Below are positions 1-64,000 of a DNA stretch of 64,000 bases, piece by piece (position 1 is the stretch's first letter; each line of letters begins with the position of its first letter). Below the pieces are notes generated by a model. The model saw only the letters and a list, made by a program, of their open reading frames with translations, had not been told where the DNA came from and made no database searches. Source of the stretch: Clostridia bacterium. GTDB lineage: Bacteria; Bacillota; Clostridia; Oscillospirales; Acutalibacteraceae. The position numbers and the translations under genes were made by a program. Where the stretch lies: NCBI GenBank assembly GCA_017503785.1, contig JAFVSK010000002.1, positions 18,571 through 82,570 on the forward strand. The letters run 5' to 3'.

Positions 1-9
1 TGAGAACTC

Positions 10-43
10 AAAAAGGGGAAAACGCTTGGTTTTCTCCTTTTTG
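10..43 (+). terminator. Intrinsic terminator of an upstream gene
   Basis: A 14-bp near-perfect stem (10-23 with 29-42, one G-U pair) closes a 5-base loop and ends in a T-run. It probably ends a + strand gene lying before the window. Confidence 0.6.
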
Positions 44-54
44 TTCGGCTGTGT

Positions 55-72
55 GTGTGAAATTTTTCACAT
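55..72. promoter_or_regulatory. Rex/FNR-like palindromic operator
   Basis: The sequence TGTGAA-N4-TTCACA (56-71) is a palindrome about 20 bases upstream of the -35 box of the Fe-S scaffold gene. Its core matches the known consensus of the redox repressor Rex (TTGTGAA-N4-TTCACAA) but lacks the outermost T/A pair. The regulator is inferred, not seen. Confidence 0.35.
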
Positions 73-89
73 AAGCGGCCGACAACCTC

Positions 90-118
90 TTGCGTTTCAA
101 CGCAAAGCAGGATATAAT
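90..118 (+). promoter_or_regulatory. Sigma-A promoter of the Fe-S scaffold/GGGtGRT unit
   Basis: TTGCGT (90-95), a 17-base spacer and TATAAT (113-118) stand 32 bases before the start codon. A strong AAGGAG ribosome site lies at 138-143. Confidence 0.7.
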
Positions 119-150
119 AAGAAAAGTATAAACCCGAAAGGAGTACGAAC

Positions 151-843
151 ATGAACTATTCACACGAAGTAGAACAGATGTGTATCGTGAAGAAAGGACC
201 GCACCACGGTCCGGCACCCATTCCCGAAGAGGGCAAATGGGTGAAGGCTACGCAGATCGCGGATATTTCCGGTCTGTCGCACGGTGTGGGCTGGTGCGCT
301 CCGCAGCAGGGCACCTGCAAGCTCACGCTGAACCTGAAGGACGGTATTGTTGAGGAAGCGCTGGTGGAGACCATCGGTTGCTCCGGTATGACCCATTCGG
401 CCGCTATGGCCGCGGAGATCCTGCCCGGCAAGACTCTGCTGGAATGCTTGAACACCGACCTGGTGTGCGATGCGATCAACGTGGCGATGCGCGAGATCTT
501 CCTGCAGCTGGTGTATGGCCGCACGCAGTCGGCTTTCTCCGAGGACGGCTTGTCCATCGGTGCCGGTTTGGAAGACCTGGGCAAGGGCCTGCGTTCGCAG
601 GTGGGCACCATGTATTCCACTAAGGTAAAGGGCGTTCGCTATCTGGAGATGGCGGAAGGCTACGTTACCAAGTTGGCGCTGGACGAGGATGGCGAGGTTA
701 TCGGCTATCAGTTCGTGCGCTTGGGCAAAATGCTGGAGGATATCCGCCACGGTATGCAGCCCAACGAAGCTTATGAGAAGAATATCGGTCAGTACGGTCG
801 CTTCGATTCCGCGGCGAAGTACATTGACCCGCGTGAAGAATAA
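151..843 (+). CDS. NifU-like iron-sulfur cluster assembly scaffold protein
   Basis: This 230-residue protein resembles the NifU/IscU-like scaffold family found in Clostridia immediately before GGGtGRT genes. Two Cys-containing stretches typical of cluster binding are visible: GWCAPQQGTC near residues 48-57 and ETIGCSGMTHSAA near 73-85. Family knowledge suggests a cytoplasmic role in holding or transferring Fe-S clusters. The start is set by AAGGAG seven bases upstream. It lies 15 bases before the GGGtGRT gene and shares its promoter, so the two are very likely co-expressed. A Rex-like palindrome upstream suggests redox control. The family assignment is confident; the client proteins are unknown. 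Confidence 0.8.
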   Translation: MNYSHEVEQMCIVKKGPHHGPAPIPEEGKWVKATQIADISGLSHGVGWCAPQQGTCKLTLNLKDGIVEEALVETIGCSGMTHSAAMAAEILPGKTLLECLNTDLVCDAINVAMREIFLQLVYGRTQSAFSEDGLSIGAGLEDLGKGLRSQVGTMYSTKVKGVRYLEMAEGYVTKLALDEDGEVIGYQFVRLGKMLEDIRHGMQPNEAYEKNIGQYGRFDSAAKYIDPREE

Positions 844-858
844 GAGGAGGCGGCACAA

Positions 859-1866
859 ATGGCGAACGATGTGAAATTTGAAGGCAAAGACAGACGTCTT
901 GCGAAGATCGAGGAATTCCTCGCGGCCAACGGCCTCGGCTCTATGGAAGATTGCCGCGCTCTGTGCGAAAGCAAGGGTGTGGACGTAAACGCGATCGTGA
1001 AGGGCGTGCAGCCCATCGCTTTTGAAAACGCTGTGTGGGCGTACACGCTGGGCGTGGCGCTGGCGCTGAAGCGCGGCATCAAGGATGCAGCTGAGGCTTC
1101 GGCTGTGATCGGCGAGGGCCTGCAGGCGTTCTGCGTGCCCGGTTCGGTTGCCGAGCAGCGTAAGGTTGGCTTGGGCCACGGTAATCTGGGCAAAATGCTG
1201 CTCAGCGAAGAAACCGCTTGTTTTGCGTTCTTGGCGGGTCACGAGTCTTTCGCGGCTGCCGAAGGCGCTATCGGTATTGCCCGCACGGCTAACAAGGCTC
1301 GTAAAACGCCGCTGCGCGTTATCCTGAACGGCCTGGGCAAGGATGCGGCGTATATCATCAGCCGTATCAACGGCTTCACCTACGTGGAGACCGAGTACGA
1401 TTTCTTCACCGATGAGCTGAAGATCGTGCGCGAGAAGGCGTTCTCCGACGGCGAGCGCGCCAAGGTGAAGTGCTACGGTGCGAACGACGTTAATGAAGGC
1501 GTTGCCATCATGCAGCACGAGGCGGTTGAGGTTTCCATTACCGGTAACTCCACCAACCCCACGCGCTTCCAGCATCCGGTGGCCGGCACCTACAAGAAGT
1601 GGGCGATCGAGAACGGCAAGAAGTACTTCTCGGTGGCTTCGGGCGGCGGCACGGGCCGTACCCTGCACCCCGATAACGTGGCGGCAGGCCCGGCTTCCTA
1701 CGGCTTGACCGATACCATGGGCCGTATGCACGGCGATGCCCAGTTTGCGGGTTCCTCTTCGGTGCCTGCTCACGTGGAAATGATGGGCTTGATCGGTATG
1801 GGTAACAACCCGATGGTCGGTGCGACCGTGGCTTGCGCTGTGGCTGTCAGCGAGGCGCTGAAATAA
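859..1866 (+). CDS. GGGtGRT protein
   Basis: This 335-residue protein contains the signature SGGGTGRTLHPDN near residues 258-270 that names the GGGtGRT family. It is soluble, with no signal peptide or membrane segment. The family is widespread in anaerobic Clostridia next to NifU-like scaffolds, and its biochemical function is not established. The start is set by GAGGAGG a few bases upstream. A strong intrinsic terminator follows, closing a two-gene unit. The pairing suggests a role linked to Fe-S cluster metabolism, but that is inference from neighbourhood only. Confidence 0.85.
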   Translation: MANDVKFEGKDRRLAKIEEFLAANGLGSMEDCRALCESKGVDVNAIVKGVQPIAFENAVWAYTLGVALALKRGIKDAAEASAVIGEGLQAFCVPGSVAEQRKVGLGHGNLGKMLLSEETACFAFLAGHESFAAAEGAIGIARTANKARKTPLRVILNGLGKDAAYIISRINGFTYVETEYDFFTDELKIVREKAFSDGERAKVKCYGANDVNEGVAIMQHEAVEVSITGNSTNPTRFQHPVAGTYKKWAIENGKKYFSVASGGGTGRTLHPDNVAAGPASYGLTDTMGRMHGDAQFAGSSSVPAHVEMMGLIGMGNNPMVGATVACAVAVSEALK

Positions 1867-1876
1867 GTAGATTTGA

Positions 1877-1910
1877 GAAAAGCCTTTCAAGCGAAAGGCT
1901 TTTCTTTTTT
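1877..1910 (+). terminator. Terminator after the GGGtGRT gene
   Basis: A perfect 12-bp stem (1877-1888 with 1893-1904) with loop AAGC is followed by a run of T. Confidence 0.85.
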
Positions 1911-2039
1911 GCTTCAAAGAGATATCGATACAGTTGAAAAGGGTGGGGCTGTTAAAAAACATAATCCAAAGATTTACACACGAGGGTGTGTTACAATACA
2001 AAGCTGTTAAATATAAGCGAGTTTGCAAGGACTTGCGAT

Positions 2040-2087
2040 ATGAGCAAAACAACCGTTTACAAACAGCTTTCACTATTGGAAAGCTAA
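2040..2087 (+). CDS. Possible 15-residue peptide
   Basis: An ATG at 2040 preceded by AAGGA opens a 15-codon frame (MSKTTVYKQLSLLES) whose stop codon lies inside the terminator stem at 2081-2119. The sequence looks like the start of a winged-helix DNA-binding segment (SKTTVYxxLxxLE), so it could be the remnant of a deleted regulator. It could also be a genuine micro-peptide or chance. Evidence is weak. Confidence 0.2.
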   Translation: MSKTTVYKQLSLLES

Positions 2088-2119
2088 AAGGGAGCGGCAT
2101 AGCCGCTCCCTTTTAGCTT
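2081..2119. terminator. Strong bidirectional terminator
   Basis: A perfect 18-bp stem (2081-2098 with 2102-2119) has a 3-base loop. It contains T-rich flanks on both strands and lies between the + strand micro-transcript and the end of the - strand gene at 2142. Confidence 0.7.
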
Positions 2120-2141
2120 TGTGTATAATATAACAAACCTA

Positions 2142-2828
2142 TCAGAATAATTTATCGTAACACTGGTCGCAAAAACGCGAGTTATGTGTAACAGGCCTTT
2201 TTTCACACCAATCACACATTTTTCTATCGTCGCGAAAACTGCTATGACCAAAACCTATTATCATAGCTATCAGTATTGGCAAAACACAGAGAATAACTTT
2301 TATAGCTTTAGAAGTGGATTGGGCTTTGGTAGCGCTGAATTTTTTCTCTAACCACGATGATATTAAAAAGCCAAGACCAAAGGTCATAGCAGCGCCTAAC
2401 AACTTCCAAAATATTATATCAGGGGCTATCCAAAAAAACAAAAAAGCCAGGCAAGAGGGGAATACATATTTAAACCAACTATCACTATTATCGTTTATGA
2501 CTGTGCTAACATCTGGAGTGCCACTTGCTATGCACCTTTTGGCGTAATTAATAGCTGCTTTTATTTCATGTTTATCCCATTTATAGAAACAATAACTTCC
2601 CCAAAACGACTCTCCGTTGGCATCAGTGCCTTCTATACTTAACATGGAAATAAATTTATCAACTTCGAATTTTTTTATGTTTTTATATGGACAAAAATGG
2701 TAAATAGGGTTATCTGTTTTTTTGTTTAGCCAATCTTCGTCGCTAATATATTCCGTGCGAATACCATATTCGAGAAAAACGACTTTAGATTGTTCGCTAA
2801 TTTGAAATTCTTTTCTAAAGGCTTCCAT
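2142..2828 (-). CDS. Hypothetical membrane protein with C-terminal zinc ribbon
   Basis: This 228-residue protein matches no family I recognise. The start at 2828 is chosen because GGAGGAAA lies just upstream; a longer frame begins at 2927 without a ribosome site. The N-terminal ~125 residues are soluble. Two hydrophobic segments follow, around residues 125-165 and 177-197. The protein ends in a CxxC...CxxC zinc-ribbon-like motif (CDWCEKRP and CDQC). The DNA is visibly richer in A and T than its neighbours, which suggests recent acquisition. It is a single-gene unit on the - strand, flanked by a strong terminator and a 114-bp palindromic element. Function unknown. Confidence 0.65.
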   Translation of the reverse strand: MEAFRKEFQISEQSKVVFLEYGIRTEYISDEDWLNKKTDNPIYHFCPYKNIKKFEVDKFISMLSIEGTDANGESFWGSYCFYKWDKHEIKAAINYAKRCIASGTPDVSTVINDNSDSWFKYVFPSCLAFLFFWIAPDIIFWKLLGAAMTFGLGFLISSWLEKKFSATKAQSTSKAIKVILCVLPILIAMIIGFGHSSFRDDRKMCDWCEKRPVTHNSRFCDQCYDKLF

Positions 2829-2852
2829 TTTTATTTCCTCCTCAAAATAAAA

Positions 2853-2874
2853 GTGTGCAACCGGAACTGCACAC
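2853..2874 (-). promoter_or_regulatory. Hairpin in the 5' leader of the zinc-ribbon gene
   Basis: A 7-bp stem (GTGTGCA at 2853-2859 with TGCACAC at 2868-2874) lies just upstream of the ribosome site of the - strand gene. It may affect translation or bind a regulator. Confidence 0.3.
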
Positions 2875-2899
2875 ACCGAAAAATGCGACTCACGATTGC

Positions 2900-3013
2900 T
2901 ACCACACAACATTTTCGGCCAACACAAAAGTGCGCGAAAATAGAGTCCGCATTTTTACCGAAAGATAAAAATGCACACTTTCTATGTTGGCAGTATTAAA
3001 ATGTTGTGTGGTA
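2900..3013. repeat. 114-bp nested palindromic element
   Basis: The 325-base gap between the zinc-ribbon gene and the GH16 lipoprotein gene contains a large palindrome. The outer arms are 16-bp perfect (2900-2915 with 2998-3013). Inside lie GCCAACA (2918 onward) with TGTTGGC (2985-2991), and GCATTTTTA with TAAAAATGC around an 8-base loop. The nested arms and the AT-rich context resemble a miniature inverted-repeat element, or a long hairpin in the leader of the - strand gene. There is no transposase nearby and no clear target-site duplication. Confidence 0.55.
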
Positions 3014-3096
3014 ATTGCATTGTAGCACATTCTTGCGAGAAAAGCAACAAGGAGTACCGTGTGGGGAGTGTGCTTTAAAATTCGGCAAACCGCGTG

Positions 3097-3125
3097 TTTA
3101 CACGCGGGGGATTTTGTGTTACAAT
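3097..3125 (+). promoter_or_regulatory. Promoter of the GH16 lipoprotein gene
   Basis: TTTACA (3097-3102), a 17-base spacer and TACAAT (3120-3125). The ribosome site GGAGGTGG lies at 3141-3148. Confidence 0.65.
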
Positions 3126-3152
3126 ACAAGCAGAACTGTTGGAGGTGGCGTT

Positions 3153-4025
3153 ATGAAAAAGTACAGACGACTTGTGGCGATCGCGGTGGCGATGGCGTTG
3201 TTGTTGGCGGGCTGCGGTGCTCCGCAGGAGGAGCAGCCCGATATTGCTGCGCCCGAAGCGGCGGCAACGGCCGGTATGACGAAGCTGGCGTTTTATGATG
3301 ATTTTGATGATCCGTCCACCATTGACTGGAAGGGTACGGGTGAGGAAGGCTTTAAGTGGTATATTGACCGGCCGTTCGGGTGGGATCCGTTGCAGGACGG
3401 CGACGTGACTGTTGCCGATTCGGTGGCGACCATTGCACCGCAGAAATCCAGTGCGAACTGGGGTATCAGCACGTACAGTGCCAAGGGGGATACCGGCAAG
3501 GCGTTTACCTACGCGTATTTTGAGGCGAGTATTCGCATTGATCTGAACAAGACCAAGGCGGACTTGACCACCAAGGGGCAGCCGGCGTTTTGGAGCTTTT
3601 CCAAGGCGCATACCCTCGGACGTGACGCAGGCAACTGGGGTGAAATTGATTTCTTTGAGGTGACTTTTGAGGGGGACGGCAGCTTCCACAACCGCTTGGT
3701 GACCTCGGTGCACGATTCCATTATGATCGATGGCAAGCAGGTGAACCGCTCCAACGCCAACAACACGCACGAGTATTTCGTGATGGAGGGCTGGCACACC
3801 TACGGTTGCTTGTGGACGCCGGGTGAGATCTCGTGGTATCTGGACGGCGAGAAAATTTTGTCGCAGAGCTATAGTGCCGACGGGATGCCCGAGCCGGCTT
3901 CGTCCAGCAACCAGGTGAAGGGCTGCTACAGTATTTTGGACCAGGAAGAAATGCTGGTTATTTTGGGTAGCGGCCCGTGCTGGCCGATGGATGTGGACTG
4001 GGTGCGCGTGTGGCAAGCAGAATAA
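3153..4025 (+). CDS. GH16-family glycoside hydrolase lipoprotein
   Basis: This 290-residue protein starts with a lipoprotein signal peptide with lipobox LAGC (Cys21), so it should sit on the outer face of the membrane. The rest matches the GH16 concanavalin-A-like fold. The catalytic motif ExDxxE is present as EIDFFE (E164, D166, E169), as in laminarinases and other beta-glucanases. The C-terminal DVDWVRVWQ is the typical last strand. GH16 enzymes cut beta-1,3/1,4-glucans or related galactans; the exact substrate cannot be read here. It has its own promoter and terminator and lies 116 bases before a close paralogue without a signal peptide. Confidence 0.85.
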   Translation: MKKYRRLVAIAVAMALLLAGCGAPQEEQPDIAAPEAAATAGMTKLAFYDDFDDPSTIDWKGTGEEGFKWYIDRPFGWDPLQDGDVTVADSVATIAPQKSSANWGISTYSAKGDTGKAFTYAYFEASIRIDLNKTKADLTTKGQPAFWSFSKAHTLGRDAGNWGEIDFFEVTFEGDGSFHNRLVTSVHDSIMIDGKQVNRSNANNTHEYFVMEGWHTYGCLWTPGEISWYLDGEKILSQSYSADGMPEPASSSNQVKGCYSILDQEEMLVILGSGPCWPMDVDWVRVWQAE

Positions 4026-4033
4026 GAGAACAT

Positions 4034-4068
4034 TTCGCCTCGCTGATTTTTCAGCGGGGCGAATTTTG
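4034..4068 (+). terminator. Terminator after the GH16 lipoprotein gene
   Basis: A 13-bp stem with one G-U pair (4034-4046 with 4051-4063), loop TTTT, and a following T-run. Confidence 0.7.
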
Positions 4069-4080
4069 TCCGATTTGGCA

Positions 4081-4109
4081 TTGCGTTTGCACAAACGGCG
4101 TGTTACAAT
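4081..4109 (+). promoter_or_regulatory. Promoter of the second GH16 gene
   Basis: TTGCGT (4081-4086), a 17-base spacer and TACAAT (4104-4109). The spacer contains TTGCACAA (4087-4094), a motif also found before the two sugar-uptake units. Confidence 0.6.
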
Positions 4110-4141
4110 GAAGCATACCAAAAAGGAAGGTGTTGGTTATT

Positions 4142-4924
4142 ATGAGTACTATCGCAATTCCGCAGGCTGCTGAAAAAGCAGGCTACCGCAACTTGGTGTT
4201 TTATGATGATTTTGACGATGCCGCTACCGTGGACTGGAAGGATACCCGCAAGCCGGGGTTCAACTGGTATATTGATCGGCCGTTTAACTGGCCGTCATTG
4301 GTGGACGGCGACGTAACGATGAAGGAGTCGGTGCTGACGGTGGCACAAGAGCAATCGTGCGCTAACTGGGGTGTGGGCTCATACAGTGCTCACGGCGATA
4401 CCGGCCACGCTTATCGTTACGGATATTTTGAAGCACGGATCCGTTTTGACGTTACCAAGAACAAGAAGGACGTATCGGGCTTCCCGGCGTGGTGGTGCTT
4501 TTCGGTGGCTCACACTACCGACCGCAACGACGAGCATTGGTCGGAGCTGGATTTCTTTGAGGCGATGACCAACCCTACGGCGGGGGATGATTACACCGGC
4601 ACTTACGTTGCCACGGTGCACGACTGGGTGCGTGACGGCAATCCGATCAACCACCAAAACCCCAACAACTGGCACGACAAGGTGGTGACCGAGGGTTGGC
4701 ACGATTACGGCTGCTTGTGGAAGCCGGGCGTGTTTGAGTGGTATTATGACGGCGAGCTGCTGTCACGCGTGACGTATGCGGCCGACAGTCGCCCCGAGCC
4801 GGCAAATGAAAATAATTTTGAGGGCTGCTACAGCTTTATGGAAACCGAAACCATGATGCTTATCCTCGGTTCCTGCAAGGAATGGCCGATGGACGTGGAT
4901 TGGGTGCGCGTGTGGCAGGAATAA
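4142..4924 (+). CDS. GH16-family glycoside hydrolase without signal peptide
   Basis: This 260-residue protein is a paralogue of the lipoprotein at 3153, with the same YDDFDD start of the fold, the GH16 catalytic motif ELDFFE (E135, D137, E140) and the DVDWVRVW ending. The ATG at 4142 is preferred (AAGGAAGG at 4123-4130); a GTG at 4130 is an in-frame alternative. Neither start gives a signal peptide. The enzyme therefore appears cytoplasmic, which is unusual for GH16 and suggests it trims imported oligosaccharides, or leaves the cell by another route. It stands directly upstream of the sugar-import locus, with no clear terminator between. Confidence 0.8.
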   Translation: MSTIAIPQAAEKAGYRNLVFYDDFDDAATVDWKDTRKPGFNWYIDRPFNWPSLVDGDVTMKESVLTVAQEQSCANWGVGSYSAHGDTGHAYRYGYFEARIRFDVTKNKKDVSGFPAWWCFSVAHTTDRNDEHWSELDFFEAMTNPTAGDDYTGTYVATVHDWVRDGNPINHQNPNNWHDKVVTEGWHDYGCLWKPGVFEWYYDGELLSRVTYAADSRPEPANENNFEGCYSFMETETMMLILGSCKEWPMDVDWVRVWQE

Positions 4925-4968
4925 GCTGCCAAACCTATAGTCAAATTGTTGCAAAAACAAGGGCGTTA

Positions 4969-5083
4969 TTGTGCAATCGTCGTGTTTTACGCCAAAAAAT
5001 AATCGTCAAGTTTTAAAATTGACGAAAAAGTGCTAGTTTATTGCGACAATTTTACTATATTATCTCCCAAAAAACAGTATAAT
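4969..5083 (+). promoter_or_regulatory. Control region of the sugar-import locus
   Basis: The 261-base gap before the 967-residue binding protein contains TTGTGCAA (4969-4976), an inverted repeat TCGTCAA-N9-TTGACGA (5003-5025) and a TATAAT -10 box (5078-5083). No good -35 box stands 17 bases upstream of that -10. The promoter may thus need an activator, possibly binding the inverted repeat. Confidence 0.4.
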
Positions 5084-5185
5084 GTTAGTAAGGGCTTTGT
5101 CGCAACCGGACGGCGGAAATCGTCGATCCGGGTATTTGTGTCGGACGACCTGCCTATTCAACACAATAATTAAGGGTGTGTGAAG

Positions 5186-8089
5186 ATGAAAAATGTAATG
5201 AGGATCCTGGCCGTATTGCTGGTGGCTTGCATGCTGCTGGCGATGCCGGTGTATGCCGTGGACGAGATCACGGACACCACCGGTGCGGGTAACACCGCAA
5301 CGACTGCACCTGAAGAGGGTGAAGGCGAAGCAGAGGACGAAGGGGTTTCCGCGTCGCTGCTGTCGTACATTGAGTATTATGAAAAATACTCCGGCAAAGA
5401 TAAGCCGCAGACTCCCGTTGTGGTCGGCGTTGAAAACGTGATTGCTACGGAGAACGCGGAGAAATCGGCGACTACGCAAGAAAACGTAGCCGGTACTTTG
5501 CTGAACAAGGACAACGGGTGGATCGAGTGGCAGGTCGAGATCCCCGAGTCCGGCATTTATAATTTGACGACGGAGTACTATCCGCTGGCAGACAGCGGTC
5601 GTTCCATCTCGCTGAAGGTGACGATCGACGGTGCCGCCCCCTACGTGGAGGCGCAGACACTGGCGCTGCCCAGAATTTGGAAGGACGCCGGTGATCCTGT
5701 CGTTGACGAGTTGGGTAACCACATTCGTCCGTCGCAGGTAGAAGCGCCGCACTGGACTTCCTTTGCTTTCGTAAATGAGCTGGGTATGTATACCGATCCG
5801 TACTTCTTCTATTTTGAAGCCGGTACGCATACCGTTCGCTTTGAGCGCGTTCGTGAGTCGCTGGCGATCAGCAAGCTGACGCTGAGCAACGCCAAGACGT
5901 TGCCTTCGTATGAAGAGTACGTGGCATCGAAGGGTACGACGAAGCCGACCGGTGAGGTTATCAAGCAGGAAGCTGAGAAGCCGCTGGAAAAGAGCGACTC
6001 CACGCTGTATGCGTTGATGGACCACCAGGATGCCGGCACCACGCCGAACCATCCCACCGCGATGCTGTTGAACACCATCGGTGGTTCCAACTGGAGCACC
6101 ACCGGTCAGTCCATCACCTGGACTGTTCCCGAAGGTGTGACGGAGGCCGGCTGGTATACGCTGGCACTGCGCGCCCGTCAGAACGCCAATCAGGGTATGA
6201 AATCCTACCGTAATCTGTCGATCAACGGTGAGATTCCGTTTGCTGAGGCGGTTAACCTGGAATTCGAGTACGATTCCGACTGGAAGGTTTACGCGCTTCC
6301 GCAGCTGTGGCTGGAGCCCGGCGACAAGATCACGCTGACGGTCAGCTCCGGTGAGCTGAGCGACGTGCTTCGCACGGTGCAGGAGTCGGTTTTGGCGCTG
6401 AACGATATTTACCGTAAGATCATCGTGATCACCGGTACCTCCCCTGACGTGTATCAGGACTATTATTTGGAGGACGAAATTCCCGGCTTGAAGGAAATGT
6501 TCCTCGAGCAGAAGGAAAAGATGATCGCGATCGCCAACAAGATCGTGGAAGTGAACGGCAAGACCGGTTCGCAGACCTCGATGTTGATGGAGACTGCTGA
6601 GAAGCTGGATGTGTATTCCGGTAAATCTTATGAGATCACCGCTGACCTCGGTTCGTTCAAGAGCAGCATTGAAAGCTTGAGCTCGTTGCTGTTGTCGTTC
6701 GGTCAGCAGCCGGTGGAGATCGATTGTCTGTATTACGTGCCCGACGGCGTTGAAGTGCCCGACGGTAAGGCAGGCTTCTGGACGTCGATGGTCTACAGCG
6801 TGAAGAAGTTCATCGGTTCGTTCTTCAACGATTATCAGGTGAAGGGCGAGGTCGGCACGGTTGACGCGTGGGTTTCCACCGGTCGTGACCAGATGCAGAT
6901 CATCAGCTCGATGATCACCGACTTTACCGCGCAGGAGCACGTGAAGGTGCGCTTGAGCTTGGTTGATACCGGTACCACGCTGCTTTCGGCAACGATGGCC
7001 GGTAAGGGCCCCGACATTGCGCTGTTGATTCCTTCGACAGAAATCATCAACCTGTCGATGCGTGGTGCACTGGTTGACCTGGATGCCGAGTACGGCTTGT
7101 TTGAGCAGATGGGTGACCACTTCACCGAAGCTGCCTGGAAGCACTTCCGCTATAACGACGGCGACGGCTGGGGCATTTACGCAATTCCCGAAACCCAGTC
7201 CTGGCCGATGGCCTTCTATCGTACCGACATTTTTGAAGAGTTGGATCTGGAGGTTCCCAAAACGTGGAACGAGCTGTACGAAATGCTTCGTACGCTGCAG
7301 GGTCAGAACATGAACATCGGTATGGTGGAAACCTCTTCGGGCACGCCCGGCGTTTCCGGTAGTATTGATATTTTCCAGAGTATTCTGTTCCAAAAGGGCA
7401 GCACGTATTATAATGAAGATTTAACGGCGACGCTGTTCGACACCACGCCGGCGTACGAAGCGTTTGAGCAGTGGTCGGAGTTCTACTCCAAGTATGGCGT
7501 TGATCGTAGTATCGACTTCTACAACCGCTTCCGTACCGGTGACGTGCCGTACGGTATCATCACCTACGGTACCTACAACCAGCTGATGGCTGCCGCTCCC
7601 GAGCTGCGCGGCTTGTGGAAGATGGCTCCCATTCCCGGCACGGTGCTGGAGGATGGCAGCATTCGTCACGATTCGGCTTCCGGCGGTTCCGGCTGCATGA
7701 TGTTGACGGCAGCGCAGAAGCGCGGCGTGGCTGATGCGGGCTATAAGTTCCTGACCTGGTGGACGGATCACGAGCAGCAGGTTCGTTACGGTAACGAGCT
7801 GGAAGCCACGATGGGTGTTGCTGCACGTTACACGCCTGCCGATATTGAGGCGCTTGACAAGATGGGTTGGACTGACGAAGAGTTGGCCGTACTGAAGGAT
7901 CAGCGAGATCACACGCAGAACGTGTACTCCATTCCCGGTGACTATCTGTTGGCCCGTTCGTTGACCAACGCGCTGCGTTCCACGCTGGATGGCGATTTGG
8001 AGCCGCGCCGTACCTTGTCGCAGTACAATCGTGATATCAATGCCGAAATTACTCGTAAGCGTAAGGAATTCGGCTTGGATAAGAAGTGA
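5186..8089 (+). CDS. Large secreted sugar-binding protein with N-terminal lectin-like modules
   Basis: This 967-residue protein has a signal peptide (cleavage near residue 24) followed by an acidic Thr-rich linker. Two beta-rich modules that look like galactose-binding/CBM folds cover about residues 90-240 and 255-400. A helical region and a class 1 extracellular solute-binding domain (about 560-965) follow, with motifs such as GKGPDIALL and IPETQSWPMAFYRTDIF. Ordinary binding proteins have about 400-550 residues. No lipobox is visible, so membrane attachment is unclear. The ATG at 5186 is chosen for AAGGG spacing; an in-frame GTG lies at 5180. It is the first gene of the transporter locus and probably feeds the permeases that follow. 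Confidence 0.8.
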   Translation: MKNVMRILAVLLVACMLLAMPVYAVDEITDTTGAGNTATTAPEEGEGEAEDEGVSASLLSYIEYYEKYSGKDKPQTPVVVGVENVIATENAEKSATTQENVAGTLLNKDNGWIEWQVEIPESGIYNLTTEYYPLADSGRSISLKVTIDGAAPYVEAQTLALPRIWKDAGDPVVDELGNHIRPSQVEAPHWTSFAFVNELGMYTDPYFFYFEAGTHTVRFERVRESLAISKLTLSNAKTLPSYEEYVASKGTTKPTGEVIKQEAEKPLEKSDSTLYALMDHQDAGTTPNHPTAMLLNTIGGSNWSTTGQSITWTVPEGVTEAGWYTLALRARQNANQGMKSYRNLSINGEIPFAEAVNLEFEYDSDWKVYALPQLWLEPGDKITLTVSSGELSDVLRTVQESVLALNDIYRKIIVITGTSPDVYQDYYLEDEIPGLKEMFLEQKEKMIAIANKIVEVNGKTGSQTSMLMETAEKLDVYSGKSYEITADLGSFKSSIESLSSLLLSFGQQPVEIDCLYYVPDGVEVPDGKAGFWTSMVYSVKKFIGSFFNDYQVKGEVGTVDAWVSTGRDQMQIISSMITDFTAQEHVKVRLSLVDTGTTLLSATMAGKGPDIALLIPSTEIINLSMRGALVDLDAEYGLFEQMGDHFTEAAWKHFRYNDGDGWGIYAIPETQSWPMAFYRTDIFEELDLEVPKTWNELYEMLRTLQGQNMNIGMVETSSGTPGVSGSIDIFQSILFQKGSTYYNEDLTATLFDTTPAYEAFEQWSEFYSKYGVDRSIDFYNRFRTGDVPYGIITYGTYNQLMAAAPELRGLWKMAPIPGTVLEDGSIRHDSASGGSGCMMLTAAQKRGVADAGYKFLTWWTDHEQQVRYGNELEATMGVAARYTPADIEALDKMGWTDEELAVLKDQRDHTQNVYSIPGDYLLARSLTNALRSTLDGDLEPRRTLSQYNRDINAEITRKRKEFGLDKK

Positions 8090-8103
8090 GAGGAGGGGTA
8101 ATC

Positions 8104-9012
8104 GTGAGTGCTACTACAAAGAAAGCGTCCAGTTTAAAAAAGCAGGCTCGGCAGAGCTACTTGATCCATTACATCATGATGTCCCCGTTCCTGCTTGCGT
8201 TCCTGCTGTTTACGATCCTGCCGATCTTGGCTTCGATCGTACTGAGCTTTACCAACTTTAACATGGTTCAGATCCCCTCGTTCGTGGGCATCGACAACTA
8301 TGTGCGGTTGCTGTTCGAAGACGACGTGTATATGATCTCGCTCAAAAACACGTTGATCATGGCCTTGGTGGTTGGCCCGGTTGGTTATATCCTCAGCTTC
8401 GTGGTTGCGTGGTTGATCAACGAATTGGGCTATCGCTTGAGAGTTATGTATACCTTCTTTATGTACACGCCGGCTTTGTGCGGCGGTGCAGCAACGATTT
8501 GGTCGTACATTTTCTCGGCTGACTCGAAGGGCTTCTTGAACGACTTCCTGTTGAAGCTTGGCTTGATCAACGATCCGATCCAGTGGCTGACCAGCTCGCA
8601 ATACACCATGACGGTGGCGATGGTCGTTGCCATTTGGGGTAGCTTCGGTACGGGCTTCCTGTCGTTCGTTTCCGGTTTGCAGTCGCTCGATCGCACGTAC
8701 TTTGAAGCGGCGGCCATTGACGGCTTGCGCAACCGCTGGCAGGAGCTGTACTACGTTACGTTCCCGCAGATGAAGGAATTCCTGTTGTTCGGTGCGGTGC
8801 AGTCGATCTCCTCGGCATTCTCTATTGCTCCCACCATCACGGGTAACCCCAGTACCAACTATTCGACGCATACGCTGGTCTTACATATTCAGGACCACGC
8901 CAACATTCGCTACGAAATGGGTTACGCTTCGGCCGCGGCCGTTGTCCTGTTTTTACTGATGCTGGTTGCCTGGCGTTTGACCAACAAGCTGTTGTCTAAG
9001 ATTTCGGCGTAA
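8104..9012 (+). CDS. Carbohydrate ABC transporter permease (first pair, MalF/UgpA-like)
   Basis: This 302-residue membrane protein has six predicted hydrophobic segments. Its cytoplasmic EAA loop reads EAAAIDGLRNRWQELYYVTF, the contact for the ATPase in CUT1-type sugar importers. The GTG start follows GGAGGGG. It lies 14 bases after the binding-protein gene. No ATP-binding subunit gene is present anywhere in the window, so a shared MsmX-like ATPase encoded elsewhere is the likely partner. Confidence 0.9.
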   Translation: MSATTKKASSLKKQARQSYLIHYIMMSPFLLAFLLFTILPILASIVLSFTNFNMVQIPSFVGIDNYVRLLFEDDVYMISLKNTLIMALVVGPVGYILSFVVAWLINELGYRLRVMYTFFMYTPALCGGAATIWSYIFSADSKGFLNDFLLKLGLINDPIQWLTSSQYTMTVAMVVAIWGSFGTGFLSFVSGLQSLDRTYFEAAAIDGLRNRWQELYYVTFPQMKEFLLFGAVQSISSAFSIAPTITGNPSTNYSTHTLVLHIQDHANIRYEMGYASAAAVVLFLLMLVAWRLTNKLLSKISA

Positions 9013-9027
9013 GGGGGAGGGATCAAT

Positions 9028-9918
9028 ATGCAAAAGATTAAAAATTGGATCGAAACGATCCGCGTTAATAACAGCCGCGTGATCCTTTCCCGTTCTAAGG
9101 GCGGTACGTTTGTGATCGGTCTGTTCGTCACGCTGATGTCGCTGTTTATGTTGCTGCCGGTTATTTACTCGGTAGTGCAGGCGTTTAAGCCTATCGAAGA
9201 AATCTACGCGTTTCCGCCGAAGTTCTTCGTGCAGAACCCCACCATTGACAACTTTAAGATGGTTCTCCAGTTGGCCGGTAACCTGTGGGTGCCGTTTAGC
9301 CGCTACCTGTTTAACAGCTTGCTGATCTCTGTGGTTGGTACGTTGGTGCAGGTGTTTATCGGCACGCTGGCATCCTACCCGCTGGCTAAGGGCCGCTTCC
9401 CCGGCCGTGCGGCGATGTCGACCGCCATTGTTTGGGCCATGTTGTTTAACGGTAACGTTACCACGATGCCCCGTTACCTCATTATTGCCGGCTTGGGTAT
9501 GGTTGATACCTACTGGGCGATTCTGCTCCCGGCAATGGCCAGCACGATGGGCGTTTTCCTGATGCGCCAGTTCATGGTGACGGCTATTCCGGATTCCACG
9601 CTGGAAGCCGCCCGCATTGACGGTGCAAACGAATTTACCATCTTCTTCCGTATCGTAACGCCCAGCGTTCGGTCGGGTTGGATGACGTTGGTCATCTTTG
9701 CGTTCCAGGGCTTCTGGAACTCCACGAACGGCACCTACATCTACAGTGAAGAGCTGAAGCAGTTGCCGGCCGTTTTGAACTCGATTGCCGCCGGTGGTAT
9801 CGCCCGTGCAGGCGCTTCGTCTGCCGTGGCTGTGATTATGATGCTCTTGCCCATGATCGTGTTCTTGATCTCGCAGAGCTCTATTACAGAAACGATGTCC
9901 CACTCCGGTCTGAAATAA
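9028..9918 (+). CDS. Carbohydrate ABC transporter permease (first pair, MalG/AraQ-like)
   Basis: This 296-residue protein is the second permease of the first pair. It has about six membrane segments and the EAA loop EAARIDGANEFTIFFRIV near residue 193. Its start follows GGGGGAGGG and lies 15 bases after the partner permease. Together with the 8104 gene it would form the heterodimeric channel of a CUT1 importer for oligosaccharides. Confidence 0.9.
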   Translation: MQKIKNWIETIRVNNSRVILSRSKGGTFVIGLFVTLMSLFMLLPVIYSVVQAFKPIEEIYAFPPKFFVQNPTIDNFKMVLQLAGNLWVPFSRYLFNSLLISVVGTLVQVFIGTLASYPLAKGRFPGRAAMSTAIVWAMLFNGNVTTMPRYLIIAGLGMVDTYWAILLPAMASTMGVFLMRQFMVTAIPDSTLEAARIDGANEFTIFFRIVTPSVRSGWMTLVIFAFQGFWNSTNGTYIYSEELKQLPAVLNSIAAGGIARAGASSAVAVIMMLLPMIVFLISQSSITETMSHSGLK

Positions 9919-9960
9919 AAACGGTTTAACGGTAGTTTGCAGAAAGGTGCGTGTTTGCCT

Positions 9961-12069
9961 ATGCCTAAAAAGTTAATGGGCGTATTGCTGGCAGTGTTGC
10001 TGCTGGTGTGCCCGCTGTCGGTCGGGGCGTTGTCGGTAAACTCTGTCCCGTACACGACGTACGATTACAATTTCTATGAAGAATCTATCTCCGCTCCTGC
10101 CGGCTACGTGGCCGAGGAGCTGATCACGGCGGAAACGCTGGGTCTTGAGAAGAAACTTGCCACTCCCACGGATATTTATTTTGATAATAAAGATACCGTG
10201 TATCTGCTGGACAGCGGTAACGGCCGCATTGTCCTGATGGATAAAAACTTCAAGCTGAAATCGGTGATGGACAACTTTGTTGACAAAAACGGTGAGCCGA
10301 TTACGTTTGAAGGTGCCGAGGGTATGGCTGTCGGTAACGACGGTAAGGTGTATATCGCCGACACCCTGGGCGAGAGAATTTTGGTGTTTAATCCCGATAT
10401 GACCTTGTTGCGTGAGATCTTGTCTCCCGAGGACGATGCTCACCTGGAGGAGGGCCTGCCCTTCGACGTGAACAAGGTTATGGTGGATAACCGCAATAAC
10501 CTGTACGCGATCTCCCGAAGCAACAACATGGGTGCTTTCGTCTTTAACGGAAACGGCGAGTACATGCGTTTCTTCGGTGGTAACAAAGTGCAGCAAACGG
10601 CGGAAGTTGTTATGAAATACCTGCTGCGTCCGTTCTTGACGCAGGCACAGTTAGAGGGTATGACTACCTCGACTCCCATCAATATCTCCAGTTTTGACGT
10701 TGATGGCGAAGGCTTTGTGTATACGTGTACCACGGTGGCTAACACCACCACGGTACCGGAGGGCATTATCCGCAAGCTCAACTACTTGGGCAAAAACATT
10801 CTGGATGAAAAACTGATCTTCGGTGACCTGGAATGGGACCGTAAGGCTGCCGGTAAAACGCAGGTGACGAACTTCATTGACCTGGATGTTGACAGCAATG
10901 AGTTTATTAACATGCTGGATTCCGGTCGCGGTAAGGTGTTTCAGTACAACGCTCGCGGCGAGTTGATCGCGGTGTTCGGTTCGTACGGCACTCAGTTCGG
11001 TACCTTCAATGCACCGCGTGCGGTGGAGTCGATCGGTGACAAGGTAGTTGTGGTTGACTCGGCAAAGGCGAGCTTGACGACCTTCCGTCCCACGGCTTAC
11101 GGCCAGAAATACCGTGAGGCTATCATTCGTTTGAAGAATGACGATTTCTCCGGCTCTTTGGAGATTTGGAGAGATCTGCAGAAGGAAAACTCCAACAACG
11201 CACATACTTATTATGGTATCGGCCGTGTGTACGATATGCAGGGTGAGTACGGCGAGGCTATGAAGAACTTCAAGCTGGCCGGTGACCGCGTGGCGTATTC
11301 CGATGCTTTCAAGGAGTATCGCAACATTCTGATCAAGGAATGGTTCCTGCCGATCGTTTGCGTGGTTGTGGCTCTGTATGTTCTGTCCATTCTGTTGAAG
11401 GTGTGGCGCCGCAAGCATGCGAAGGCCAAGGATACCAGCAGCGCGTATTCGAAGCTGGAGTCCAAGTACACCTTCCCGCTGTACACGCTGTTCCACCCTG
11501 CGGATGGCTTCCAGCAGTTGAAGCCCCGTAAGATCGGCTCCTGGCGTGTGGTCGGCATTTTGCTGGTAGCACTCTTTGTGGTGTTTACGCTGCAGTTCTT
11601 TGCAACGGGCTACATTTTCAACCTGAACCGTGCAGTGGATTACAGCCTGCCGATCATGGTTCTGAAGACCATTGGTATCGCCCTGTTGTTCGTGCTTGCG
11701 AACTGGGCCGTATGTACGCTCTTTAACGGTAACGGTAACCTCAAAGAGATTGCTTGCGTTACGGCGTACAGCCTGCTGCCGCTGATTGCGGCGATGGCGA
11801 TCAACGTGGTTGCTTCGAACTTCCTGAGCATGGACGAAGGCGCGTTGATGAACATTGTGCTGGTGGTTGGTATTCTGTGGACGTTCCTGCTGATCATGTG
11901 CGGCTTGAGCGCTATTCACGAGTACAACATGACACAGACCTTCTTCTCCACGTTGGCAACCATTGTGGGTATGGCGGTTATTGTGTTCCTGCTCATCATG
12001 TTCTTCAGCTTGATGCAGCAGACGACCAGCTTCTTCCAGTCCATTATTACCGAAGCACTGACTCGCTAA
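9961..12069 (+). CDS. NHL beta-propeller/TPR/YIP1 membrane protein
   Basis: This 702-residue protein has a signal peptide (residues 1-26) and an extracellular six-bladed NHL-type propeller (about 60-375; repeats such as TPTDIYFDNKDTVYLLDSGN and IADTLGERILVFNP). A TPR-like helical stretch (about 384-450; YGIGRVYDMQGEYGEAMKNF) and one membrane helix (about 461-482) come next, then a multi-span YIP1-type domain to the end. The ATG at 9961 follows AAAGGTG; a TTG at 9937 is possible. Proteins of this build occur in Clostridia beside DUF5696 genes and sugar importers. A sensing or scaffolding role at the membrane is inferred from architecture only. Confidence 0.7.
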   Translation: MPKKLMGVLLAVLLLVCPLSVGALSVNSVPYTTYDYNFYEESISAPAGYVAEELITAETLGLEKKLATPTDIYFDNKDTVYLLDSGNGRIVLMDKNFKLKSVMDNFVDKNGEPITFEGAEGMAVGNDGKVYIADTLGERILVFNPDMTLLREILSPEDDAHLEEGLPFDVNKVMVDNRNNLYAISRSNNMGAFVFNGNGEYMRFFGGNKVQQTAEVVMKYLLRPFLTQAQLEGMTTSTPINISSFDVDGEGFVYTCTTVANTTTVPEGIIRKLNYLGKNILDEKLIFGDLEWDRKAAGKTQVTNFIDLDVDSNEFINMLDSGRGKVFQYNARGELIAVFGSYGTQFGTFNAPRAVESIGDKVVVVDSAKASLTTFRPTAYGQKYREAIIRLKNDDFSGSLEIWRDLQKENSNNAHTYYGIGRVYDMQGEYGEAMKNFKLAGDRVAYSDAFKEYRNILIKEWFLPIVCVVVALYVLSILLKVWRRKHAKAKDTSSAYSKLESKYTFPLYTLFHPADGFQQLKPRKIGSWRVVGILLVALFVVFTLQFFATGYIFNLNRAVDYSLPIMVLKTIGIALLFVLANWAVCTLFNGNGNLKEIACVTAYSLLPLIAAMAINVVASNFLSMDEGALMNIVLVVGILWTFLLIMCGLSAIHEYNMTQTFFSTLATIVGMAVIVFLLIMFFSLMQQTTSFFQSIITEALTR

Positions 12070-12092
12070 TTACAGAGAGGAGAGATGAAAGA

Positions 12093-14327
12093 ATGACGAA
12101 AACAACACGTATCCGTTCCTTTCTTTGCCTGATCCTCTCGGTAGCGATGCTGCTGACGATGAGCGGCTCGGTTATGGCTGAGCCTGCTGAAGAGGAAGAA
12201 AAGGACGTTGTGGAAATCGGCGACATTGAGCTTGTTGGTTATCAGCAGGTTGCTCAAAGCGGCGATCTTACCATGTTTGCAAATGCCGAAAACGGATATT
12301 TCTATTTGGAAAACGCCGTGACCGGTAAGCAGTGGCACAGTGTGCCTGTCGACGTAGAGTACGACGAAGTTTCAAAGGGTGCCAGCACCCGCGGTGCGGT
12401 GCGTTCGCAGCTGATGGTCAGCTACGTGAACCGCAGCGAAATGGCCACGGTTGAATACGCTCAGGAAGCGAACAGCAGCTCCGACTGCTTGGAAGAGGGC
12501 GGCTTGAAGGTTCAGATCCTGAATGACGGTATTCAAGTGGAATATACGTTCCCGGCGGTGGGTATCACCGTGCCGGTGAAGTATACGCTGGCGGATGGCA
12601 ATTTCTTTGCCACCGTGTTGGTAGACGGTATCACCGAGACTCCGGTTGACGACAACGAATACGTTCTGGTTGACGTTACCGTGCTGCCCGCTTTCGGCGC
12701 CGGTAACTGGGCAACCGAGGGTTATTTGTTCGTTCCGGACGGCTCCGGTGCACTGGTGGAGTTTAACAACGGTATTCAGTTGAGCTCGGCCTACAAATCC
12801 ATGGTTTACGGTTCGGACATGTCCATTGTTCCCGAAACGCAGGTTACCTATACCGAAACCATTCGCCTGCCTGTGTTTGGCACGGTGATCGGTCAGGATG
12901 CGCTGATGGGCGTTGTAACCGAGGGCGATGCGACATCGTCCATTACGCTGATCAACGGTAACGACCGCTGCGGCTACAACGCTATCAGCTCGGTGTTCCA
13001 TTATCGTGTAATGCAGGCGCAGTACAACCTGTTTAACAAGCGTAAGGTGAACCTGGTTGCCGAGCCGGAATACGGTTTGGAGTCTTATCAGGTGCGTTAT
13101 TCGGCTCTCACCGGTGAGGATGCCGATTACATTGGTATGGCCACCAAATACCGTGAGTATCTGGTTGCCGAAAAGGGCTTGACTCAGCAGAAAACGCAGC
13201 CGACCTTCCACCTGGATGCGGTGGGCGCGTTTGAGCAGGCGGCTACGTTCCTGGGTATCATTCCTTACACCGAGCGTGTGGCGCTGACCACTTACGACGA
13301 GTGCCAGGTGATGCTGGAGGATCTGAAGAAGGCCGGTATTGAGGATATCACCCTGAAATACATTGGCTGGAGCAATAACGGGATTGATAACGTGAAGATG
13401 CCTAAGGCTGCTTCTCCGCTGAAGGTGTTGGGCGGTAAGAAAGGCATGAGCAACCTGCAGAAGTATGTGAGCACGCAGGGCATGGCGTTCTATCCCGATG
13501 TGGAGCTGCTGTCGTTCCAGAAGAACGGTAATGGCATCACGATCCGCAAGAACAGCATCCGCAACGTGTTCGGTAAGACCACGTATCAGCAGAAATTCAT
13601 GCTGTCGACCTACGTGATGGAGCTGGGCTCCAACATTACGGCGCTGCTCAGCCCCGAGAAGATCCCGTTTGTGGGCGACCGTTATTTGACCTCGCTGAAG
13701 GCGAACGGCTTTAACGGTGTTAGCCTGAGCACGATGGGTGAGTATTGCTACTCCAACTTCTATGAGAAGAACGAGCAGTATCGCTCGAAGTTCCCCCAGT
13801 ATGTAGCAGAAACGCTGCAGCCGTACAAGGATGCCGGTGTTGCCATGAGCTTCGACGGCGGTAACGCCTACGTGCTGCCGTACGCTTCGCTCATCACCAA
13901 TGTGCCGACTCACTCCAGCGGTTACGATATCTTCTCCGAGGACGTTCCGTTCTATCAGGCAGTGCTGCACGGTTACATTCCGTACACCACCGAGTCGCTT
14001 CCGCAGACGGCCGATCCGCAGGCTGCTTACTTGGCAGCGGTGGAAACCGGTACGGAGCTTTCCTACATTGGTATTCACGAGCAGGCTTCCGAACTGTTTG
14101 ACACGGCCTATAACAACCTCTACGGCAGCACCTACACGCTGTGGATGGAAACGGCTGTTGCACAGTATAAGGAGTACATGCCGTTGCTGAAGAAGATCTA
14201 CGATCAGACGATCGTTGACCATCAGAAGCTTGCTGAAAACGTGTATATGACCGAGTATTCTAACGGCATTCAGGTTACGGTTGATTACAACAGCAAAAAG
14301 ATCGAGTGGAAAGAGGTGACCGAATAA
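12093..14327 (+). CDS. Secreted DUF5696 protein
   Basis: This 744-residue protein has a signal peptide ending near VMAEPAEEEE. An N-terminal beta-rich half (IELVGYQQVAQSGDLTMF, YLFVPDGSGALVEFNNG) is followed by a C-terminal half that looks like a TIM-barrel glycosidase-type domain. This is the layout of the DUF5696 family, which sits in carbohydrate-import loci of Clostridia and has no established activity. The start at 12093 follows AGAGAGGAGAG; a longer frame runs back into the preceding gene and is rejected. Its stop codon shares one base with the next permease start, indicating tight co-translation. A role in processing or binding the imported glycan outside the cell is plausible. Confidence 0.75.
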   Translation: MTKTTRIRSFLCLILSVAMLLTMSGSVMAEPAEEEEKDVVEIGDIELVGYQQVAQSGDLTMFANAENGYFYLENAVTGKQWHSVPVDVEYDEVSKGASTRGAVRSQLMVSYVNRSEMATVEYAQEANSSSDCLEEGGLKVQILNDGIQVEYTFPAVGITVPVKYTLADGNFFATVLVDGITETPVDDNEYVLVDVTVLPAFGAGNWATEGYLFVPDGSGALVEFNNGIQLSSAYKSMVYGSDMSIVPETQVTYTETIRLPVFGTVIGQDALMGVVTEGDATSSITLINGNDRCGYNAISSVFHYRVMQAQYNLFNKRKVNLVAEPEYGLESYQVRYSALTGEDADYIGMATKYREYLVAEKGLTQQKTQPTFHLDAVGAFEQAATFLGIIPYTERVALTTYDECQVMLEDLKKAGIEDITLKYIGWSNNGIDNVKMPKAASPLKVLGGKKGMSNLQKYVSTQGMAFYPDVELLSFQKNGNGITIRKNSIRNVFGKTTYQQKFMLSTYVMELGSNITALLSPEKIPFVGDRYLTSLKANGFNGVSLSTMGEYCYSNFYEKNEQYRSKFPQYVAETLQPYKDAGVAMSFDGGNAYVLPYASLITNVPTHSSGYDIFSEDVPFYQAVLHGYIPYTTESLPQTADPQAAYLAAVETGTELSYIGIHEQASELFDTAYNNLYGSTYTLWMETAVAQYKEYMPLLKKIYDQTIVDHQKLAENVYMTEYSNGIQVTVDYNSKKIEWKEVTE

Positions 14328-15229
14328 TGAAGGGTAAGCGTTATAAGATGTCCCTTACCACGCGTCAGGCGTGGACGGGTCGCCTGTTCTCTCTGCCGTT
14401 CTACATCGGCTTTTGCGTGTTCTTTATCGGTCAGGTCTTGCAGTCCATCTGGTTCTGCTTCTGCGACGTGACGGTTGACCCGGTTTCGGGCTTGACGGCA
14501 AAGTGGGTTGGCTTTGAGCAGTTTGAGCATATCTTCTTGGTTGATGCCAACTACACCACCAAGCTGGTTTCGTCGCTGACGCAGCTGGCGTGGAAGGTTC
14601 CCGTTATTATTGTTGCCAGCTTGTTCATTGCGGTTATTCTGAAATCCAAGTTTGTTGGTAGAACGTTTATCCGCGGTGTTTGCTTCTTACCCGTGGTGTT
14701 GGCTACCGGTATCGTTATGGATATCGTGAACACCGATACGGTTTCCAAGAGCGTTATGAGCGGTAACATGGTTTCCTCCGGTTCGATGGTGGATACCGAT
14801 GCGCTGGGCGAATTGCTGGTGAACATGGGCCTTGGTTCGGAGATCACAGATTTTATTAACATGATCTATTCCAACCTGTTCGGTGTGCTTTGGGAATCCG
14901 GTGTTCAGATGATCATCTTCCTGGCTGCTCTGCAGAGCATCTCGCCCTCGCTGTATGAGGCCTCCGCTATTGAAGGCGCTACCGCTTGGGAAGATTTCTG
15001 GAAGATCACTATCCCGATGATCGGCCCGATGATCATGCTTAACATTTTCTACACCATTGTAGAAAGTAGTATTGCAACCAACAACGCCGTTATGCAGAAG
15101 GTGGTTACGGAGTATAACAACGTTAATCTCGACCTGTCGGCGGCTATGGGCTGGGTGTACTTTGCGGTTATTGCCGTGGTGCTTGGCATCGTGGCGTTCT
15201 TGTTCCGCAAGGTCAACGTGAAGTCTTAA
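14327..15229 (+). CDS. Carbohydrate ABC transporter permease (second pair, MalF-like)
   Basis: This 300-residue membrane protein has about six hydrophobic segments and the EAA loop EASAIEGATAWEDFWKITIP. The start codon overlaps the DUF5696 stop by one base (ATAATG). It is the first member of a second permease pair in the same unit, more distant in sequence from the first pair than a simple duplication would suggest. The loop between segments after residue 130 is unusually long (INTDTVSKSVMSGNM region). Confidence 0.88.
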   Translation: MKGKRYKMSLTTRQAWTGRLFSLPFYIGFCVFFIGQVLQSIWFCFCDVTVDPVSGLTAKWVGFEQFEHIFLVDANYTTKLVSSLTQLAWKVPVIIVASLFIAVILKSKFVGRTFIRGVCFLPVVLATGIVMDIVNTDTVSKSVMSGNMVSSGSMVDTDALGELLVNMGLGSEITDFINMIYSNLFGVLWESGVQMIIFLAALQSISPSLYEASAIEGATAWEDFWKITIPMIGPMIMLNIFYTIVESSIATNNAVMQKVVTEYNNVNLDLSAAMGWVYFAVIAVVLGIVAFLFRKVNVKS

Positions 15230-15244
15230 TAGGGGGTGTTGATC

Positions 15245-16186
15245 ATGACGCAAGTTGCTGAAAAAAGAAAGATCAACTCCGTTGTGTTGCGTCGCCGTAC
15301 GCAGAGCGTTGCGGTGAAGGTGGTTCGCTGGTTGTTTTTGATCGGCCTGTGCTACCTGTTCTTGTTCCCGATTTTCTACTTGTTGCTGGCCACCTTTTCC
15401 GATCCCAGTTCGTTGAACAATCCCAACGTGGTGTGGATCCCGCTGGATTGGACGCTGGATAACATTGGTCACGCTATTGCGAAGCTGAACTTCTGGCCCT
15501 CGGCCGGTTTGAGCTTGGTGCACGCCGTGGGCGGCACGCTGGCTTCGCTGATCTCTTGCTCGCTGGTTGGTTACGGCTTGGCCCGTTATAAGTTTGCGGA
15601 AAAAGGCCTCGTGTTTATGTGCGTGGTGCTGACGATCATCGTTCCCCCGCAAACGATGCTGATCACCCAGTATTTGCAGTATAAGGATTTCCTCGGTCTC
15701 GGCATTAACCTGCTGAACACGCCGTGGGTGCTTATTCTGCCGGCGTTCTTCGGTGCCGGTTTGCGCAACGGCTTGTTCATCTTCATCTTCCGCCAGTTCT
15801 TCTTAGGTCTGCCCAAGGACCTGGAGGAAGCTGCTTGGGTGGACGGCTGCAACCCGCTGAAAACCTTTGTGAGCATCATTCTGCCGAGCTCGGGCCCCGG
15901 TATTGTTACGGTAACGCTGTTCTCCTTCGTGTGGCACTGGAATGACTACTATTATTCCGCAATGCTGTACACCACGAAGCTGAAGGCCTTGATTCCGATG
16001 ATGCAGTCCATTAAGGGTGCCTTGCAGACCGATATCAGCGACGGTGGTACCGCCGGTTTGGCGTTGTCCTCGCGTGGTATTCTGTCGGCTGCCGGTATTC
16101 TGACGATCATTGTTCCGCTGGTGTTGTATTTGTTCCTGCAGCGCCATTTTGTGGAAAGCATTGAGCGTACCGGTATCGTCGGTTAA
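15245..16186 (+). CDS. Carbohydrate ABC transporter permease (second pair, MalG-like)
   Basis: This 313-residue protein has about six membrane segments and the EAA loop EEAAWVDGCNPLKTFVSII. It completes the second permease pair. The ATG at 15245 follows AGGGGG; an in-frame GTG at 15236 overlaps that ribosome site and is less likely. A strong terminator directly follows, so the binding protein at 16506 has its own promoter although it most likely serves this pair. Confidence 0.9.
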   Translation: MTQVAEKRKINSVVLRRRTQSVAVKVVRWLFLIGLCYLFLFPIFYLLLATFSDPSSLNNPNVVWIPLDWTLDNIGHAIAKLNFWPSAGLSLVHAVGGTLASLISCSLVGYGLARYKFAEKGLVFMCVVLTIIVPPQTMLITQYLQYKDFLGLGINLLNTPWVLILPAFFGAGLRNGLFIFIFRQFFLGLPKDLEEAAWVDGCNPLKTFVSIILPSSGPGIVTVTLFSFVWHWNDYYYSAMLYTTKLKALIPMMQSIKGALQTDISDGGTAGLALSSRGILSAAGILTIIVPLVLYLFLQRHFVESIERTGIVG

Positions 16187-16195
16187 TCTCATGAT

Positions 16196-16226
16196 AAAAA
16201 CGACCGCCTTGTGCGGTCGTTTTTTG
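16196..16226 (+). terminator. Terminator of the sugar-import locus
   Basis: A perfect 12-bp stem (16196-16207 with the matching arm ending near 16224) with a short loop and a T-run. Confidence 0.85.
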
Positions 16227-16396
16227 TTGGGGGGGGTATGTATGGGACGGTGGCGCAATCAACCAGTGGGAGAATTTGAAGAAGAATTTAAAAGCAAGAA
16301 TTTTATAAAAAATATGCCTAAATAGCAATAAATAAAAGTTTTGTTTAAAACGCACAAAAATCCAAAAAAAGATTGTGTAAGGTGTCCTTTACCAAG

Positions 16397-16439
16397 TTGC
16401 ACAAAAAGCCTTGTTTTTTATCGTGAAGTGAGGTATAGT
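16397..16439 (+). promoter_or_regulatory. Promoter and possible operator of the sugar-binding lipoprotein gene
   Basis: TTGTTT (16411-16416), a 17-base spacer and TATAGT (16434-16439). TTGCACAA (16397-16404) stands just upstream of the -35, as at the other carbohydrate promoters. The rest of the 320-base gap (16187-16505) holds the preceding terminator and no convincing gene. Confidence 0.55.
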
Positions 16440-16505
16440 TTATTCGTGGAGGTTTCCCGGGAGAGGAAGCCATTCTCGTATAATTTTGCAAAGGAGTAAG
16501 AACGT

Positions 16506-18107
16506 ATGAAATTGAAGCGTGTATTGGTAGTTCTGTTGGCGTTGTGCATGATCCTGCCTTTGGCAGCCTGCGGCGGCGACAAGGGAACCACTACCACCAC
16601 CAACGGCGATGCGGCTACCACCACCACGGTGGCCGACGGTGATGTTGTTGACGGCGACGTTACTACCGACCCGAATGCCACTACCACCACGGTAACGGAC
16701 AAAGACGGTAACGTGGTAACCACCACCACCCAAAAGGGTGCCACCACGGTGCGTACCAAGAAGTCGGGCGGCATTAAAACCGTAACACAGGCTCCCGAGG
16801 GTTCTGCGGCTACGCTGAGCCAGATCACCATTAAAGAAGGCACCGTGAGAATGGATAAGGGCCTGAACTTTGGCGGTAAGACCTTTACCCATGCGAAGAA
16901 CGGTTCTTCGGTCGATCCCTCTTCGGATTACATGAAGTGGTGTGCCGAGTTCGAGAAGACCTACAACGCCAAGCTGGAAGTCAGCGGTCTGTCTTCGAAC
17001 GAGTACACGGCCGGTATCACTTCGGCTATGGCCGGCGGTTCGCCGTATGACATTGTATTTATGATCGACAATTGGTTCCCCGAGCAGATCATTGCCAACA
17101 CCATGACTCCTCTGGATGGCTATTTCACCACGGCTGACCTGTGGACCAGTAAGTCGAAGACCGAAGGCGGTCTGTCGCGCTCGCTGTCGCAGGATATGTC
17201 GCTGGACGGTAAGGTGTACGTGGTGGGCGGCACCTATCTGACCACCCCCGGTATGATCTGGTACAACAAGAAGATCTTTGCGGCAGCCGGTTATGACGGA
17301 GCAAACGATCCGCTGGCGCTGTACAACGCCGGCAAGTGGACGTGGGAGAAGTACTATGAGATTCTGAGCGATATTCAAGATCCCGACAGCGGCTTGTATG
17401 GCATGAATTCCATTTCGCCGTATTACAGCCGCATGATGCTCCCCTCCTACGGTACGGACATTGCCAAGAAGACGGCTACCAGCATTAAGACGAACACCTC
17501 TGATCCGCAGCTGTACAAGGCATTCGAGACGATGCAGAAGTTCAACTACGGTGCTCACTCGGTGTGCGATCCCAAAAACCAGTATGAAAACGGTATTGAG
17601 CAGTTCCTGAACGGCACCACCGCTTCCTTGATGGGTAACAGCGGTTACGCTTGGACGTTCTACAAGATGATGGATGAGAAGACCTATTCCGCTTTCGGTT
17701 CCAAGGCGCAGCAGAAGGCGAACCTTGGTATGGTTCCGCTGCCGGTTGCAAACAGCCAGGGTGTTCACGCTATCTGGAGCTGGATGGGCTTCGGTGCCGG
17801 TAACGGTACCACCGAGGACGGTATCAAGGCTGCGATCGCGTTTGCTTTGAACGACTCCCGCTTGAACCACAAGAACGTGTATCATCCGGAGATGCCCGCC
17901 GATATTATGAAGGTTACGCTGGCGGTGGCTGACAGCGATAAGCTGTTGGCTCCGATGTGGGGCTTCGACTCCTCGGCCGGTTCGCTGGGCGGCTTGCAGA
18001 CTCAGATGTGCAACAAGATCGCGAACAAGGGTGAAAACATCACCGTTGTTCTGAAGGGTTATGAGAAGCTGATCCAGACGGTTATTGATGCCGCGATGAA
18101 GCACTAA
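16506..18107 (+). CDS. Sugar ABC transporter substrate-binding lipoprotein
   Basis: This 533-residue protein begins with a lipoprotein signal peptide (lipobox LAAC, Cys22). A Thr/Asp-rich low-complexity linker of about 70 residues follows (about 28-98), then a class 1 solute-binding domain. Visible features are the clamp-type stretch GGSPYDIVFMIDNWFPEQI near residue 178 and NGTTASLMGNSGYAW near 369. The linker probably spans the wall-proximal zone and holds the binding domain away from the membrane. It has its own promoter and terminator and lies 320 bases after the second permease pair, which it most likely serves. Confidence 0.88.
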   Translation: MKLKRVLVVLLALCMILPLAACGGDKGTTTTTNGDAATTTTVADGDVVDGDVTTDPNATTTTVTDKDGNVVTTTTQKGATTVRTKKSGGIKTVTQAPEGSAATLSQITIKEGTVRMDKGLNFGGKTFTHAKNGSSVDPSSDYMKWCAEFEKTYNAKLEVSGLSSNEYTAGITSAMAGGSPYDIVFMIDNWFPEQIIANTMTPLDGYFTTADLWTSKSKTEGGLSRSLSQDMSLDGKVYVVGGTYLTTPGMIWYNKKIFAAAGYDGANDPLALYNAGKWTWEKYYEILSDIQDPDSGLYGMNSISPYYSRMMLPSYGTDIAKKTATSIKTNTSDPQLYKAFETMQKFNYGAHSVCDPKNQYENGIEQFLNGTTASLMGNSGYAWTFYKMMDEKTYSAFGSKAQQKANLGMVPLPVANSQGVHAIWSWMGFGAGNGTTEDGIKAAIAFALNDSRLNHKNVYHPEMPADIMKVTLAVADSDKLLAPMWGFDSSAGSLGGLQTQMCNKIANKGENITVVLKGYEKLIQTVIDAAMKH

Positions 18108-18129
18108 TCCTCAGCGTTTGTTCAAATTC

Positions 18130-18160
18130 GCACCCCCGACTTGGTCGGGGGTGCTTTTTT
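18130..18160 (+). terminator. Terminator after the binding lipoprotein gene
   Basis: A perfect 11-bp GC-rich stem (18130-18140 with 18144-18154) is followed by six T. Confidence 0.85.
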
Positions 18161-18183
18161 GTGCTGTTTGGGGGTGGATAGGA

Positions 18184-18338
18184 ATGTGGCCTTCGGCTGT
18201 GCTCAGGATGACACCGGTTTGGGATGTGCGAGGTTTGTGGGGCGATGAAGTTCTCGCTGCGGCTCGGTCCACTCGCGGCTCTGACAGTCCCCCGGACTGT
18301 CATTCACTACCGCGAGTGCCGCTTCGCTACATCGCCCC
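18184..18338. repeat. Dispersed palindromic repeat
   Basis: Part of the 418-base gap between the binding lipoprotein gene and the cysteine desulfurase gene. The first part contains CCTTCGGCTGTGCTCAGGAT, close to a short repeat seen in many Clostridia genomes. The second part (18239-18338) is a 100-base imperfect hairpin: GGGGCGATG with CATCGCCCC, ACTCGCGG with CCGCGAGT, and GACAGTCC (18283-18290) with GGACTGTC (18294-18301) at the tip. No coding content is visible. Confidence 0.55.
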
Positions 18339-18451
18339 CTACGACGCCGGTTTTGAGCTGTGAGAACAGGGAACGGAACGGTGTTGGTTTTGGACTGTAT
18401 CGCTGCAGAGGGAACTCGATTTGCCGAATTATGACAGTCCTGTAATAAAGG

Positions 18452-18480
18452 TTGTAACTTGCAGAGTTTTGTGTTATGAT
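18452..18480 (+). promoter_or_regulatory. Promoter of the cysteine desulfurase unit
   Basis: TTGTAA (18452-18457), a 17-base spacer and TATGAT (18475-18480). AAGGAG lies at 18511-18516. Confidence 0.6.
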
Positions 18481-18524
18481 ATATACGGTGAATTGTGGCC
18501 TTGTGCATGAAAGGAGTGACGAGG

Positions 18525-19655
18525 ATGGCCTATTTGGATAACAGCGCTACTACCGTGGTGTGCGATGCAGCGGTGCAGGAAATGGTGCGCGTTATGACTG
18601 AGGTGTACGGAAATCCTTCGTCGCGCCATGCGATGGGCCTGCATGCCGAGCAGGCGTTGGCCAAGGCTCGGGAACAGGTGGCTGCACTTGTTGGCGGTAA
18701 GGCCGAGCGTGTGTTTTTTACCTCGGGCGGTACAGAGGCCAACAATCTGGCGATCTTAGGCGCGGCAGCCGCGTTTCGAAAACCGATGGCGGCGATCACC
18801 ACGGCGTTGGAGCATCCGTCGGTGGCGGCGTGCTTTGACGAGCTGGAAAAGCAAGGTTGGGCGGTGACACGGCTGATGCCGCTGGCTGACGGCACGGTTA
18901 GCGTGCAGCAGGTGGCGGAGGCGTGCACTGCGGATACGGCGCTGGTGAGCATTATGGCAGTGAACAACGAAACAGGTGCTCGCTTCGACATTGCGGCGAT
19001 GGCCGAAGAGGTTCATGCAATTGCGCCGCAAGCGCTGTTTCACACCGATTGCGTGCAGGCGGCAGGCAAGTTGCCGCTGAAGGCGGAACGCTGGGACGTG
19101 GATCTACTGTCGGTGAGCAGTCATAAGCTGCACGGGCCGAAGGGCTGCGGAGCGTTATATGTGAAAAACAAGCAAAAGCTGCGGGCACGGCAGGTGGGCG
19201 GCGGTCAGGAAAACGGACTGCGCAGCGGCACTGAGGCGTTGCCGGCTATTGTTGGCTTTGGTGCGGCGGCTGCGGCTGTGGCACCGTTTGCCGAGCAGCA
19301 ACGACATTATGAGCGGTTAAAGGCCGTGCTGTGCGAAGAATTGAACGACTTGCCGCAGGTACGCTGGCATTTGCCGCCGAACGGGGTGCCGTATATTGTG
19401 AATTTGTCGCTGGTGGGACATCCCAGCGAAACGGTGCTGAACTTTTTGAGCGGACGAGGAATCTACGTGTCGGCCGGTTCGGCGTGTGCCAAGGGCAACC
19501 GCAGTTCCGTGTTAAAGGCCATGGGGCTGCCGAGCGGAGAGATCGATTCGTCGTTGCGGGTTAGTTTTTGTTATGGGAATAGTGAGGATGAGGTACGAGC
19601 TTTGGCGGAGGCGCTGCGCGAGGCGGCTACGTCGCTGCAAGGGAGGCGTACATAA
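18525..19655 (+). CDS. Cysteine desulfurase (IscS/NifS-like)
   Basis: This 376-residue PLP enzyme takes sulfur from L-cysteine as a persulfide. The N-terminal LDNSATT, SGGTEANNLAI, PLP lysine in SSHKLHGPKG (K201) and active-site loop SAGSACAKG (C321) are all present. The ATG at 18525 is chosen for AAGGAG spacing; an upstream in-frame start lacks a site. It overlaps the next gene by one base. With thiI two genes downstream, it most likely feeds sulfur to 4-thiouridine formation in tRNA. A general role in Fe-S assembly is also possible. Confidence 0.9.
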   Translation: MAYLDNSATTVVCDAAVQEMVRVMTEVYGNPSSRHAMGLHAEQALAKAREQVAALVGGKAERVFFTSGGTEANNLAILGAAAAFRKPMAAITTALEHPSVAACFDELEKQGWAVTRLMPLADGTVSVQQVAEACTADTALVSIMAVNNETGARFDIAAMAEEVHAIAPQALFHTDCVQAAGKLPLKAERWDVDLLSVSSHKLHGPKGCGALYVKNKQKLRARQVGGGQENGLRSGTEALPAIVGFGAAAAAVAPFAEQQRHYERLKAVLCEELNDLPQVRWHLPPNGVPYIVNLSLVGHPSETVLNFLSGRGIYVSAGSACAKGNRSSVLKAMGLPSGEIDSSLRVSFCYGNSEDEVRALAEALREAATSLQGRRT

Positions 19656-20680
19656 TGGATAAAGTAAAGAGTATAGGCGAAAAGCTGCTGCGCGGGCTGC
19701 GGTCGGTGATTCCGATGGCGGGGGATTCGCGGCGGGAATGGATTCGCAAGCTGGCGTTCTTGCTGGCGCTGACGGTGTTTTTGTGCTCGGGATACTATTT
19801 GATCGACGAGGTGTGGTTGCAGCCGCGGTATACGCAGGAGGTAACGCATTCGCTGCGCGATCTGTATACCAAGGGCGAAGAGCCGTCGGCCGACACCGAC
19901 GAGGATGAGCTTCCCGTGGTGTTCCCCGAGGGGATGGATCCGTCGTTTGAGCCGCTGTACCGTCGCAATCAAGACGTGACGGGGTGGCTGACGTTTAAGG
20001 CGGATGCCGATGGCACGGCGGAGGATCTGTTCGGCGGGGCGATCGACAATCCCGTGGTGCAGGCCGAGGATAACGATTATTACTTGTACCGCGATTTTTT
20101 GGGTAAGGACGATAAGGCCGGTACGCTGTTTATGGATTATCGCAACAACCTGCTGAAGCTCAGCGAGGAGCGTAACGTGATCATCTATGGGCATAATCTT
20201 AACAGCAAGCTGATGTTTTCGCGGTTTAATTGGCTGGTTTCGGGCAAGGTGGAGCGCGCACGGATGCTTTCGACGCTGACGTTGGATACGCTGTACGGTG
20301 AGAAGATCACGTACAAGGTGTTTGCGGTGATGGTGGTGGATGCCGATGCCACCGGCAATGCGGCGTTTGATTACATTCGCACGGAGTTCCGCACCGATGC
20401 GGCGTTTGAAACGTTTGTTGAGAAGATCCGCGCACGGTCGTTGTATGATTTCGGTGATGTGGACGTGTTGCCGACCGATCAGGTGCTGACGCTGTCTACC
20501 TGCGGTACCAAGCGCGATACTACCCTGAAAAACAGCCGCACCGTAATTGTGGCGCGCCGACTGCGCGAGGACGAGGCGGCCACGGTGGATGCCACTAAGA
20601 CGGTGCTGAACGAGGACGTGCTGATGCCGAAGGCGTGGTACATTAACAAGGAGCTGGCGCTCCCGGAGGAGTATCAATAA
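19655..20680 (+). CDS. Class B sortase
   Basis: This 341-residue protein has an N-terminal membrane helix (about residues 31-50) and an external sortase domain. The catalytic triad is intact: His180 in IIYGHNL, Cys283 in LSTCG and Arg301 in IVARR. The order and spacing fit class B, which joins proteins with (N/S/P)PxT-type signals to peptidoglycan. It overlaps the stop of the cysteine desulfurase and the start of thiI by one base each, so it is translated inside a sulfur-transfer unit. A possible substrate in this window is the giant GH16 protein at 56530, which ends in a QPVTG signal. Confidence 0.85.
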   Translation: MDKVKSIGEKLLRGLRSVIPMAGDSRREWIRKLAFLLALTVFLCSGYYLIDEVWLQPRYTQEVTHSLRDLYTKGEEPSADTDEDELPVVFPEGMDPSFEPLYRRNQDVTGWLTFKADADGTAEDLFGGAIDNPVVQAEDNDYYLYRDFLGKDDKAGTLFMDYRNNLLKLSEERNVIIYGHNLNSKLMFSRFNWLVSGKVERARMLSTLTLDTLYGEKITYKVFAVMVVDADATGNAAFDYIRTEFRTDAAFETFVEKIRARSLYDFGDVDVLPTDQVLTLSTCGTKRDTTLKNSRTVIVARRLREDEAATVDATKTVLNEDVLMPKAWYINKELALPEEYQ

Positions 20681-21849
20681 TGCAAAAGGAAGTTATCCTG
20701 ATTAAAAACGGCGAGTTGGCCTTGAAGGGGCTGAATCGCGGAACGTTTGAGGACGTGCTGATTAAAAATCTGCGTTGGCGGTTGAAGCCGCTGGGAGCGT
20801 TCACCTTCCGCAAGGCGCAGTCGACCATTTATATTGAACCGCAGGACGCTGATCCCGATTGGGATGAGGTGAGCGAGCGCGTGGAAAAGGTGTTTGGTAT
20901 TTCGGCGTTTTCACGCGCGCAGGTGGTGGAGAAGGAGCTTTCGGCTATTCAGGAAGCGGCTGCCACGTATTTGGAAAAGCCGCTGCGCCGCGCCAAGACC
21001 TTTAAGGTGGAGGCCAAGCGCGCCGACAAAAAGTTCCCGCTTACCTCGCCGCAGCTGTGCGCGCAGGTGGGCGAATATTTGCTGGAAAAGTATCCGCATT
21101 TGACGGTGGACGTGCACGACCCCGAGTTGACGGTTTGGGTGGAGATCCGCGATTTTGCGGCTTACGTTCACGGACCGCAGCAGCCCGGTGCGGGCGGTAT
21201 GCCGGTGGGAACCGGCGGCCGTGCGGCGGTGTTGCTTTCGGGCGGCATTGATTCGCCGGTGGCGGCGTATATGATGGCCAAACGCGGCATTGAGCTGATG
21301 GCGGTGCACTTTGCTTCGCCTCCGTACACCAGTGAGCGTGCGGAAATGAAGGTGAAATCCCTGCTGGAGCAGGTGGGTAACTATGCAGGACATACCACCA
21401 TGTGCATCGTGCCGTTTACGCATATTCAGGAGGAGATCGGCAAGCATTGCCCCGAAGAGCTGTTTACGCTGGTGATGCGGCGGTTTATGATGCGCATTGC
21501 GTCGCGGCTTGCCGAGCAAAACGATTGCGGTGCGCTGATCACGGGAGAAAGCGTTGGTCAGGTGGCCAGCCAAACGATCGGAGCGTTGCAATGCACCGAT
21601 GCCGTGGCAACACTGCCGGTATTCCGCCCGGTGATCGGTATGGATAAGGAAGAGATCATTGCGATTGCGCGGCGGATCGGGACGTTTGAAACGTCGATCC
21701 AGCCGTATGAGGATTGCTGTACGGTGTTTACGCCGCGGCATCCCCGCACGCGGCCGCGTGTGGAGGAGCTGGAAAAGGCCGAGCAGCAGCTGCCTGTGGA
21801 GGAGCTGATCGCCGAGGCGATCGCCAACGTGCGCACAGAGCGGTTTTGA
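20680..21849 (+). CDS. thiI: tRNA 4-thiouridine synthase ThiI
   Basis: This 389-residue cytoplasmic enzyme adenylates U8 of tRNA and exchanges it for sulfur; it also supplies sulfur for thiazole synthesis in some bacteria. An N-terminal ferredoxin-like region (about 1-60), a THUMP domain (about 60-165) and a PP-loop ATPase domain with SGGIDSP (about 186-192) are visible. The C-terminal rhodanese domain of the E. coli enzyme is absent, as is usual in Gram-positives, where a dedicated cysteine desulfurase helps. The gene two places upstream fits that partner. The start overlaps the sortase stop by one base. Confidence 0.95.
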   Translation: MQKEVILIKNGELALKGLNRGTFEDVLIKNLRWRLKPLGAFTFRKAQSTIYIEPQDADPDWDEVSERVEKVFGISAFSRAQVVEKELSAIQEAAATYLEKPLRRAKTFKVEAKRADKKFPLTSPQLCAQVGEYLLEKYPHLTVDVHDPELTVWVEIRDFAAYVHGPQQPGAGGMPVGTGGRAAVLLSGGIDSPVAAYMMAKRGIELMAVHFASPPYTSERAEMKVKSLLEQVGNYAGHTTMCIVPFTHIQEEIGKHCPEELFTLVMRRFMMRIASRLAEQNDCGALITGESVGQVASQTIGALQCTDAVATLPVFRPVIGMDKEEIIAIARRIGTFETSIQPYEDCCTVFTPRHPRTRPRVEELEKAEQQLPVEELIAEAIANVRTERF

Positions 21850-21882
21850 TCTTGTAATTTCGACAAAAGGTGGCGAGGTTCG

Positions 21883-24800
21883 ATGAACGCAGAAATACTG
21901 ACGGTAGGCACCGAGCTGCTGTTGGGGGATATTCTAAATTCCAACAGTCAGTTTTTGTCCCGTGAGCTGGCGATCTACGGCATTGACACGTTGTATCAAT
22001 CGACAGTGGGTGACAACCGCGAGCGGCTGGAAAGCACGCTGGAGGTGGCGTTGTCGCGCTGTGATATGGTGGTGCTCACCGGTGGGTTAGGTCCTACCGA
22101 GGATGATCTTACCCGTGAGACCGTGGCGGAGGCGTTGGGACTTCCGCTGGTGCTTCACAAGGAAAGCGAAGCAAGTATTTTGGCCTATTTTGAGGCGACC
22201 GGCAAGGAGTTTACCGAAAACAACCGCAAGCAGGCCATGCTGCCCGAGGGGTGCACGGTGTTTCCGAACCATCACGGTACGGCACCGGGCTGCGCCGTGG
22301 AAAAGGACGGTAAATGCGTGATCTTGCTGCCCGGCCCGCCGAAAGAGCTGATTCCCATGTTCGTTAACAGCGTGGCGCCGTATTTGCAGCGTTTTTCGGG
22401 CGAGACCATTCGTTCGCACACCATTGGTGTGTTTGGTATTCCCGAGGCCGCGATCGACGAGCGGCTGCACGATTTGATGGAAATGCATAATCCGACGGTA
22501 GCGCCGTATGCCAAGTCCGGCGAGGTGTTGCTGCGCGTGACGGCAAAGGCCGCAAACGACGAAGAAGCCGATGCCTTATGTGCACCGGTGATCGAACAGA
22601 TCCGCGAACGGCTGGGTGCGGCGATCTACGGCGTGGACACGGGCAGTTTAACGGAAACCGTGGTGGCGCTGCTGAAGGAGCACGAGAAGAAGATCGCCAC
22701 GGCGGAGTCGTGTACGGCGGGATTGCTGTCGGGACGGCTCACCGAGGTGCCCGGGGTGTCGCAGGTGTTTGAGTGCGGCATTGCTGCATATTCGCCCGAG
22801 ATCAAGCGCCAGGTGTTGGGTGTGCCGGAGGCGGTGCTGGAAAATCAAGGAGCGGTATCTCCCGAAACCGCCGGTGCTATGGCGGTGGGTGCTCGCCGTG
22901 TGGGCGGTGCGGATATTGGTATTGGCATTACCGGTGTGGCCGGCCCCGAACCGAGTGAGGGTAAAGAGGTTGGCACGGTGTATGTGGCGTTGGCTGACGA
23001 TCGCCGCGTGTGGGTGAAGAAGATCTTTGCCGGCCACGGGGCCGAAGATCGCGAGCAGATTCGTAACGCGGCCACGCTGTATGCGTTGGATATGACTCGC
23101 CGGTATTTGGAGGCGGCGCCCGGCGTGATGGCAGGCGGTCAGCTGCTGGAAAAGGTACAGCAGCCATCGGATGCTGTGACACGCAAGCACTTTGCGATGA
23201 ACGGCCGCCGCTGGATCTGGCTTTCGGCCGTGGTTGTGATCGTGCTGGCTGCATTGCTGATCGGCTATAAAGGCTTTTTAGAGCCGTTTTTGAACGAAAA
23301 AGAATTTGATTCGCTGTGGGCGATCTATATGCAGGAGCAGGAGGTAACCGACACCGACGAGGTGGTGGAGTACCCCGACGGCATATTATCGCAGTTTATG
23401 TCGCTGTATCGGGTGAACCAGGACGTGCGCGGGTGGTTGACCGTGGGAAACACGTCGATCAATTACCCCGTTACCCTGGATCCGTCCGAGGGGTATTACA
23501 ACGGCAGAGATTTTTATAAGAAGACCTCGGCCTACGGTGTGCCGCATTTGCTGTCCACGGTGACGTTGGTGCCCGGAAAGAGCAATCGCTCGTTGGTGAT
23601 CTACGGTAACAATCCGGAAAATGGGCAAATGTTCTCGGAGTTGGCGGAATATACGAAGCTTACTTTCTTGAAAAAGAACCCGACGATTGATTTCAGTACG
23701 CTGTATCAAGAAAACAGCTACAAGATCTTTGCCGTGGTGTTGGTGCAGGACGGGGATACCTCGGCCGACGCCTTTGATTACACGCAGGATACCTTTGAAA
23801 CAGAAGAAGATTTTCTGTATTACGTGGCGCAGCTGCGCCGCCGTTCCTTGTTTGATACGCCCGTGGGCGTGCAGGAGGGCGATGATCTGCTGTTGCTGAC
23901 AACGCCGATCGAGTACAGCTTTAAAAATGCACGTATCGTGGTGGCGGCGCGGCGCGTTCGCACGGGTGAGGAGAAGGCAAACGATCTCAGCAAGGCGCGC
24001 GCCAACCGCACGGTCGTGATGCCGGCGGTGTGGCAGGAGATGCAAGGTGGCACGACGGCTACCGAGCAAACGACGACCACGGTGGAGTCGACGACAACGG
24101 AACTGACCAGCAGTTCTACCACCGTGACCACCACTACCGTTAAGAAGACCACGACTACGGCAAAACCGACAACAACCAAGCCCGGTACAACGACGGGAAA
24201 AACCACGGAGCACAACGAAGAGGGCGATCAGTTGGTGGGGGAAACCACCACGAAGCCCAGCACGACCACGGCGTCGCGTCCGTCGGTGACGCGGCCGCCC
24301 GATCAAGCGGAGGACCGTGTGGATGCTCTGGAGGGCACGGTGCAGGGTACGGTGTCGGAATATGAGTTTATGAGCTACTTTGCGCTGAAAAACACCAACG
24401 CCGCGGTGACGGATCCGATGCAGGATAAGGACGGCGTGCTACGCCCCAAGACCAAAGAGGAACTGCAACGCGCGGTTACGTATATCGTGAAGGGCGAGCT
24501 GGGCAGCGCCAAAACCATGGCGGCCTCTACCGAAGCGCAAAAGGCGCAGGCGGTGGTGTCGTATACCTACATACTGTGGTATAACGCTTACTATCAAAAG
24601 CCGTATACCTATGCCTTGAAGCCGTTGGATCTTTCTAACCAATGGGATAAAAAGATCTACGATGCCGTGGGTGAGGTGCTGGGTGTTAAGCTGCTGGATA
24701 TCACCAAAACCAATGTTGAAGATATGCTGCTGCAGGTGACGTATTCGGCGGCAACGGGCGGGTATTCCGCTTCCAGCAATCGCGTGTGGAGCGGCAAGCT

Positions 24801-25365
24801 GCCGTATGCGCAAAGCGTGGTCAGCAAGTATGATGACGTGAACTATTACGCCAAATACGGTGGCGGCGGTAGCTTTATTAACACGGTTACCCTGTCGCGC
24901 ACGGAGCTGAACAACAAGGTGAAGACCTGGTTTGAAAACAACGTGCAGAACCGCTATCCCACCTATGTGATGCCCGAGGAGCAGTTTACGTTGAAAGACG
25001 GTGAGTTGCCGTTGCAGGCGCTGACCTACGACGGTGACGGCTCGGCGGGTACGGGCGACAGTTGGAACTACGTGTTCTACACCAACTTCTATTACGTGGA
25101 TAACCGCGGCAACAAAAAGCAGTTGACCGGCTATAACATGCGTTCGGCGCTGGGGTTGCGTTCGCACGCCTTCCGTGTGACGTACGATGCGGCGACCGAC
25201 ATGGTGACCATCACCACACAGGGCTGGGGTCACGGCGTGGGCTTGAGCCAAATGGGTGCCGTGGGGTACGCCAACGAAGAGGGCTGGAGCTACGTGCAAA
25301 TTCTTCGCCATTACTTCTCCGTAACCGGCAGCACGGCGCATCAGGTAACGATGCCGGTGTGGTAA
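21883..25365 (+). CDS. CinA fused to membrane-anchored pseudo-sortase B and SpoIID domain
   Basis: A single uninterrupted 1160-codon frame. Residues 1-415 are a full CinA (N-terminal MoCF-type domain, TVGTELLLGDI; C-terminal nicotinamide-nucleotide amidase-type domain with ESCTAGLLSGR). A membrane helix follows (about 443-463). Residues 465-700 align with the neighbouring sortase B, but the catalytic His is Asn576 (VIYGNNP), the Cys is Thr674 (LLLTTPI), and only Arg690 remains. A Thr-rich linker spans about 723-805. Residues 830-1150 are SpoIID/LytB-like, with the presumed catalytic Glu872 in VKGELG and the ending GWGHGVGLSQMGA. Topology would place CinA inside the cell and the rest outside. 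An internal start near 23128 (GGAGG at 23109-23113) could also give a separate wall protein. Confidence 0.85.
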   Translation: MNAEILTVGTELLLGDILNSNSQFLSRELAIYGIDTLYQSTVGDNRERLESTLEVALSRCDMVVLTGGLGPTEDDLTRETVAEALGLPLVLHKESEASILAYFEATGKEFTENNRKQAMLPEGCTVFPNHHGTAPGCAVEKDGKCVILLPGPPKELIPMFVNSVAPYLQRFSGETIRSHTIGVFGIPEAAIDERLHDLMEMHNPTVAPYAKSGEVLLRVTAKAANDEEADALCAPVIEQIRERLGAAIYGVDTGSLTETVVALLKEHEKKIATAESCTAGLLSGRLTEVPGVSQVFECGIAAYSPEIKRQVLGVPEAVLENQGAVSPETAGAMAVGARRVGGADIGIGITGVAGPEPSEGKEVGTVYVALADDRRVWVKKIFAGHGAEDREQIRNAATLYALDMTRRYLEAAPGVMAGGQLLEKVQQPSDAVTRKHFAMNGRRWIWLSAVVVIVLAALLIGYKGFLEPFLNEKEFDSLWAIYMQEQEVTDTDEVVEYPDGILSQFMSLYRVNQDVRGWLTVGNTSINYPVTLDPSEGYYNGRDFYKKTSAYGVPHLLSTVTLVPGKSNRSLVIYGNNPENGQMFSELAEYTKLTFLKKNPTIDFSTLYQENSYKIFAVVLVQDGDTSADAFDYTQDTFETEEDFLYYVAQLRRRSLFDTPVGVQEGDDLLLLTTPIEYSFKNARIVVAARRVRTGEEKANDLSKARANRTVVMPAVWQEMQGGTTATEQTTTTVESTTTELTSSSTTVTTTTVKKTTTTAKPTTTKPGTTTGKTTEHNEEGDQLVGETTTKPSTTTASRPSVTRPPDQAEDRVDALEGTVQGTVSEYEFMSYFALKNTNAAVTDPMQDKDGVLRPKTKEELQRAVTYIVKGELGSAKTMAASTEAQKAQAVVSYTYILWYNAYYQKPYTYALKPLDLSNQWDKKIYDAVGEVLGVKLLDITKTNVEDMLLQVTYSAATGGYSASSNRVWSGKLPYAQSVVSKYDDVNYYAKYGGGGSFINTVTLSRTELNNKVKTWFENNVQNRYPTYVMPEEQFTLKDGELPLQALTYDGDGSAGTGDSWNYVFYTNFYYVDNRGNKKQLTGYNMRSALGLRSHAFRVTYDAATDMVTITTQGWGHGVGLSQMGAVGYANEEGWSYVQILRHYFSVTGSTAHQVTMPVW

Positions 25366-25399
25366 AACAATTTATTCCTTTACTACGCTAAAGTTTTTG

Positions 25400-25428
25400 T
25401 TGACAAGCGGGGCTTTGTGTGGTATAGT
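25400..25428 (+). promoter_or_regulatory. Promoter of the aromatic amino acid operon
   Basis: A near-consensus sigma-A promoter: TTGACA (25400-25405), a 17-base spacer and TATAGT (25423-25428), about 30 bases before the leader peptide start. Confidence 0.85.
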
Positions 25429-25459
25429 TATACCAATTCGTATTTCAAAGGTGTTTGCT

Positions 25460-25549
25460 ATGAAAAACCGCGTCTTTACAGCAGAATACGCCTACTTTAA
25501 CTTTTACTTTTGCTTTAGCAATGGTAAGAGTGCTTTCTGCTGCCGGTAA
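25460..25549 (+). CDS. Phe/Tyr-rich leader peptide
   Basis: A 29-codon frame preceded by AAAGGTG (25447-25453). It encodes six Phe and three Tyr; residues 10-19 read YAYFNFYFCF, seven aromatics in ten. It lies between a strong promoter and an intrinsic terminator in front of the operon that makes Phe and Tyr. This is the classic layout of transcription attenuation by ribosome stalling, known from E. coli pheA. The stop codon lies beside the putative antiterminator strand (25540-25547), as the mechanism requires. No T-box elements are visible in this leader. Confidence 0.8.
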   Translation: MKNRVFTAEYAYFNFYFCFSNGKSAFCCR

Positions 25550-25620
25550 TTTAAGGTGAAAACCTTTGATAATCCTGTAACAACAGGCCCGCAGTGAAAG
25601 CTGCGGGCCTTTTAATTTTT
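25540..25620 (+). terminator. Attenuator with candidate antiterminator
   Basis: The terminator is a perfect 10-bp stem (25585-25594 with 25601-25610) followed by a T-rich tract to 25620. The segment CTGCCGGT (25540-25547) can pair with GCCCGCAG (25587-25594) over 7 of 8 positions including one G-U pair, destroying the terminator. A ribosome completing the leader peptide would cover this segment; one stalled on Phe/Tyr codons would free it. A small AAGGT-GAAA-ACCTT hairpin (25553-25566) lies between. Confidence 0.75.
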
Positions 25621-25636
25621 CTGGGAGGAATAGACC

Positions 25637-26635
25637 ATGATTGCTGTAATCAAACAAGGAGTTCCTGCAGATCAGGTTCAAAATCTGATTGCGTGGCTGG
25701 AGACGCAGAAGGTTGCCGTGCATGTTTCCGAGGGCGAATATAACACGGTGCTGGGCTTGGTGGGCGACACCACGAACGTGGATATGGAGCTGCTGCAAAA
25801 CCTGGAGATCGTGGAAAACGTGATGCGCATTTCCGAGCCGTTTAAAAATGCCAATCGTAAGTTCCATCCGGAGGATACGGTGGTGGACGTGAGCGGCGTG
25901 AAGATCGGTTCGGGGAACTTTGCGGTGATTGCCGGCCCGTGCTCGGTGGAGTCGCGCGAGCAGATCATTGACGTGGCTGAGCAGGTGAAGGCGGCCGGTG
26001 CCACATTGTTGCGCGGCGGTGCTTTTAAGCCGCGCACCTCCCCCTACGATTTTCAAGGCTTGAAGGCCGACGGATTGGCGCTTTTGGAGGAAGCCAAAAA
26101 GGATACCGGTATGCCGATCGTTACGGAGATCATGAATGCGAACCACCTCCCTTTATTTGAAAACGTGGATCTTATTCAGGTGGGCGCTCGCAATATGCAG
26201 AACTTTGAGCTGTTGAAGGAGCTGGGGCGTATTCGGAAGCCGATTTTGCTCAAGCGCGGCTTGGCCAGCACCTTAAAGGAGCTGCTGATGAGCGCGGAAT
26301 ACATTATGGCCGGCGGTAACGAGCAGATCATTCTGTGCGAGCGCGGTGTGCGTACCTTTGAAACCTACACCCGCAACACGTTGGATCTGTCGGCGGTGCC
26401 GATGCTGAAGGAGCTGTCGCACCTGCCTGTGGTGGTGGATCCCAGCCACGCCAGCGGCATCAGCCGTTTGGTTAAGCCGATGGCGCTGGCGGCGGCCGCT
26501 GCCGGTGCCGACGGCTTGATGATCGAAGTGCACAACAATCCTGCCAAGGCGTTGTGTGACGGTGCGCAATCGTTGACGCCCGAGCAATTTGCCGACGTGA
26601 TGAACGGCGTTGCCAAAATTCGGGAGGTTTTATAA
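25637..26635 (+). CDS. aroF: 3-deoxy-7-phosphoheptulonate synthase (DAHP synthase, type I-beta)
   Basis: This 332-residue enzyme joins phosphoenolpyruvate and erythrose 4-phosphate, the first shikimate step. An N-terminal ferredoxin-like regulatory domain (about 1-70), as in the Thermotoga enzyme, precedes the barrel. Signatures are AGPCSVES, RGGAFKPRTSPYDFQG, KRGL and VDPSHASG. In that type the N-terminal domain mediates feedback inhibition by Tyr/Phe. It is the first structural gene of the operon, 17 bases after the attenuator, with GGGAGG as ribosome site. Confidence 0.95.
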   Translation: MIAVIKQGVPADQVQNLIAWLETQKVAVHVSEGEYNTVLGLVGDTTNVDMELLQNLEIVENVMRISEPFKNANRKFHPEDTVVDVSGVKIGSGNFAVIAGPCSVESREQIIDVAEQVKAAGATLLRGGAFKPRTSPYDFQGLKADGLALLEEAKKDTGMPIVTEIMNANHLPLFENVDLIQVGARNMQNFELLKELGRIRKPILLKRGLASTLKELLMSAEYIMAGGNEQIILCERGVRTFETYTRNTLDLSAVPMLKELSHLPVVVDPSHASGISRLVKPMALAAAAAGADGLMIEVHNNPAKALCDGAQSLTPEQFADVMNGVAKIREVL

Positions 26636-26637
26636 GT

Positions 26638-27486
26638 ATGACGGTAGGCGTTGTGGGCTTGGGCCTTATTGGAGGTTCCTTGGCCAAAGCCTTAAAGGCC
26701 AACACCCGGCACACGGTGCTGGGCTGCGATAAAGATGACAGCGTGCGGCAGTATGCCGAGCTGATCGGCTGTATTGACGGGGCGCTGACGGAGGAAACCT
26801 TGCCGCAGTGTGAGTTTGTGCTGCTGGCGGTGTATCCTACGGCAACCACCGAATACGTGGCGCGGCACGCACAGCATTTTGCCAAGGGTGCGGTGGTGAT
26901 CGATTGCGGTGGCGTTAAGCGCCGTATTTGTGAGGCGTGCCGCCCGATTGCACGCGAACACGGCTTTACGTTTATTGGGGGCCACCCCATGGCCGGCTTG
27001 CATCGCTCGGGGCTCAAATACGCTTCGGCCGATCTGTACGAGGGTGCTTCTATGATCTTAACACCCGAGGATACGCGCGATATCGTGCTGCTGGAAAAGG
27101 TGACGGCGCTGTTGAAGGCGATGGGCTTCGGTTCGGTAACGGTGACTACCCCCGAACAGCACGATGAGATCATTGCGTTTACCTCGCAATTGGCGCACGT
27201 GGTGTCCAACGCCTACGTAAAAAGTCCGCGTGCGCAGGTGCACAAAGGCTTTTCGGCAGGAAGCTACAAGGATCTTACCCGCGTGGCCCGGCTGAACGAA
27301 ACCATGTGGACAGAGCTGTTTTTGGAAAACCGCGATAATCTGCTTGAGGAGATCGACACTTTGATTGCTTCGTTGGCGGAATATCGCGATGCGTTGGAAA
27401 ACGGCGACGGTGAAACGCTGCGCGCGTTATTGCGTGATGGCAGCGACCGTAAGGAAAGGATCGACTACGGAAATGGAAACCATTGA
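26638..27486 (+). CDS. tyrA: Prephenate dehydrogenase
   Basis: This 282-residue enzyme oxidises prephenate to 4-hydroxyphenylpyruvate on the way to tyrosine. It has the NAD-binding GLGLIGGSLAKAL near the N-terminus and the substrate-binding GGHPMAGLHRSG. No C-terminal ACT domain is present, so feedback control at the enzyme level may be weak. It starts 2 bases after aroF, and its 3' end overlaps aroB by 14 bases, indicating translational coupling. Confidence 0.93.
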   Translation: MTVGVVGLGLIGGSLAKALKANTRHTVLGCDKDDSVRQYAELIGCIDGALTEETLPQCEFVLLAVYPTATTEYVARHAQHFAKGAVVIDCGGVKRRICEACRPIAREHGFTFIGGHPMAGLHRSGLKYASADLYEGASMILTPEDTRDIVLLEKVTALLKAMGFGSVTVTTPEQHDEIIAFTSQLAHVVSNAYVKSPRAQVHKGFSAGSYKDLTRVARLNETMWTELFLENRDNLLEEIDTLIASLAEYRDALENGDGETLRALLRDGSDRKERIDYGNGNH

Positions 27487-28531
27487 GGTTCGCGCTTCTC
27501 GTTGTTATACCATTGTTATTGAAGAGGGCCTGCTTGCTCGCACGGGTGAGCATTGCGCGCAGGTGCTGCACGGCAAAAAGGTGTTGCTGCTCACCGATGA
27601 AACGGTAAACGCGTTATACGGCGATACGGTGGAGCGTTCGCTGTGCGAAGCGGGCTTTGAGGTGGCACGGCTGGCTGTGCCGGTGGGCGAAGGATCCAAG
27701 AGCACGGCGGTGTATTTGCAGGTCGTGTCGTTCCTCGCTGCGAACGGCTTTACCCGCAGCGATGCCATTGTGGCGTTGGGCGGTGGCGTGGTTGGCGATC
27801 TGGGCGGCTTTTGCGCAGCATCGTATCTGCGCGGTATTGGCTTTGTGCAGATCCCTACAACGCTATTGGCGTGTGTGGACTCCTCGGTGGGCGGTAAAAC
27901 GGCCGTGAACCTGCCCGAGGGCAAAAACCTGCTGGGGGCTTTTTATCAGCCGTGGCTGGTGCTGTGTGACCCGTGTGCGCTGCGCACGCTGCCGAAGGCG
28001 ATCTATGCCGACGGCATGGCCGAGGTGATCAAGTACGGCATGATCCGCGACAGCGAGCTGTTTGCGCTGCTGGAGAGTGAAAAACTTCGGGATGCAGAGA
28101 TCATTTCGCGGTGTGTGTCTATCAAGCGCGACGTGGTGCAGGCTGACGAACGGGATCACGGTTGTCGGCAGCTGCTCAATTACGGGCACACCGTAGGGCA
28201 CGCTGTGGAAAAATGCAGCAACTTCGGCATTTCCCACGGCAGTGCGGTGGCGATCGGTATGGCGATCGTTGCTCGTGCAATGGTGGCGATGGGGACGATG
28301 GCCGCAAAGGATTGCGCACGGTTAACGGCGTTACTGAAAAAGCACGGACTGCCGACAACGTGCGATTTTTCCGCAGCGGCGTTGTACGAGGTGGCGTTGA
28401 GTGATAAGAAACGTGCCAACGATATGCTGGGGCTTATCGTGTGCCCGACCGTTGGCGACGGACAGATCAACAAAATTCCGGTGACGGCGTTGATGGAGTA
28501 TATTGAGAAGGGGACAGCACCATGCAAGTGA
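27473..28531 (+). CDS. aroB: 3-dehydroquinate synthase
   Basis: This 352-residue NAD- and metal-dependent enzyme cyclises DAHP to 3-dehydroquinate. The signatures GGGVVGDLGGFCA, IPTTLLACVDSSVGGKTAVN and the metal-ligand region LLNYGHTVGHAVE are present. The start at 27473 gives the family's usual length; a longer frame beginning inside tyrA is rejected. AAGGAAAGGA lies at 27451-27460. It overlaps tyrA by 14 bases and aroA by 10. Confidence 0.95.
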   Translation: METIEVRASRCYTIVIEEGLLARTGEHCAQVLHGKKVLLLTDETVNALYGDTVERSLCEAGFEVARLAVPVGEGSKSTAVYLQVVSFLAANGFTRSDAIVALGGGVVGDLGGFCAASYLRGIGFVQIPTTLLACVDSSVGGKTAVNLPEGKNLLGAFYQPWLVLCDPCALRTLPKAIYADGMAEVIKYGMIRDSELFALLESEKLRDAEIISRCVSIKRDVVQADERDHGCRQLLNYGHTVGHAVEKCSNFGISHGSAVAIGMAIVARAMVAMGTMAAKDCARLTALLKKHGLPTTCDFSAAALYEVALSDKKRANDMLGLIVCPTVGDGQINKIPVTALMEYIEKGTAPCK

Positions 28532-29754
28532 CGGTAAGTGGACATACGCTGACCGGCTGTGTGGCGGTGCCTGCTTCTAAGTCGGTGGTGCATCGATTGC
28601 TGATCTGCGCCGCCTTGAGCGACAAGCCGACGGTGCTTACCGACACGACACTGTCGCAGGATATTACCGCAACGGTGGATTGCCTGAACGCCTTGGGCGC
28701 AGAGATTTGCGTTGACGGTGACCGCATAACGGTGCAGCCGATAACGGCGCCAAAAGACGAGGCGTTGTTGGATTGCGGTGAGAGCGGATCGACCATGCGG
28801 TTTTTGTTGCCGGTGGCAGCGGCGCTGGGCGGCGGTGCTGCATTGACGGGGCGCGGGAGGCTGCCGCAGCGGCCGTTATCGCCCTTGTATGAGCTGCTTT
28901 GTGAAAACGGATGCGAGTTATCGCCGCAGGGGACGTTTCCGCTAACGGTGGCGGGTAAGCTTACGGGTTGTCGATTTACGATCGACGGCGGGGTGAGCTC
29001 GCAGTTTATCAGTGGATTGCTGATGGCGGCGCCGTTGTTGGGTCAGCCTGTGGAGCTTTGCGTGACAGGAACCGTGGAATCGCGGCCGTATATGGATTTA
29101 ACGGTGGCGGCGATGCGTCGCTTTGGTGTGACGGTGACGGAAACCGAGAGCGGATTTGCCGTTTCGGGGCGGTATCGTTCACCGGGGACGGTGGCTGCTG
29201 AGGGCGATTGGTCGAATGCCGCGTTTTGGCTGGTGGCTGAGGCCATTCTACCGAAGGCATCGCTTACGGTGACAGGGCTGGATGAGCAGTCGCTGCAGGG
29301 GGATCGCGCTATCAAGGACTTGATCGAAGCGACGAACGGCTTACAAACGCCGCTGACGGTGGATGCGGCACAGATTCCCGACCTGGTGCCGATTTTGGCG
29401 GTGCTGGCGGCGGCAATTTCCGGGCGCAGTGTGATCGGCAATGCGCGGCGGTTGCGTATTAAGGAAAGCGACCGTTTAAGCAGTGTCCACGCGATGTTGA
29501 CTGCACTTGGCGGTACGGTGTCGATGGGCGATGATTTTCTGGTGATTGAAGGGACCGGCAAGCTGCGCGGCGGCACGGTGGATGCCTGCAACGATCATCG
29601 CATTGCGATGGCGGCGGCGGTGGCGGCGTGCCTCTGTGAGCAGCCGGTTGTGATAGAGGGCGCGGAAGCGGTGCGAAAATCGTATCCTCACTTCTTTGCT
29701 GAATTTTCCAAGAGAGGGATGAGCGTATGTCCTCCGTATTCGGGAGAAAACTGA
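28522..29754 (+). CDS. aroA: 3-phosphoshikimate 1-carboxyvinyltransferase (EPSP synthase)
   Basis: This 410-residue enzyme adds enolpyruvyl from PEP to shikimate 3-phosphate. Visible motifs are PASKSVVHRLLI, CGESGSTMRFLLPV (PEP-binding loop), VSSQFISGLL, RIKESDRL and NDHRIAMA. The first motif has KSVVHR where most have KSxxHR. It is slightly shorter than the E. coli enzyme (427). It overlaps aroB by 10 bases and aroC by 28. Confidence 0.95.
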   Translation: MQVTVSGHTLTGCVAVPASKSVVHRLLICAALSDKPTVLTDTTLSQDITATVDCLNALGAEICVDGDRITVQPITAPKDEALLDCGESGSTMRFLLPVAAALGGGAALTGRGRLPQRPLSPLYELLCENGCELSPQGTFPLTVAGKLTGCRFTIDGGVSSQFISGLLMAAPLLGQPVELCVTGTVESRPYMDLTVAAMRRFGVTVTETESGFAVSGRYRSPGTVAAEGDWSNAAFWLVAEAILPKASLTVTGLDEQSLQGDRAIKDLIEATNGLQTPLTVDAAQIPDLVPILAVLAAAISGRSVIGNARRLRIKESDRLSSVHAMLTALGGTVSMGDDFLVIEGTGKLRGGTVDACNDHRIAMAAAVAACLCEQPVVIEGAEAVRKSYPHFFAEFSKRGMSVCPPYSGEN

Positions 29755-30791
29755 AGATCAGTATTTTCGGACAATCACACGCCGAGGCCATTGGCGTGGT
29801 GATCGACGGCTTCCCTGCGGGCTTTGCGGTTGACCGCGAGGCGCTGCAAGCGTTTATGGCGCGCCGTGCGCCGGGAAACAACGCGTTTTCCACGCCGCGC
29901 AAGGAAGCCGATGAGGTGGAATTTCTTTGCGGCTTGGTGGACGGCGTGACCTGCGGTGCGCCTATCACGGCGGTGATACGGAACACCAACACGCGGTCGG
30001 GCGATTATCGGGAGCTGTTTGATCAGCCTCGGCCGTCGCACGCCGATTATCCTGCCGATATTCGCTATGGCGGCGCACAAGACGTGCGCGGCGGTGGGCA
30101 TTTTTCGGGACGGCTTACGGCGGCGCTGTGCGTGGCAGGCGGCTTGTGCTTGCAATATCTGGAAAAGCAGGGTGTTGCCGTGGGTGCGCACATTGCAGCC
30201 ATCGGGGGCGTGAAGGATACGCCGTTTGATGCGGTGCACGTGACGGCCGGTGATTTCCCAAAAGGAACCTTTGCTGTGTGTGATGCGGCCGCCGGTGAAC
30301 GGATGCGGGCAGCGATCGAAGCGGCGCGCAGCGAGGGCGACTCCGTGGGTGGCGTGATCGAATGTGCCGCGGTGGGGTTGCCTGCCGGTGTTGGTGATCC
30401 AATGTTTGACGGCTTGGAGAACCGTTTGTCGCAGGCGGTGTTTGGTATTCCCGCAATACGCGGCATTGAGTTCGGCAACGGCTTTGAGGCGGCAACGCTG
30501 TATGGGTCGCAGAATAACGACTGTTACTACGACGATAACGGCACGGTGAAGACCTACACCAACCACCACGGCGGTGTGCTGGGCGGCATCAGCACCGGTA
30601 TGCCGCTCTTGTTCCGTGTGGCGGTGAAGCCCACGCCGTCGATCGGCAAGGAGCAGCAAACGTTGAACCGTCGTACCGGGCAGGTGGAGCCGCTGGTGGT
30701 GCGTGGACGGCACGATCCGTGTATCGTGCCGCGTGCGGTTGCGTGTGTGGAAGCGGCATGTGCCGTTGTGTTGTGTGATTATTTACTGTAA
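29727..30791 (+). CDS. aroC: Chorismate synthase
   Basis: This 354-residue FMN-dependent enzyme converts EPSP to chorismate. Signatures include GQSHAEAIGVVIDGFPAG, RPSHADYPADIRYGGAQD, GGGHFSGRLTA and NHHGGVLGGISTGMP. The start lies 28 bases inside aroA, so translation is coupled. Fifteen bases separate it from pheA, which has its own AGGAGG. Confidence 0.96.
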   Translation: MSSVFGRKLKISIFGQSHAEAIGVVIDGFPAGFAVDREALQAFMARRAPGNNAFSTPRKEADEVEFLCGLVDGVTCGAPITAVIRNTNTRSGDYRELFDQPRPSHADYPADIRYGGAQDVRGGGHFSGRLTAALCVAGGLCLQYLEKQGVAVGAHIAAIGGVKDTPFDAVHVTAGDFPKGTFAVCDAAAGERMRAAIEAARSEGDSVGGVIECAAVGLPAGVGDPMFDGLENRLSQAVFGIPAIRGIEFGNGFEAATLYGSQNNDCYYDDNGTVKTYTNHHGGVLGGISTGMPLLFRVAVKPTPSIGKEQQTLNRRTGQVEPLVVRGRHDPCIVPRAVACVEAACAVVLCDYLL

Positions 30792-30805
30792 GGAGGATAA
30801 CCGTT

Positions 30806-31948
30806 ATGGGAATTGAGCAATTGCGCGAGGAGATCGATGCGATCGATAAACAGCTGGTGGAGCTGTTTGTAAAGCGCATGGGTGTTTCGGCTCAGGTGGC
30901 CGATTATAAAAAAGAGAACGGGCGCTCGGTGCTGGATCCGTCGCGCGAGCGGCAGCTGCTGGAGCGCGTGTCGGAATTGGCCGGCGAGGAGCTGGAGTCG
31001 CAAACGCGCGTGCTGTATAATTTGATCCTCAGCTTGAGCCGTTCGTATCAAAATCATCGGTTGGGTTTTGACAGCGCGCTGCTGGAAAAAATCCGTGCCG
31101 GTATTAACGATACCGCCAAGGTGTTCCCTGAGCGGGCATTTGTGGCCTGTCAGGGCGTGGAGGGCGCGTATTCGCAGCTGGCGTGTGATAAGCTGTTTTC
31201 TGCCGCAAACATTATGTACATGAATTCGTTCGAGGGCGTGTTCAACGCCGTGGACAAGGGCTTGTGCCGTTACGGTGTTCTGCCGCTGGAAAACAGTTCG
31301 GCCGGTTCGGTGAATCAGATCTACGATCTGATGCTGAAATACAAGTTCCATATCGTGCGCAGCACGCGGTTGCATATTTCGCACGTGTTATTGGCGAAAA
31401 AAGGCGCAAAACTGGAAAATATTAAAGAGATCTACTCGCACGAGCAGGCTATTCAGCAATGCAGCAGCTTCCTGCAGGGCTTAAAGGGCGTGCAGGTGAA
31501 CGTTTGCGAAAACACCGCCATGGCGGCCAAGGCCGTGGCCGAGAGTGGCCGCGATGACGTGGCGGCGATCTCGTCGGAATCGTGTGCGGCGCTGTATGAT
31601 CTGGAGATCTTGGAAGAGGCGCTGCCGAACGTGGACAACAACTACACGCGGTTTATTTGCATTGCCAAGCCGTTGGAGATCTATCCCGGTGCTCAGCGTA
31701 CCAGCTTGATGCTGGTGCTGCCGCACAAGCCGGGTGCGTTGCACAGCATTTTGTCGAAGTTCTATTCGTTGGGTGTGAACCTGCTCAAGCTGGAAAGCCG
31801 CCCGATTCCCGGCCGTGATTTTGAGTTTATGTTCTATTTCGATATTGAGGTGTCGGTGTATTCCGATGCGTTTGAAAACCTGCTGTCGCAGCTGCAGGCC
31901 GAGGCGGATAAGTTCCAGTATCTGGGCAGCTATACCGAGGTTGTGTGA
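30806..31948 (+). CDS. pheA: Bifunctional chorismate mutase/prephenate dehydratase (P-protein)
   Basis: This 380-residue protein turns chorismate into prephenate and then phenylpyruvate. Residues 1-90 form an AroQ-type chorismate mutase (LREEIDAIDKQLVELFVKRM). About 110-285 is the dehydratase (GVEGAYSQLA; PLENSSAGSV; NNYTRF). About 292-380 is an ACT domain with GALHSIL and ESRP, which normally binds Phe for feedback inhibition. Supplying the only visible chorismate mutase, it serves both the Tyr and Phe branches. Its stop overlaps the next start by one base. Confidence 0.95.
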   Translation: MGIEQLREEIDAIDKQLVELFVKRMGVSAQVADYKKENGRSVLDPSRERQLLERVSELAGEELESQTRVLYNLILSLSRSYQNHRLGFDSALLEKIRAGINDTAKVFPERAFVACQGVEGAYSQLACDKLFSAANIMYMNSFEGVFNAVDKGLCRYGVLPLENSSAGSVNQIYDLMLKYKFHIVRSTRLHISHVLLAKKGAKLENIKEIYSHEQAIQQCSSFLQGLKGVQVNVCENTAMAAKAVAESGRDDVAAISSESCAALYDLEILEEALPNVDNNYTRFICIAKPLEIYPGAQRTSLMLVLPHKPGALHSILSKFYSLGVNLLKLESRPIPGRDFEFMFYFDIEVSVYSDAFENLLSQLQAEADKFQYLGSYTEVV

Positions 31949-33171
31949 TGGAACGGTTTGGTTTGCTGGGCGAGCGGCTGGGGCACAGCCTCTCGCCGCA
32001 GATCCATGGATATTTCGGTGGTTATCCGTACACGCTCATTGAAAAAGAGCGCGACGCGTTGGCGGCATTTTTTGCCGACCCCGGGTATCGCGCGATCAAC
32101 GTGACCATTCCGTATAAAAAGGACGTTATGGCCTTTTGCGACGAGTTGGACGAGGTGGCGCGGCGCATTGGCAGTGTGAACACCATCCGTTTTGACGGCG
32201 ATGCCGTGCGCGGGTATAACACCGATTATGCGGGCTTTCGGTATTTGCTGGAAAACAACGGCATTGCCATTGACGGCCGCAAGGTGCTGGTGCTTGGCAG
32301 CGGCGGTTCGTCGGTGACGGCGTGCTGCGTGCTGGAGGATATGCTGGCGCGCGAGGTGGTGGTGATCTCTCGCTCGGGCGAGAACAATTACCAAAACCTC
32401 GACCGTCACGCCGATGCGCAGGTGATCGTGAACACCACGCCGGTGGGCATGTTTCCGCGCAACTTGGCGGCGCCGCTCGATCTGGCGCAGTTTCCTGTGT
32501 GCGAGGCGGTGGTGGATATTATTTACAATCCGCTGAAAACGCGGTTGCTGTTGGATGCCGAAGAACGCGGCATTACGGCGGTGAACGGCTTGGAAATGCT
32601 GGTGGCGCAGGGCAAGCGTGCGGCGGAGATCTTTTTTAACAAGCCCATGGACGATGCGCTGGTGGAAAGCACCGTGCGGTCGATGGAAGCGCGCTTTTGC
32701 AACGTGGTGCTGGTGGGAATGCCCGGGTGCGGGAAAAGCACCGTGGGAAAGCTGCTGGCCGAGCGGTTGGGCAAGGCGTTTTTGGATACCGATGCGCTGG
32801 TGGAAGAAGCGGCAGAAAAGCCGATTCCGGCCATTATTGCCAAGGAAGGCGAAACGGCGTTTCGCGACCGCGAGCAGGCGGCCGTGGAGGAAGCCGGCAA
32901 GCAATTGAGTCGTGTGATCGCCACCGGCGGCGGCGCGATCTTGCGGGAGGATAATCGCCGTGCGTTGCGACAGAATGCGCGCGTGGTGTTTTTGGAGCGG
33001 CCGTTGGAAAAGCTGGCAACGGCCGGGCGGCCGCTGTCGAAAGGTGGTGCGGCACTGGGTGAGTTGTATGCACAGCGGTTGCCGTTGTACCGTGCCGTTG
33101 CCGACGTGACGGTGGCGGTGGACGACGATCCCGCCGTGACGTGTGAGCGTATTTTGGAGGTGCTGACATGA
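31948..33171 (+). CDS. Fused shikimate dehydrogenase-shikimate kinase
   Basis: This 407-residue protein carries two consecutive pathway steps on one chain. Residues 1-245 are shikimate dehydrogenase (LGHSLSPQIHGYF, NVTIPYKKDV, NTDYAGF, NADP loop GSGGSSVTA). Residues 250-407 are shikimate kinase (P-loop GMPGCGKSTVGK, LDTDALVEE, ATGGGAIL, DRxxA-type ERPLEKLATAGRPL). The order AroE-AroK differs from the well-known AROM order. A joint enzyme would pass shikimate directly to the kinase. It overlaps pheA by one base and aroQ by four. Confidence 0.92.
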   Translation: MERFGLLGERLGHSLSPQIHGYFGGYPYTLIEKERDALAAFFADPGYRAINVTIPYKKDVMAFCDELDEVARRIGSVNTIRFDGDAVRGYNTDYAGFRYLLENNGIAIDGRKVLVLGSGGSSVTACCVLEDMLAREVVVISRSGENNYQNLDRHADAQVIVNTTPVGMFPRNLAAPLDLAQFPVCEAVVDIIYNPLKTRLLLDAEERGITAVNGLEMLVAQGKRAAEIFFNKPMDDALVESTVRSMEARFCNVVLVGMPGCGKSTVGKLLAERLGKAFLDTDALVEEAAEKPIPAIIAKEGETAFRDREQAAVEEAGKQLSRVIATGGGAILREDNRRALRQNARVVFLERPLEKLATAGRPLSKGGAALGELYAQRLPLYRAVADVTVAVDDDPAVTCERILEVLT

Positions 33172-33593
33172 AGCTGTTAGTCATTAACGGCCCGAATTTG
33201 AATATGCTGGGCATTCGCGAGCCGGATATTTACGGCAAGCAGACCTACGAAGCGCTTTTGGAGTTGATCGGCAACCACGCTGCCGCGCGCGGGGTGGAGG
33301 TGTCGTTCTTCCAGTCGAACCACGAGGGTGCTATTGTGGATGCCATTCAGCAAGCGTATTTTGACAAGGTTGACGGTATTGTGATCAATCCGGCGGCCTA
33401 CACGCACACCAGCGTGGCTATTCTGGATGCGCTGAAGGCGGTGGCGATCCCCACGGTGGAGGTGCACATTTCGGATATTAACAGCCGCGATGAGTTCCGC
33501 AAGCATTCGTATATCAGCCCTGTATGCGTGGCCACCATTTGCGGTAAGGGCTTTAATGGGTACCTGGAAGCAATGGATTTGTTGTTGAAATGA
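33168..33593 (+). CDS. aroQ: Type II 3-dehydroquinate dehydratase
   Basis: This 141-residue enzyme dehydrates 3-dehydroquinate to 3-dehydroshikimate. Typical motifs are the N-terminal INGPNLNMLGIREPDIYG (catalytic Tyr), FQSNHEGAIVD, INPAAYTHTSVA and EVHISDINSRDEFRKHSY. It is the last gene of the operon, overlapping the preceding stop (ATGA). With it, all seven shikimate steps plus both branch enzymes to Phe and Tyr precursors are in one unit. Confidence 0.96.
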   Translation: MKLLVINGPNLNMLGIREPDIYGKQTYEALLELIGNHAAARGVEVSFFQSNHEGAIVDAIQQAYFDKVDGIVINPAAYTHTSVAILDALKAVAIPTVEVHISDINSRDEFRKHSYISPVCVATICGKGFNGYLEAMDLLLK

Positions 33594-33627
33594 AAAGAGT
33601 CCGACACACCGTGTCGGACTCTTTTTA
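33594..33627 (+). terminator. Terminator of the aromatic operon
   Basis: A perfect stem of about 15 bp beginning AAAAGAGTCCGACAC and closing GTGTCGGACTC, with a T-run. Confidence 0.88.
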
Positions 33628-33748
33628 TAAAAAAGGGAGGTGAAGTAGGCTCTCGTCTGCTGTTATTGAACGGTTCTAAAAGGGTTTTGCTTCTTCAGGT
33701 GTGTTTCTGTGCCCAAAAAAAGTGCAGCAAGCCATCACGCATCTCCAA

Positions 33749-33796
33749 ATTATGGGGATTATATCCCCTTAATATTTTAGATTATAACCCCCATAA
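33749..33796. promoter_or_regulatory. Inverted-repeat operator region
   Basis: ATTATGGGG (33749-33757) and CCCCATAAT (33788-33796) form a 9-bp inverted repeat. A second, tighter palindrome GGGGATTATATCCCC lies inside (33754-33768). It stands upstream of the small Cro-type regulator and fits autoregulation. Nothing else is visible in the rest of the gap 33628-33821. Confidence 0.5.
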
Positions 33797-33821
33797 TAGC
33801 AAATGTCAAGGAGGGGTTATC

Positions 33822-34022
33822 GTGATTGTGTTTGATAAGCTTTGGGCAACGATGCGAGAAAAAGGTGTGTCGACCTATATGCTGCGTGAGGCGTGTGGGA
33901 TCGACAGCAAAACCGTTCGCCGTTTAAAGGCCAACGAAAACGTAGAAACAAAAACATTGGATAAACTTTGCACTGCCTTGAATTGCCGGATCGAGGATAT
34001 TGCAGAATTCATAAAAGAATAA
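33822..34022 (+). CDS. Small Cro/XRE-type HTH regulator
   Basis: This 66-residue protein is essentially one helix-turn-helix domain of the Cro/YozG type (GVSTYMLREACGIDSKTVRRL near residues 15-35), ending VETKTLDKLCTALNCRIEDI. The GTG at 33822 follows AGGAGGGG; longer upstream frames are less likely. Palindromes directly upstream suggest that it represses itself. Its targets are unknown; the neighbouring gene is on the other strand behind a shared terminator. Confidence 0.8.
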   Translation: MIVFDKLWATMREKGVSTYMLREACGIDSKTVRRLKANENVETKTLDKLCTALNCRIEDIAEFIKE

Positions 34023-34039
34023 CCATGTCTGCTGAACGG

Positions 34040-34180
34040 GGTGGGGGGCGATGCCCACATCGTCCCGATAGAATTTGTTGGTTTTGGGTCGTGCGGGGTT
34101 TACCCCCCCCTCGTCCGGCTTTCGTTTCGCAAAAATCCACCTTCCCCCAAAGGGAAGGCTTGCGGGGTGGTGCACAGGGT
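34040..34180. repeat. Dispersed intergenic repeat region
   Basis: This stretch has the look of mosaic intergenic repeats of Clostridia: GGGCGATG paired with CATCGTCC (34045-34065), a GC-rich stretch, and CTTCCCCCAAAGGGAAG, a short palindrome. No coding content is visible. Confidence 0.4.
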
Positions 34181-34196
34181 GTTCTCTAGACATAAA

Positions 34197-34227
34197 AAAG
34201 CGCGCTCTTGAATAAAGAGCGCGCTTT
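34197..34227. terminator. Bidirectional terminator
   Basis: A 13-bp perfect stem (34197-34209 with 34215-34227) has A-rich and T-rich flanks, so it can end the - strand pair at 34242 and the + strand regulator at 34022. Confidence 0.75.
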
Positions 34228-34241
34228 CTTGTGTGTTGATA

Positions 34242-36380
34242 TTAATGAAAGATAATGGTTTGAGCGTCGGCGTACTTTTCGTAGTCGGGGGTGCCGAGGG
34301 CATTGGCCTTGCGGTAAACGGGAAGTGTGTGCTCCAGCTCGTAATCGAGTTGGCGCAGTTTCCAACGCAGGCAAGTAGCATCGCCCACGTATTCCATACT
34401 CGGCTCCCACCCGAGGCGCGAATCTTGCTCGGCTACCTCGATGGCGGCTTCGGCATTGGCGCGCTCGGCACGCATCACTTGCTCGATCTCGTCAATCAGC
34501 GCTGCCGATCCTTCGCGCGTTTCACACGCAGACAGCTGTGCTTTGAGCGCGAAGAAGCGTTTTGCGTGGATGGCAGTTACCGAGGAGTGCACCATATATT
34601 TCCCGAGCAGCAGCAGGCGTTCAAGTTCTTCGTTGGGATTGGGGATGCTTTCCAACAGTGCTACGCCCTCTTTAAGCAACTCTGTCATCTTTTCAATGTG
34701 AGCGATCTCGACGGGGCGACGTACGTTCGGCAACGAGTTGCGCCCCGATACGTTTTCTTTATAATAGGTGTAATAGATACCGGGGTGCATCGGGTTGTTG
34801 TTCATCGGTATACGTCCGAAATTGGGGAGGGTGTTAACGTCGGTGAGCCACAGCGGATACGAGGGTCCCGTGCGGAACGAACCGTATTGATCTTCGTTGG
34901 TGGAGATCATATAACGAATGGCTTCCGACCACAACTGGAACGTCTTATCGATGGTATCAACGTGATCTGCGCCGAATTCGGCGGCGATGAGCTTGGGAAG
35001 CAGTTCGCGCAGTGGCATACCGTCGGTGAAGAAGGCTTCCTTCTCTAACAGAGAGATGATGGACGGCCAGAAGCCGTAGTGAATACATTCGGTGATGCCG
35101 GTGATGTTCCACTTTTTCGTAGCTTCAACAATGGCTTCGTAGCGGTCGATCCAGGCATACGGCATCGGCTCGTAGGGAATGACGCCGAAATCCCACGTAC
35201 GTCCACCCGACTGCGCGTTGATGGAAATGTTGAGCCCGCGTTTGTGGGCGGCCTCCGCTTCGCTGACGAAGTAACTGCCGGGGCCCGCGAACGAAAGTGT
35301 GTAATCGACGATATCCTCGGTCACGCCGTCGCACTCGAACTGCTCGAACATATCCCACGTGGGGCCGATACCGATCCCCTCGGGGAGTGCGTTGATCAGC
35401 GCGATGCGGTCTTTTTCGGGTGCAAAGCCCCAGTTATAGGTGCTGAAGCTGACGCCGGCATCGGGCTTTGCTTTTTTGATAGCACGCTTGATCATCTCAA
35501 CCCACCGAGGATAATCCTCGCACGGCCACCAACCGGGGGAGTATTTGCCTGTGGGAATGTTTTCGTGGTAGTTTTCGGTGTTGGGAGTTTTGCCTACGCG
35601 CGGATCGCGGCTTTGGAATTGTTGGGCTTCACCCACCAGTGCCACGCCCGAAAGCTTGGGACAGTCGGCAAAGAATTTGCCGTACAGGTCGTCATAAAAT
35701 TCTTGCGAGCCGGGATCGTCGGGATGGTGGTTGTGCGGATTGTACAGCAAAGCAGAAACGCGGATGCCGTATTTTTCAGCACGCTCGCACAGCAGGTTGA
35801 CGTTGACGGTGTCGCCGCGCAGAGAGGTTCCGCAATCTTTCAGCCACAAGCCGATAGAGTTGTAGCCGAGGTGAGCCATCCAAGAAAAGCATTCATCGGT
35901 GTATTCACCCATACCGAACGGTGAATGGGCAGAACGCCACCGAAAGCGCGAACGGCGCGTGACAGTTCCTTTTTCTAAAAACGGGGCACAGCGCAGATTC
36001 ATTCGATCCTCCAGCGAATAGAAGCCTTGTGCGGTGCCGGCGGGATCGGAGCCGGCGAGAGAGATACCCTCGTCGGAGGTGACGATACGATAGCCGATCG
36101 GACCGGGAACTTCGCTGTCAACGCTGACGCTGACATGGGCAAAGCCTGTTTGCTCAAACGTCAGACGGGCAGAAACGTTCATCGAGGTGAGTAGGTAATC
36201 GATGAAATCCAGTGCCGCCGTGCGGATAACCTTGTCGGCATTTTCGGGCAGGCGAATGATCGCGCCTTCCGGAAACGCCCATTCATCGGCCGAGGGGGTG
36301 AGTGCCTTGTTGCGACGGTCGGGCCGGTGGATGGGGAGTAAGCGCTTAAAAAAATCGTAACGAATTTCTTTGGTTAGCAT
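34242..36380 (-). CDS. Glycoside hydrolase-like protein with GH20-type N-terminal domain
   Basis: This 712-residue protein lacks a signal peptide. Residues about 30-130 resemble the accessory alpha/beta domain that precedes the barrel in GH20/GH67-type glycosidases (TSDEGISLAGSDPAGTAQGF). A TIM-barrel-like region follows (GYNSIGLWLKDCGTSLRG, VALVGEAQQF, STYNWGFAPEKDR). The last ~200 residues are helical. I cannot fix the exact family or catalytic pair. GAGAGGTGA precedes the start at 36380. The start overlaps the creatininase-like stop by 7 bases, so the two are co-expressed. A divergent AraC regulator upstream suggests sugar-controlled expression. Confidence 0.65.
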   Translation of the reverse strand: MLTKEIRYDFFKRLLPIHRPDRRNKALTPSADEWAFPEGAIIRLPENADKVIRTAALDFIDYLLTSMNVSARLTFEQTGFAHVSVSVDSEVPGPIGYRIVTSDEGISLAGSDPAGTAQGFYSLEDRMNLRCAPFLEKGTVTRRSRFRWRSAHSPFGMGEYTDECFSWMAHLGYNSIGLWLKDCGTSLRGDTVNVNLLCERAEKYGIRVSALLYNPHNHHPDDPGSQEFYDDLYGKFFADCPKLSGVALVGEAQQFQSRDPRVGKTPNTENYHENIPTGKYSPGWWPCEDYPRWVEMIKRAIKKAKPDAGVSFSTYNWGFAPEKDRIALINALPEGIGIGPTWDMFEQFECDGVTEDIVDYTLSFAGPGSYFVSEAEAAHKRGLNISINAQSGGRTWDFGVIPYEPMPYAWIDRYEAIVEATKKWNITGITECIHYGFWPSIISLLEKEAFFTDGMPLRELLPKLIAAEFGADHVDTIDKTFQLWSEAIRYMISTNEDQYGSFRTGPSYPLWLTDVNTLPNFGRIPMNNNPMHPGIYYTYYKENVSGRNSLPNVRRPVEIAHIEKMTELLKEGVALLESIPNPNEELERLLLLGKYMVHSSVTAIHAKRFFALKAQLSACETREGSAALIDEIEQVMRAERANAEAAIEVAEQDSRLGWEPSMEYVGDATCLRWKLRQLDYELEHTLPVYRKANALGTPDYEKYADAQTIIFH

Positions 36381-37135
36381 AAGTCACCTCTCCCGATCTC
36401 TTCTAAAAAGTGGCGCACGCGGGCCTCAATGTAGCGTTTACTCGTTTCTACGTCCATTTCCGAGGCGGTTTGAGCGAACCAATCGTCGGTTTCGGCAAGG
36501 CGCTCCAGCTTGATGCTGCCGGGATAAAGGTATTCCAAATAGCCACACTCCCATTTGCCGGCGTGATCGCCTCCGAAGCCCATTAAATAATCGCGTTTGG
36601 TTTTCAGCGGGCCGTGGGTGCGGATCCAGTTCCAGGGGTTGTCTTTTTCGAAAAGTTGAGAATAGAACTCGGCATTTTCGTTGTTGCCCCACCAACCGGG
36701 ACCGCCCGTTTCTTCCAGATATTCGAAAATGAGTTTGCGGGCAGCCTTCATGCAGGCCAGCGATTGCGGGTTGTAGTCTTCGGTTTGGTGACAGATGAAA
36801 ATGTGGATGTTGCGGGTGAAGCCTGCTTTGAACAGCGATTTCAGGATACAGTACATATACTGCTCCAGCGTGTCGCAGTCGACGTGGATGCTGTTCTTTT
36901 CGGGGCCTGCTACCGCGTAGCTGGCGGAACCGTACCACACGGGCGGCATAATCACGCAATCGATCTTTTTGGAGATCTCACGGATTAAGCCCATAGCGGC
37001 TAATGTGTCGCAGCCAAACGGACAGTGTGCCGAATGGTATTCCATGGTACCGACGGGAATGAGGATCGGCCACTGCTCGGCCTTGGCTTTTTCTAATTCG
37101 CGGGGGTAGGTGTAGGCGTATTCGATGCTGCTCAT
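36374..37135 (-). CDS. Creatininase-family amidohydrolase-like protein
   Basis: This 253-residue soluble protein has the family's metal-binding stretch IPVGTMEYHSAHCPFGCD (E32, H34, D43 as probable ligands) and a C-terminal GGDHAGKWE resembling the usual HAGxxET motif. The usual NGHGGN motif is replaced by ICHQTEDYN, keeping a His and an acidic residue. Creatininase-family enzymes hydrolyse cyclic amides; many members have other substrates. Co-transcribed with a glycosidase-like gene, it more likely acts on a sugar-derived or N-acyl compound than creatinine. GGAGG lies about ten bases before the start. Confidence 0.75.
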   Translation of the reverse strand: MSSIEYAYTYPRELEKAKAEQWPILIPVGTMEYHSAHCPFGCDTLAAMGLIREISKKIDCVIMPPVWYGSASYAVAGPEKNSIHVDCDTLEQYMYCILKSLFKAGFTRNIHIFICHQTEDYNPQSLACMKAARKLIFEYLEETGGPGWWGNNENAEFYSQLFEKDNPWNWIRTHGPLKTKRDYLMGFGGDHAGKWECGYLEYLYPGSIKLERLAETDDWFAQTASEMDVETSKRYIEARVRHFLEEIGRGDLC

Positions 37136-37157
37136 AATAAAAATTCCTCCTTTTTTG

Positions 37158-37187
37158 TTGACAAGACAAGTGTACCGTTGTTAGAAT
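37158..37187 (+). promoter_or_regulatory. Promoter of the AraC regulator gene
   Basis: TTGACA (37158-37163), an 18-base spacer and TAGAAT (37182-37187), in the space between the divergent creatininase-like and AraC genes. Confidence 0.6.
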
Positions 37188-37253
37188 AAAAAGAAAAGGG
37201 GTAACGCTACCCAATACCAGTACAAAATTAGCATCGGTTGGCAGGTGGACGAA

Positions 37254-38087
37254 ATGGCATATTTACAAGACGTGTATGCGGCGAACTTGAACGCCGTGTG
37301 TCATTCCGGCGGTGAGCTGCGGTTGCGGCCGAACGAAACGTGGGCATACCGCGAGCACAGCTTTATGCAGAATAAATTTTATTTCATCACCGGCGGGCGG
37401 TGTCGCATTACGGTTGCGGGGAAGACGTATATCGGCGAGGCGGGTACCTGGTTTTTTATCCCTGCCGGCACACGGCACAGCTATACCAGCTTTGCGGGAG
37501 AGCCGCTGCAGAAGCAGTGGATCCATTTTGATCTGTATCCTAACGCCGATATGGCACAGATGCTGGGGCTGCCTTTACTGGTACAGGTGGAGGCGGGGGA
37601 TCCTGCCTATGCTTTGTTTGACAAGCTGACGGCGGCCAACGGCAGTCAACGGTTGACCGATCGGTTGGACGCAAAGGCGTATTTACTGCAGCTGATGGCG
37701 CGCTACGTGGCGATCGCCAGCGCCGACGAGGACGTGGGCGGGGAAGAAGAGGAACGGATCCAGCGGTTGCTGGCGTATATTCACGAGCATCTGGACGAGC
37801 GGCTGAGCAACGACGAGCTGGCGGCGCAATGCCATTTGCATCCGACACACTTTATTCGGTATTTTCGCGGACGCACGGGGCAAACGCCGGCCAAGTACGT
37901 TGCCGAGCGGCGCATTGAGGCGGCGAAACGGCTGCTGGAGGAAACCGCGTTGCCGGTGGCGGTGATCATGGATCGTGTGGGATTGCAGGAGCCCAGTCAT
38001 TTTGCGCGGTTGTTCCGCAAGCAGTATGCGCTGACACCGACGGAATATCGCCGACAGTTTCGTGCGGAACGCAAAAAATACGATTAG
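37254..38087 (+). CDS. AraC-family transcriptional regulator with cupin domain
   Basis: This 277-residue protein has an N-terminal cupin-like sensor domain (about 20-110; GEAGTWFFIPAGTRHSYTSF) and a C-terminal pair of AraC helix-turn-helix motifs (about 175-275; NDELAAQCHLHPTHFIRYF, DRVGLQEPSHFARLFRKQY). The ATG at 37254 is preferred because AGGTGG ends six bases upstream; an in-frame GTG at 37245 is possible. It is transcribed away from the glycosidase-like/creatininase-like pair, which it probably activates when a sugar binds its cupin domain. Confidence 0.88.
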   Translation: MAYLQDVYAANLNAVCHSGGELRLRPNETWAYREHSFMQNKFYFITGGRCRITVAGKTYIGEAGTWFFIPAGTRHSYTSFAGEPLQKQWIHFDLYPNADMAQMLGLPLLVQVEAGDPAYALFDKLTAANGSQRLTDRLDAKAYLLQLMARYVAIASADEDVGGEEEERIQRLLAYIHEHLDERLSNDELAAQCHLHPTHFIRYFRGRTGQTPAKYVAERRIEAAKRLLEETALPVAVIMDRVGLQEPSHFARLFRKQYALTPTEYRRQFRAERKKYD

Positions 38088-38150
38088 ACAGCGCTATTAT
38101 ATATAATAAGGTAATAAAGAAAAAATAGCTGAAAAATTTCTCAAAAACAC

Positions 38151-38179
38151 TTGACATTCCCGGTTGCTTGCGGTACAAT
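38151..38179 (+). promoter_or_regulatory. Promoter of the S10-spc-alpha ribosomal operon
   Basis: TTGACA (38151-38156), a 17-base spacer and TACAAT (38174-38179). Confidence 0.85.
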
Positions 38180-38185
38180 AGCAAG

Positions 38186-38546
38186 GCACGATTATGGAAA
38201 GTGGGGCATTTTGCGCCCTTTTCACGGTTGTGCGGGACTGCACAACATGCGATGACGCGGGAGGTTGCGACCAGCAACGGTCGGTTTTTCCGCCGAGCAA
38301 GTCCGATTTTAAACCGGGCGACAGGAATAGCTGTAAGAGCTGGATCTTATTTGAGCAGGGAAAGTTGCGCTCTGCTTTGCGTACTTGCGGCGCGGATCCG
38401 GCACAGTCTTTCGAGACGCTTACATCGCACCCGGCGCTTGGACCCAACAAGCTCCGGTTTTTAAAACGCCGGTGTGGGAACACCCGGCAGAGTGTGCGGT
38501 TTTGGCGTCGCCCGCCAACGAAAATTCATCAAGGAGGCGTTTTACA
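38186..38546 (+). promoter_or_regulatory. Long structured leader of the ribosomal operon
   Basis: About 360 bases separate the promoter from rpsJ and hold no convincing gene. Several hairpins are visible: GTTGTGC with GCACAAC (38227-38246), GTTGC with GCAAC near 38264-38279, and a GC-rich GCCGGTGT/ACACCCGGC pair near 38468-38488. This fits a protein-binding autoregulatory leader such as the L4-controlled S10 leader of E. coli, though no shared sequence is recognised. Confidence 0.5.
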
Positions 38547-38858
38547 GTGGCAGTCAAAGAAAAGATCCGTATTCGTATTAAGGGTTACGATCATCAGCTG
38601 GTGGATCAGTCCGCCGAGAAGATCGTGGAGACCGCTCGCCGTACCGGCGCTCGCGTTTCCGGCCCCGTGCCGCTCCCCACGGAGAAGGAAGTCGTTACCA
38701 TCCTGCGTGCCGTGCACAAGTACAAGGATTCCCGCGAACAGTTCGAATCCCGTACGCACAAGCGCTTGATCGACATCCTGCGGCCCTCGAACAAAACGGT
38801 CGAGGCTCTTATGGGCCTTGAACTCCCCGCCGGTGTGGAAATCGAAATCAAACTGTAA
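38547..38858 (+). CDS. rpsJ: 30S ribosomal protein S10
   Basis: This 103-residue protein ([15 protein letters not shown] at the start, [11 protein letters not shown] near residue 70) is part of the 30S head and, as NusE, of antitermination complexes. The GTG at 38547 follows AAGGAGG and gives the normal length; a longer frame from 38385 is rejected. It is the first gene of the S10 operon. Confidence 0.97.
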
Positions 38859-38945
38859 TGCCGGTTTGACAGAGAGCTCGGCTCTCGGTTCCGCTCAGCG
38901 AGGTCACGTTCCCAATGGGAACCAATAACCAAGGAGGTATAGACT

Positions 38946-39575
38946 ATGCAAAAAGGCATCATTGGTCGTAAGGTCGGCATGACGCAGATCTTCGACGAAA
39001 AGGGCAACGTTGTCCCGGTTACGGTTGTAGAAGCCGGTCCGTGTGCTGTTGTCCAGAAGAAAACCGCCGAGAACGACGGCTACACGGCTGTGCAGCTGGG
39101 TTACGGCGAAGCAAAGGCTCAGAAAGTTAACAAGCCTATGAAGGGTCACTTCGACAAGGCAGACGTTGCTCCCAAAAAGGTGCTGCGTGAGTTCCGCTTT
39201 GACGATTGCGACGCTTACAACGTGGGCGACATTGTGAAGGTAGACACCTTCGCTTGCGGCGACGCGGTTGACGTTGTCGGTGTGAGCAAGGGTAAGGGCT
39301 ACGCCGGCGTTATCAAGCGCTGGAATCACAGCCGCCTGAAGGAATCCCACGGTACCGGTCCGGTGGCTCGCCACTCCGGTTCGCAGGGTGTTATCGACCC
39401 GGCCCGCGTGTTCAAGGGCATGAAGGGCGCCGGCCATCTGGGTGCCGAGCGCGTGACTGTTCAGAATCTCACGGTCGTGAAGGTTGATGCGGAGAACAAT
39501 TTGATCGCTATTAAAGGTGCGATCCCCGGCCCCCGCGGTGGTCTGGTTCTGATCTCCGATTCCGTGAAAGCGTAA
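38946..39575 (+). CDS. rplC: 50S ribosomal protein L3
   Basis: This 209-residue protein has the typical start [13 protein letters not shown] and the central [15 protein letters not shown] loop reaching toward the peptidyl-transferase centre. AAGGAGG precedes it. The 87-base gap after rpsJ contains a small GTTCCC-AAT-GGGAAC hairpin. Confidence 0.97.
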
Positions 39576-39593
39576 GGGAAGGAGGAAGTTATC

Positions 39594-40217
39594 ATGGCAA
39601 CTGTTTCTACTTTTGATATGACCGGCAAGCAGACCGGTACGATGGAGCTGGCCGATGCCGTTTTCGGTATTGCCCCCAACGCCACCGTAATGCACAGCGC
39701 CGTTGTCAACTATCTTGCCAATCAGCGCCAGGGCACTCAGTCCACCCTTACTCGTTCCGAGGTGAGCGGCGGTGGCCGTAAGCCTTGGCGTCAGAAGGGC
39801 ACGGGCCACGCCCGTCAGGGTTCCACCCGCGCTCCCCAGTGGACGCACGGCGGTATTGCCCTCGGCCCGAAGCCGCGCAGCTACAACTACGTGCTGCCGA
39901 AGAAGGTTCGCCGCCTGGCTCTGAAGTCGGCGTTCTCCTCCAAGGTGCTCAGCGGTGATATGCTGGTACTGGATGAGCTCACGCTCGAAGCGATCCGCAC
40001 GAAGGCGGTAGCCGAGATGCTGAAGGCTCTGGAGGCCAAGAAGAAGGTGCTCATCGTTCTTCCTGAGAAGGACGAGAAGGCTATCCTGTCTGCTCGCAAC
40101 ATCCCCGGTGTGAAGACCGCTCAGGTCAACACCCTGAATGTTTACGATGTCCTCAACTGCGATACGTTCATCGTGGTGAAGGATGCTGTTGCTAAGATCG
40201 AGGAGGTGTACGCATAA
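39594..40217 (+). CDS. rplD: 50S ribosomal protein L4
   Basis: This 207-residue protein shows [19 protein letters not shown], the conserved arginine-rich loop lining the exit tunnel. In E. coli L4 represses its own S10 operon; the long leader here would be the place for similar control. It shares one base with the rplW start. Confidence 0.97.
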
Positions 40218-40507
40218 TGAACGCCCGTGATATTATTCTGGCTCCGGTCATTACCGAAAAAGCGGTGGCTATGCTGCCCGAGAAGAAGTACACCTTCCGC
40301 GTAGACAGCCGCGCAAACAAAATTGAGATCGCGAAAGCGGTGGAAGAGATCTTCGGCGTTAAGGTCGCGAAGGTCAACACCATCAGCATGAAGGGTCACA
40401 AGCGCCGCATGGGCCGGCACGAGGGCTACACTTCCGACTGGAAGAAGGCTATCGTTACGCTGAAGCCCGACTCCAAGACCATCGAGTTCTTCGACGGTAT
40501 GTTCTAA
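40217..40507 (+). CDS. rplW: 50S ribosomal protein L23
   Basis: This 96-residue protein ([35 protein letters not shown]) sits at the tunnel exit and docks trigger factor and SRP. It overlaps the rplD stop by one base. Confidence 0.97.
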
Positions 40508-40607
40508 TCGACTGACCGAAGAAACGAAGGTCGGGCAATGTATGGGGCACATCCCTTACGGGAAGCGGCCGTGCCCCGCTAAGCCAAGAAATAGGAGAGT
40601 GAATCGA

Positions 40608-41438
40608 ATGGCTACGAAACTTTACAAACCGACGACCCCCGGTCGCCGCGGTATGTCCGTTCTGGATTACAGCGGTCTGTCCAAGGTGGCGCCGGAGAAG
40701 AGCCTGTTGGCTCCTCTGGAAAAGAAATCCGGCCGTAACAGCTACGGCCGCATCACCGTCCGTCATCGCGGCGGTGGTAATCGTCGTAAGTACCGCATCA
40801 TCGACTTCAAGCGCAACAAGCTGGGTGCTGCCACGGTGTTGACCCTGGAGTATGACCCGAACCGCAGCGCGAACATCGCTTTGGTGCAGTATGAAGACGG
40901 CGAAAAGCGCTACATCGTTGCTCCGCAGGGCCTGTCCGTGGGTGATGTGATCGCCTCCGGCGCCGATGCGGATATCAAGCCCGGCAACGCTCTGCCGCTG
41001 ATGAACATTCCTACCGGTACGTTCATCCACAACGTAGAGCTGTATCCCGGCAAGGGCGCTCAGCTCGCCCGTGCTGCCGGCGTGATGGCGCAGCTGATTG
41101 GTAAGGAAAACAACCTCGCAATGATCCGTTTGCCCTCCGGCGAGATGCGCAACATCCCGCTGAACTGCATGGCAACGGTTGGCCAGGTTGGCAACCTCGA
41201 CCACGAGAACGTGAAGATCGGTAAGGCCGGTCGTAAGCGCCACATGGGTTGGCGCCCGACGGTGCGCGGTTCGGTTATGAACCCCTGCGATCACCCGCAC
41301 GGTGGTGGTGAGGGCAAGTCCCCCATCGGTCGTCCGGGCCCGGTTACCCCGTGGGGCAAGCCGGCGCTGGGTTATAAGACCCGCAAGACCCACAAGGCTT
41401 CCGACAAGTTCATTGTCAAACGCCGCAACGGTAAGTAA
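40608..41438 (+). CDS. rplB: 50S ribosomal protein L2
   Basis: This 276-residue protein has [18 protein letters not shown] and the C-terminal [17 protein letters not shown] with the His needed for peptidyl transfer. The start at 40608 gives family length; the longer frame from 40542 is rejected. The 100-base gap before it holds nothing obvious. Confidence 0.97.
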
Positions 41439-41458
41439 GCGAAAGGAGATTCATTTTT

Positions 41459-41731
41459 ATGGGTAGAAGCGTAAAGAAGGGTCCTTTCGTACAGCCCGTT
41501 CTGTTGAAAAGGATTCAGGAAATGAACAAGGCCGGGGAGAAGCGCATCCTCAAGACGTGGAGCCGCGCCTCCACCATCTTCCCGGATTTCGTCGGTCACA
41601 CCATCGCGGTGCATGACGGACGCAAGCACGTGCCGGTTTACGTTACCGAGGACATGGTCGGTCACAAGCTGGGTGAGTTCGCACCCACTCGTACCTTCCG
41701 CGGCCACACCGGTTCCAAGACTACGAAGTAA
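41459..41731 (+). CDS. rpsS: 30S ribosomal protein S19
   Basis: This 90-residue protein ([31 protein letters not shown]) binds 16S rRNA in the head with S13. GAAAGGAG precedes it. Confidence 0.97.
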
Positions 41732-41751
41732 GCGGAAAGGAGAGAATTATC

Positions 41752-42087
41752 ATGGAAGCAAGGGCGCAAGTAACCTACGTCCGTATGTCCCCTCGCAAAG
41801 TTAAGATCGTTCTCGACCTCATCCGCAACAAACCGGTTGATGTCGCGCTCGCGATTGCACACAACATTCCCAAGGCTGCGGGTGAGCCTGTTGAGAAGCT
41901 TCTCAAGTCCGCGGTAGCCAACGCCGAAAACAACTTCAACATGGATAAGAACAATCTGGTTGTTTCCGAGTGCTTTGTCTGCCCCGGTCCGATTCTCAAG
42001 CGTATTCGTCCGAGAGCTCAGGGTCGTGCGTTCCGCATCGAAAAGAGAACATCACACATCACCCTTGTGCTCAAGGAAAAGGAATAA
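41752..42087 (+). CDS. rplV: 50S ribosomal protein L22
   Basis: This 111-residue protein has [19 protein letters not shown] and the tunnel beta-hairpin region [20 protein letters not shown]. Changes in this hairpin cause macrolide resistance in other bacteria; the loop here looks ordinary. Confidence 0.97.
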
Positions 42088-42103
42088 GCGGAGGAGGAGA
42101 ATT

Positions 42104-42772
42104 ATGGGACAGAAAGTCAATCCCCACGGCCTGCGTGTCGGCGTGATCAAGGATTGGGATTCCCGCTGGTTCGTTAAGAAGAATCAGATCGGCGATACCA
42201 TCGTATCTGACTACAACCTGCGCAAGTATCTGAAGAAGACGCTGTTTGCTGCCGGTATTGCGAAGATCGAGATCGAACGCGATGCGACTCGTGTCCGTGT
42301 GAACATTCATTGTGCCAAGCCCGGTCTGGTGATCGGCAAGGGCGGCGCGGAGATCGAAAAGCTCCGCCTTACCTGCGAGAAGATGCTCGGCAAGACCACG
42401 TTGGTGAACATTGTTGAGATCAAGAACCCGGATGTTAACGCGCAGCTGGTTGCTGAAAACATTGCTCAGCAGTTGGAGAAGCGTATCTCCTTCCGCCGTG
42501 CCATGAAGCAGTGCATCGGCCGTGCCATGAAGATGGGTGCTCGCGGTATTAAGACTCAGGTGTCCGGCCGTTTGGGCGGTGCCGAAATTGCTCGTGTTGA
42601 GCAGTACCACGAAGGTACTATTCCGCTGCAGACGCTGCGTGCGGATATCGATTATGGTTTTGCGGAGGCAAACACCACCTACGGCCGTATCGGCGTTAAA
42701 GTGTGGATCTACCGCGGCGAGGTTCTCGCCGGTGCGGTGCAGAAGCCCCGTCGGGAAGGAGGCCGCAAGTAA
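42104..42772 (+). CDS. rpsC: 30S ribosomal protein S3
   Basis: This 222-residue protein starts [18 protein letters not shown] and contains the KH motif [13 protein letters not shown]. It lies at the mRNA entry site. The start follows GGAGGAGG; a frame opening inside rplV is rejected. It overlaps rplP by one base. Confidence 0.97.
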
Positions 42773-43197
42773 TGCTGCTGCCGAAGAGAGTTAAGTTCCG
42801 CCGCGTTCAGAGAGGCCGCCTTACCGGTAAGGCCCTTCGCGGCAACAAGGTCAGCCACGGCGAATTCGGCCTGGTAGCGCTTGAGCCCGCTTGGATCAAG
42901 TCGAACCAGATCGAGGCTGCTCGTATTGCTATGACCCGTTACATTAAGCGTGGCGGTCAGGTGTGGATCAAGATCTTCCCTGACAAGCCGGTTACCGAAA
43001 AGCCGGCCGAGACCCGAATGGGTTCCGGTAAAGGCTCGCCCGAATACTGGGTGGCTGTGGTTAAGCCCGGCCGCGTGATGTTCGAGATCGCCGGTGTTCC
43101 GGAGGAAACCGCCCGTGAAGCTATGCGACTCGCTGCGAACAAGCTGCCCATCAAGTGCAAGTTTGTTTGCAAGGAAGAAACGGAGGGTGAACAGTAA
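42772..43197 (+). CDS. rplP: 50S ribosomal protein L16
   Basis: This 141-residue protein ([35 protein letters not shown]) helps shape the A site. It shares one base with rpsC before it and rpmC after it. Confidence 0.97.
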
Positions 43198-43412
43198 TGA
43201 AGTCCAGCGAGATCCAGAAAATCCGTGAACTGAGCGAAGCTGAGCTGGAGAAGAAGCTCCAGGACCTCAAAGAAGAGCTGTTCAACCTCAGATTCCAGCA
43301 CGCTATCAACCAGTTGGAGAATCCGATGCGTCTGAAGGCCGTTAAGAAAGAGATCGCTATCGTGAAGACGATCATCCGCGAGAACGAGCTCAAGAACGGC
43401 GCAGAAGCGTAA
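43197..43412 (+). CDS. rpmC: 50S ribosomal protein L29
   Basis: This 71-residue helical protein ([39 protein letters not shown]) lies next to L23 at the tunnel exit. It overlaps the rplP stop by one base. Confidence 0.96.
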
Positions 43413-43429
43413 CGGAAGGAGGAAACATT

Positions 43430-43687
43430 GTGAGCGAACGGAATCTTAGAAAAACCCGGGTGGGTATTGTTGTGAGCGACAAGATGGATAAGACCATCGT
43501 TGTGGCTATTGAGGACAATGTCCGTCATCCGTTGTACAAAAAGATCGTTAAGCGTACCATGAAGCTGAAGGCCCACGATGAAGCCAACGAGTGCCGTGTA
43601 GGCGACCGCGTGGAGGTTATGGAGACCCGCCCGCTGTCCAAAGACAAGCACTGGCGTCTGGTGACCATCATCGAGAAGGCGAAATAA
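43430..43687 (+). CDS. rpsQ: 30S ribosomal protein S17
   Basis: This 85-residue OB-fold protein ([19 protein letters not shown]) binds 16S rRNA early in assembly. It begins with GTG behind AAGGAGGA. Confidence 0.96.
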
Positions 43688-43716
43688 GTCGGTTATTCTG
43701 AAAGGAGGAACACACT

Positions 43717-44085
43717 GTGGTACAACAGCAAACCTACCTCAAAGTGGCCGACAACACCGGTGCGAAGGAGCTTATGTGCATCCGCGTACTTGGTGGTTCC
43801 GGCCGGAGGTATGCCAATATCGGCGACGTTGTGGTGGCTTCTGTTAAAAAAGCAGCACCCGGCGGCGTTGTGAAAAAGGGCGATGTGGTGAAAGCCGTCA
43901 TCGTTCGTTCCGTAAAAGGTCTGCGCCGTGAGGACGGTACCTATATCCGTTTTGACGAAAACGCAGCCGTTATCATCCGTGATGACAAGAACCCCAGAGG
44001 TACCCGTATTTTCGGGCCTGTGGCGCGTGAGTTGAGAGAAAAGGATTATTTGAAGATCCTGAGCCTCGCTCCCGAAGTGCTTTAA
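43717..44085 (+). CDS. rplN: 50S ribosomal protein L14
   Basis: This 122-residue protein ([40 protein letters not shown]) contacts 16S rRNA across the subunit interface. It begins with GTG behind AAAGGAGGA. Confidence 0.97.
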
Positions 44086-44099
44086 GGGAGGTGCCGTAA

Positions 44100-44417
44100 A
44101 TGAGCAAACTTAACGTAAAGAAGGACGATACCGTCCTGATCATCAGCGGCGACGACCGTGGCAAGAAGGGCAAGGTGCTCGAGGTTAGCCCCAAAGAAGG
44201 CAAGATCATTGTGGAAGGCCTGAACATGGTCAAGAAGCACGTGAAGCCTCGCAAGATGGGCGACCAGGGTGGTATTGTTGAAGCCGAAGGCGCTATGTAC
44301 GCCTGCAAGGCACAGGTTGTTTGCCCGCATTGTGGCAAAGCGACCCGCGTTGGTCACAAGGTGTTTGAGGACGGTACGAAGTCCCGCATCTGTGCCAAGT
44401 GCAAAGAAGTACTGTAA
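44100..44417 (+). CDS. rplX: 50S ribosomal protein L24
   Basis: This 105-residue KOW-domain protein (VLIISGDDRGKKGKVLEV) starts large-subunit assembly. Its C-terminus carries a two-CxxC zinc-ribbon-like motif (VCPHCGKATR and ICAKC), a variant found in some bacterial L24. Confidence 0.96.
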   Translation: MSKLNVKKDDTVLIISGDDRGKKGKVLEVSPKEGKIIVEGLNMVKKHVKPRKMGDQGGIVEAEGAMYACKAQVVCPHCGKATRVGHKVFEDGTKSRICAKCKEVL

Positions 44418-44432
44418 GGAGGGACATACGGT

Positions 44433-44972
44433 ATGGCTAGAATGAAAGAATACTACAAAAACGATGTCGCTCCTGCGCTGATGAAGAAATTCGGTTACAA
44501 GAGCGTAATGCAGATCCCGAAGCTGGATAAGATCGTGATCAACGTTGGCTGCGGCGAAGCCCGTGACAACGCGAAAGTGATCGACGCCATCATGATCGAC
44601 CTGGCCGCGATTACCGGTCAGCGCCCGATCGTCTGCAAGGCCAAGAAGTCGGTTGCAAACTTCAAGCTGCGCGAAGGCATGAACATTGGTGTGAAGGTAA
44701 CGCTGCGCGGTGAGCGTATGTATGAGTTCCTGGATCGTCTGTTCAACGTGGCGCTGCCCCGAGTTCGCGACTTCCGCGGCATCAATGCCAACTCCTTTGA
44801 CGGACGCGGCAACTACAACATGGGTATCAAAGAGCAGCTCATCTTCCCCGAGATCGAGTACGATAAGATCGACAAGGTCCGCGGCATGGATATCTGCTTT
44901 GTGACTACCGCCAACACCGACGAAGAAGCGCGTGAGCTGCTCACCCTGATGGGCGCTCCGTTTGCGAAATAA
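44433..44972 (+). CDS. rplE: 50S ribosomal protein L5
   Basis: This 179-residue protein ([39 protein letters not shown]) binds 5S rRNA and contacts P-site tRNA. TAAGGAGGG precedes it. Confidence 0.97.
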
Positions 44973-44986
44973 GGGAGGGAAAACGA

Positions 44987-45172
44987 ATGGCTAAGACTTC
45001 TATGAAAATCAAGCAGCAGCGTACGCCCAAGTTTTCCACGCAGGCGTACAACCGCTGCAAGATCTGCGGTCGTCCCCACGCTTATTTGCGTAAGTACGGC
45101 GTGTGCCGTATCTGCTTCCGGGAACTGGCTTACAAAGGCGAGATCCCCGGTGTGAAAAAGGCAAGCTGGTAA
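44987..45172 (+). CDS. rpsN: 30S ribosomal protein S14, zinc type
   Basis: This 61-residue protein is the short zinc-binding form ([20 protein letters not shown]). Bacteria with only this form depend on zinc for S14; a zinc-free copy may exist elsewhere in the genome. Confidence 0.96.
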
Positions 45173-45194
45173 TAGCTAAAAGGAGGTTGACGGA

Positions 45195-45596
45195 ATGCAA
45201 ATCACCGATACAATTGCCGATATGCTGACGAGAATTCGTAACGCGAGTTCGGCGAAGCATGACTCGGTGGATATCCCCGCTTCCAACATGAAGAAGGCTA
45301 TTGCCCAGATTCTTGTTGACGAGGGATATGTCAAGAATTATCAAGTTATCGAAGATGGTAAACAGGGCACCATCCGCATCACGCTGAAGTATCAGGGTCC
45401 TTCGAAGGCTCCGGTTCTGATGGGTCTGCGCCGTGTGTCGAAGCCCGGTTTGCGCATCTATTCCAGCAGTGAGGATATGCCGAAGGTCATGAAGGGCATC
45501 GGCACCGCCATCGTGTCTACGTCGAAGGGCGTTATGACCGATAAGAAAGCCCGCAAAGAAAACGTGGGCGGCGAAGTCCTCGCATTTGTGTGGTAA
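45195..45596 (+). CDS. rpsH: 30S ribosomal protein S8
   Basis: This 133-residue protein ([40 protein letters not shown]) is a primary 16S binder. In E. coli S8 represses the spc genes; no matching mRNA target was recognised here. Confidence 0.97.
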
Positions 45597-45611
45597 GGGG
45601 GAGAATGAAAC

Positions 45612-46160
45612 ATGTCGAGAATTGGACGTAAACCCATTACCATTCCTGCCGGCGTTCAGGTAACGCTGAAGGACGGTGTCGTGACGGCGAAGGGCCCCAA
45701 GGGTGAGCTCACCCAGAAGGTGCACAACAACATTACCGTTGCGATCGAGGGCAGCGAGATCGTAGTGACTCGCCCCAACGACGAGAAGGAAAACCGTGCG
45801 CTGCACGGCCTGACTCGTACTCTCATCGCGAACATGGTGGAAGGCGTTGCCAACGGCTTCAGCAAGGAGCTGGAGGTTAACGGTGTTGGTTACCGTGTTG
45901 CGAAGCAGGGTAAGGATCTGGTTATGAACCTGGGCTACAGCCATCAGGTTACCATGAGCGAGATCCCCGGCATCTCCATTGAGGTACCGAACCCCAACAA
46001 GATCATCATCAGCGGTCCCGACAAGCAGCTGGTTGGCCAGTTTGCTGCGGAAGTCCGCGAGAAGCGCCCGCCGGAGCCGTATAAGGGCAAGGGCATTAAG
46101 TACGCTACCGAGTATATCCGCCGCAAGGAAGGTAAGACCGGTGCGAAGGGCAAGAAGTAA
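45612..46160 (+). CDS. rplF: 50S ribosomal protein L6
   Basis: This 182-residue protein ([38 protein letters not shown]) lies near the factor-binding site of the large subunit. Confidence 0.97.
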
Positions 46161-46176
46161 GGAGGAGTGAACAAGT

Positions 46177-46536
46177 ATGGTTAGCAAGAAAGACAGCAAC
46201 AAGGCGCGCTTGCACCGTCACGTTCGCGTGCGTGGTAAGATCTCCGGCACGGCTGAGTGCCCCCGCCTGAACGTGTTCCGCTCCCTCAATAACATCTCTG
46301 CCCAGGTGATTGATGATGTTAAGGGAGTTACGATTGCTTCCGCGTCCAGCACCGAAAAAGATTTCGGTATGACCGGTGGCAACAAAGCTGCTGCCCGCAA
46401 GGTCGGCGAGCTGGTCGCTAAGCGTGCTCTGGAAAAGGGCGTCGAGTGCGTCGTTTTTGACAGAGGCGGTTATATCTATCACGGCCGTGTTCAGGAATTG
46501 GCCGAAGGCGCCCGCGAGGGCGGCCTCAAGTTCTAA
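46177..46536 (+). CDS. rplR: 50S ribosomal protein L18
   Basis: This 119-residue 5S rRNA-binding protein shows [19 protein letters not shown] and [20 protein letters not shown]. It lies 16 bases after rplF behind GGAGGAG. Confidence 0.97.
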
Positions 46537-46554
46537 GGAAGAGGAGGAAGTACT

Positions 46555-47055
46555 TTGGCCAGAAGAGAAGAAATGCACGACGAGTTCAAAGAAACCGTCG
46601 TTGCCATCAACCGAGTCAGCAAGACTGTTAAGGGCGGCCGCGTAATGAAATTCGCTGCGCTGGTCGTTGTGGGCGATGGCAAAGGCACCGTAGGCTTCGG
46701 TACCGGTAAGGCCGGCGAAGTTCCGGATGCTATCCGCAAGGGCATCGAGGATGCCAAGAAGCACCTTGTTAAGGTTTCTCTGAAGGGGAACACCATCCCC
46801 CACGAGGTTATCGGCGCTTTCGGCGCCGGCCGCGTGCTGATGAAGCCTGCCGCTCCCGGTACCGGTTGTATTGCCGGTGGCGCGGTGCGTGCGGTGGTGG
46901 AGGCTGCCGGTATTAAGGATATCCGTACCAAGGCTCTCCGCTCCAACAACCCCTACAATGTCGTCAGTGCCGCGATGAACGGCCTGATGCAGCTGCGCAA
47001 CGCTGACGAGGCGGCTGCGATCCGCGGCAAGACTGCCAAGGAAATCTTAGGTTAA
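46555..47055 (+). CDS. rpsE: 30S ribosomal protein S5
   Basis: This 166-residue protein ([33 protein letters not shown]) affects decoding accuracy. It uses a rare TTG start (46555), set by GAGGAGGAAG just upstream and by the conserved N-terminal ARREE. Confidence 0.97.
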
Positions 47056-47070
47056 CAGGAGGGCATACGA

Positions 47071-47268
47071 ATGGCAAAGAAGGCTAAAGAGGCAACTCTG
47101 ACCGTCAAGCTGGTTCGCAGCCTGATCGGTTCCAAGAAAGATCAGATCGCTACCGCTAATTCTTTGGGTCTGCGTAAGATCGGCGACACCGTGTGCCAGC
47201 CGGCTAACGCGGCGACTCAGGGTAAGGTGGCAAAGATCATCCACCTCGTCGAGGTAACGGAAGCATAA
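47071..47268 (+). CDS. rpmD: 50S ribosomal protein L30
   Basis: This 65-residue protein ([33 protein letters not shown]) is the short bacterial form of L30. It starts behind AGGAGGG. Confidence 0.95.
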
Positions 47269-47296
47269 CCAAATCGAGCAAGGAGGTGCGAATATT

Positions 47297-47737
47297 ATGA
47301 AGCTGCAAGAGCTTTCTCCGGCCCCCGGCTCTGTTCGGGAGTCCAAGAGAATCGGCAGAGGTCATGGCTCCGGCCAGGGCAAGACTGCGGGTAAAGGTCA
47401 CAAGGGTCAGAAGGCCCGTGCCGGCCGCGGCATGCAGATCGGTTTTGAAGGCGGTCAGATGCCTCTGCAGAGACGAATCCCCAAGAGAGGTTTTGTCAAC
47501 ATTTTTGCAACGACCTACGCTACGATCAACGTGGCTGCTCTCAACGCGTTTGAGGACGGCGCCGTCGTGGACGTGGAAGCAATGAAGAACGCGGGTCTTG
47601 TGAAGAAGACCTATGACGGTGTGAAGGTCTTGGCTAACGGTACGTTGACCAAGAAACTGACCGTAAAAGCAGCAGCCTATTCTGAAGCAGCTAAGGCAAA
47701 GATCGAAGCTGCAGGTGGAAAGGCTGAGGTGATCTAA
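47297..47737 (+). CDS. rplO: 50S ribosomal protein L15
   Basis: This 146-residue protein has the glycine-rich N-terminal arm [20 protein letters not shown]. It is followed directly by secY, whose GTG lies one base after its stop. Confidence 0.96.
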
Positions 47738-47738
47738 C

Positions 47739-49061
47739 GTGTTTCAGATTTTACGGAATGCTTGGAAGATCACTGATCTGCGTAAAAAGATTCTGTACAC
47801 GTTGCTGATCGTGCTGATCTTCCGGATCGGCTCCGCTATCACCGTTCCTTTCGTGGACGTGAGTGCGCTGGCTGATGCAACGACCGCCGGTACGGGCTGG
47901 GGTTATCTGACGATGATCTCCGGCGGCGGTTTTTCGAACGCGAGTATCTTCGCGCTGTCGATCACGCCGTACATTAACGCAAGCATTATCATCCAGCTGC
48001 TCACGGTAGCCATTCCGAAGTTGGAGCAGTTGGCGAAGGAAGGCGAGGCCGGCCGCAAGGTTATCGGCAAGATCACTCGCTTTGTGACGGTTGGTTTGGG
48101 CCTTCTGTTGGGTATTGCGTACTACTTCATGCTGCGCAACGGCGCGAACACCGGCAACGTGCTGGTGGAAGAAGCTCAGAAGGGCTTCGGCGCGTGGTTT
48201 GCCGCTGTGGTTATCGTGATGTGCTTCGTGGCCGGCTCGGCTCTCATTATGTGGCTGGGCGAGCAGATCAACGAGCGCGGCATCGGCAACGGCATTTCCA
48301 TTCTGCTGTTTGCGGGTATTTTGTCCAGCATCCCCTCGGCTGCTACGTATTTGTGGCAGTACTTCTACGAGGGCGGTATCAAAATGCTGGGCCAAGCCTC
48401 GGATGCGCTGAAGAACGTGATCATGGTACCGTTTGTCCTGATTTTGTTCTTGGCCATCATTGCGCTGATCGTATTTGTGACCGATGCGGAACGCCGCATC
48501 CCCGTCCAGTACGCGAAGCGCGTTGTCGGTCGCAAGATGTATGGCGGACAGAGCACCTTTATTCCGATCAAAGTCAACATGTCCGGTGTTATGCCGATCA
48601 TTCTGGCTTCGTCGATCGTGTCGCTGCCCTCCATCCTGCAAACCTTCTTCGGCTGGAAGGACAACTGGTTCCTGAACGCCTTTAAGCAGGAGAGCTGGGT
48701 GTACATTCTTGTGTACTTTGTGTTGATCATAGGCTTTGCCTTCTTCTACGTTACGATCCAGTATAATCCGACGGAGATGGCCAATAATCTCCGTAAAAAC
48801 TCCGGCGCTATTCCGGGCTATCGTCCGGGCAAGCCGACTTCGGATTATATTAAGCGTGTACTGAACAAGGTAACCTTGATCGGTGCGTTGTTCTTAGGCT
48901 TCATTGCGTTGTTCCCCAGCTTGTTTGGTATGATGACCAAATTCTACGGCTTGACGCTGGGCGGCACCTCCGTTATGATCGTGGTGGGTGTTGCGCTGGA
49001 AACCACGCAGCAGATCGAAAGCCAGATGATGATGCGCCACTACAAAGGCTTCCTTGAGTAA
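47739..49061 (+). CDS. secY: Preprotein translocase subunit SecY
   Basis: This 440-residue membrane protein is the channel of the Sec system. Ten membrane segments, IITARLTVA-type SIIIQLLTVAIPKLEQL, QYAKRVVGRKMYGGQSTF (cytoplasmic loop for SecA/ribosome) and NPTEMANNLRKN are visible. It starts with GTG one base after rplO and should export the many secreted proteins of this window. Confidence 0.97.
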   Translation: MFQILRNAWKITDLRKKILYTLLIVLIFRIGSAITVPFVDVSALADATTAGTGWGYLTMISGGGFSNASIFALSITPYINASIIIQLLTVAIPKLEQLAKEGEAGRKVIGKITRFVTVGLGLLLGIAYYFMLRNGANTGNVLVEEAQKGFGAWFAAVVIVMCFVAGSALIMWLGEQINERGIGNGISILLFAGILSSIPSAATYLWQYFYEGGIKMLGQASDALKNVIMVPFVLILFLAIIALIVFVTDAERRIPVQYAKRVVGRKMYGGQSTFIPIKVNMSGVMPIILASSIVSLPSILQTFFGWKDNWFLNAFKQESWVYILVYFVLIIGFAFFYVTIQYNPTEMANNLRKNSGAIPGYRPGKPTSDYIKRVLNKVTLIGALFLGFIALFPSLFGMMTKFYGLTLGGTSVMIVVGVALETTQQIESQMMMRHYKGFLE

Positions 49062-49098
49062 ACAGCTCGACCGAACGTATTGGTGAGTCCGATCTCTT

Positions 49099-49122
49099 GC
49101 CGTCCGGCGCGTGCCGGACGGC
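49099..49122 (+). promoter_or_regulatory. Hairpin between secY and adk
   Basis: A perfect 10-bp GC-rich stem (49099-49108 with 49113-49122) with loop GCGT and no T-run. It may be an RNA processing or stability element that changes expression of adk and map relative to secY. Confidence 0.45.
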
Positions 49123-49162
49123 GGGGATCGTTTGCCGCGTTTAAGAAAGAGAGGTTTTCACT

Positions 49163-49795
49163 ATGAAGCTGATTCTGTTGGGTGCTCCGGGTGCCGGTAA
49201 AGGCACGCAGGCTGAGGTGATCAGCGAGCATCTGAACATTCCCACAATTTCCACGGGTAACATTATCCGGGAAGCGCTGAAAAGCGGCACGGAAGTGGGG
49301 CTGAAGGCGAAAAAGTATATTGACGCGGGGCACTTGGTTCCCGACGAGGTGGTTATTGAGATCATTCGTAACCGCTTGGCCGAGAGCGATTGCCAAAACG
49401 GCTTTATTCTTGACGGCTTTCCGCGCACCATTCCGCAGGCCGAGGCGCTTGACCGCATGGGTGTGGCAATTGATCGCGTGATCGATATTGAGGTCGCCGA
49501 CGAAACCATTACCCAGCGTGTATCGGGCCGCCGTGTTTGCCCCGCTTGCGGAGCATCGTATCATACCGAGTATAAGAAGCCCGGTGTGGAAGGTGTTTGC
49601 GACAAGTGCGGCAGCACCCTTGTTCAGCGCAAGGATGACCATCCGGACACAGTCCGGGAACGCTTGCAGGTGTATCACGATCAGACCGAGCCGCTGAAGG
49701 CGTATTATGCTGATTGCGGCAAGCTCGTTATTGTGGAAGGGCAGGAGGAGGTTGCTGAAACCTCGCGATTGACCCTGGCTGCTGTCGAGGGATAA
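49163..49795 (+). CDS. adk: Adenylate kinase
   Basis: This 210-residue enzyme interconverts ATP + AMP and 2 ADP. It has the P-loop GAPGAGKGTQ, DGFPRTIPQAEAL and a lid domain with a four-Cys zinc site (CPACGASYH and CDKCG), typical of Gram-positives. It lies between secY and map, as in most Firmicutes. Confidence 0.97.
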   Translation: MKLILLGAPGAGKGTQAEVISEHLNIPTISTGNIIREALKSGTEVGLKAKKYIDAGHLVPDEVVIEIIRNRLAESDCQNGFILDGFPRTIPQAEALDRMGVAIDRVIDIEVADETITQRVSGRRVCPACGASYHTEYKKPGVEGVCDKCGSTLVQRKDDHPDTVRERLQVYHDQTEPLKAYYADCGKLVIVEGQEEVAETSRLTLAAVEG

Positions 49796-49800
49796 TCGGT

Positions 49801-50547
49801 ATGATAGCGATCAAAAACAGCCGAGAGCTTTCTATGATGCGGGAAGCGTGTATTATCTCGGCGCGGGCGTTAAAGCTGGCCGGCGAGGCCGTCGAGCCCG
49901 GTGTGACCACCGGTGAGATCGATCGGATCGTTCGCCGTTACATTGAAAGTCAGGGCGCAAAGCCCTCCTTTCTGGGATATGGGGATTTTCCCGCCAGCAC
50001 CTGCATCTCTGTGAACGAAACAGTCATCCACGGCATACCCGATAAACGCGTGATCAAGGCGGGCGATATCGTCAGCATTGACGTGGGCGCGTATTTTAAC
50101 GGTTATCACGGTGACAACGCCGCCACGTTCCCGGCCGGAGATATTTCGCCGGAAGCGGAGGGGCTGCTCACGGCCACGCGCGAGAGCCTGTATGAAGGCA
50201 TCGCGCAAGCGGTGGTGGGCAATCGCATCGGCGACATCGGTTCGGCCGTTCAGCGGTATGTCGAGATGCGTGGTTACTCGGTTGTACGGCAATTTGTCGG
50301 CCACGGAGTAGGCGCGAATCTACACGAAGACCCCAGCGTCCCCAACTTTGGCACTCCCGGTCGCGGCCAGCGGCTGCTGCCGGGTATGACCTTAGCCATT
50401 GAACCTATGATCAATATGGGTGGTCCGGAGGTCCGGATCCTGAAGGACGGATGGACGACGGTCACACAAGACGGCAAGCTGTCGGCTCACTTTGAGCACA
50501 CGGTTGCCATCACGCAAGACGGCCCGGTAATATTGACCATGCCGTAA
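49801..50547 (+). CDS. map: Methionine aminopeptidase, type I
   Basis: This 248-residue metalloprotease removes N-terminal Met. Metal ligands are visible in SIDVGAYFNGYHGDNAATF, GHGVGANLHEDPSVPNFG, LAIEPMI and HFEHTVAI. It lies 5 bases after adk. Confidence 0.97.
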   Translation: MIAIKNSRELSMMREACIISARALKLAGEAVEPGVTTGEIDRIVRRYIESQGAKPSFLGYGDFPASTCISVNETVIHGIPDKRVIKAGDIVSIDVGAYFNGYHGDNAATFPAGDISPEAEGLLTATRESLYEGIAQAVVGNRIGDIGSAVQRYVEMRGYSVVRQFVGHGVGANLHEDPSVPNFGTPGRGQRLLPGMTLAIEPMINMGGPEVRILKDGWTTVTQDGKLSAHFEHTVAITQDGPVILTMP

Positions 50548-50565
50548 CGAGAGGGAGGAACCAGT

Positions 50566-50784
50566 ATGTCCAAAGCGGACGTTATCGAACTGGAGGGTGT
50601 CGTGGTCGAGGCACTGCCGAACGCTCAGTTTCAGGTGGAGCTTCCCAATGGCCATCAGATCCTCGCACATATCTCCGGCAAGCTGCGTATGAACTTTATT
50701 CGCATCCTGCCCGGTGATAAGGTAACAGTGGAGATGTCTCCGTATGATCTGACCAAGGGTCGGATCACCTGGAGAACGAAGTAA
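50566..50784 (+). CDS. infA: Translation initiation factor IF-1
   Basis: This 72-residue OB-fold protein ([40 protein letters not shown]) blocks the A site during initiation. It starts behind GAGGGAGGA, 18 bases after map. Confidence 0.97.
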
Positions 50785-50851
50785 GGTCGGGAGTCGCCGA
50801 AACGCGGGTCCGAAGACCAAAAGGTGAAAGCATAATAAGGAGGTATTTTTT

Positions 50852-50965
50852 ATGAAAGTCAGACCTTCTGTCAAGAAAATCTGCGAAAAATGCAAGATCA
50901 TCAAGCGCAAGGGCCGCATCATGGTCATTTGCGAAAACCCCAAGCACAAGCAGCGTCAGGGCTGA
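50852..50965 (+). CDS. rpmJ: 50S ribosomal protein L36
   Basis: A 37-residue zinc protein starting [20 protein letters not shown] and ending [11 protein letters not shown]. Cys and His residues form the zinc-binding type (CxxC-x(n)-CxxxxH). TAAGGAGGT precedes it. Confidence 0.96.
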
Positions 50966-51014
50966 CGCCTATGAAAGCCGCTAACTGCGGCAAAACCGAA
51001 AGGAAGGATATTTT

Positions 51015-51383
51015 ATGGCACGTATTGCTGGTGTCGACCTGCCCCGCGACAAGCGCGTGGAGATTGGTTTGACCTACATCTACGGTATCGGCCGTAAGAC
51101 TGCAAACGACATTTTGGCAGCTTCCGGCGTCAACCCGGACACCCGTGTGCGGGATCTGACGGAGGACGAGGTTTCGAAGCTGCGTGAGTACATCGACCAC
51201 AACTGCGTGGTGGAAGGCGACCTGCGCCGCGATATCGCGTTTGATATCAAGCGCCTCATCGAAATCGGTAGTTATCGCGGTCTTCGTCATCGCAAAGGTC
51301 TGCCGGTGCGCGGTCAGCGCTCCAAGACCAATGCTCGTACCCGTAAGGGTCCGAAGAAGACCATCGCGAACAAGAAGAAGTAA
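51015..51383 (+). CDS. rpsM: 30S ribosomal protein S13
   Basis: This 122-residue protein ([40 protein letters not shown]) contacts P-site tRNA and bridges to the 50S subunit. Confidence 0.97.
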
Positions 51384-51401
51384 GCAGGAGGGATATATAG
51401 A

Positions 51402-51806
51402 ATGGCTGCTGCAAAGACAACGGCGAAAAAAGGTACTGTACGCCGCAAGGAACGTAAGAATATTGAGCGTGGCGCCGCACATATCCAGTCCACATTCAAT
51501 AACACGATTGTGACCATTACGGATACGCAGGGCAACGCTCTGTCGTGGGCTAGCGCCGGTGAGCTCGGCTTCCGCGGTTCGCGGAAATCCACCCCGTTTG
51601 CTGCTCAGACTGCTGCGGAGACCGCTGCGAAAGCGGCAATGGAGCACGGTTTGAAGACCGTGGAAGTGTATGTTAAGGGCCCGGGTGCCGGTCGTGAAGC
51701 TGCGATCCGCGCACTGCAGACCGCCGGTTTGGACGTGACGTTGATCAAAGACGTGACGCCGGTCCCCCACAACGGATGCCGTCCTCCCAAGAGAAGACGC
51801 GTATAA
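51402..51806 (+). CDS. rpsK: 30S ribosomal protein S11
   Basis: This 134-residue protein ([32 protein letters not shown] at the end) lies on the platform at the E site. Confidence 0.97.
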
Positions 51807-51833
51807 TCACAGAAAGCAGGAGGTGCAACCACT

Positions 51834-52463
51834 ATGGCAAGATATACCGGTGCGGTGTGCAGACTTTGCCGCCGCGAAGGACAGAAATTGTTTTTGAAGG
51901 GTGAGCGCTGCTACTCTGCGAAGTGTGCTGTCGGTCGCCGAGCTTATGCTCCCGGCCAGCACGGCCAGGCTCGCAACCGTAAGGTTTCCGAGTATGGTAA
52001 GCAGCTGCGCACCAAGCAGTTTGTCAGACGCTATTATGGTGTTCTGGAAGGTCAGTTCCATCACTATTTTGAGATGGCTACCAAAATGCAGGGCGTAACG
52101 GGTGAAAACCTGCTCCGTCTGCTCGAGTCCCGTTTGGACAACGTTGTGTATCGTTTGGGTTTTGCCAGCTCCCGTGCGGAAGCTCGTCAGCTGGTAACGC
52201 AGGGTCACTTTACGGTTAACGGCCGCAAGGTGAACATCCCCTCCTACCTGACGAAGGTCGGCCAGGTCGTGGCTATTAAGGAAGCCAGCCGTTCTCTGGA
52301 GAAGCTGAAGGCGATCTCCGAGGCGAACAGCTCCCGCCCGACCCCGAAGTGGCTGGATCTGAACCGCGAGGCATGGGAAGCCAAGATCGTGGCTGTTCCC
52401 AACCGCGAGGATATTGATCTGCCGGTCGAGGAAACGCTGATCGTCGAGTTGTACTCGAAGTAA
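51834..52463 (+). CDS. rpsD: 30S ribosomal protein S4, zinc type
   Basis: This 209-residue primary assembly protein has the C+ zinc motif in its first 30 residues (CRLCRREGQ and CYSAKC). An S4-type RNA-binding domain ([20 protein letters not shown]) follows. In other bacteria S4 represses the alpha operon. Confidence 0.97.
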
Positions 52464-52509
52464 TCCGCTGCGCCGCATAAGCGACGTTTGGAGAAACATT
52501 ACGGACGGC

Positions 52510-52531
52510 CTTGCCGCCGCTTGGCGGCAAG
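52510..52531 (+). promoter_or_regulatory. Hairpin upstream of rpoA
   Basis: CTTGCCGCC with GGCGGCAAG around loop GCTT, in the 97-base gap between rpsD and rpoA, without a T-run. It could tune rpoA expression or RNA stability. Confidence 0.4.
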
Positions 52532-52560
52532 CCTCCCATCGAATATAAGGAGGGTTTTGA

Positions 52561-53514
52561 ATGATTGAGATTGAAAAGCCCCGCATTGAAGCCTTGGATC
52601 TCGCGGCTGACGGTACATACGGCAAATTCGTCGTGGAACCGTTGGAGAGAGGCTACGGCACCACGTTGGGTAACAGCCTGCGTCGTGTTCTGCTTTCTTC
52701 TCTGCCGGGTGTGGCTGTGACGTCGATCAAGATCGACGGCGTGCTGCACGAGTTCTCCACCATTGAAGGTGTGCGCGAGGACGTTACCGAGATCGTTCTG
52801 AATATCAAGGATCTGATCCTCAAGATCAACGGCGACGGTCCCAAGACCGTGTACATTGAAGCCGAGGGCCCCTGTGAGGTCACGGCGAGCTCCATCAAGT
52901 GCGACAGCGAAGTGGAGATCCTGCAGCCCGACACCCACATTGCCTCGTTGGCAGAGGGTGGTCGCCTGTTCATGGAGATCACGCTGGACAAGGGCCGTGG
53001 CTACGTTCCGGCCGAGCGCAACAAGCAGATCATGCAGCCGGTTATTGGCGTGATCCCGGTGGACTCTATTTACACCCCCGTTGTGAAGGTCAACTACACC
53101 GTGAGCAACACGCGTGTGGGTCAGATCACGGACTACGATAAGCTGTGCCTGGAAGTCTGGACCAACGGTACCATTTCGGCGCAGGAAGCGGTGTCTTTGG
53201 CCGCGAAGATCATTACCGATCACCTGCAGCTGTTTGTGGACCTGTCCGGCGAAGCGTTCGCCGGCGACTCCATCATGGTGGAGAAGGACGACAAGGGCAA
53301 GGAAAAGGCGCTGGAAATGACCATCGAAGAGTTGGATCTCTCGGTGCGTTCGTTCAACTGCCTGAAGCGTGCTAACATTAACACCGTTGAGGATCTGATC
53401 AACAAGACCGAAGACGATATGATGAAGGTGCGTAACCTCGGCCGCAAATCTCTGGAAGAGGTTATCAACAAGCTGGCATCGCTGGGCTTTGCTCTGCGCG
53501 CCGAAGAGGACTAA
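52561..53514 (+). CDS. rpoA: RNA polymerase alpha subunit
   Basis: This 317-residue protein has the dimerising N-terminal domain ([20 protein letters not shown]) and a C-terminal DNA/activator-binding domain ([30 protein letters not shown]), joined by an acidic linker. TAAGGAGG precedes it. Confidence 0.98.
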
Positions 53515-53544
53515 CGACAGAATTCTGAAGAGGAGTGAATCCAT

Positions 53545-53889
53545 ATGCCCGGAACCCGTAAGCTCGGCAGACCTACCGCTTCGCGTATGGCTATGCTGAG
53601 AGCAATGGTGACCTTCCTGCTGGAAAAGGGTCGTATTGAAACGACCGTTACCCGCGCCAAGGAAGTGCGTGCCATGACGGAAAAAATGATCACGATCGCC
53701 AAGAACCCCACGTTGGCTAACAAGCGTTTGGTGTTCTCTTTCGTGACGAAGGAAAGCGTTTGCAAGAAGCTGTTTGATGAGATCGCGCTGAAGTTTGAGG
53801 GCGTGAACGGCGGTTACACCCGCATCATCAAGACCGGTGCTCGCCGCGGCGATGCCGCTGAGATGGCGATCATCGAGCTGACGAAATAA
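53545..53889 (+). CDS. rplQ: 50S ribosomal protein L17
   Basis: This 114-residue protein ([40 protein letters not shown]) is the last gene of the alpha operon and is followed by a terminator. Confidence 0.97.
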
Positions 53890-53907
53890 TCGCTTGATAC
53901 AAAACGT

Positions 53908-53940
53908 AAAGCGGAGAAGCTACGGCTTCTCCGCTTTTTT
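53908..53940 (+). terminator. Terminator of the ribosomal operon
   Basis: A perfect 13-bp stem (53908-53920 with 53925-53937), loop TACG, and a T-run. Confidence 0.9.
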
Positions 53941-53985
53941 AATGCGCGCGTTGTTGTAAATATAAGAATTGAAGAACAAGGGAGG

Positions 53986-54201
53986 TCATTTCATTTTCGT
54001 TGTAGATGCCGGCGCGGCGAAATAACGGATGGAGTTACTCCCGCGAGGCATAAGGAGATCGTGCTCAAGCAGAAAACCTTGCCAATGGCAAGGTGTGATA
54101 CTGTGATAATCGCGGTCGAGAAATTCGGTTAATTCTTCGTAGGTCATGATAGCCGCCGGTGTTGAAACACAGGAATGAAGTTCAAACAAAAAACCGTCCA
54201 C
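53986..54201 (-). CDS. Small hypothetical protein divergent from an XRE regulator
   Basis: This 71-residue protein (GTG start at 54201 behind GAGGTGA) matches no family I know. It contains AIMTYEELTEFLDRDYHSIT and a basic, Pro-containing C-terminus. It is transcribed away from the XRE gene at 54292, and the 90 bases between them carry repeated TACTAT half-sites. Such divergent pairs can be toxin-antitoxin or repressor-target sets, but nothing in the sequence proves a toxin. Confidence 0.5.
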   Translation of the reverse strand: MDGFLFELHSCVSTPAAIMTYEELTEFLDRDYHSITPCHWQGFLLEHDLLMPRGSNSIRYFAAPASTTKMK

Positions 54202-54223
54202 AAAAGTCACCTCAGGTATATTT

Positions 54224-54266
54224 TACTATCAATCGACGGTAAAATCAATACTATTTTTTGATAGTA
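54224..54266. promoter_or_regulatory. TACTATCAA operator cluster
   Basis: TACTATCAA (54224-54232) and TTGATAGTA (54258-54266) form a 9-bp inverted repeat. A further TACTAT (54249-54254) also pairs with ATAGTA (54261-54266). The sites lie between two divergent small genes and probably bind the XRE regulator. Confidence 0.6.
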
Positions 54267-54291
54267 GATATACTAATCTTGAGGTGATACC

Positions 54292-54510
54292 ATGTATTAT
54301 CCGCGGTTACGCGATCTGCGAGAAGATCACGATTTGGCACAAAAGCAAGTGGGGGCCATATTGGGCATTGATCAACGTGTGTACAGCAACTATGAAACCG
54401 GAAAACGGGAGATTCCTACGCGGCTGCTGGTTGCGCTGGCAGACTTGTACGGAACCTCAACCGATTATTTGTTGGGACGTACAAACGATGCGAAGCCGTA
54501 TTCAAAGTAA
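54292..54510 (+). CDS. XRE-family HTH regulator
   Basis: This 72-residue protein is a single helix-turn-helix domain of the SinR/Cro type: LREDHDLAQKQVGAILGID (helices 1-2), QRVYSNYETGKREIP (recognition helix) and the ending LADLYGTSTDYLLGRT. The start follows GAGGTGA. The inverted repeats directly upstream suggest control of itself and of the divergent small gene. Confidence 0.88.
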   Translation: MYYPRLRDLREDHDLAQKQVGAILGIDQRVYSNYETGKREIPTRLLVALADLYGTSTDYLLGRTNDAKPYSK

Positions 54511-54540
54511 AAAGCGCTTCCGAGTGGGAAGCGCTTTTTA
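54509..54540 (+). terminator. Terminator after the XRE gene
   Basis: A stem of about 12 bp beginning AAAAGCGCTTCC, loop GAGT, then GGAAGCGCTTTT and further T. Confidence 0.8.
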
Positions 54541-54561
54541 CTTATAAGGATGTCGAACGCT

Positions 54562-54583
54562 AACCGCCCATGGGGCGGTTTTT
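54562..54583 (+). terminator. Second terminator-like hairpin
   Basis: AACCGCCC (54562-54569), loop ATG, GGGCGGTT (54573-54580) and a short T-run. It lies 20 bases after the previous terminator, in the gap before the DUF554 gene. Confidence 0.55.
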
Positions 54584-54713
54584 CGTACTGAATCCGGTTT
54601 TATGCGACAGTAGGAAATCGTCATTGAACAGCGGTAATAGTTTTTTTGTATTACGCACAGAGCGTGCGCGCGTGATATACTTATATCGAGATTGTTCCGT
54701 GGAGGAAACCGGT

Positions 54714-55406
54714 ATGGGTGTTATGGCGGATGCGCTGGCGATCTTGCTCGGCGGCATTTTTGGAAGTCGGTTGCAGAAAAAAGCAGGGAGTTCCTATGCG
54801 GCACTGGGGATCGGCATTATGATCATCAGCTTGGTGGGGTTTCTTGAAAATATGTTTGTGGTACAAGGGGCGAGCATCAGCAGCGAGCATTTGTTGGTGG
54901 TGCTGTTCGCGTATCTTTTGGGAACCAAGATGGGCGAATGGCTGAAGCTGGAGGATCGCGTGAGTAACCTTGGAAAAGGCGAGGACGCGACATGGAACGC
55001 GATCACCGATGCGACGCTGTTTTTCGGCGTGGGCGGTTTACAGATCAGTGGGCCGCTGGTGTGGGGAATACACGGTGATAGCAGTCAGCTGTTGATTAAA
55101 AGTTTGGTTGATCTGCCGTTTGCGATCACGTTTGGGGCTGTATACGGAAAAGCGGTAGCGTGGGCTTCGGTGCCGGTGGCGGTTACACAACTGCTGATTG
55201 CAGGAGCAGCTTATGGAGCGGCCGAGTTTTTTAGTGATGCCTTGGTGATGCAGGTGTGTGCGATGGGGTATCTGCTGTTGTTTTTTTCCGGTTTCAATTT
55301 AGCGACGGACGGAAAACATAAAATTAGCAATATGAACAGTTTGCCGGGGATGGTGCTGGTGATTGGGTATCATCTGTTGATTGGGGTGGTGGAGAGAATA
55401 TTATGA
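54714..55406 (+). CDS. DUF554-family membrane protein
   Basis: This 230-residue integral membrane protein has about six to seven hydrophobic segments, with the DUF554-type pattern DALAILLGGIFGSRLQKK near the start and LFAYLLGTKMGEWLKLEDRV in the middle. The family is widespread in Firmicutes, and a transport role is suspected but unproven. The start follows GGAGGAAA; a longer frame from 54570 is rejected. Its last four bases overlap the LysR regulator start, so the two are coupled. Confidence 0.8.
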   Translation: MGVMADALAILLGGIFGSRLQKKAGSSYAALGIGIMIISLVGFLENMFVVQGASISSEHLLVVLFAYLLGTKMGEWLKLEDRVSNLGKGEDATWNAITDATLFFGVGGLQISGPLVWGIHGDSSQLLIKSLVDLPFAITFGAVYGKAVAWASVPVAVTQLLIAGAAYGAAEFFSDALVMQVCAMGYLLLFFSGFNLATDGKHKISNMNSLPGMVLVIGYHLLIGVVERIL

Positions 55407-56302
55407 CGATACAACAGTGTAAGTACATTGTAAAGATCGCGGAGTGCGGTTCGCTGAACGAGGCGGCCAAGCAGCTGTTTGTGGCGCAGTCGAGCTTGTC
55501 GGTGAGCGTGCGGTCGTTGGAAAACGAATTGAATATTACCATTTTTGAGCGTTCCGGAAACGGTGTGTATCTGACAAACGAGGGCGCGGAGTTCGTGCGG
55601 TATGCGCGGCAGATCGCCGAGCAGGCCTCGCTTGTTGAAAAACGCTATGCGGGAGATGTGCCGCGAAAGCAGCTGTGTATTTCTACGCAGCATTATGATT
55701 TTGTGGCCGATATTTTTGCTAAGCTATTGAACGAAACCGAAGAAGCGTCATATCGGTTTTCGTTGCGCGAGATGAAAACCTACGACGTTATTCACGAAAC
55801 GGAGAATGCGTTGTGCGATATTGGTATTATTGCAATTAAAAGTAAGGACCGAGCAATTATGGGTCGCTATATCAGCCAGTATAACCTGCAGTTTACTCCG
55901 CTTTTGCAAGCAAAGCCTCACGTGTATGTTCGTCGGGAGCACCCGCTGGCCGAATACACGGTGATCAAGCCTGAGATGCTGAAAGCCTATCCCTATGTAT
56001 CGTACGAGCAGGGTGAGCACACATCAACCTTTTTTACAGAGGAAATCGTAAGCGAAGACAGCGAGAAACAGGTGGAGATCAGCGATCGTGCCAGTTTGAT
56101 GAACGTGCTGCTGGCGACGGATTGCTACACGGTGGGTACGGGGTTGATGCCGTCGCTGCTGAACGGCGGGCGCATTGTCAGCGTACCGTTTGATTGCGAG
56201 GAGTTTTATACCATCGGGTATCTGCTGCGGAAGGATCGGGCGGTATCGGAATCGGCGGCGACCTTTCTTACGCTATTGCAGGAAACTATGACTGAAAACT
56301 AA
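55403..56302 (+). CDS. LysR-family transcriptional regulator
   Basis: This 299-residue protein has an N-terminal winged helix (CGSLNEAAKQLFVAQSSLSV, LENELNITIFERSGNGVYLT) and a C-terminal periplasmic-binding-like effector domain (about 90-295). It overlaps the DUF554 gene by ATGA. LysR regulators usually lie divergent from their target; here it is downstream in the same unit, so it may regulate its own unit or a distant gene. The effector is unknown. Confidence 0.9.
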   Translation: MTIQQCKYIVKIAECGSLNEAAKQLFVAQSSLSVSVRSLENELNITIFERSGNGVYLTNEGAEFVRYARQIAEQASLVEKRYAGDVPRKQLCISTQHYDFVADIFAKLLNETEEASYRFSLREMKTYDVIHETENALCDIGIIAIKSKDRAIMGRYISQYNLQFTPLLQAKPHVYVRREHPLAEYTVIKPEMLKAYPYVSYEQGEHTSTFFTEEIVSEDSEKQVEISDRASLMNVLLATDCYTVGTGLMPSLLNGGRIVSVPFDCEEFYTIGYLLRKDRAVSESAATFLTLLQETMTEN

Positions 56303-56305
56303 AAG

Positions 56306-56335
56306 AACGCCTCCCGAGTGGGAGGCGTTTTGTTT
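56306..56335 (+). terminator. Terminator after the LysR gene
   Basis: A perfect 10-bp stem (56306-56315 with 56320-56329), loop GAGT, and a T-rich tail. Confidence 0.85.
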
Positions 56336-56399
56336 TCTTGTCAATAGGGTTCGTGATTATCACCAATAATTGGTGGGATAGTTTGTTGAAAATGCCACT

Positions 56400-56428
56400 T
56401 TTACAACGGCAGGGAAATGTGGTATACT
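56400..56428 (+). promoter_or_regulatory. Promoter of the giant GH16 surface protein gene
   Basis: TTTACA (56400-56405), a 17-base spacer and TATACT (56423-56428). It gives a leader of about 95 bases. Confidence 0.7.
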
Positions 56429-56449
56429 GGCAAGCGAGGGAATTTGAGG

Positions 56450-56499
56450 GGATAGCACGGTTGGCTGACGGTGTTGCCGTTGGCCTGCTATCCTTTTTT
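56450..56499 (+). promoter_or_regulatory. Leader hairpin with terminator features
   Basis: GGATAGCA (56450-56457) pairs with TGCTATCC (56486-56493), followed by six T. The 28-base interior has a smaller ACGG/CCGT stem. It lies between promoter and start codon, so it would stop transcription early unless relieved. A very similar element precedes the next surface-protein gene. Confidence 0.55.
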
Positions 56500-56529
56500 G
56501 TTTTTAAAAGCCGTAAGGAGGACTGTTTT

Positions 56530-59500
56530 ATGAAAACGTATACGAAACAACGAGTTGCGTGGGTGGCGGCCGTGGCGCTGCTGATCACCTGTGCGCTTTC
56601 GGGGCTTGTGCTGCCTGCGGCGGCAGAACCGACGGTGCAGTTGTTCCCGAACGGCGATTTTGAGGGCTTTGCTGAAAGCACGCCCGTGACGGTGCCGTGG
56701 AACCACGTGACTGCCAACGGCGACCAAAAGGCGGTGGCGCAGGTGACGGCCGGCGCCGGTGTTGACGGCTCGTGGGGCTTGGTGATGGGTTCGACTGTGG
56801 GAACGATGTACGTGGATTTCGACGGCGCGGTGCAGCTGGAGGAGGGGGCCACGTATCGGTTATCGTGGATGGCCACCTCGGGTGCGGCGAAGGAGTCGGT
56901 GGGCGTATCGCTCAATTCGGCGCCCAACACCACGCTGGTACATTCCTCGGCTAAGGTTGTGAAGAGCAAGCGTGCGCCGGTGGCAGGCGAATGGATCGCC
57001 TATTATATTGACTTTAAAGCAAGCGCCGGTGCCTACATTCACGACAACGGTGGCATCATTATCAATCGCTACACCGCCGACAGCGCGACCATTGCTTTTG
57101 ATAATTTCTCGCTGACTAAGATTGACGAAACAGCCGACGTGGTTCTGAACAGCGATTTTGAAAAAGCGGTAGATGCTTCGTTTTATTCTGCCGATTTGGG
57201 CGGAACGTATGCGCTGCTGAGCAACGATACCAAGGCGGCCGTGGTGCAGGAGGCGGCCGATAATCGCGCGTTGCTGCTGAAGCAGAGCGGCAGCGGGTGG
57301 ACGGGCGGTTATTTTAACGCTTCGCACTTCGTGGGCGGCGAAAGCTACAAGGTGTCGTTCCGTTACAAGGGTGGATCGTTCCGCTTTTACGCCAATCCCA
57401 ATGCGCACGGATCGTTCAACGACAACAAAGCCAGCGTGATGAACTTTGCGGCGGCGGATGAATGGACGACGGGCGAGTTTACGTTTAATTTCTTGACGAA
57501 CGGCAGCAACAACTGGGCGTTCTGCTTTGAAAAGAACAGCGGTAATCACACGGCAGATACGTACGTGGATGATTTTAAGATCGTGAAGGCCACAGCACCT
57601 GCTGCCACCGGCATTACCTTGGATAAGACCGAGGCGACGGTGAAGGTGGGCGAGAGCGTGACACTGACGGTTGACGTGCAGCCGACGGGTGCGGTGCTGC
57701 CTGCGATCGCGTGGACCACGAGCGATGTCGCGGTGGCTACGGTGACGAACGGTAAGGTGACGGCGGTGGCCGAGGGTACGGCTACCGTTACGGCGACGGC
57801 GGCGGGGTTGCCGTCGGTGAGCTGTGCGGTGACGGTGATCGACCCGGTGGAAGCGACGGCTATCACGTTGAACCGTACCACGGTGGCGATGGAGGTTGGC
57901 GGCACGGTGACTTTGGCCGTGGGAACGCTGCCCGAAAACGCCGATATGCCGACGGTTACGTGGGCCACGAGCAACGCTTCGGTGGCTGCTGTGGCGAACG
58001 GTAAGGTGAAGGCGCTTGCCGAGGGTACGGCAACGATCACGGCCTCGGCGGCGGGGTTACCGTCGGTGAGCTGTGAGGTGACGGTGTCGGCGGCAGGGCT
58101 GCTTGTTAACGGCAGTTTTGAGCAGGATGCGACCGACGGCTGGGGCGGTAGTGCGATGATCGTTGCAGGAGCCGGTAAGGACGGCAGCTACGGTTTAAAG
58201 ATTGAAAGCACCCTCACCGAGGGCGAGAACTCCAAAACGCCGGGCGTGTATTATAAAGGCGCGTTTAATGAGATCTTGGAAGAAAATACCGTGTATCGCC
58301 TGACCTTTGAGTACAAGCACGAGGGCAAGGGTGAGCCGCAGTTTGATGCGGTGTACGGCGGTACCGACTGGATTGGATTTAAAGATACCAAGCTGGAAGC
58401 GAACGCCGATTGGAAAACGGCAACGCTGGAATTTACCACCGGTATGGCGGCTAACATGAACATTCATAAGGGATGGGAATGGCAGGTTCGGATCGTGCAC
58501 CACGCCAATGCTGAAAACTACGGCACGGGTGTGCTGTATGCGGATAATTTTAAGCTGGAAAAGGTGCGCGCGGTAGCGTTTGCAGAGAGTCTGTCGATCA
58601 TTCCGCAGCAGGTGGAGCTGCTGCCTTACGGCAGTCAGACGTTGCAGGTAGGCGTGCAGCCTGTCGGTACGGCCAAGGGTACGCTGACCTGGTCGGTGAG
58701 CGATGCTTCGGTGCTGTCGATAGACGGCAACGGCGTTGTGACGGCGCTGGTAAAGAGCGGTACGGCGACGGTGACGGTAAAAAATCAGTTTAATAAGACT
58801 GCCACCGCAACGGTGACGATTTCGGAAAACGCCAATCAGTTCCAAAACGGTGATTTTGAGCAGGGCGGCGCGAACTGGAACGATATTGTGGAGATCAAGC
58901 CGGGTATCGGCAAAGACGGCAGCTACGGTTTGGAGTTGCGCCACAGTGAGGGAAGCAGCAGTTCGAATTCTCGCTATTACAAAAAAGCGTTGAATTTGGA
59001 GCCTGCCACGACGTATGAGTTCTCGGTAGACTATTTGGCTACCAAGGGAAGCAGCTTCCGCTTCTGGTCCTACGGCTTTGGCTTGAAGAACCCCGTTATT
59101 GAAGCGGGTGACGGTACGGTGTGGAAAACGGCGAGCGTGATCTTTACCACGCCCACCGATATGAAGTTGAATGCCGGCTGGGATTTCGGTGTGGTGTGTG
59201 ACGCCGAGGGAACCACGCCTGCGGTGATTGATAATCTGGTGCTGCGCAAATACAGCAGCGGGATCGCGCCCGACAGTATTACACTCAGTTTGCAGGACGT
59301 GCTGCTGGTGCCCGGTCGCACCGAGGCGATCACGGCACACGCGACACCGCCGACGGCAGACCTCAACGATATGCGCTGGACCTCCAGTGACGAAAACGTG
59401 GCTACCGTGGAATACGGTGTGGTGATGGGTGTCGGCAGCGGCACGGCGGTGATTACGGCGATTACCAAGAACGGCAAAACCGCTACCTGCACCGTGACGG

Positions 59501-61539
59501 TGAACGGCGACGAGGCGCTGGTGAAGAACGGCAGCTTTGATATTGAAAACGATGCTTCGTGGACGTTGGAAAACGGGGCGGTGATCGTTGCGGGTGAGGG
59601 TCGAGCCGACTCGGCGGCAGTGCAGCTGACGGCGGGGGCTTCGCTGTCGCAGGCAGTGACGGGGCTGAAGTCGCGCACAACGTATCAGCTGCACGTGCGG
59701 TTCCGTTCGGCGAGCGGTACGGCGAATATTAAGCTGACAAACGGCAGCTCGACACTGCTGAATAAGGATACGACGGCCGGTAACTACTGGCAGTCGGCAA
59801 CCTACGAATTCCGAACCGGCTGGAGTGCGCCGCGCAACGCGGTGCTGACTATCAGCACGGAGGCTGCGGGCCCGATCTACGTAGATGCTATCGTGCTGGC
59901 GGAGAAGGCATCGCTGGTGGACTTGGAGGCCAGCTCGGTGGTGTGGAGCGTGGACGAGCAGGTGAAGCCGGGCACCGAAATGACCTTTGCTGTGAGCGTG
60001 ACCAACCGCGGCACCGACCGCGTGCAGGTGGGTGAAGCGTTTACGGTGGACATTTGCGTGGATGGAGTCGTTGTTCAAACGCTGGGCTTTGTGTGCACCG
60101 ATAATAAGCAATTGACACAGAATGAAACGGTGTTGCTGGAGGGTGACGAGATCTGGACGGCCACCGAGGGCGACCACGTGATCTCAGCGCGGGTGAACCT
60201 GAATCAAAACATTCTGGAAATGAACGTGAACAACAACACCTGCCAGGCCTATCTGCGCGTGAGCAATGATATTTTCGAGGCGCCGCAGGTGGCGCAGGAT
60301 GCCGGCATGACCAATTTGACGTTCAGTGACGAGTTTAACAGTGTTGACAGCATTGACCGCTATGCCACCGGCAAGGATGGTTACAAGTGGTATGTGAACC
60401 GTCAGTGGAGCGCTTCGACCATTACGCCCAACGATTACACGGTGAAAGACGGCGTGTTAACGCTGCACGCTCATGAGCCGACGTACAACATTGCTTTGAC
60501 GACGATGGACGGCAAGACCGGCGTGGGCTACTCTTACCGCATGGGATATCTGGAAGTGAAGCTGCGTATTCCGAAGCCGGATTACGATCATACGGCGGCA
60601 GGCGCTACCGGCGGTATTCCTGCGGTGTGGTCGTTCCCCGAAAACAAGTGGTTGGAGGTTAAGGGCGAGAATACGCAGTGGGTAGAGATCGACTGGCTGG
60701 AATACTGGGGCAAGGATACGGCGAAATGGCCGCAGTACCCCGACGGCTATTACACTGTGACGCTGCACGATCAGATCCAAGGTAAGGACGGTAAGAACGA
60801 TCGTTGGTATTCCAACGGCAACGCTTATCAGAACGGTCTGGGCGACGGCGAGTGGCATACGATGGGCTGGCTGTGGGCTAACGATCTGGTGATCACCTAC
60901 GTGGACGGCGTGGAAGTGATGCGCCTGACCTACGACTTGGAGGGGTATCCCAACGTGTCGACCCGTGTGCACGAGGGTGTGCTGGAGGAGGGGGCCTTCT
61001 CCTTTATGAACTACCAATACGCGGTGCTGTATCTCGGTGGCGCGGTGGATAATCCCATGGAAGTGGATTACGTGCACATTTGGCAGGGAGGCGACGGTGT
61101 TGTGGATATTCCCGAGGACACCGAGCCCGAAGTGATCGTGGATATTGCCGCCAACAAGTTCTGGTACAACTATTGCACCGACGATTGGGGCGACCCGATT
61201 TACGAGCTCACCGCTGCTAACAAGCACAACGTGCTGAACGGTGAAATCCTGTGGTCGAAGTTGTCTGACGAGCGGCGCACGGAGATCAATGCGCTGCTAA
61301 AGGAAAACGGACAGCAGGACTATGAAACGCTGTTGGCTGAGGCGAAGAAGCTGTCGCAGCCCCAGCAAGAAAAACCGCCGGCAGAGAAGCCGGAGGAAAA
61401 GCCCGATGAGCCCCCAACGCCGCCGGCCGAGCAACAGCCGGTGACGGGCGAGCGGGCACCGGCCTTGCCGTGGATCCTCGGCGGATTAATGCTGCTGTGC
61501 ATTGCGACAGCGGTGTTCGCCGTGAAGAGGAAAAAGTAA
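56530..61539 (+). CDS. Giant multi-modular GH16 surface protein with sortase signal
   Basis: This 1669-residue protein has a signal peptide (1-32) and five CenC-like carbohydrate-binding modules (about 36-200, 204-355, 524-680, 769-910, 996-1128). Four Big_2 Ig-like domains lie among them (about 359-440, 440-520, 686-765, 915-995). A CARDB-like domain (about 1129-1250) and a GH16 domain (about 1260-1525) follow, with catalytic motif EIDWLE (E1386, D1388, E1391). After a Pro/Glu-rich wall-spanning stretch comes a sorting signal: QPVTG (1636-1640), a hydrophobic segment and KRKK. It is predicted to be wall-anchored and to bind and cut beta-glucan-like polysaccharide. The start follows AAGGAGG; an extended frame from 56338 is rejected. 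Confidence 0.88.
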   Translation: MKTYTKQRVAWVAAVALLITCALSGLVLPAAAEPTVQLFPNGDFEGFAESTPVTVPWNHVTANGDQKAVAQVTAGAGVDGSWGLVMGSTVGTMYVDFDGAVQLEEGATYRLSWMATSGAAKESVGVSLNSAPNTTLVHSSAKVVKSKRAPVAGEWIAYYIDFKASAGAYIHDNGGIIINRYTADSATIAFDNFSLTKIDETADVVLNSDFEKAVDASFYSADLGGTYALLSNDTKAAVVQEAADNRALLLKQSGSGWTGGYFNASHFVGGESYKVSFRYKGGSFRFYANPNAHGSFNDNKASVMNFAAADEWTTGEFTFNFLTNGSNNWAFCFEKNSGNHTADTYVDDFKIVKATAPAATGITLDKTEATVKVGESVTLTVDVQPTGAVLPAIAWTTSDVAVATVTNGKVTAVAEGTATVTATAAGLPSVSCAVTVIDPVEATAITLNRTTVAMEVGGTVTLAVGTLPENADMPTVTWATSNASVAAVANGKVKALAEGTATITASAAGLPSVSCEVTVSAAGLLVNGSFEQDATDGWGGSAMIVAGAGKDGSYGLKIESTLTEGENSKTPGVYYKGAFNEILEENTVYRLTFEYKHEGKGEPQFDAVYGGTDWIGFKDTKLEANADWKTATLEFTTGMAANMNIHKGWEWQVRIVHHANAENYGTGVLYADNFKLEKVRAVAFAESLSIIPQQVELLPYGSQTLQVGVQPVGTAKGTLTWSVSDASVLSIDGNGVVTALVKSGTATVTVKNQFNKTATATVTISENANQFQNGDFEQGGANWNDIVEIKPGIGKDGSYGLELRHSEGSSSSNSRYYKKALNLEPATTYEFSVDYLATKGSSFRFWSYGFGLKNPVIEAGDGTVWKTASVIFTTPTDMKLNAGWDFGVVCDAEGTTPAVIDNLVLRKYSSGIAPDSITLSLQDVLLVPGRTEAITAHATPPTADLNDMRWTSSDENVATVEYGVVMGVGSGTAVITAITKNGKTATCTVTVNGDEALVKNGSFDIENDASWTLENGAVIVAGEGRADSAAVQLTAGASLSQAVTGLKSRTTYQLHVRFRSASGTANIKLTNGSSTLLNKDTTAGNYWQSATYEFRTGWSAPRNAVLTISTEAAGPIYVDAIVLAEKASLVDLEASSVVWSVDEQVKPGTEMTFAVSVTNRGTDRVQVGEAFTVDICVDGVVVQTLGFVCTDNKQLTQNETVLLEGDEIWTATEGDHVISARVNLNQNILEMNVNNNTCQAYLRVSNDIFEAPQVAQDAGMTNLTFSDEFNSVDSIDRYATGKDGYKWYVNRQWSASTITPNDYTVKDGVLTLHAHEPTYNIALTTMDGKTGVGYSYRMGYLEVKLRIPKPDYDHTAAGATGGIPAVWSFPENKWLEVKGENTQWVEIDWLEYWGKDTAKWPQYPDGYYTVTLHDQIQGKDGKNDRWYSNGNAYQNGLGDGEWHTMGWLWANDLVITYVDGVEVMRLTYDLEGYPNVSTRVHEGVLEEGAFSFMNYQYAVLYLGGAVDNPMEVDYVHIWQGGDGVVDIPEDTEPEVIVDIAANKFWYNYCTDDWGDPIYELTAANKHNVLNGEILWSKLSDERRTEINALLKENGQQDYETLLAEAKKLSQPQQEKPPAEKPEEKPDEPPTPPAEQQPVTGERAPALPWILGGLMLLCIATAVFAVKRKK

Positions 61540-61542
61540 ATC

Positions 61543-61580
61543 GCAAAAACGCTCTGCAGTCGCAGAGCGTTTTTGCTTTG
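61543..61580 (+). terminator. Terminator after the giant GH16 gene
   Basis: A perfect 15-bp stem (61543-61557 with 61562-61576) whose right arm contains the T-run. Confidence 0.88.
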
Positions 61581-61611
61581 TGGAAAGAATCGTCGGTAGT
61601 GCCGGAATTGG

Positions 61612-61672
61612 AGGGGTCGATGTAGGCATCGACCCCTACACTCCCAATTTAAGGCCGTAGGGGACAGTGCCC
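61612..61672. repeat. Dispersed palindromic repeat
   Basis: AGGGGTCGATG (61612-61622) pairs perfectly with CATCGACCCCT (61627-61637), followed by GTAGGGGACAGTGCCCTCAC, a second partial palindrome. It belongs to the type of short GC-rich repeats common between genes in Oscillospirales. The rest of the 485-base gap holds a terminator, a promoter and a leader hairpin; nothing else was seen. Confidence 0.5.
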
Positions 61673-61914
61673 TCACCGTCCCGTCAAGCTTTTCATATTC
61701 TTCGAGCAATCGGTGACTTGTGTTTTGCGGACGTTTTTTAGAAAAAGCATGTCATTTTTTTACCAGTTCCGAAAAAAGTATTGCAATGTTTTTTGATTTT
61801 TGTAAAATAGAACCTAGAAAGAGGGCTTTTGTGCGCTGCATTTGGTGAAAACGCCCAAAAACGTATAAGAATTGTTGTGCACTTTGCCATCTTTTCCAAA
61901 AACATGGACAATGG

Positions 61915-61990
61915 TATAATGTTATTGTCTAAAAGTATCCGGGAGTATAAGATGGATAGCGCAGATGGCTTTATTTGTGCTATCCTTTTT
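61915..61990 (+). promoter_or_regulatory. Promoter -10 and leader hairpin of the last surface-protein gene
   Basis: TATAAT (61915-61920) has no good -35. About 34 bases later GGATAGCGCA (61954-61963) pairs with TGTGCTATCC (61976-61985), with one G-U pair, and is followed by five T. This is the same layout, with the same GGATAGC/GCTATCC arms, as the leader at 56450. Confidence 0.5.
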
Positions 61991-62023
61991 ACTTCTCGGA
62001 AAAACGTAAAGGGGGATATCATT

Positions 62024-64000
62024 ATGGGAAAACACGCAAAGCGGGTCTTGTCGTGGGTGTTGGCGCTTGCGCTGCTGACAACTTGCGCCATTTCCGGCTT
62101 GGTGCTGCCGACGGTGGCTGTGGGCGAAAATTTGCTCACCAACGGCGACTTTGAGGAAGGCGCTTCGGTCGCTTGGGGCGGCAGCGCCTACGTGATGGAC
62201 GGTGTCGGCAAAGACGGCAGCTGGGGCTTGAAGATCGAGACCACGGTGAACGAGGGCGAGAGTGCCAAATATCCGGGTGCGTATTATAAAGAGTCCTTCA
62301 ACGGCATATTGAAGCCGAACACCACGTATATTTTCAGTTATGATTATAAGCACGAGGGCAAGGGCTTTGGTCAGTTGAACCCCTATAAGAAGGGTACCGA
62401 CTGGACGGGCTGGGGCAACTCACCCGATCTGACGGAGACCGAATGGACGACCGTGACGGTGGAATTCACCACCGGTGCGGCGGAAAATATGAACGTGAGC
62501 AAGGGCTGGGAGTGGCAGATGCGCCACATGCACTATGCCAATGCGGCCAACTATGGTACCGGTGCGGTGTATGCAGATAACTTTAAGCTGATCGAGAAGC
62601 CGAGCGCCGCTACGGCGATCGCCTTGGATAAAGCAACGGCCGAACTGAAGGTTGGCAAAACGCTGACACTGACGGCGACGGCAACGCCTGCGGGTGCATC
62701 GCTGCCGACGATCGCGTGGACGACCACCGATGCCAACGTGGCGACGGTGGCCGACGGCGTGGTAACGGCGGTGGCGGCCGGTACGGCAACCATTACCGCA
62801 ACGGCCGACGGTTTGGCTCCCGTGACCTGCGTGGTGACGGTGCCGGCCGATGACGGCAACCTGCTGGTGAACGGCGACTTCGAAGAAGGCGCTTCGGTCG
62901 CCTGGGGCGGCAGCGCCTACGTGATGGACGGTGTCGGCAAAGACGGCAGCAAGGGCCTTAAGATCACCACGGAGGTTGCCGAGGGTGGTGATTCGGTGTG
63001 GCCCGGTCCGTACTACAAGGGCGAGTTTAACACCCTGCTCAAGCCGAACACGAAGTATATCTTCAGCTTTGATTATAAGAGCGAGGGTAAGGGCTTCTCC
63101 CGCATCAACGTTCTGAAAAAGGGTTCTGACTGGACCGGTTGGGCAACGATGACCGATCTGAACGCTGCGGATTGGACTACCTACACCGTGGAGTTCACCA
63201 CCGGTGCAGAGGCCAACATGGTTTCCAATACCGGTTGGGAATGGTCTGCAGAGCGCGTGCAATATTCGTCGACACCCGGTACCGGTGCGGGTTACTTTGA
63301 CAACTTTAAACTGGTGGAAAAGGTTGTTGTGGCTCCGACCGAGATCACGCTGAACCTCGACAATGCGAAGCTAGAGATCGGTGAAGAGGTGCAGCTGTCG
63401 GTGTCGGTGGCTCCCGATAACGCCGAAAAGCCGGAGATCACTTGGGAATCCTCCGACAACAACGTAGCAACGGTTGTGAACGGCAAGGTAACGGCGGTGG
63501 CTTTGGGTACTGCCACGATCACGGCGAAGGCCGGCACGCTGACGGATACCTGCACGGTGACCGTGATTGAAGACGACGGTAACCTGATGGCGAACGGCGA
63601 TTTTGAGCTGGGCGCTTCGGTTGCCTGGGGCGGCAGCGCTTACGTGGTGGATGGCGCCGGTAAAGACGGCAGCAAGGGCCTTAAAATCACCACGGAGGTT
63701 GCCGAGGGCGGTGCTTCGGTGTGGCCCGGTTCCTACTACAAGGGCGAGTTTAACACCCTGCTCAAGCCGAACACGAAGTATATCTTCAGCTTTGATTATA
63801 AGAGCGAGGGTAAGGGCTTCTCCCGTATCAACGTTCTGACGAAGGGCTCCGACTGGACCGGTTGGGCAACGATGACCAATCTGAACGCTGCGGATTGGAC
63901 TACCTACACCGTGGAGTTCACCACCGGTGCGACGGCCAACATGGCTTCCAATACCGGTTGGGAATGGGCTGCAGAGCGCGTGCAATATTCGGCGACACCC
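62024..64000 (+). CDS. Large repeat surface protein with CBM-Big_2 units (3' end outside window)
   Basis: The frame is open for 659 codons to the window edge. A signal peptide (about 1-34, RVLSWVLALALLTTCAISGL) is closely related to that of the 56530 protein. Three units follow, each a CenC-like binding module (NGDFEEGASVAWGGSAYV) plus a Big_2 domain, beginning near residues 36, 279 and 520. Units 2 and 3 are nearly identical even in DNA. The start follows AAAGGGGG. No catalytic domain is seen in the visible part; one may follow, as in the 56530 gene. It is probably a polysaccharide-binding surface protein of the same system. Confidence 0.8.
   Translation, partial: MGKHAKRVLSWVLALALLTTCAISGLVLPTVAVGENLLTNGDFEEGASVAWGGSAYVMDGVGKDGSWGLKIETTVNEGESAKYPGAYYKESFNGILKPNTTYIFSYDYKHEGKGFGQLNPYKKGTDWTGWGNSPDLTETEWTTVTVEFTTGAAENMNVSKGWEWQMRHMHYANAANYGTGAVYADNFKLIEKPSAATAIALDKATAELKVGKTLTLTATATPAGASLPTIAWTTTDANVATVADGVVTAVAAGTATITATADGLAPVTCVVTVPADDGNLLVNGDFEEGASVAWGGSAYVMDGVGKDGSKGLKITTEVAEGGDSVWPGPYYKGEFNTLLKPNTKYIFSFDYKSEGKGFSRINVLKKGSDWTGWATMTDLNAADWTTYTVEFTTGAEANMVSNTGWEWSAERVQYSSTPGTGAGYFDNFKLVEKVVVAPTEITLNLDNAKLEIGEEVQLSVSVAPDNAEKPEITWESSDNNVATVVNGKVTAVALGTATITAKAGTLTDTCTVTVIEDDGNLMANGDFELGASVAWGGSAYVVDGAGKDGSKGLKITTEVAEGGASVWPGSYYKGEFNTLLKPNTKYIFSFDYKSEGKGFSRINVLTKGSDWTGWATMTNLNAADWTTYTVEFTTGATANMASNTGWEWAAERVQYSATP
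62129..64000 (+). repeat. Tandem coding repeat of about 725 bases
   Basis: The marker CGCTTCGGT occurs at 62161, 62890 and 63613, giving periods of 729 and 723 bases, each one binding module plus one Big_2 domain. The binding-module parts of units 2 and 3 (about 62880-63300 and 63600-64000) differ at only scattered positions, suggesting recent duplication or gene conversion. Confidence 0.75.

Follow-up and report, generated by a model that had tools for sequence, protein, structure and literature searches.

Locus and features

The window (the whole 64,000-nucleotide stretch of DNA that was analysed, from an Acutalibacteraceae member of the Clostridia) carries a gene cluster with the order iscS, live sortase, thiI and a gene in which CinA, a pseudosortase and a SpoIID domain are joined, the fused gene coming last. 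The host is a gut bacterium, and its relatives also make the fused protein. All of the following features lie on the plus strand.

18495..19655, +, cysteine desulfurase of the iscS/nifS type, opening the conserved cluster (Pfam Aminotran_5, E 1.9e-73; cluster order)
19655..20680, +, class B sortase, live (TIGR03064 with E 1.3e-38 and 132.7 bits, short of the equivalog cut-off, 153.75)
20680..21849, +, thiI (Pfam ThiI, E 2.1e-69)
21883..25365, +, fused gene CinA - transmembrane helix - pseudosortase B - Thr linker - SpoIID (1160 aa; same frame in relatives)
21883..23112, +, full CinA (MoCF 4-169, KH 178-250, PncC 255-409; Pfam, NCBIfam)
22081-22107, +, GGLGPTEDD motif of CinA
22705-22722, +, catalytic Ser276 in ESCTAG of CinA
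22786-22806, +, Tyr303/Lys308 of the CinA PncC domain, dyad placed by spacing
23119..23142, +, junction motif PGVMAGGQ, invariant within the genus and LPxVMAGG-like across the wider clade
23209..23277, +, the one membrane helix of the protein, spanning roughly residues 443-465 (hydropathy maximum of 2.45 at residue 444)
23284..24060, +, pseudosortase B domain (profile, predicted model, Foldseek)
23602-23613, +, YGNN of the pseudosortase, Asn576 in place of His
23893-23916, +, LLTTPIEY of the pseudosortase, no Cys
24055..24390, +, linker rich in Thr (33% of 112 residues), presumably serving as a wall spacer
24388..25362, +, SpoIID/LytB domain (profiles, alignment, predicted model)
24493-24504, +, Glu872, aligned to the SpoIID catalytic Glu
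25222-25260, +, GWGHGVGLSQMGA in the SpoIID domain

The initial annotation had described an uninterrupted 1160-codon frame joining CinA, a membrane helix, a sortase-B-like domain, a Thr-rich linker and a SpoIID domain. This frame is real: ORF reading finds 1160 codons open in a single frame at window positions 21883-25365, and profiles together with hydropathy recover its four parts. From the N to the C terminus, a full CinA (residues 1-410) is followed by a helix near residues 443-465, a domain with the class B sortase fold and, after the Thr-rich linker, SpoIID/LytB. Pfam finds the three CinA domains strongly, SpoIID weakly (PF08486, 15.5 against a cut-off of 23, E 0.029) and the sortase not at all, while NCBIfam assigns a CinA equivalog to 1-410, a class B sortase to 449-687 and SpoIID_LytB to 881-1146.

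Parts of the fused protein

The CinA half matches equivalog NF001813 over its full length with 513.6 bits (cut-off 379), and it has the complete MoCF-KH-PncC order of the CinA/PncC NMN deamidase family of Thermus thermophilus and Agrobacterium. To our knowledge, the described members of this family are soluble, and the window CinA differs from them by being tied to the membrane. It shares with Agrobacterium CinA an equally spaced Ser/Lys dyad: S276, Y303 and K308 are separated by 27 and 5 residues, as are S31, Y58 and K63 of AtCinA, the spacing on which the dyad assignment is based (PMC5384747). The catalytic residues of the window CinA are intact by this comparison, and NMN deamidase / ADP-ribose pyrophosphatase activity is predicted. 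Other fused proteins have fared differently. The fused protein of L097 has lost the PncC catalytic Ser and, among proteins that have the N domain, the N-domain motif is absent from 15 of 43 fused CinA proteins versus 1 of 48 unfused ones (6/17 four-part proteins, 4/4 with CinA joined to a dead sortase and 5/22 with CinA joined to a live one). Because CinA sites decay in fused proteins, the enzyme side of the fused CinA often appears to be under less than full constraint. That CinA is now and then fused to other domains is noted in PMC3855486, which leaves such cases aside and whose main text has 0 occurrences of the word 'sortase'. The view that the present combination is undescribed also stands, since no description was found in the literature searched, among the matches listed.

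After CinA there is one hydrophobic peak (19-residue windows starting at 441-452), preceded by a stretch rich in Arg and Lys. By the well-established positive-inside rule, this stretch places CinA inside the cell and therefore the remainder outside. The frame is predicted on these grounds to code for one membrane protein with a single span.

The first domain beyond the helix has the fold of sortase B. The class B sortase profile matches the fused protein with E 1.1e-27 (96.9 bits, where the equivalog cut-off is 153.75), the AF2 model is confident (pLDDT 87.1, pTM 0.88), Foldseek pairs it with SrtB 2oqw (E 1.8e-18) and a sequence-profile search pairs the domain with 4ux7 (E 3.3e-35). The likeness to class B sortases such as C. 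difficile SrtB (4ux7) and C. perfringens SrtB (5b23) thus extends over fold, sequence profile and the catalytic Arg, which is retained as Arg690. In contrast to these enzymes, the fused domain has no Cys (there is none after residue 411 of the window protein), has Asn576 for the catalytic His, and is tied to CinA and SpoIID. Four-part relatives likewise have no Cys at the catalytic column, and have Asn, Ser or Lys in place of the His. The fused sortase is, judged from these residues, catalytically dead, as had been claimed at the outset.

The C-terminal domain scores 84.3 bits with TIGR02669 (cut-off 83.3), which supports the original assignment to SpoIID/LytB. A sequence-profile search matches it to 5i1t (E 2.1e-24), and the only significant fold matches of its predicted model are SpoIID chains. 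Glu872 aligns with E101, whose role in C. difficile SpoIID is treated in PMC6221140, and glycan cleavage is predicted from this position. Profile, model matches and the placement of the Glu together liken the arm to the SpoIID/LytB sporulation lytic transglycosylase. The Glu was detected in 15 of 19 four-part relatives; two of the others are cut by contig ends and two (L137, L139) lack a pattern match. The C. difficile zinc ligands, such as C140, are absent, and the arm has no zinc site of the C. difficile type because the domain contains no Cys.

Unlike the sporulation SpoIID, the fused domain is a second copy, present besides a stand-alone SpoIID in all nine genus genomes. Sporulation was considered as its main role and rejected: Spo0A was detected in only 3/9 genus genomes, yet the fusion and the separate SpoIID occur in 9/9. 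The six genomes without detected Spo0A, G000 among them, are all incomplete assemblies, and the protein may have a sporulation role in the spore-forming members.

The live sortase of the cluster (19655..20680) retains its catalytic residues (YGHN from 20186, LSTC and the Arg), and His, Cys and Arg are all present in genus members L091-L098. Every locus with the window layout whose contig reaches far enough has a live sortase in the cluster, and this enzyme is likely the active partner of the pseudosortase. Sorting signals were found in the genus, and three of the eight that were read are exact (S/P)PxTG, the type cleaved by C. difficile SrtB (PMC4155245). These candidate substrates sit elsewhere in the genus genomes, outside the cluster.

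Distribution and alternative layouts

The fused frame occurs in 9/9 genus genomes (the eight others at 60-71% identity, with that of G003 split over two contigs). More broadly, at least 16 genomes of a 398-genome family sample, from six genera (the genus and five others), carry the complete non-CinA part in a single frame, and CinA shares that frame in 16/16 of these listed genomes. The fusion is therefore conserved in several species, the check that the initial annotation had proposed. Among the matches listed for a 391-genome class sample, there was no stop-free fused span outside G000, and a fusion outside the order was sought there and likewise not found.

Relatives also show other layouts: CinA fused to a live sortase, followed by a pseudosortase fused to SpoIID; all parts separate; and a degenerate CinA followed by a helix and a permuted SpoIID. 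The refuting case named in the initial annotation, relatives that always encode CinA and the wall protein as separate genes, does not hold, as the parts lie apart in many loci but not in all. The first of these layouts, with CinA joined to a live sortase (defined by the presence of His and Cys; L146 has Lys for Arg), is seen at 11 loci, namely L141, L146-L148, L152-L155, L159, L160 and L162. The degenerate CinA joined to a transmembrane helix and SpoIID, with no sortase, occurs in L039, L040, L042 and L068 (hhalign probability 99.0, controls 1.6 and 0.1).

Trees and selection

In a tree of 146 sortases, 44 dead ones make up a clade without any live member (SH-aLRT 98), and this clade takes in 35 of the 37 dead sortases encoded in one frame with SpoIID. 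The live sortases that accompany the window layout group in a clade with 24 members (SH-aLRT 99). The two dead SpoIID-linked sortases outside the dead clade, L044 and L188, lie on long branches. Depending on the clade, the sortase joined to CinA is the dead paralogue (one clade) or a live one (others). When the fused or unfused state is mapped on a ThiI tree of 93 loci, at least ten changes are required, with no direction assigned. Nineteen of these loci have cinA but no recognised sortase adjoining it, and therefore CinA does not need a sortase partner.

Between L093 and L094, dN/dS is 0.06 for CinA, 0.05 for the joint, 0.04 for the pseudosortase (about 0.07 for the live sortase) and 0.10 for SpoIID. 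Between L092 and L094, CinA, joint, sortase and SpoIID range from 0.04 to 0.06, the linker reaches 0.14 and the helix is saturated. By these ratios, purifying selection acts on the joint among close relatives. The comparison of L138 with L190 (0.13 for CinA, 0.12 for the helix, 0.19 for the sortase across 64 codons and 0.54 for the linker, with a saturated joint) ends before SpoIID, its segment borders are probably misplaced, and it is left out of the argument. Window and L091 differ greatly (joint pN 0.27, helix pN 0.46), with synonymous sites saturated.

Proposed function and rival explanations

We tentatively favour the view, which we give close to an even chance, that the fused protein is a transmembrane scaffold coupling CinA to a sortase/SpoIID wall-anchoring module. 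CinA would lie in the cytoplasm, the helix would cross the membrane, and the dead sortase B would stand outside with a lytic-transglycosylase-type SpoIID arm on the Thr-rich spacer. The pseudosortase could dock to or pair with the live sortase, and might bring the glycan-cutting arm to the site where surface proteins are anchored. CinA, a dimer in characterised relatives (an asymmetric one in T. thermophilus according to an abstract), might anchor the complex on the cytoplasmic side and keep it assembled, with NMN deamidase held at the membrane. We see the preferred coupling as a matter of structure (scaffolding, with stoichiometry and localisation in common) and not as a demonstrated NAD signal; that anything passes between the two sides of the membrane is something we only infer. 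The CinA partner, live or dead, is not constant across loci, which counts against a scaffold, as do the decay of CinA sites, the divergent joint between window and L091, the exceptions L044 and L188, and the loci without a sortase. For the same reasons (variable partners, decaying motifs), the initial proposal that nicotinamide-nucleotide repair is tied to a wall arm goes beyond what was found.

A serious rival, which we judge possible though rather unlikely, is passive operon fusion with no functional coupling. Here cinA is the last housekeeping gene in the order iscS-thiI-cinA, and the product of the gene after it begins with a cytoplasmic tail followed by a signal anchor; if the stop of cinA were lost, the resulting chain would therefore keep both halves working. 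Consistent with this, separate cinA and sortase genes are closely packed (spacing from -148 to 318 bp, and within -4 to 82 bp in 23 of 28 cases), CinA is joined to whichever sortase comes next, live or dead, the sortase juxtamembrane motif PWKGD is preserved at many joints, and the decay of CinA motifs is greater among fused proteins than among unfused ones. However, other closely packed pairs at these loci never share a frame. Among neighbouring pairs in 129 loci, picked partly by sortase score so that the fused share is inflated, CinA and sortase share one frame in 53/82 cases and sortase and SpoIID in 36/44, whereas the control pairs never do (thiI-cinA 0/88, iscS-thiI 0/65, sortase-thiI 0/23, sortase-sortase 0/29, iscS-sortase 0/21, thiI-sortase 0/8); such pairs may tolerate fusion less. 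Purifying selection on the joint, the sortase-free joining of degenerate CinA to SpoIID, and the repeated changes on the ThiI tree also argue against a passive origin.

Alternatively, CinA could be an NAD-state sensor that binds NMN, ADP-ribose or related nucleotides and signals through the helix to SpoIID and sortase, such that wall work would follow DNA ligase and NAD turnover. The intact catalytic residues of the window CinA fit this idea, and the degenerate CinA-helix-SpoIID proteins resemble binding-only modules. We nevertheless hold it to be improbable, as a signal would pass with difficulty through one helix and long flexible linkers, and active-site motifs are gone from some fused members.

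It is very unlikely that one message yields two products, the wall part being freed by proteolysis or by an internal start near 23128, as first suggested. What stands is the conservation of the ATG at 23128, which is present in 9/9 genus genomes and in 25 of 27 wider-clade rows (CTG in L102, GCG in L182), and a product from it would be an ordinary signal-anchored protein. What fails is the rest: none of the 27 rows has a purine run 4-12 bases before the ATG, the ribosome-binding distance, and GGAGG, where found, ends 14 bases ahead of it. Moreover, synonymous-site conservation around it in the nine genus genomes (0.69 versus a mean of 0.65) reveals no special constraint, and the residues on either side of the Met are conserved about equally to it. 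PGVMAGGQ was also considered as a start or processing signal and rejected, since it resembles a CinA tail motif found clade-wide.

Finally, although the window genome is fragmented (64 contigs, contamination 6.07), an assembly or base-calling error hiding a stop near 23100-23200 has practically no chance of being the explanation, because the same fused frame recurs in relatives across six genera, in records such as L091-L097, L099, L100 and L102, and chance or assembly error is excluded as its origin.

Implications

A broader reading, which we regard as doubtful, is that of a two-sided pseudoenzyme module. CinA on the inside and sortase B on the outside would each be matched by a degenerate paralogue fused to a SpoIID arm that a membrane helix carries (CinA-helix-dead sortase-SpoIID in one lineage and, in a sister lineage, degenerate CinA-helix-permuted SpoIID), and the resulting transmembrane complex would couple pyridine-nucleotide metabolism to the anchoring of surface proteins and the cutting of the wall.

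A literature search on the single word 'pseudosortase' did not find it as a family name, and we found no named family for a dead sortase that, in L093 and L094, is under selection as strong as that on the adjoining live sortase. The live sortase, the pseudosortase and the glycan-cutting arm together suggest that one complex may carry out both protein anchoring and local wall opening. Similar joins between CinA and wall proteins have arisen more than once in relatives, which hints at an unstudied link between the cell interior and the cell wall. How the widespread CinA fits into cell physiology is unsettled; its repeated and conserved joining to wall enzymes gives that question a concrete and testable direction.

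Architecture and maintenance of the fused gene

On sequence evidence, the four-part fusion at window 21883–25365 is real and under selection. It translates as a single frame of 1160 codons without interruption, and the domain matches fall in the order that the initial annotation had read.

Domains of the fused protein (window 21883–25365, forward strand)
Residues 4–169: MoCF (Pfam/NCBIfam)
Residues 178–250: CinA_KH (Pfam/NCBIfam)
Residues 255–409: PncC/CinA (Pfam/NCBIfam)
Residues ~443–465: the one hydrophobic helix, after CinA and a basic stretch (hydropathy)
Residues 449–687: class B sortase (E 1.1e-27; 96.9 bits, under the equivalog cut-off of 153.75)
Residues 725–836: linker, 33% Thr
Residues 881–1146: SpoIID_LytB (84.3 bits; cut-off 83.3)

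Together, MoCF, CinA_KH and PncC score 513.6 bits as a full-length CinA equivalog, against a cut-off of 379. Pfam alone found no sortase in this protein, and SpoIID only below its cut-off. The basic side of a membrane helix is cytoplasmic (positive-inside rule), and because the basic stretch precedes the helix, CinA should be cytoplasmic and the remainder outside.

The four-domain order, which the initial annotation had proposed to seek in Clostridia genomes, recurs in relatives. All eight other genus members examined share the fused frame at 60–71% identity (one spans two contigs), and a profile search of 398 family genomes located the complete non-CinA part within a single frame in at least 16, from six genera, with CinA confirmed in the same frame in 16 of 16. 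Named records of these relatives are ruminant-hindgut metagenome assemblies, Oscillospiraceae bacteria SIG588 and Lab288P3bin192, and Candidatus Avimonas narfia, whose host we take to be the chicken. Between loci L093 and L094, dN/dS is 0.06 for CinA, 0.05 for the joint (36 codons), 0.04 for the pseudosortase, 0.19 for the Thr linker and 0.10 for SpoIID, with about 0.07 for the separate live sortase. Between the window and locus L091, the pseudosortase value is 0.19; synonymous sites are saturated in the joint (pN 0.27) and the helix (pN 0.46). At this distance, then, the joint sequence is not tightly conserved.

Predicted activities of the parts

The sortase domain has Asn576 where His is expected and retains Arg690. 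No Cys occurs beyond residue 411 of the window protein, which excludes a displaced nucleophilic Cys there. The fold is that of sortase B, both by profile (A3 profile against sortase B chains of known structure: 4ux7, E 3.3e-35) and by AlphaFold2 model (pLDDT 87.1; 2oqw, E 1.8e-18; 5b23, TM 0.91 by target). These observations agree with the dead sortase B first annotated, and the domain is, judged by its residues, catalytically dead.

The SpoIID model is less certain than that of the pseudosortase (pLDDT 75.5), and its three significant matches are all SpoIID chains. Glu872 aligns with the catalytic Glu position; E101 is the residue with a catalytic role in C. difficile SpoIID (PMC6221140). The above-cut-off profile score, the model matches and Glu872 uphold the original domain call, and this arm is probably not dead.

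In the window's CinA, the PncC-domain Ser/Lys dyad is retained as S276 and K308 (assigned with help from PMC5384747). Among proteins possessing an N domain, the N-domain motif is absent from 6 of 17 four-part, 4 of 4 CinA::dead-sortase and 5 of 22 CinA::live-sortase proteins (double colons denote one frame), versus 1 of 48 unfused. In L097 (the same gene as L008), the PncC Ser is lost, EACTAG replaces ESCTAG and the ITGxAGP block is altered; this PncC site is probably inactive. Such losses weaken readings that need both CinA activities, and would fit a scaffold role or relaxed constraint. At L182, a 303-aa frame comprises the CinA C-terminal part, then basic residues and a probable helix, with no recognised sortase; it may be a minimal membrane-anchored CinA.

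Sorting signals score above the family cut-off in five of nine genus genomes. Eight of the 12 matches were read: SPATG and PPATG (window's genome), SPDTG, TPDTG, IPATG, IPSTG and two LPETG/LPETD. Three of the eight are exact (S/P)PxTG, and (S/P)PXTG is cleaved by C. difficile SrtB (PMC4155245). The live sortase would anchor proteins bearing these signals.

Gene order and passive fusion as a rival reading

The iscS–thiI–cinA core is common across the order, and a class B sortase follows cinA in the window's and some other families. Sortases were scored live when His and Cys were both present.

Gene layouts
Layout I (window type; live sortase at window 19655–20680, forward strand): iscS, live sortase, thiI, CinA::dead sortase::SpoIID
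Layout II (11 loci): iscS, thiI, CinA::live sortase, dead sortase::SpoIID
Separate genes (L080): cinA, sortase, SpoIID
Separate genes (L179): cinA, live sortase, dead sortase, SpoIID
Partly separate (L188): cinA, live sortase, dead sortase::SpoIID

One layout II locus (L146) has all genes present, but Lys replaces the sortase Arg. Four layout I-like loci (L143, L144, L145, L192) have no SpoIID on the fused chain, and L033, L034, L054 and others carry CinA::live sortase without any dead sortase. The layout I live sortases at L099:644–2245 and L100:870–2264 extend beyond the catalytic domain in long Thr-rich tails, resembling the linker of the fused protein.

The main rival reading is passive fusion of operon neighbours; CinA's swapping of partner between live and dead sortases speaks for it, as do CinA's decayed motifs. 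In a sortase tree (146 rows, quick method; some long branches, two meeting inside the dead clade), one dead clade of 44 rows (SH-aLRT 98) contains 35 of the 37 dead sortases sharing a frame with SpoIID, plus nine dead without SpoIID on the frame. It subdivides into 27 rows (26 CinA-fused; SH-aLRT 99) and 17 others (86), and the live sortases of layout I group together in a clade of 24 (SH-aLRT 99). By these clades, one lineage fused CinA to the dead paralogue and other lineages fused it to live ones. Dead copies outside the dead clade (L031, L043, L044, L045, L188) suggest that activity was lost further times or that long branches are misplaced. In the ThiI tree (93 loci), which gives no direction, the fused and unfused states require at least ten changes.

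Three observations weigh against passive fusion. The first is the pattern of frame sharing among neighbours (129 loci, three duplicates omitted; the duplicate pair L101/L189 has SpoIID only and adds no pair).

Neighbours sharing a frame versus separate, 129 loci
CinA–sortase 53:29 (inflated, since loci were partly selected by sortase score; the zero counts are drawn from this locus set too)
Sortase–SpoIID 36:8
ThiI–CinA 0:88
IscS–ThiI 0:65
Sortase–sortase 0:29
Sortase–ThiI 0:23
IscS–sortase 0:21
ThiI–sortase 0:8

The second is that the joint is constrained among close relatives, and the third is an additional join involving degenerate CinA. The cluster of a sister lineage encodes another protein, in which a cytoplasmic part resembling a degenerate CinA is followed by a membrane helix and a circularly permuted SpoIID (L039, 797 aa; L040, 789; L042, 791; L068, 773); some loci have just the degenerate CinA and helix (L043, L046), or the degenerate CinA with no recognised helix (L070). 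Kinship with CinA rests on profile comparison of the alignment of these seven proteins (A6; probability 99.0, E 2.3e-18, colinear over 298 columns), with control probabilities of 1.6 for sortase and 0.1 for SpoIID; Pfam detects CinA in one of seven (E 0.012). With a limit of E ≤ 1e-8, the A6 profile has matches in 86 of 250 family genomes, cross-matches to true CinA included, and 60 of the 250 have a best E ≤ 1e-14; the four genus members listed show no match. These proteins appear as degenerate full-length CinA, with the helix recognised in six of seven, and adjoin an intact CinA or PncC gene. Among rows with both segments matched, SpoIID is circularly permuted in five, with GxGHGxGMSQ ahead of the EALKAQAV-like segment: L039:9145–11538, L040:5494–7863, L042:1472–3847, L068:7801–10122 and L045:11734–13098.

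A possible internal start

A minor rival, raised in the initial annotation, is that a start near 23128 yields a separate wall part. In its favour, the ATG itself persists in 9 of 9 genus genomes and 25 of 27 wider-clade rows (CTG in L102, GCG in L182), but a purine run 4–12 bases from it occurs in 0 of 27 rows, and GGAGG, where present, ends 14 bases away. Moreover, synonymous conservation is near the mean (0.69 vs 0.65), and the residues flanking Met (LPxV-M-AGG) are about as conserved as Met, as expected of a protein motif.

Downstream region with putative aromatic genes

Window 25460–25549: open frame of 29 codons, many of them for Phe and Tyr (by-eye reading)
Window 25585–25610: strong terminator-like hairpin, just upstream of the DAHP-synthase-like gene at 25637
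Window 25637–31948: putative aromatic amino-acid gene run, with look-alikes, named by translation, of DAHP synthase, prephenate dehydrogenase, AroB, AroA, AroC and chorismate mutase/prephenate dehydratase

The short frame and hairpin look like an attenuation leader of the aromatic operon.

A candidate transmembrane scaffold

In the mostly open-access literature searched, the matches listed include no description of this fused protein. They cover CinA together with sortase, CinA domain fusions, class B sortases bearing a cytoplasmic N-terminal domain, sortase pseudoenzymes, and SpoIID together with sortase; neither the term pseudosortase nor thiI with cinA and sortase gave a match. One paper records that CinA occasionally occurs joined to further domains, and its main text has no mention of sortase (PMC3855486).

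The best-supported reading is that the fused protein is a transmembrane scaffold. Given the observed parts, their order, their conservation and the pairing of live and dead sortases in one cluster, we infer its interactions and activities as follows. The pseudosortase would pair with or position the live sortase, the SpoIID arm would open or trim glycan where proteins are anchored, and CinA would serve as the cytoplasmic anchor, its enzyme kept at the membrane.
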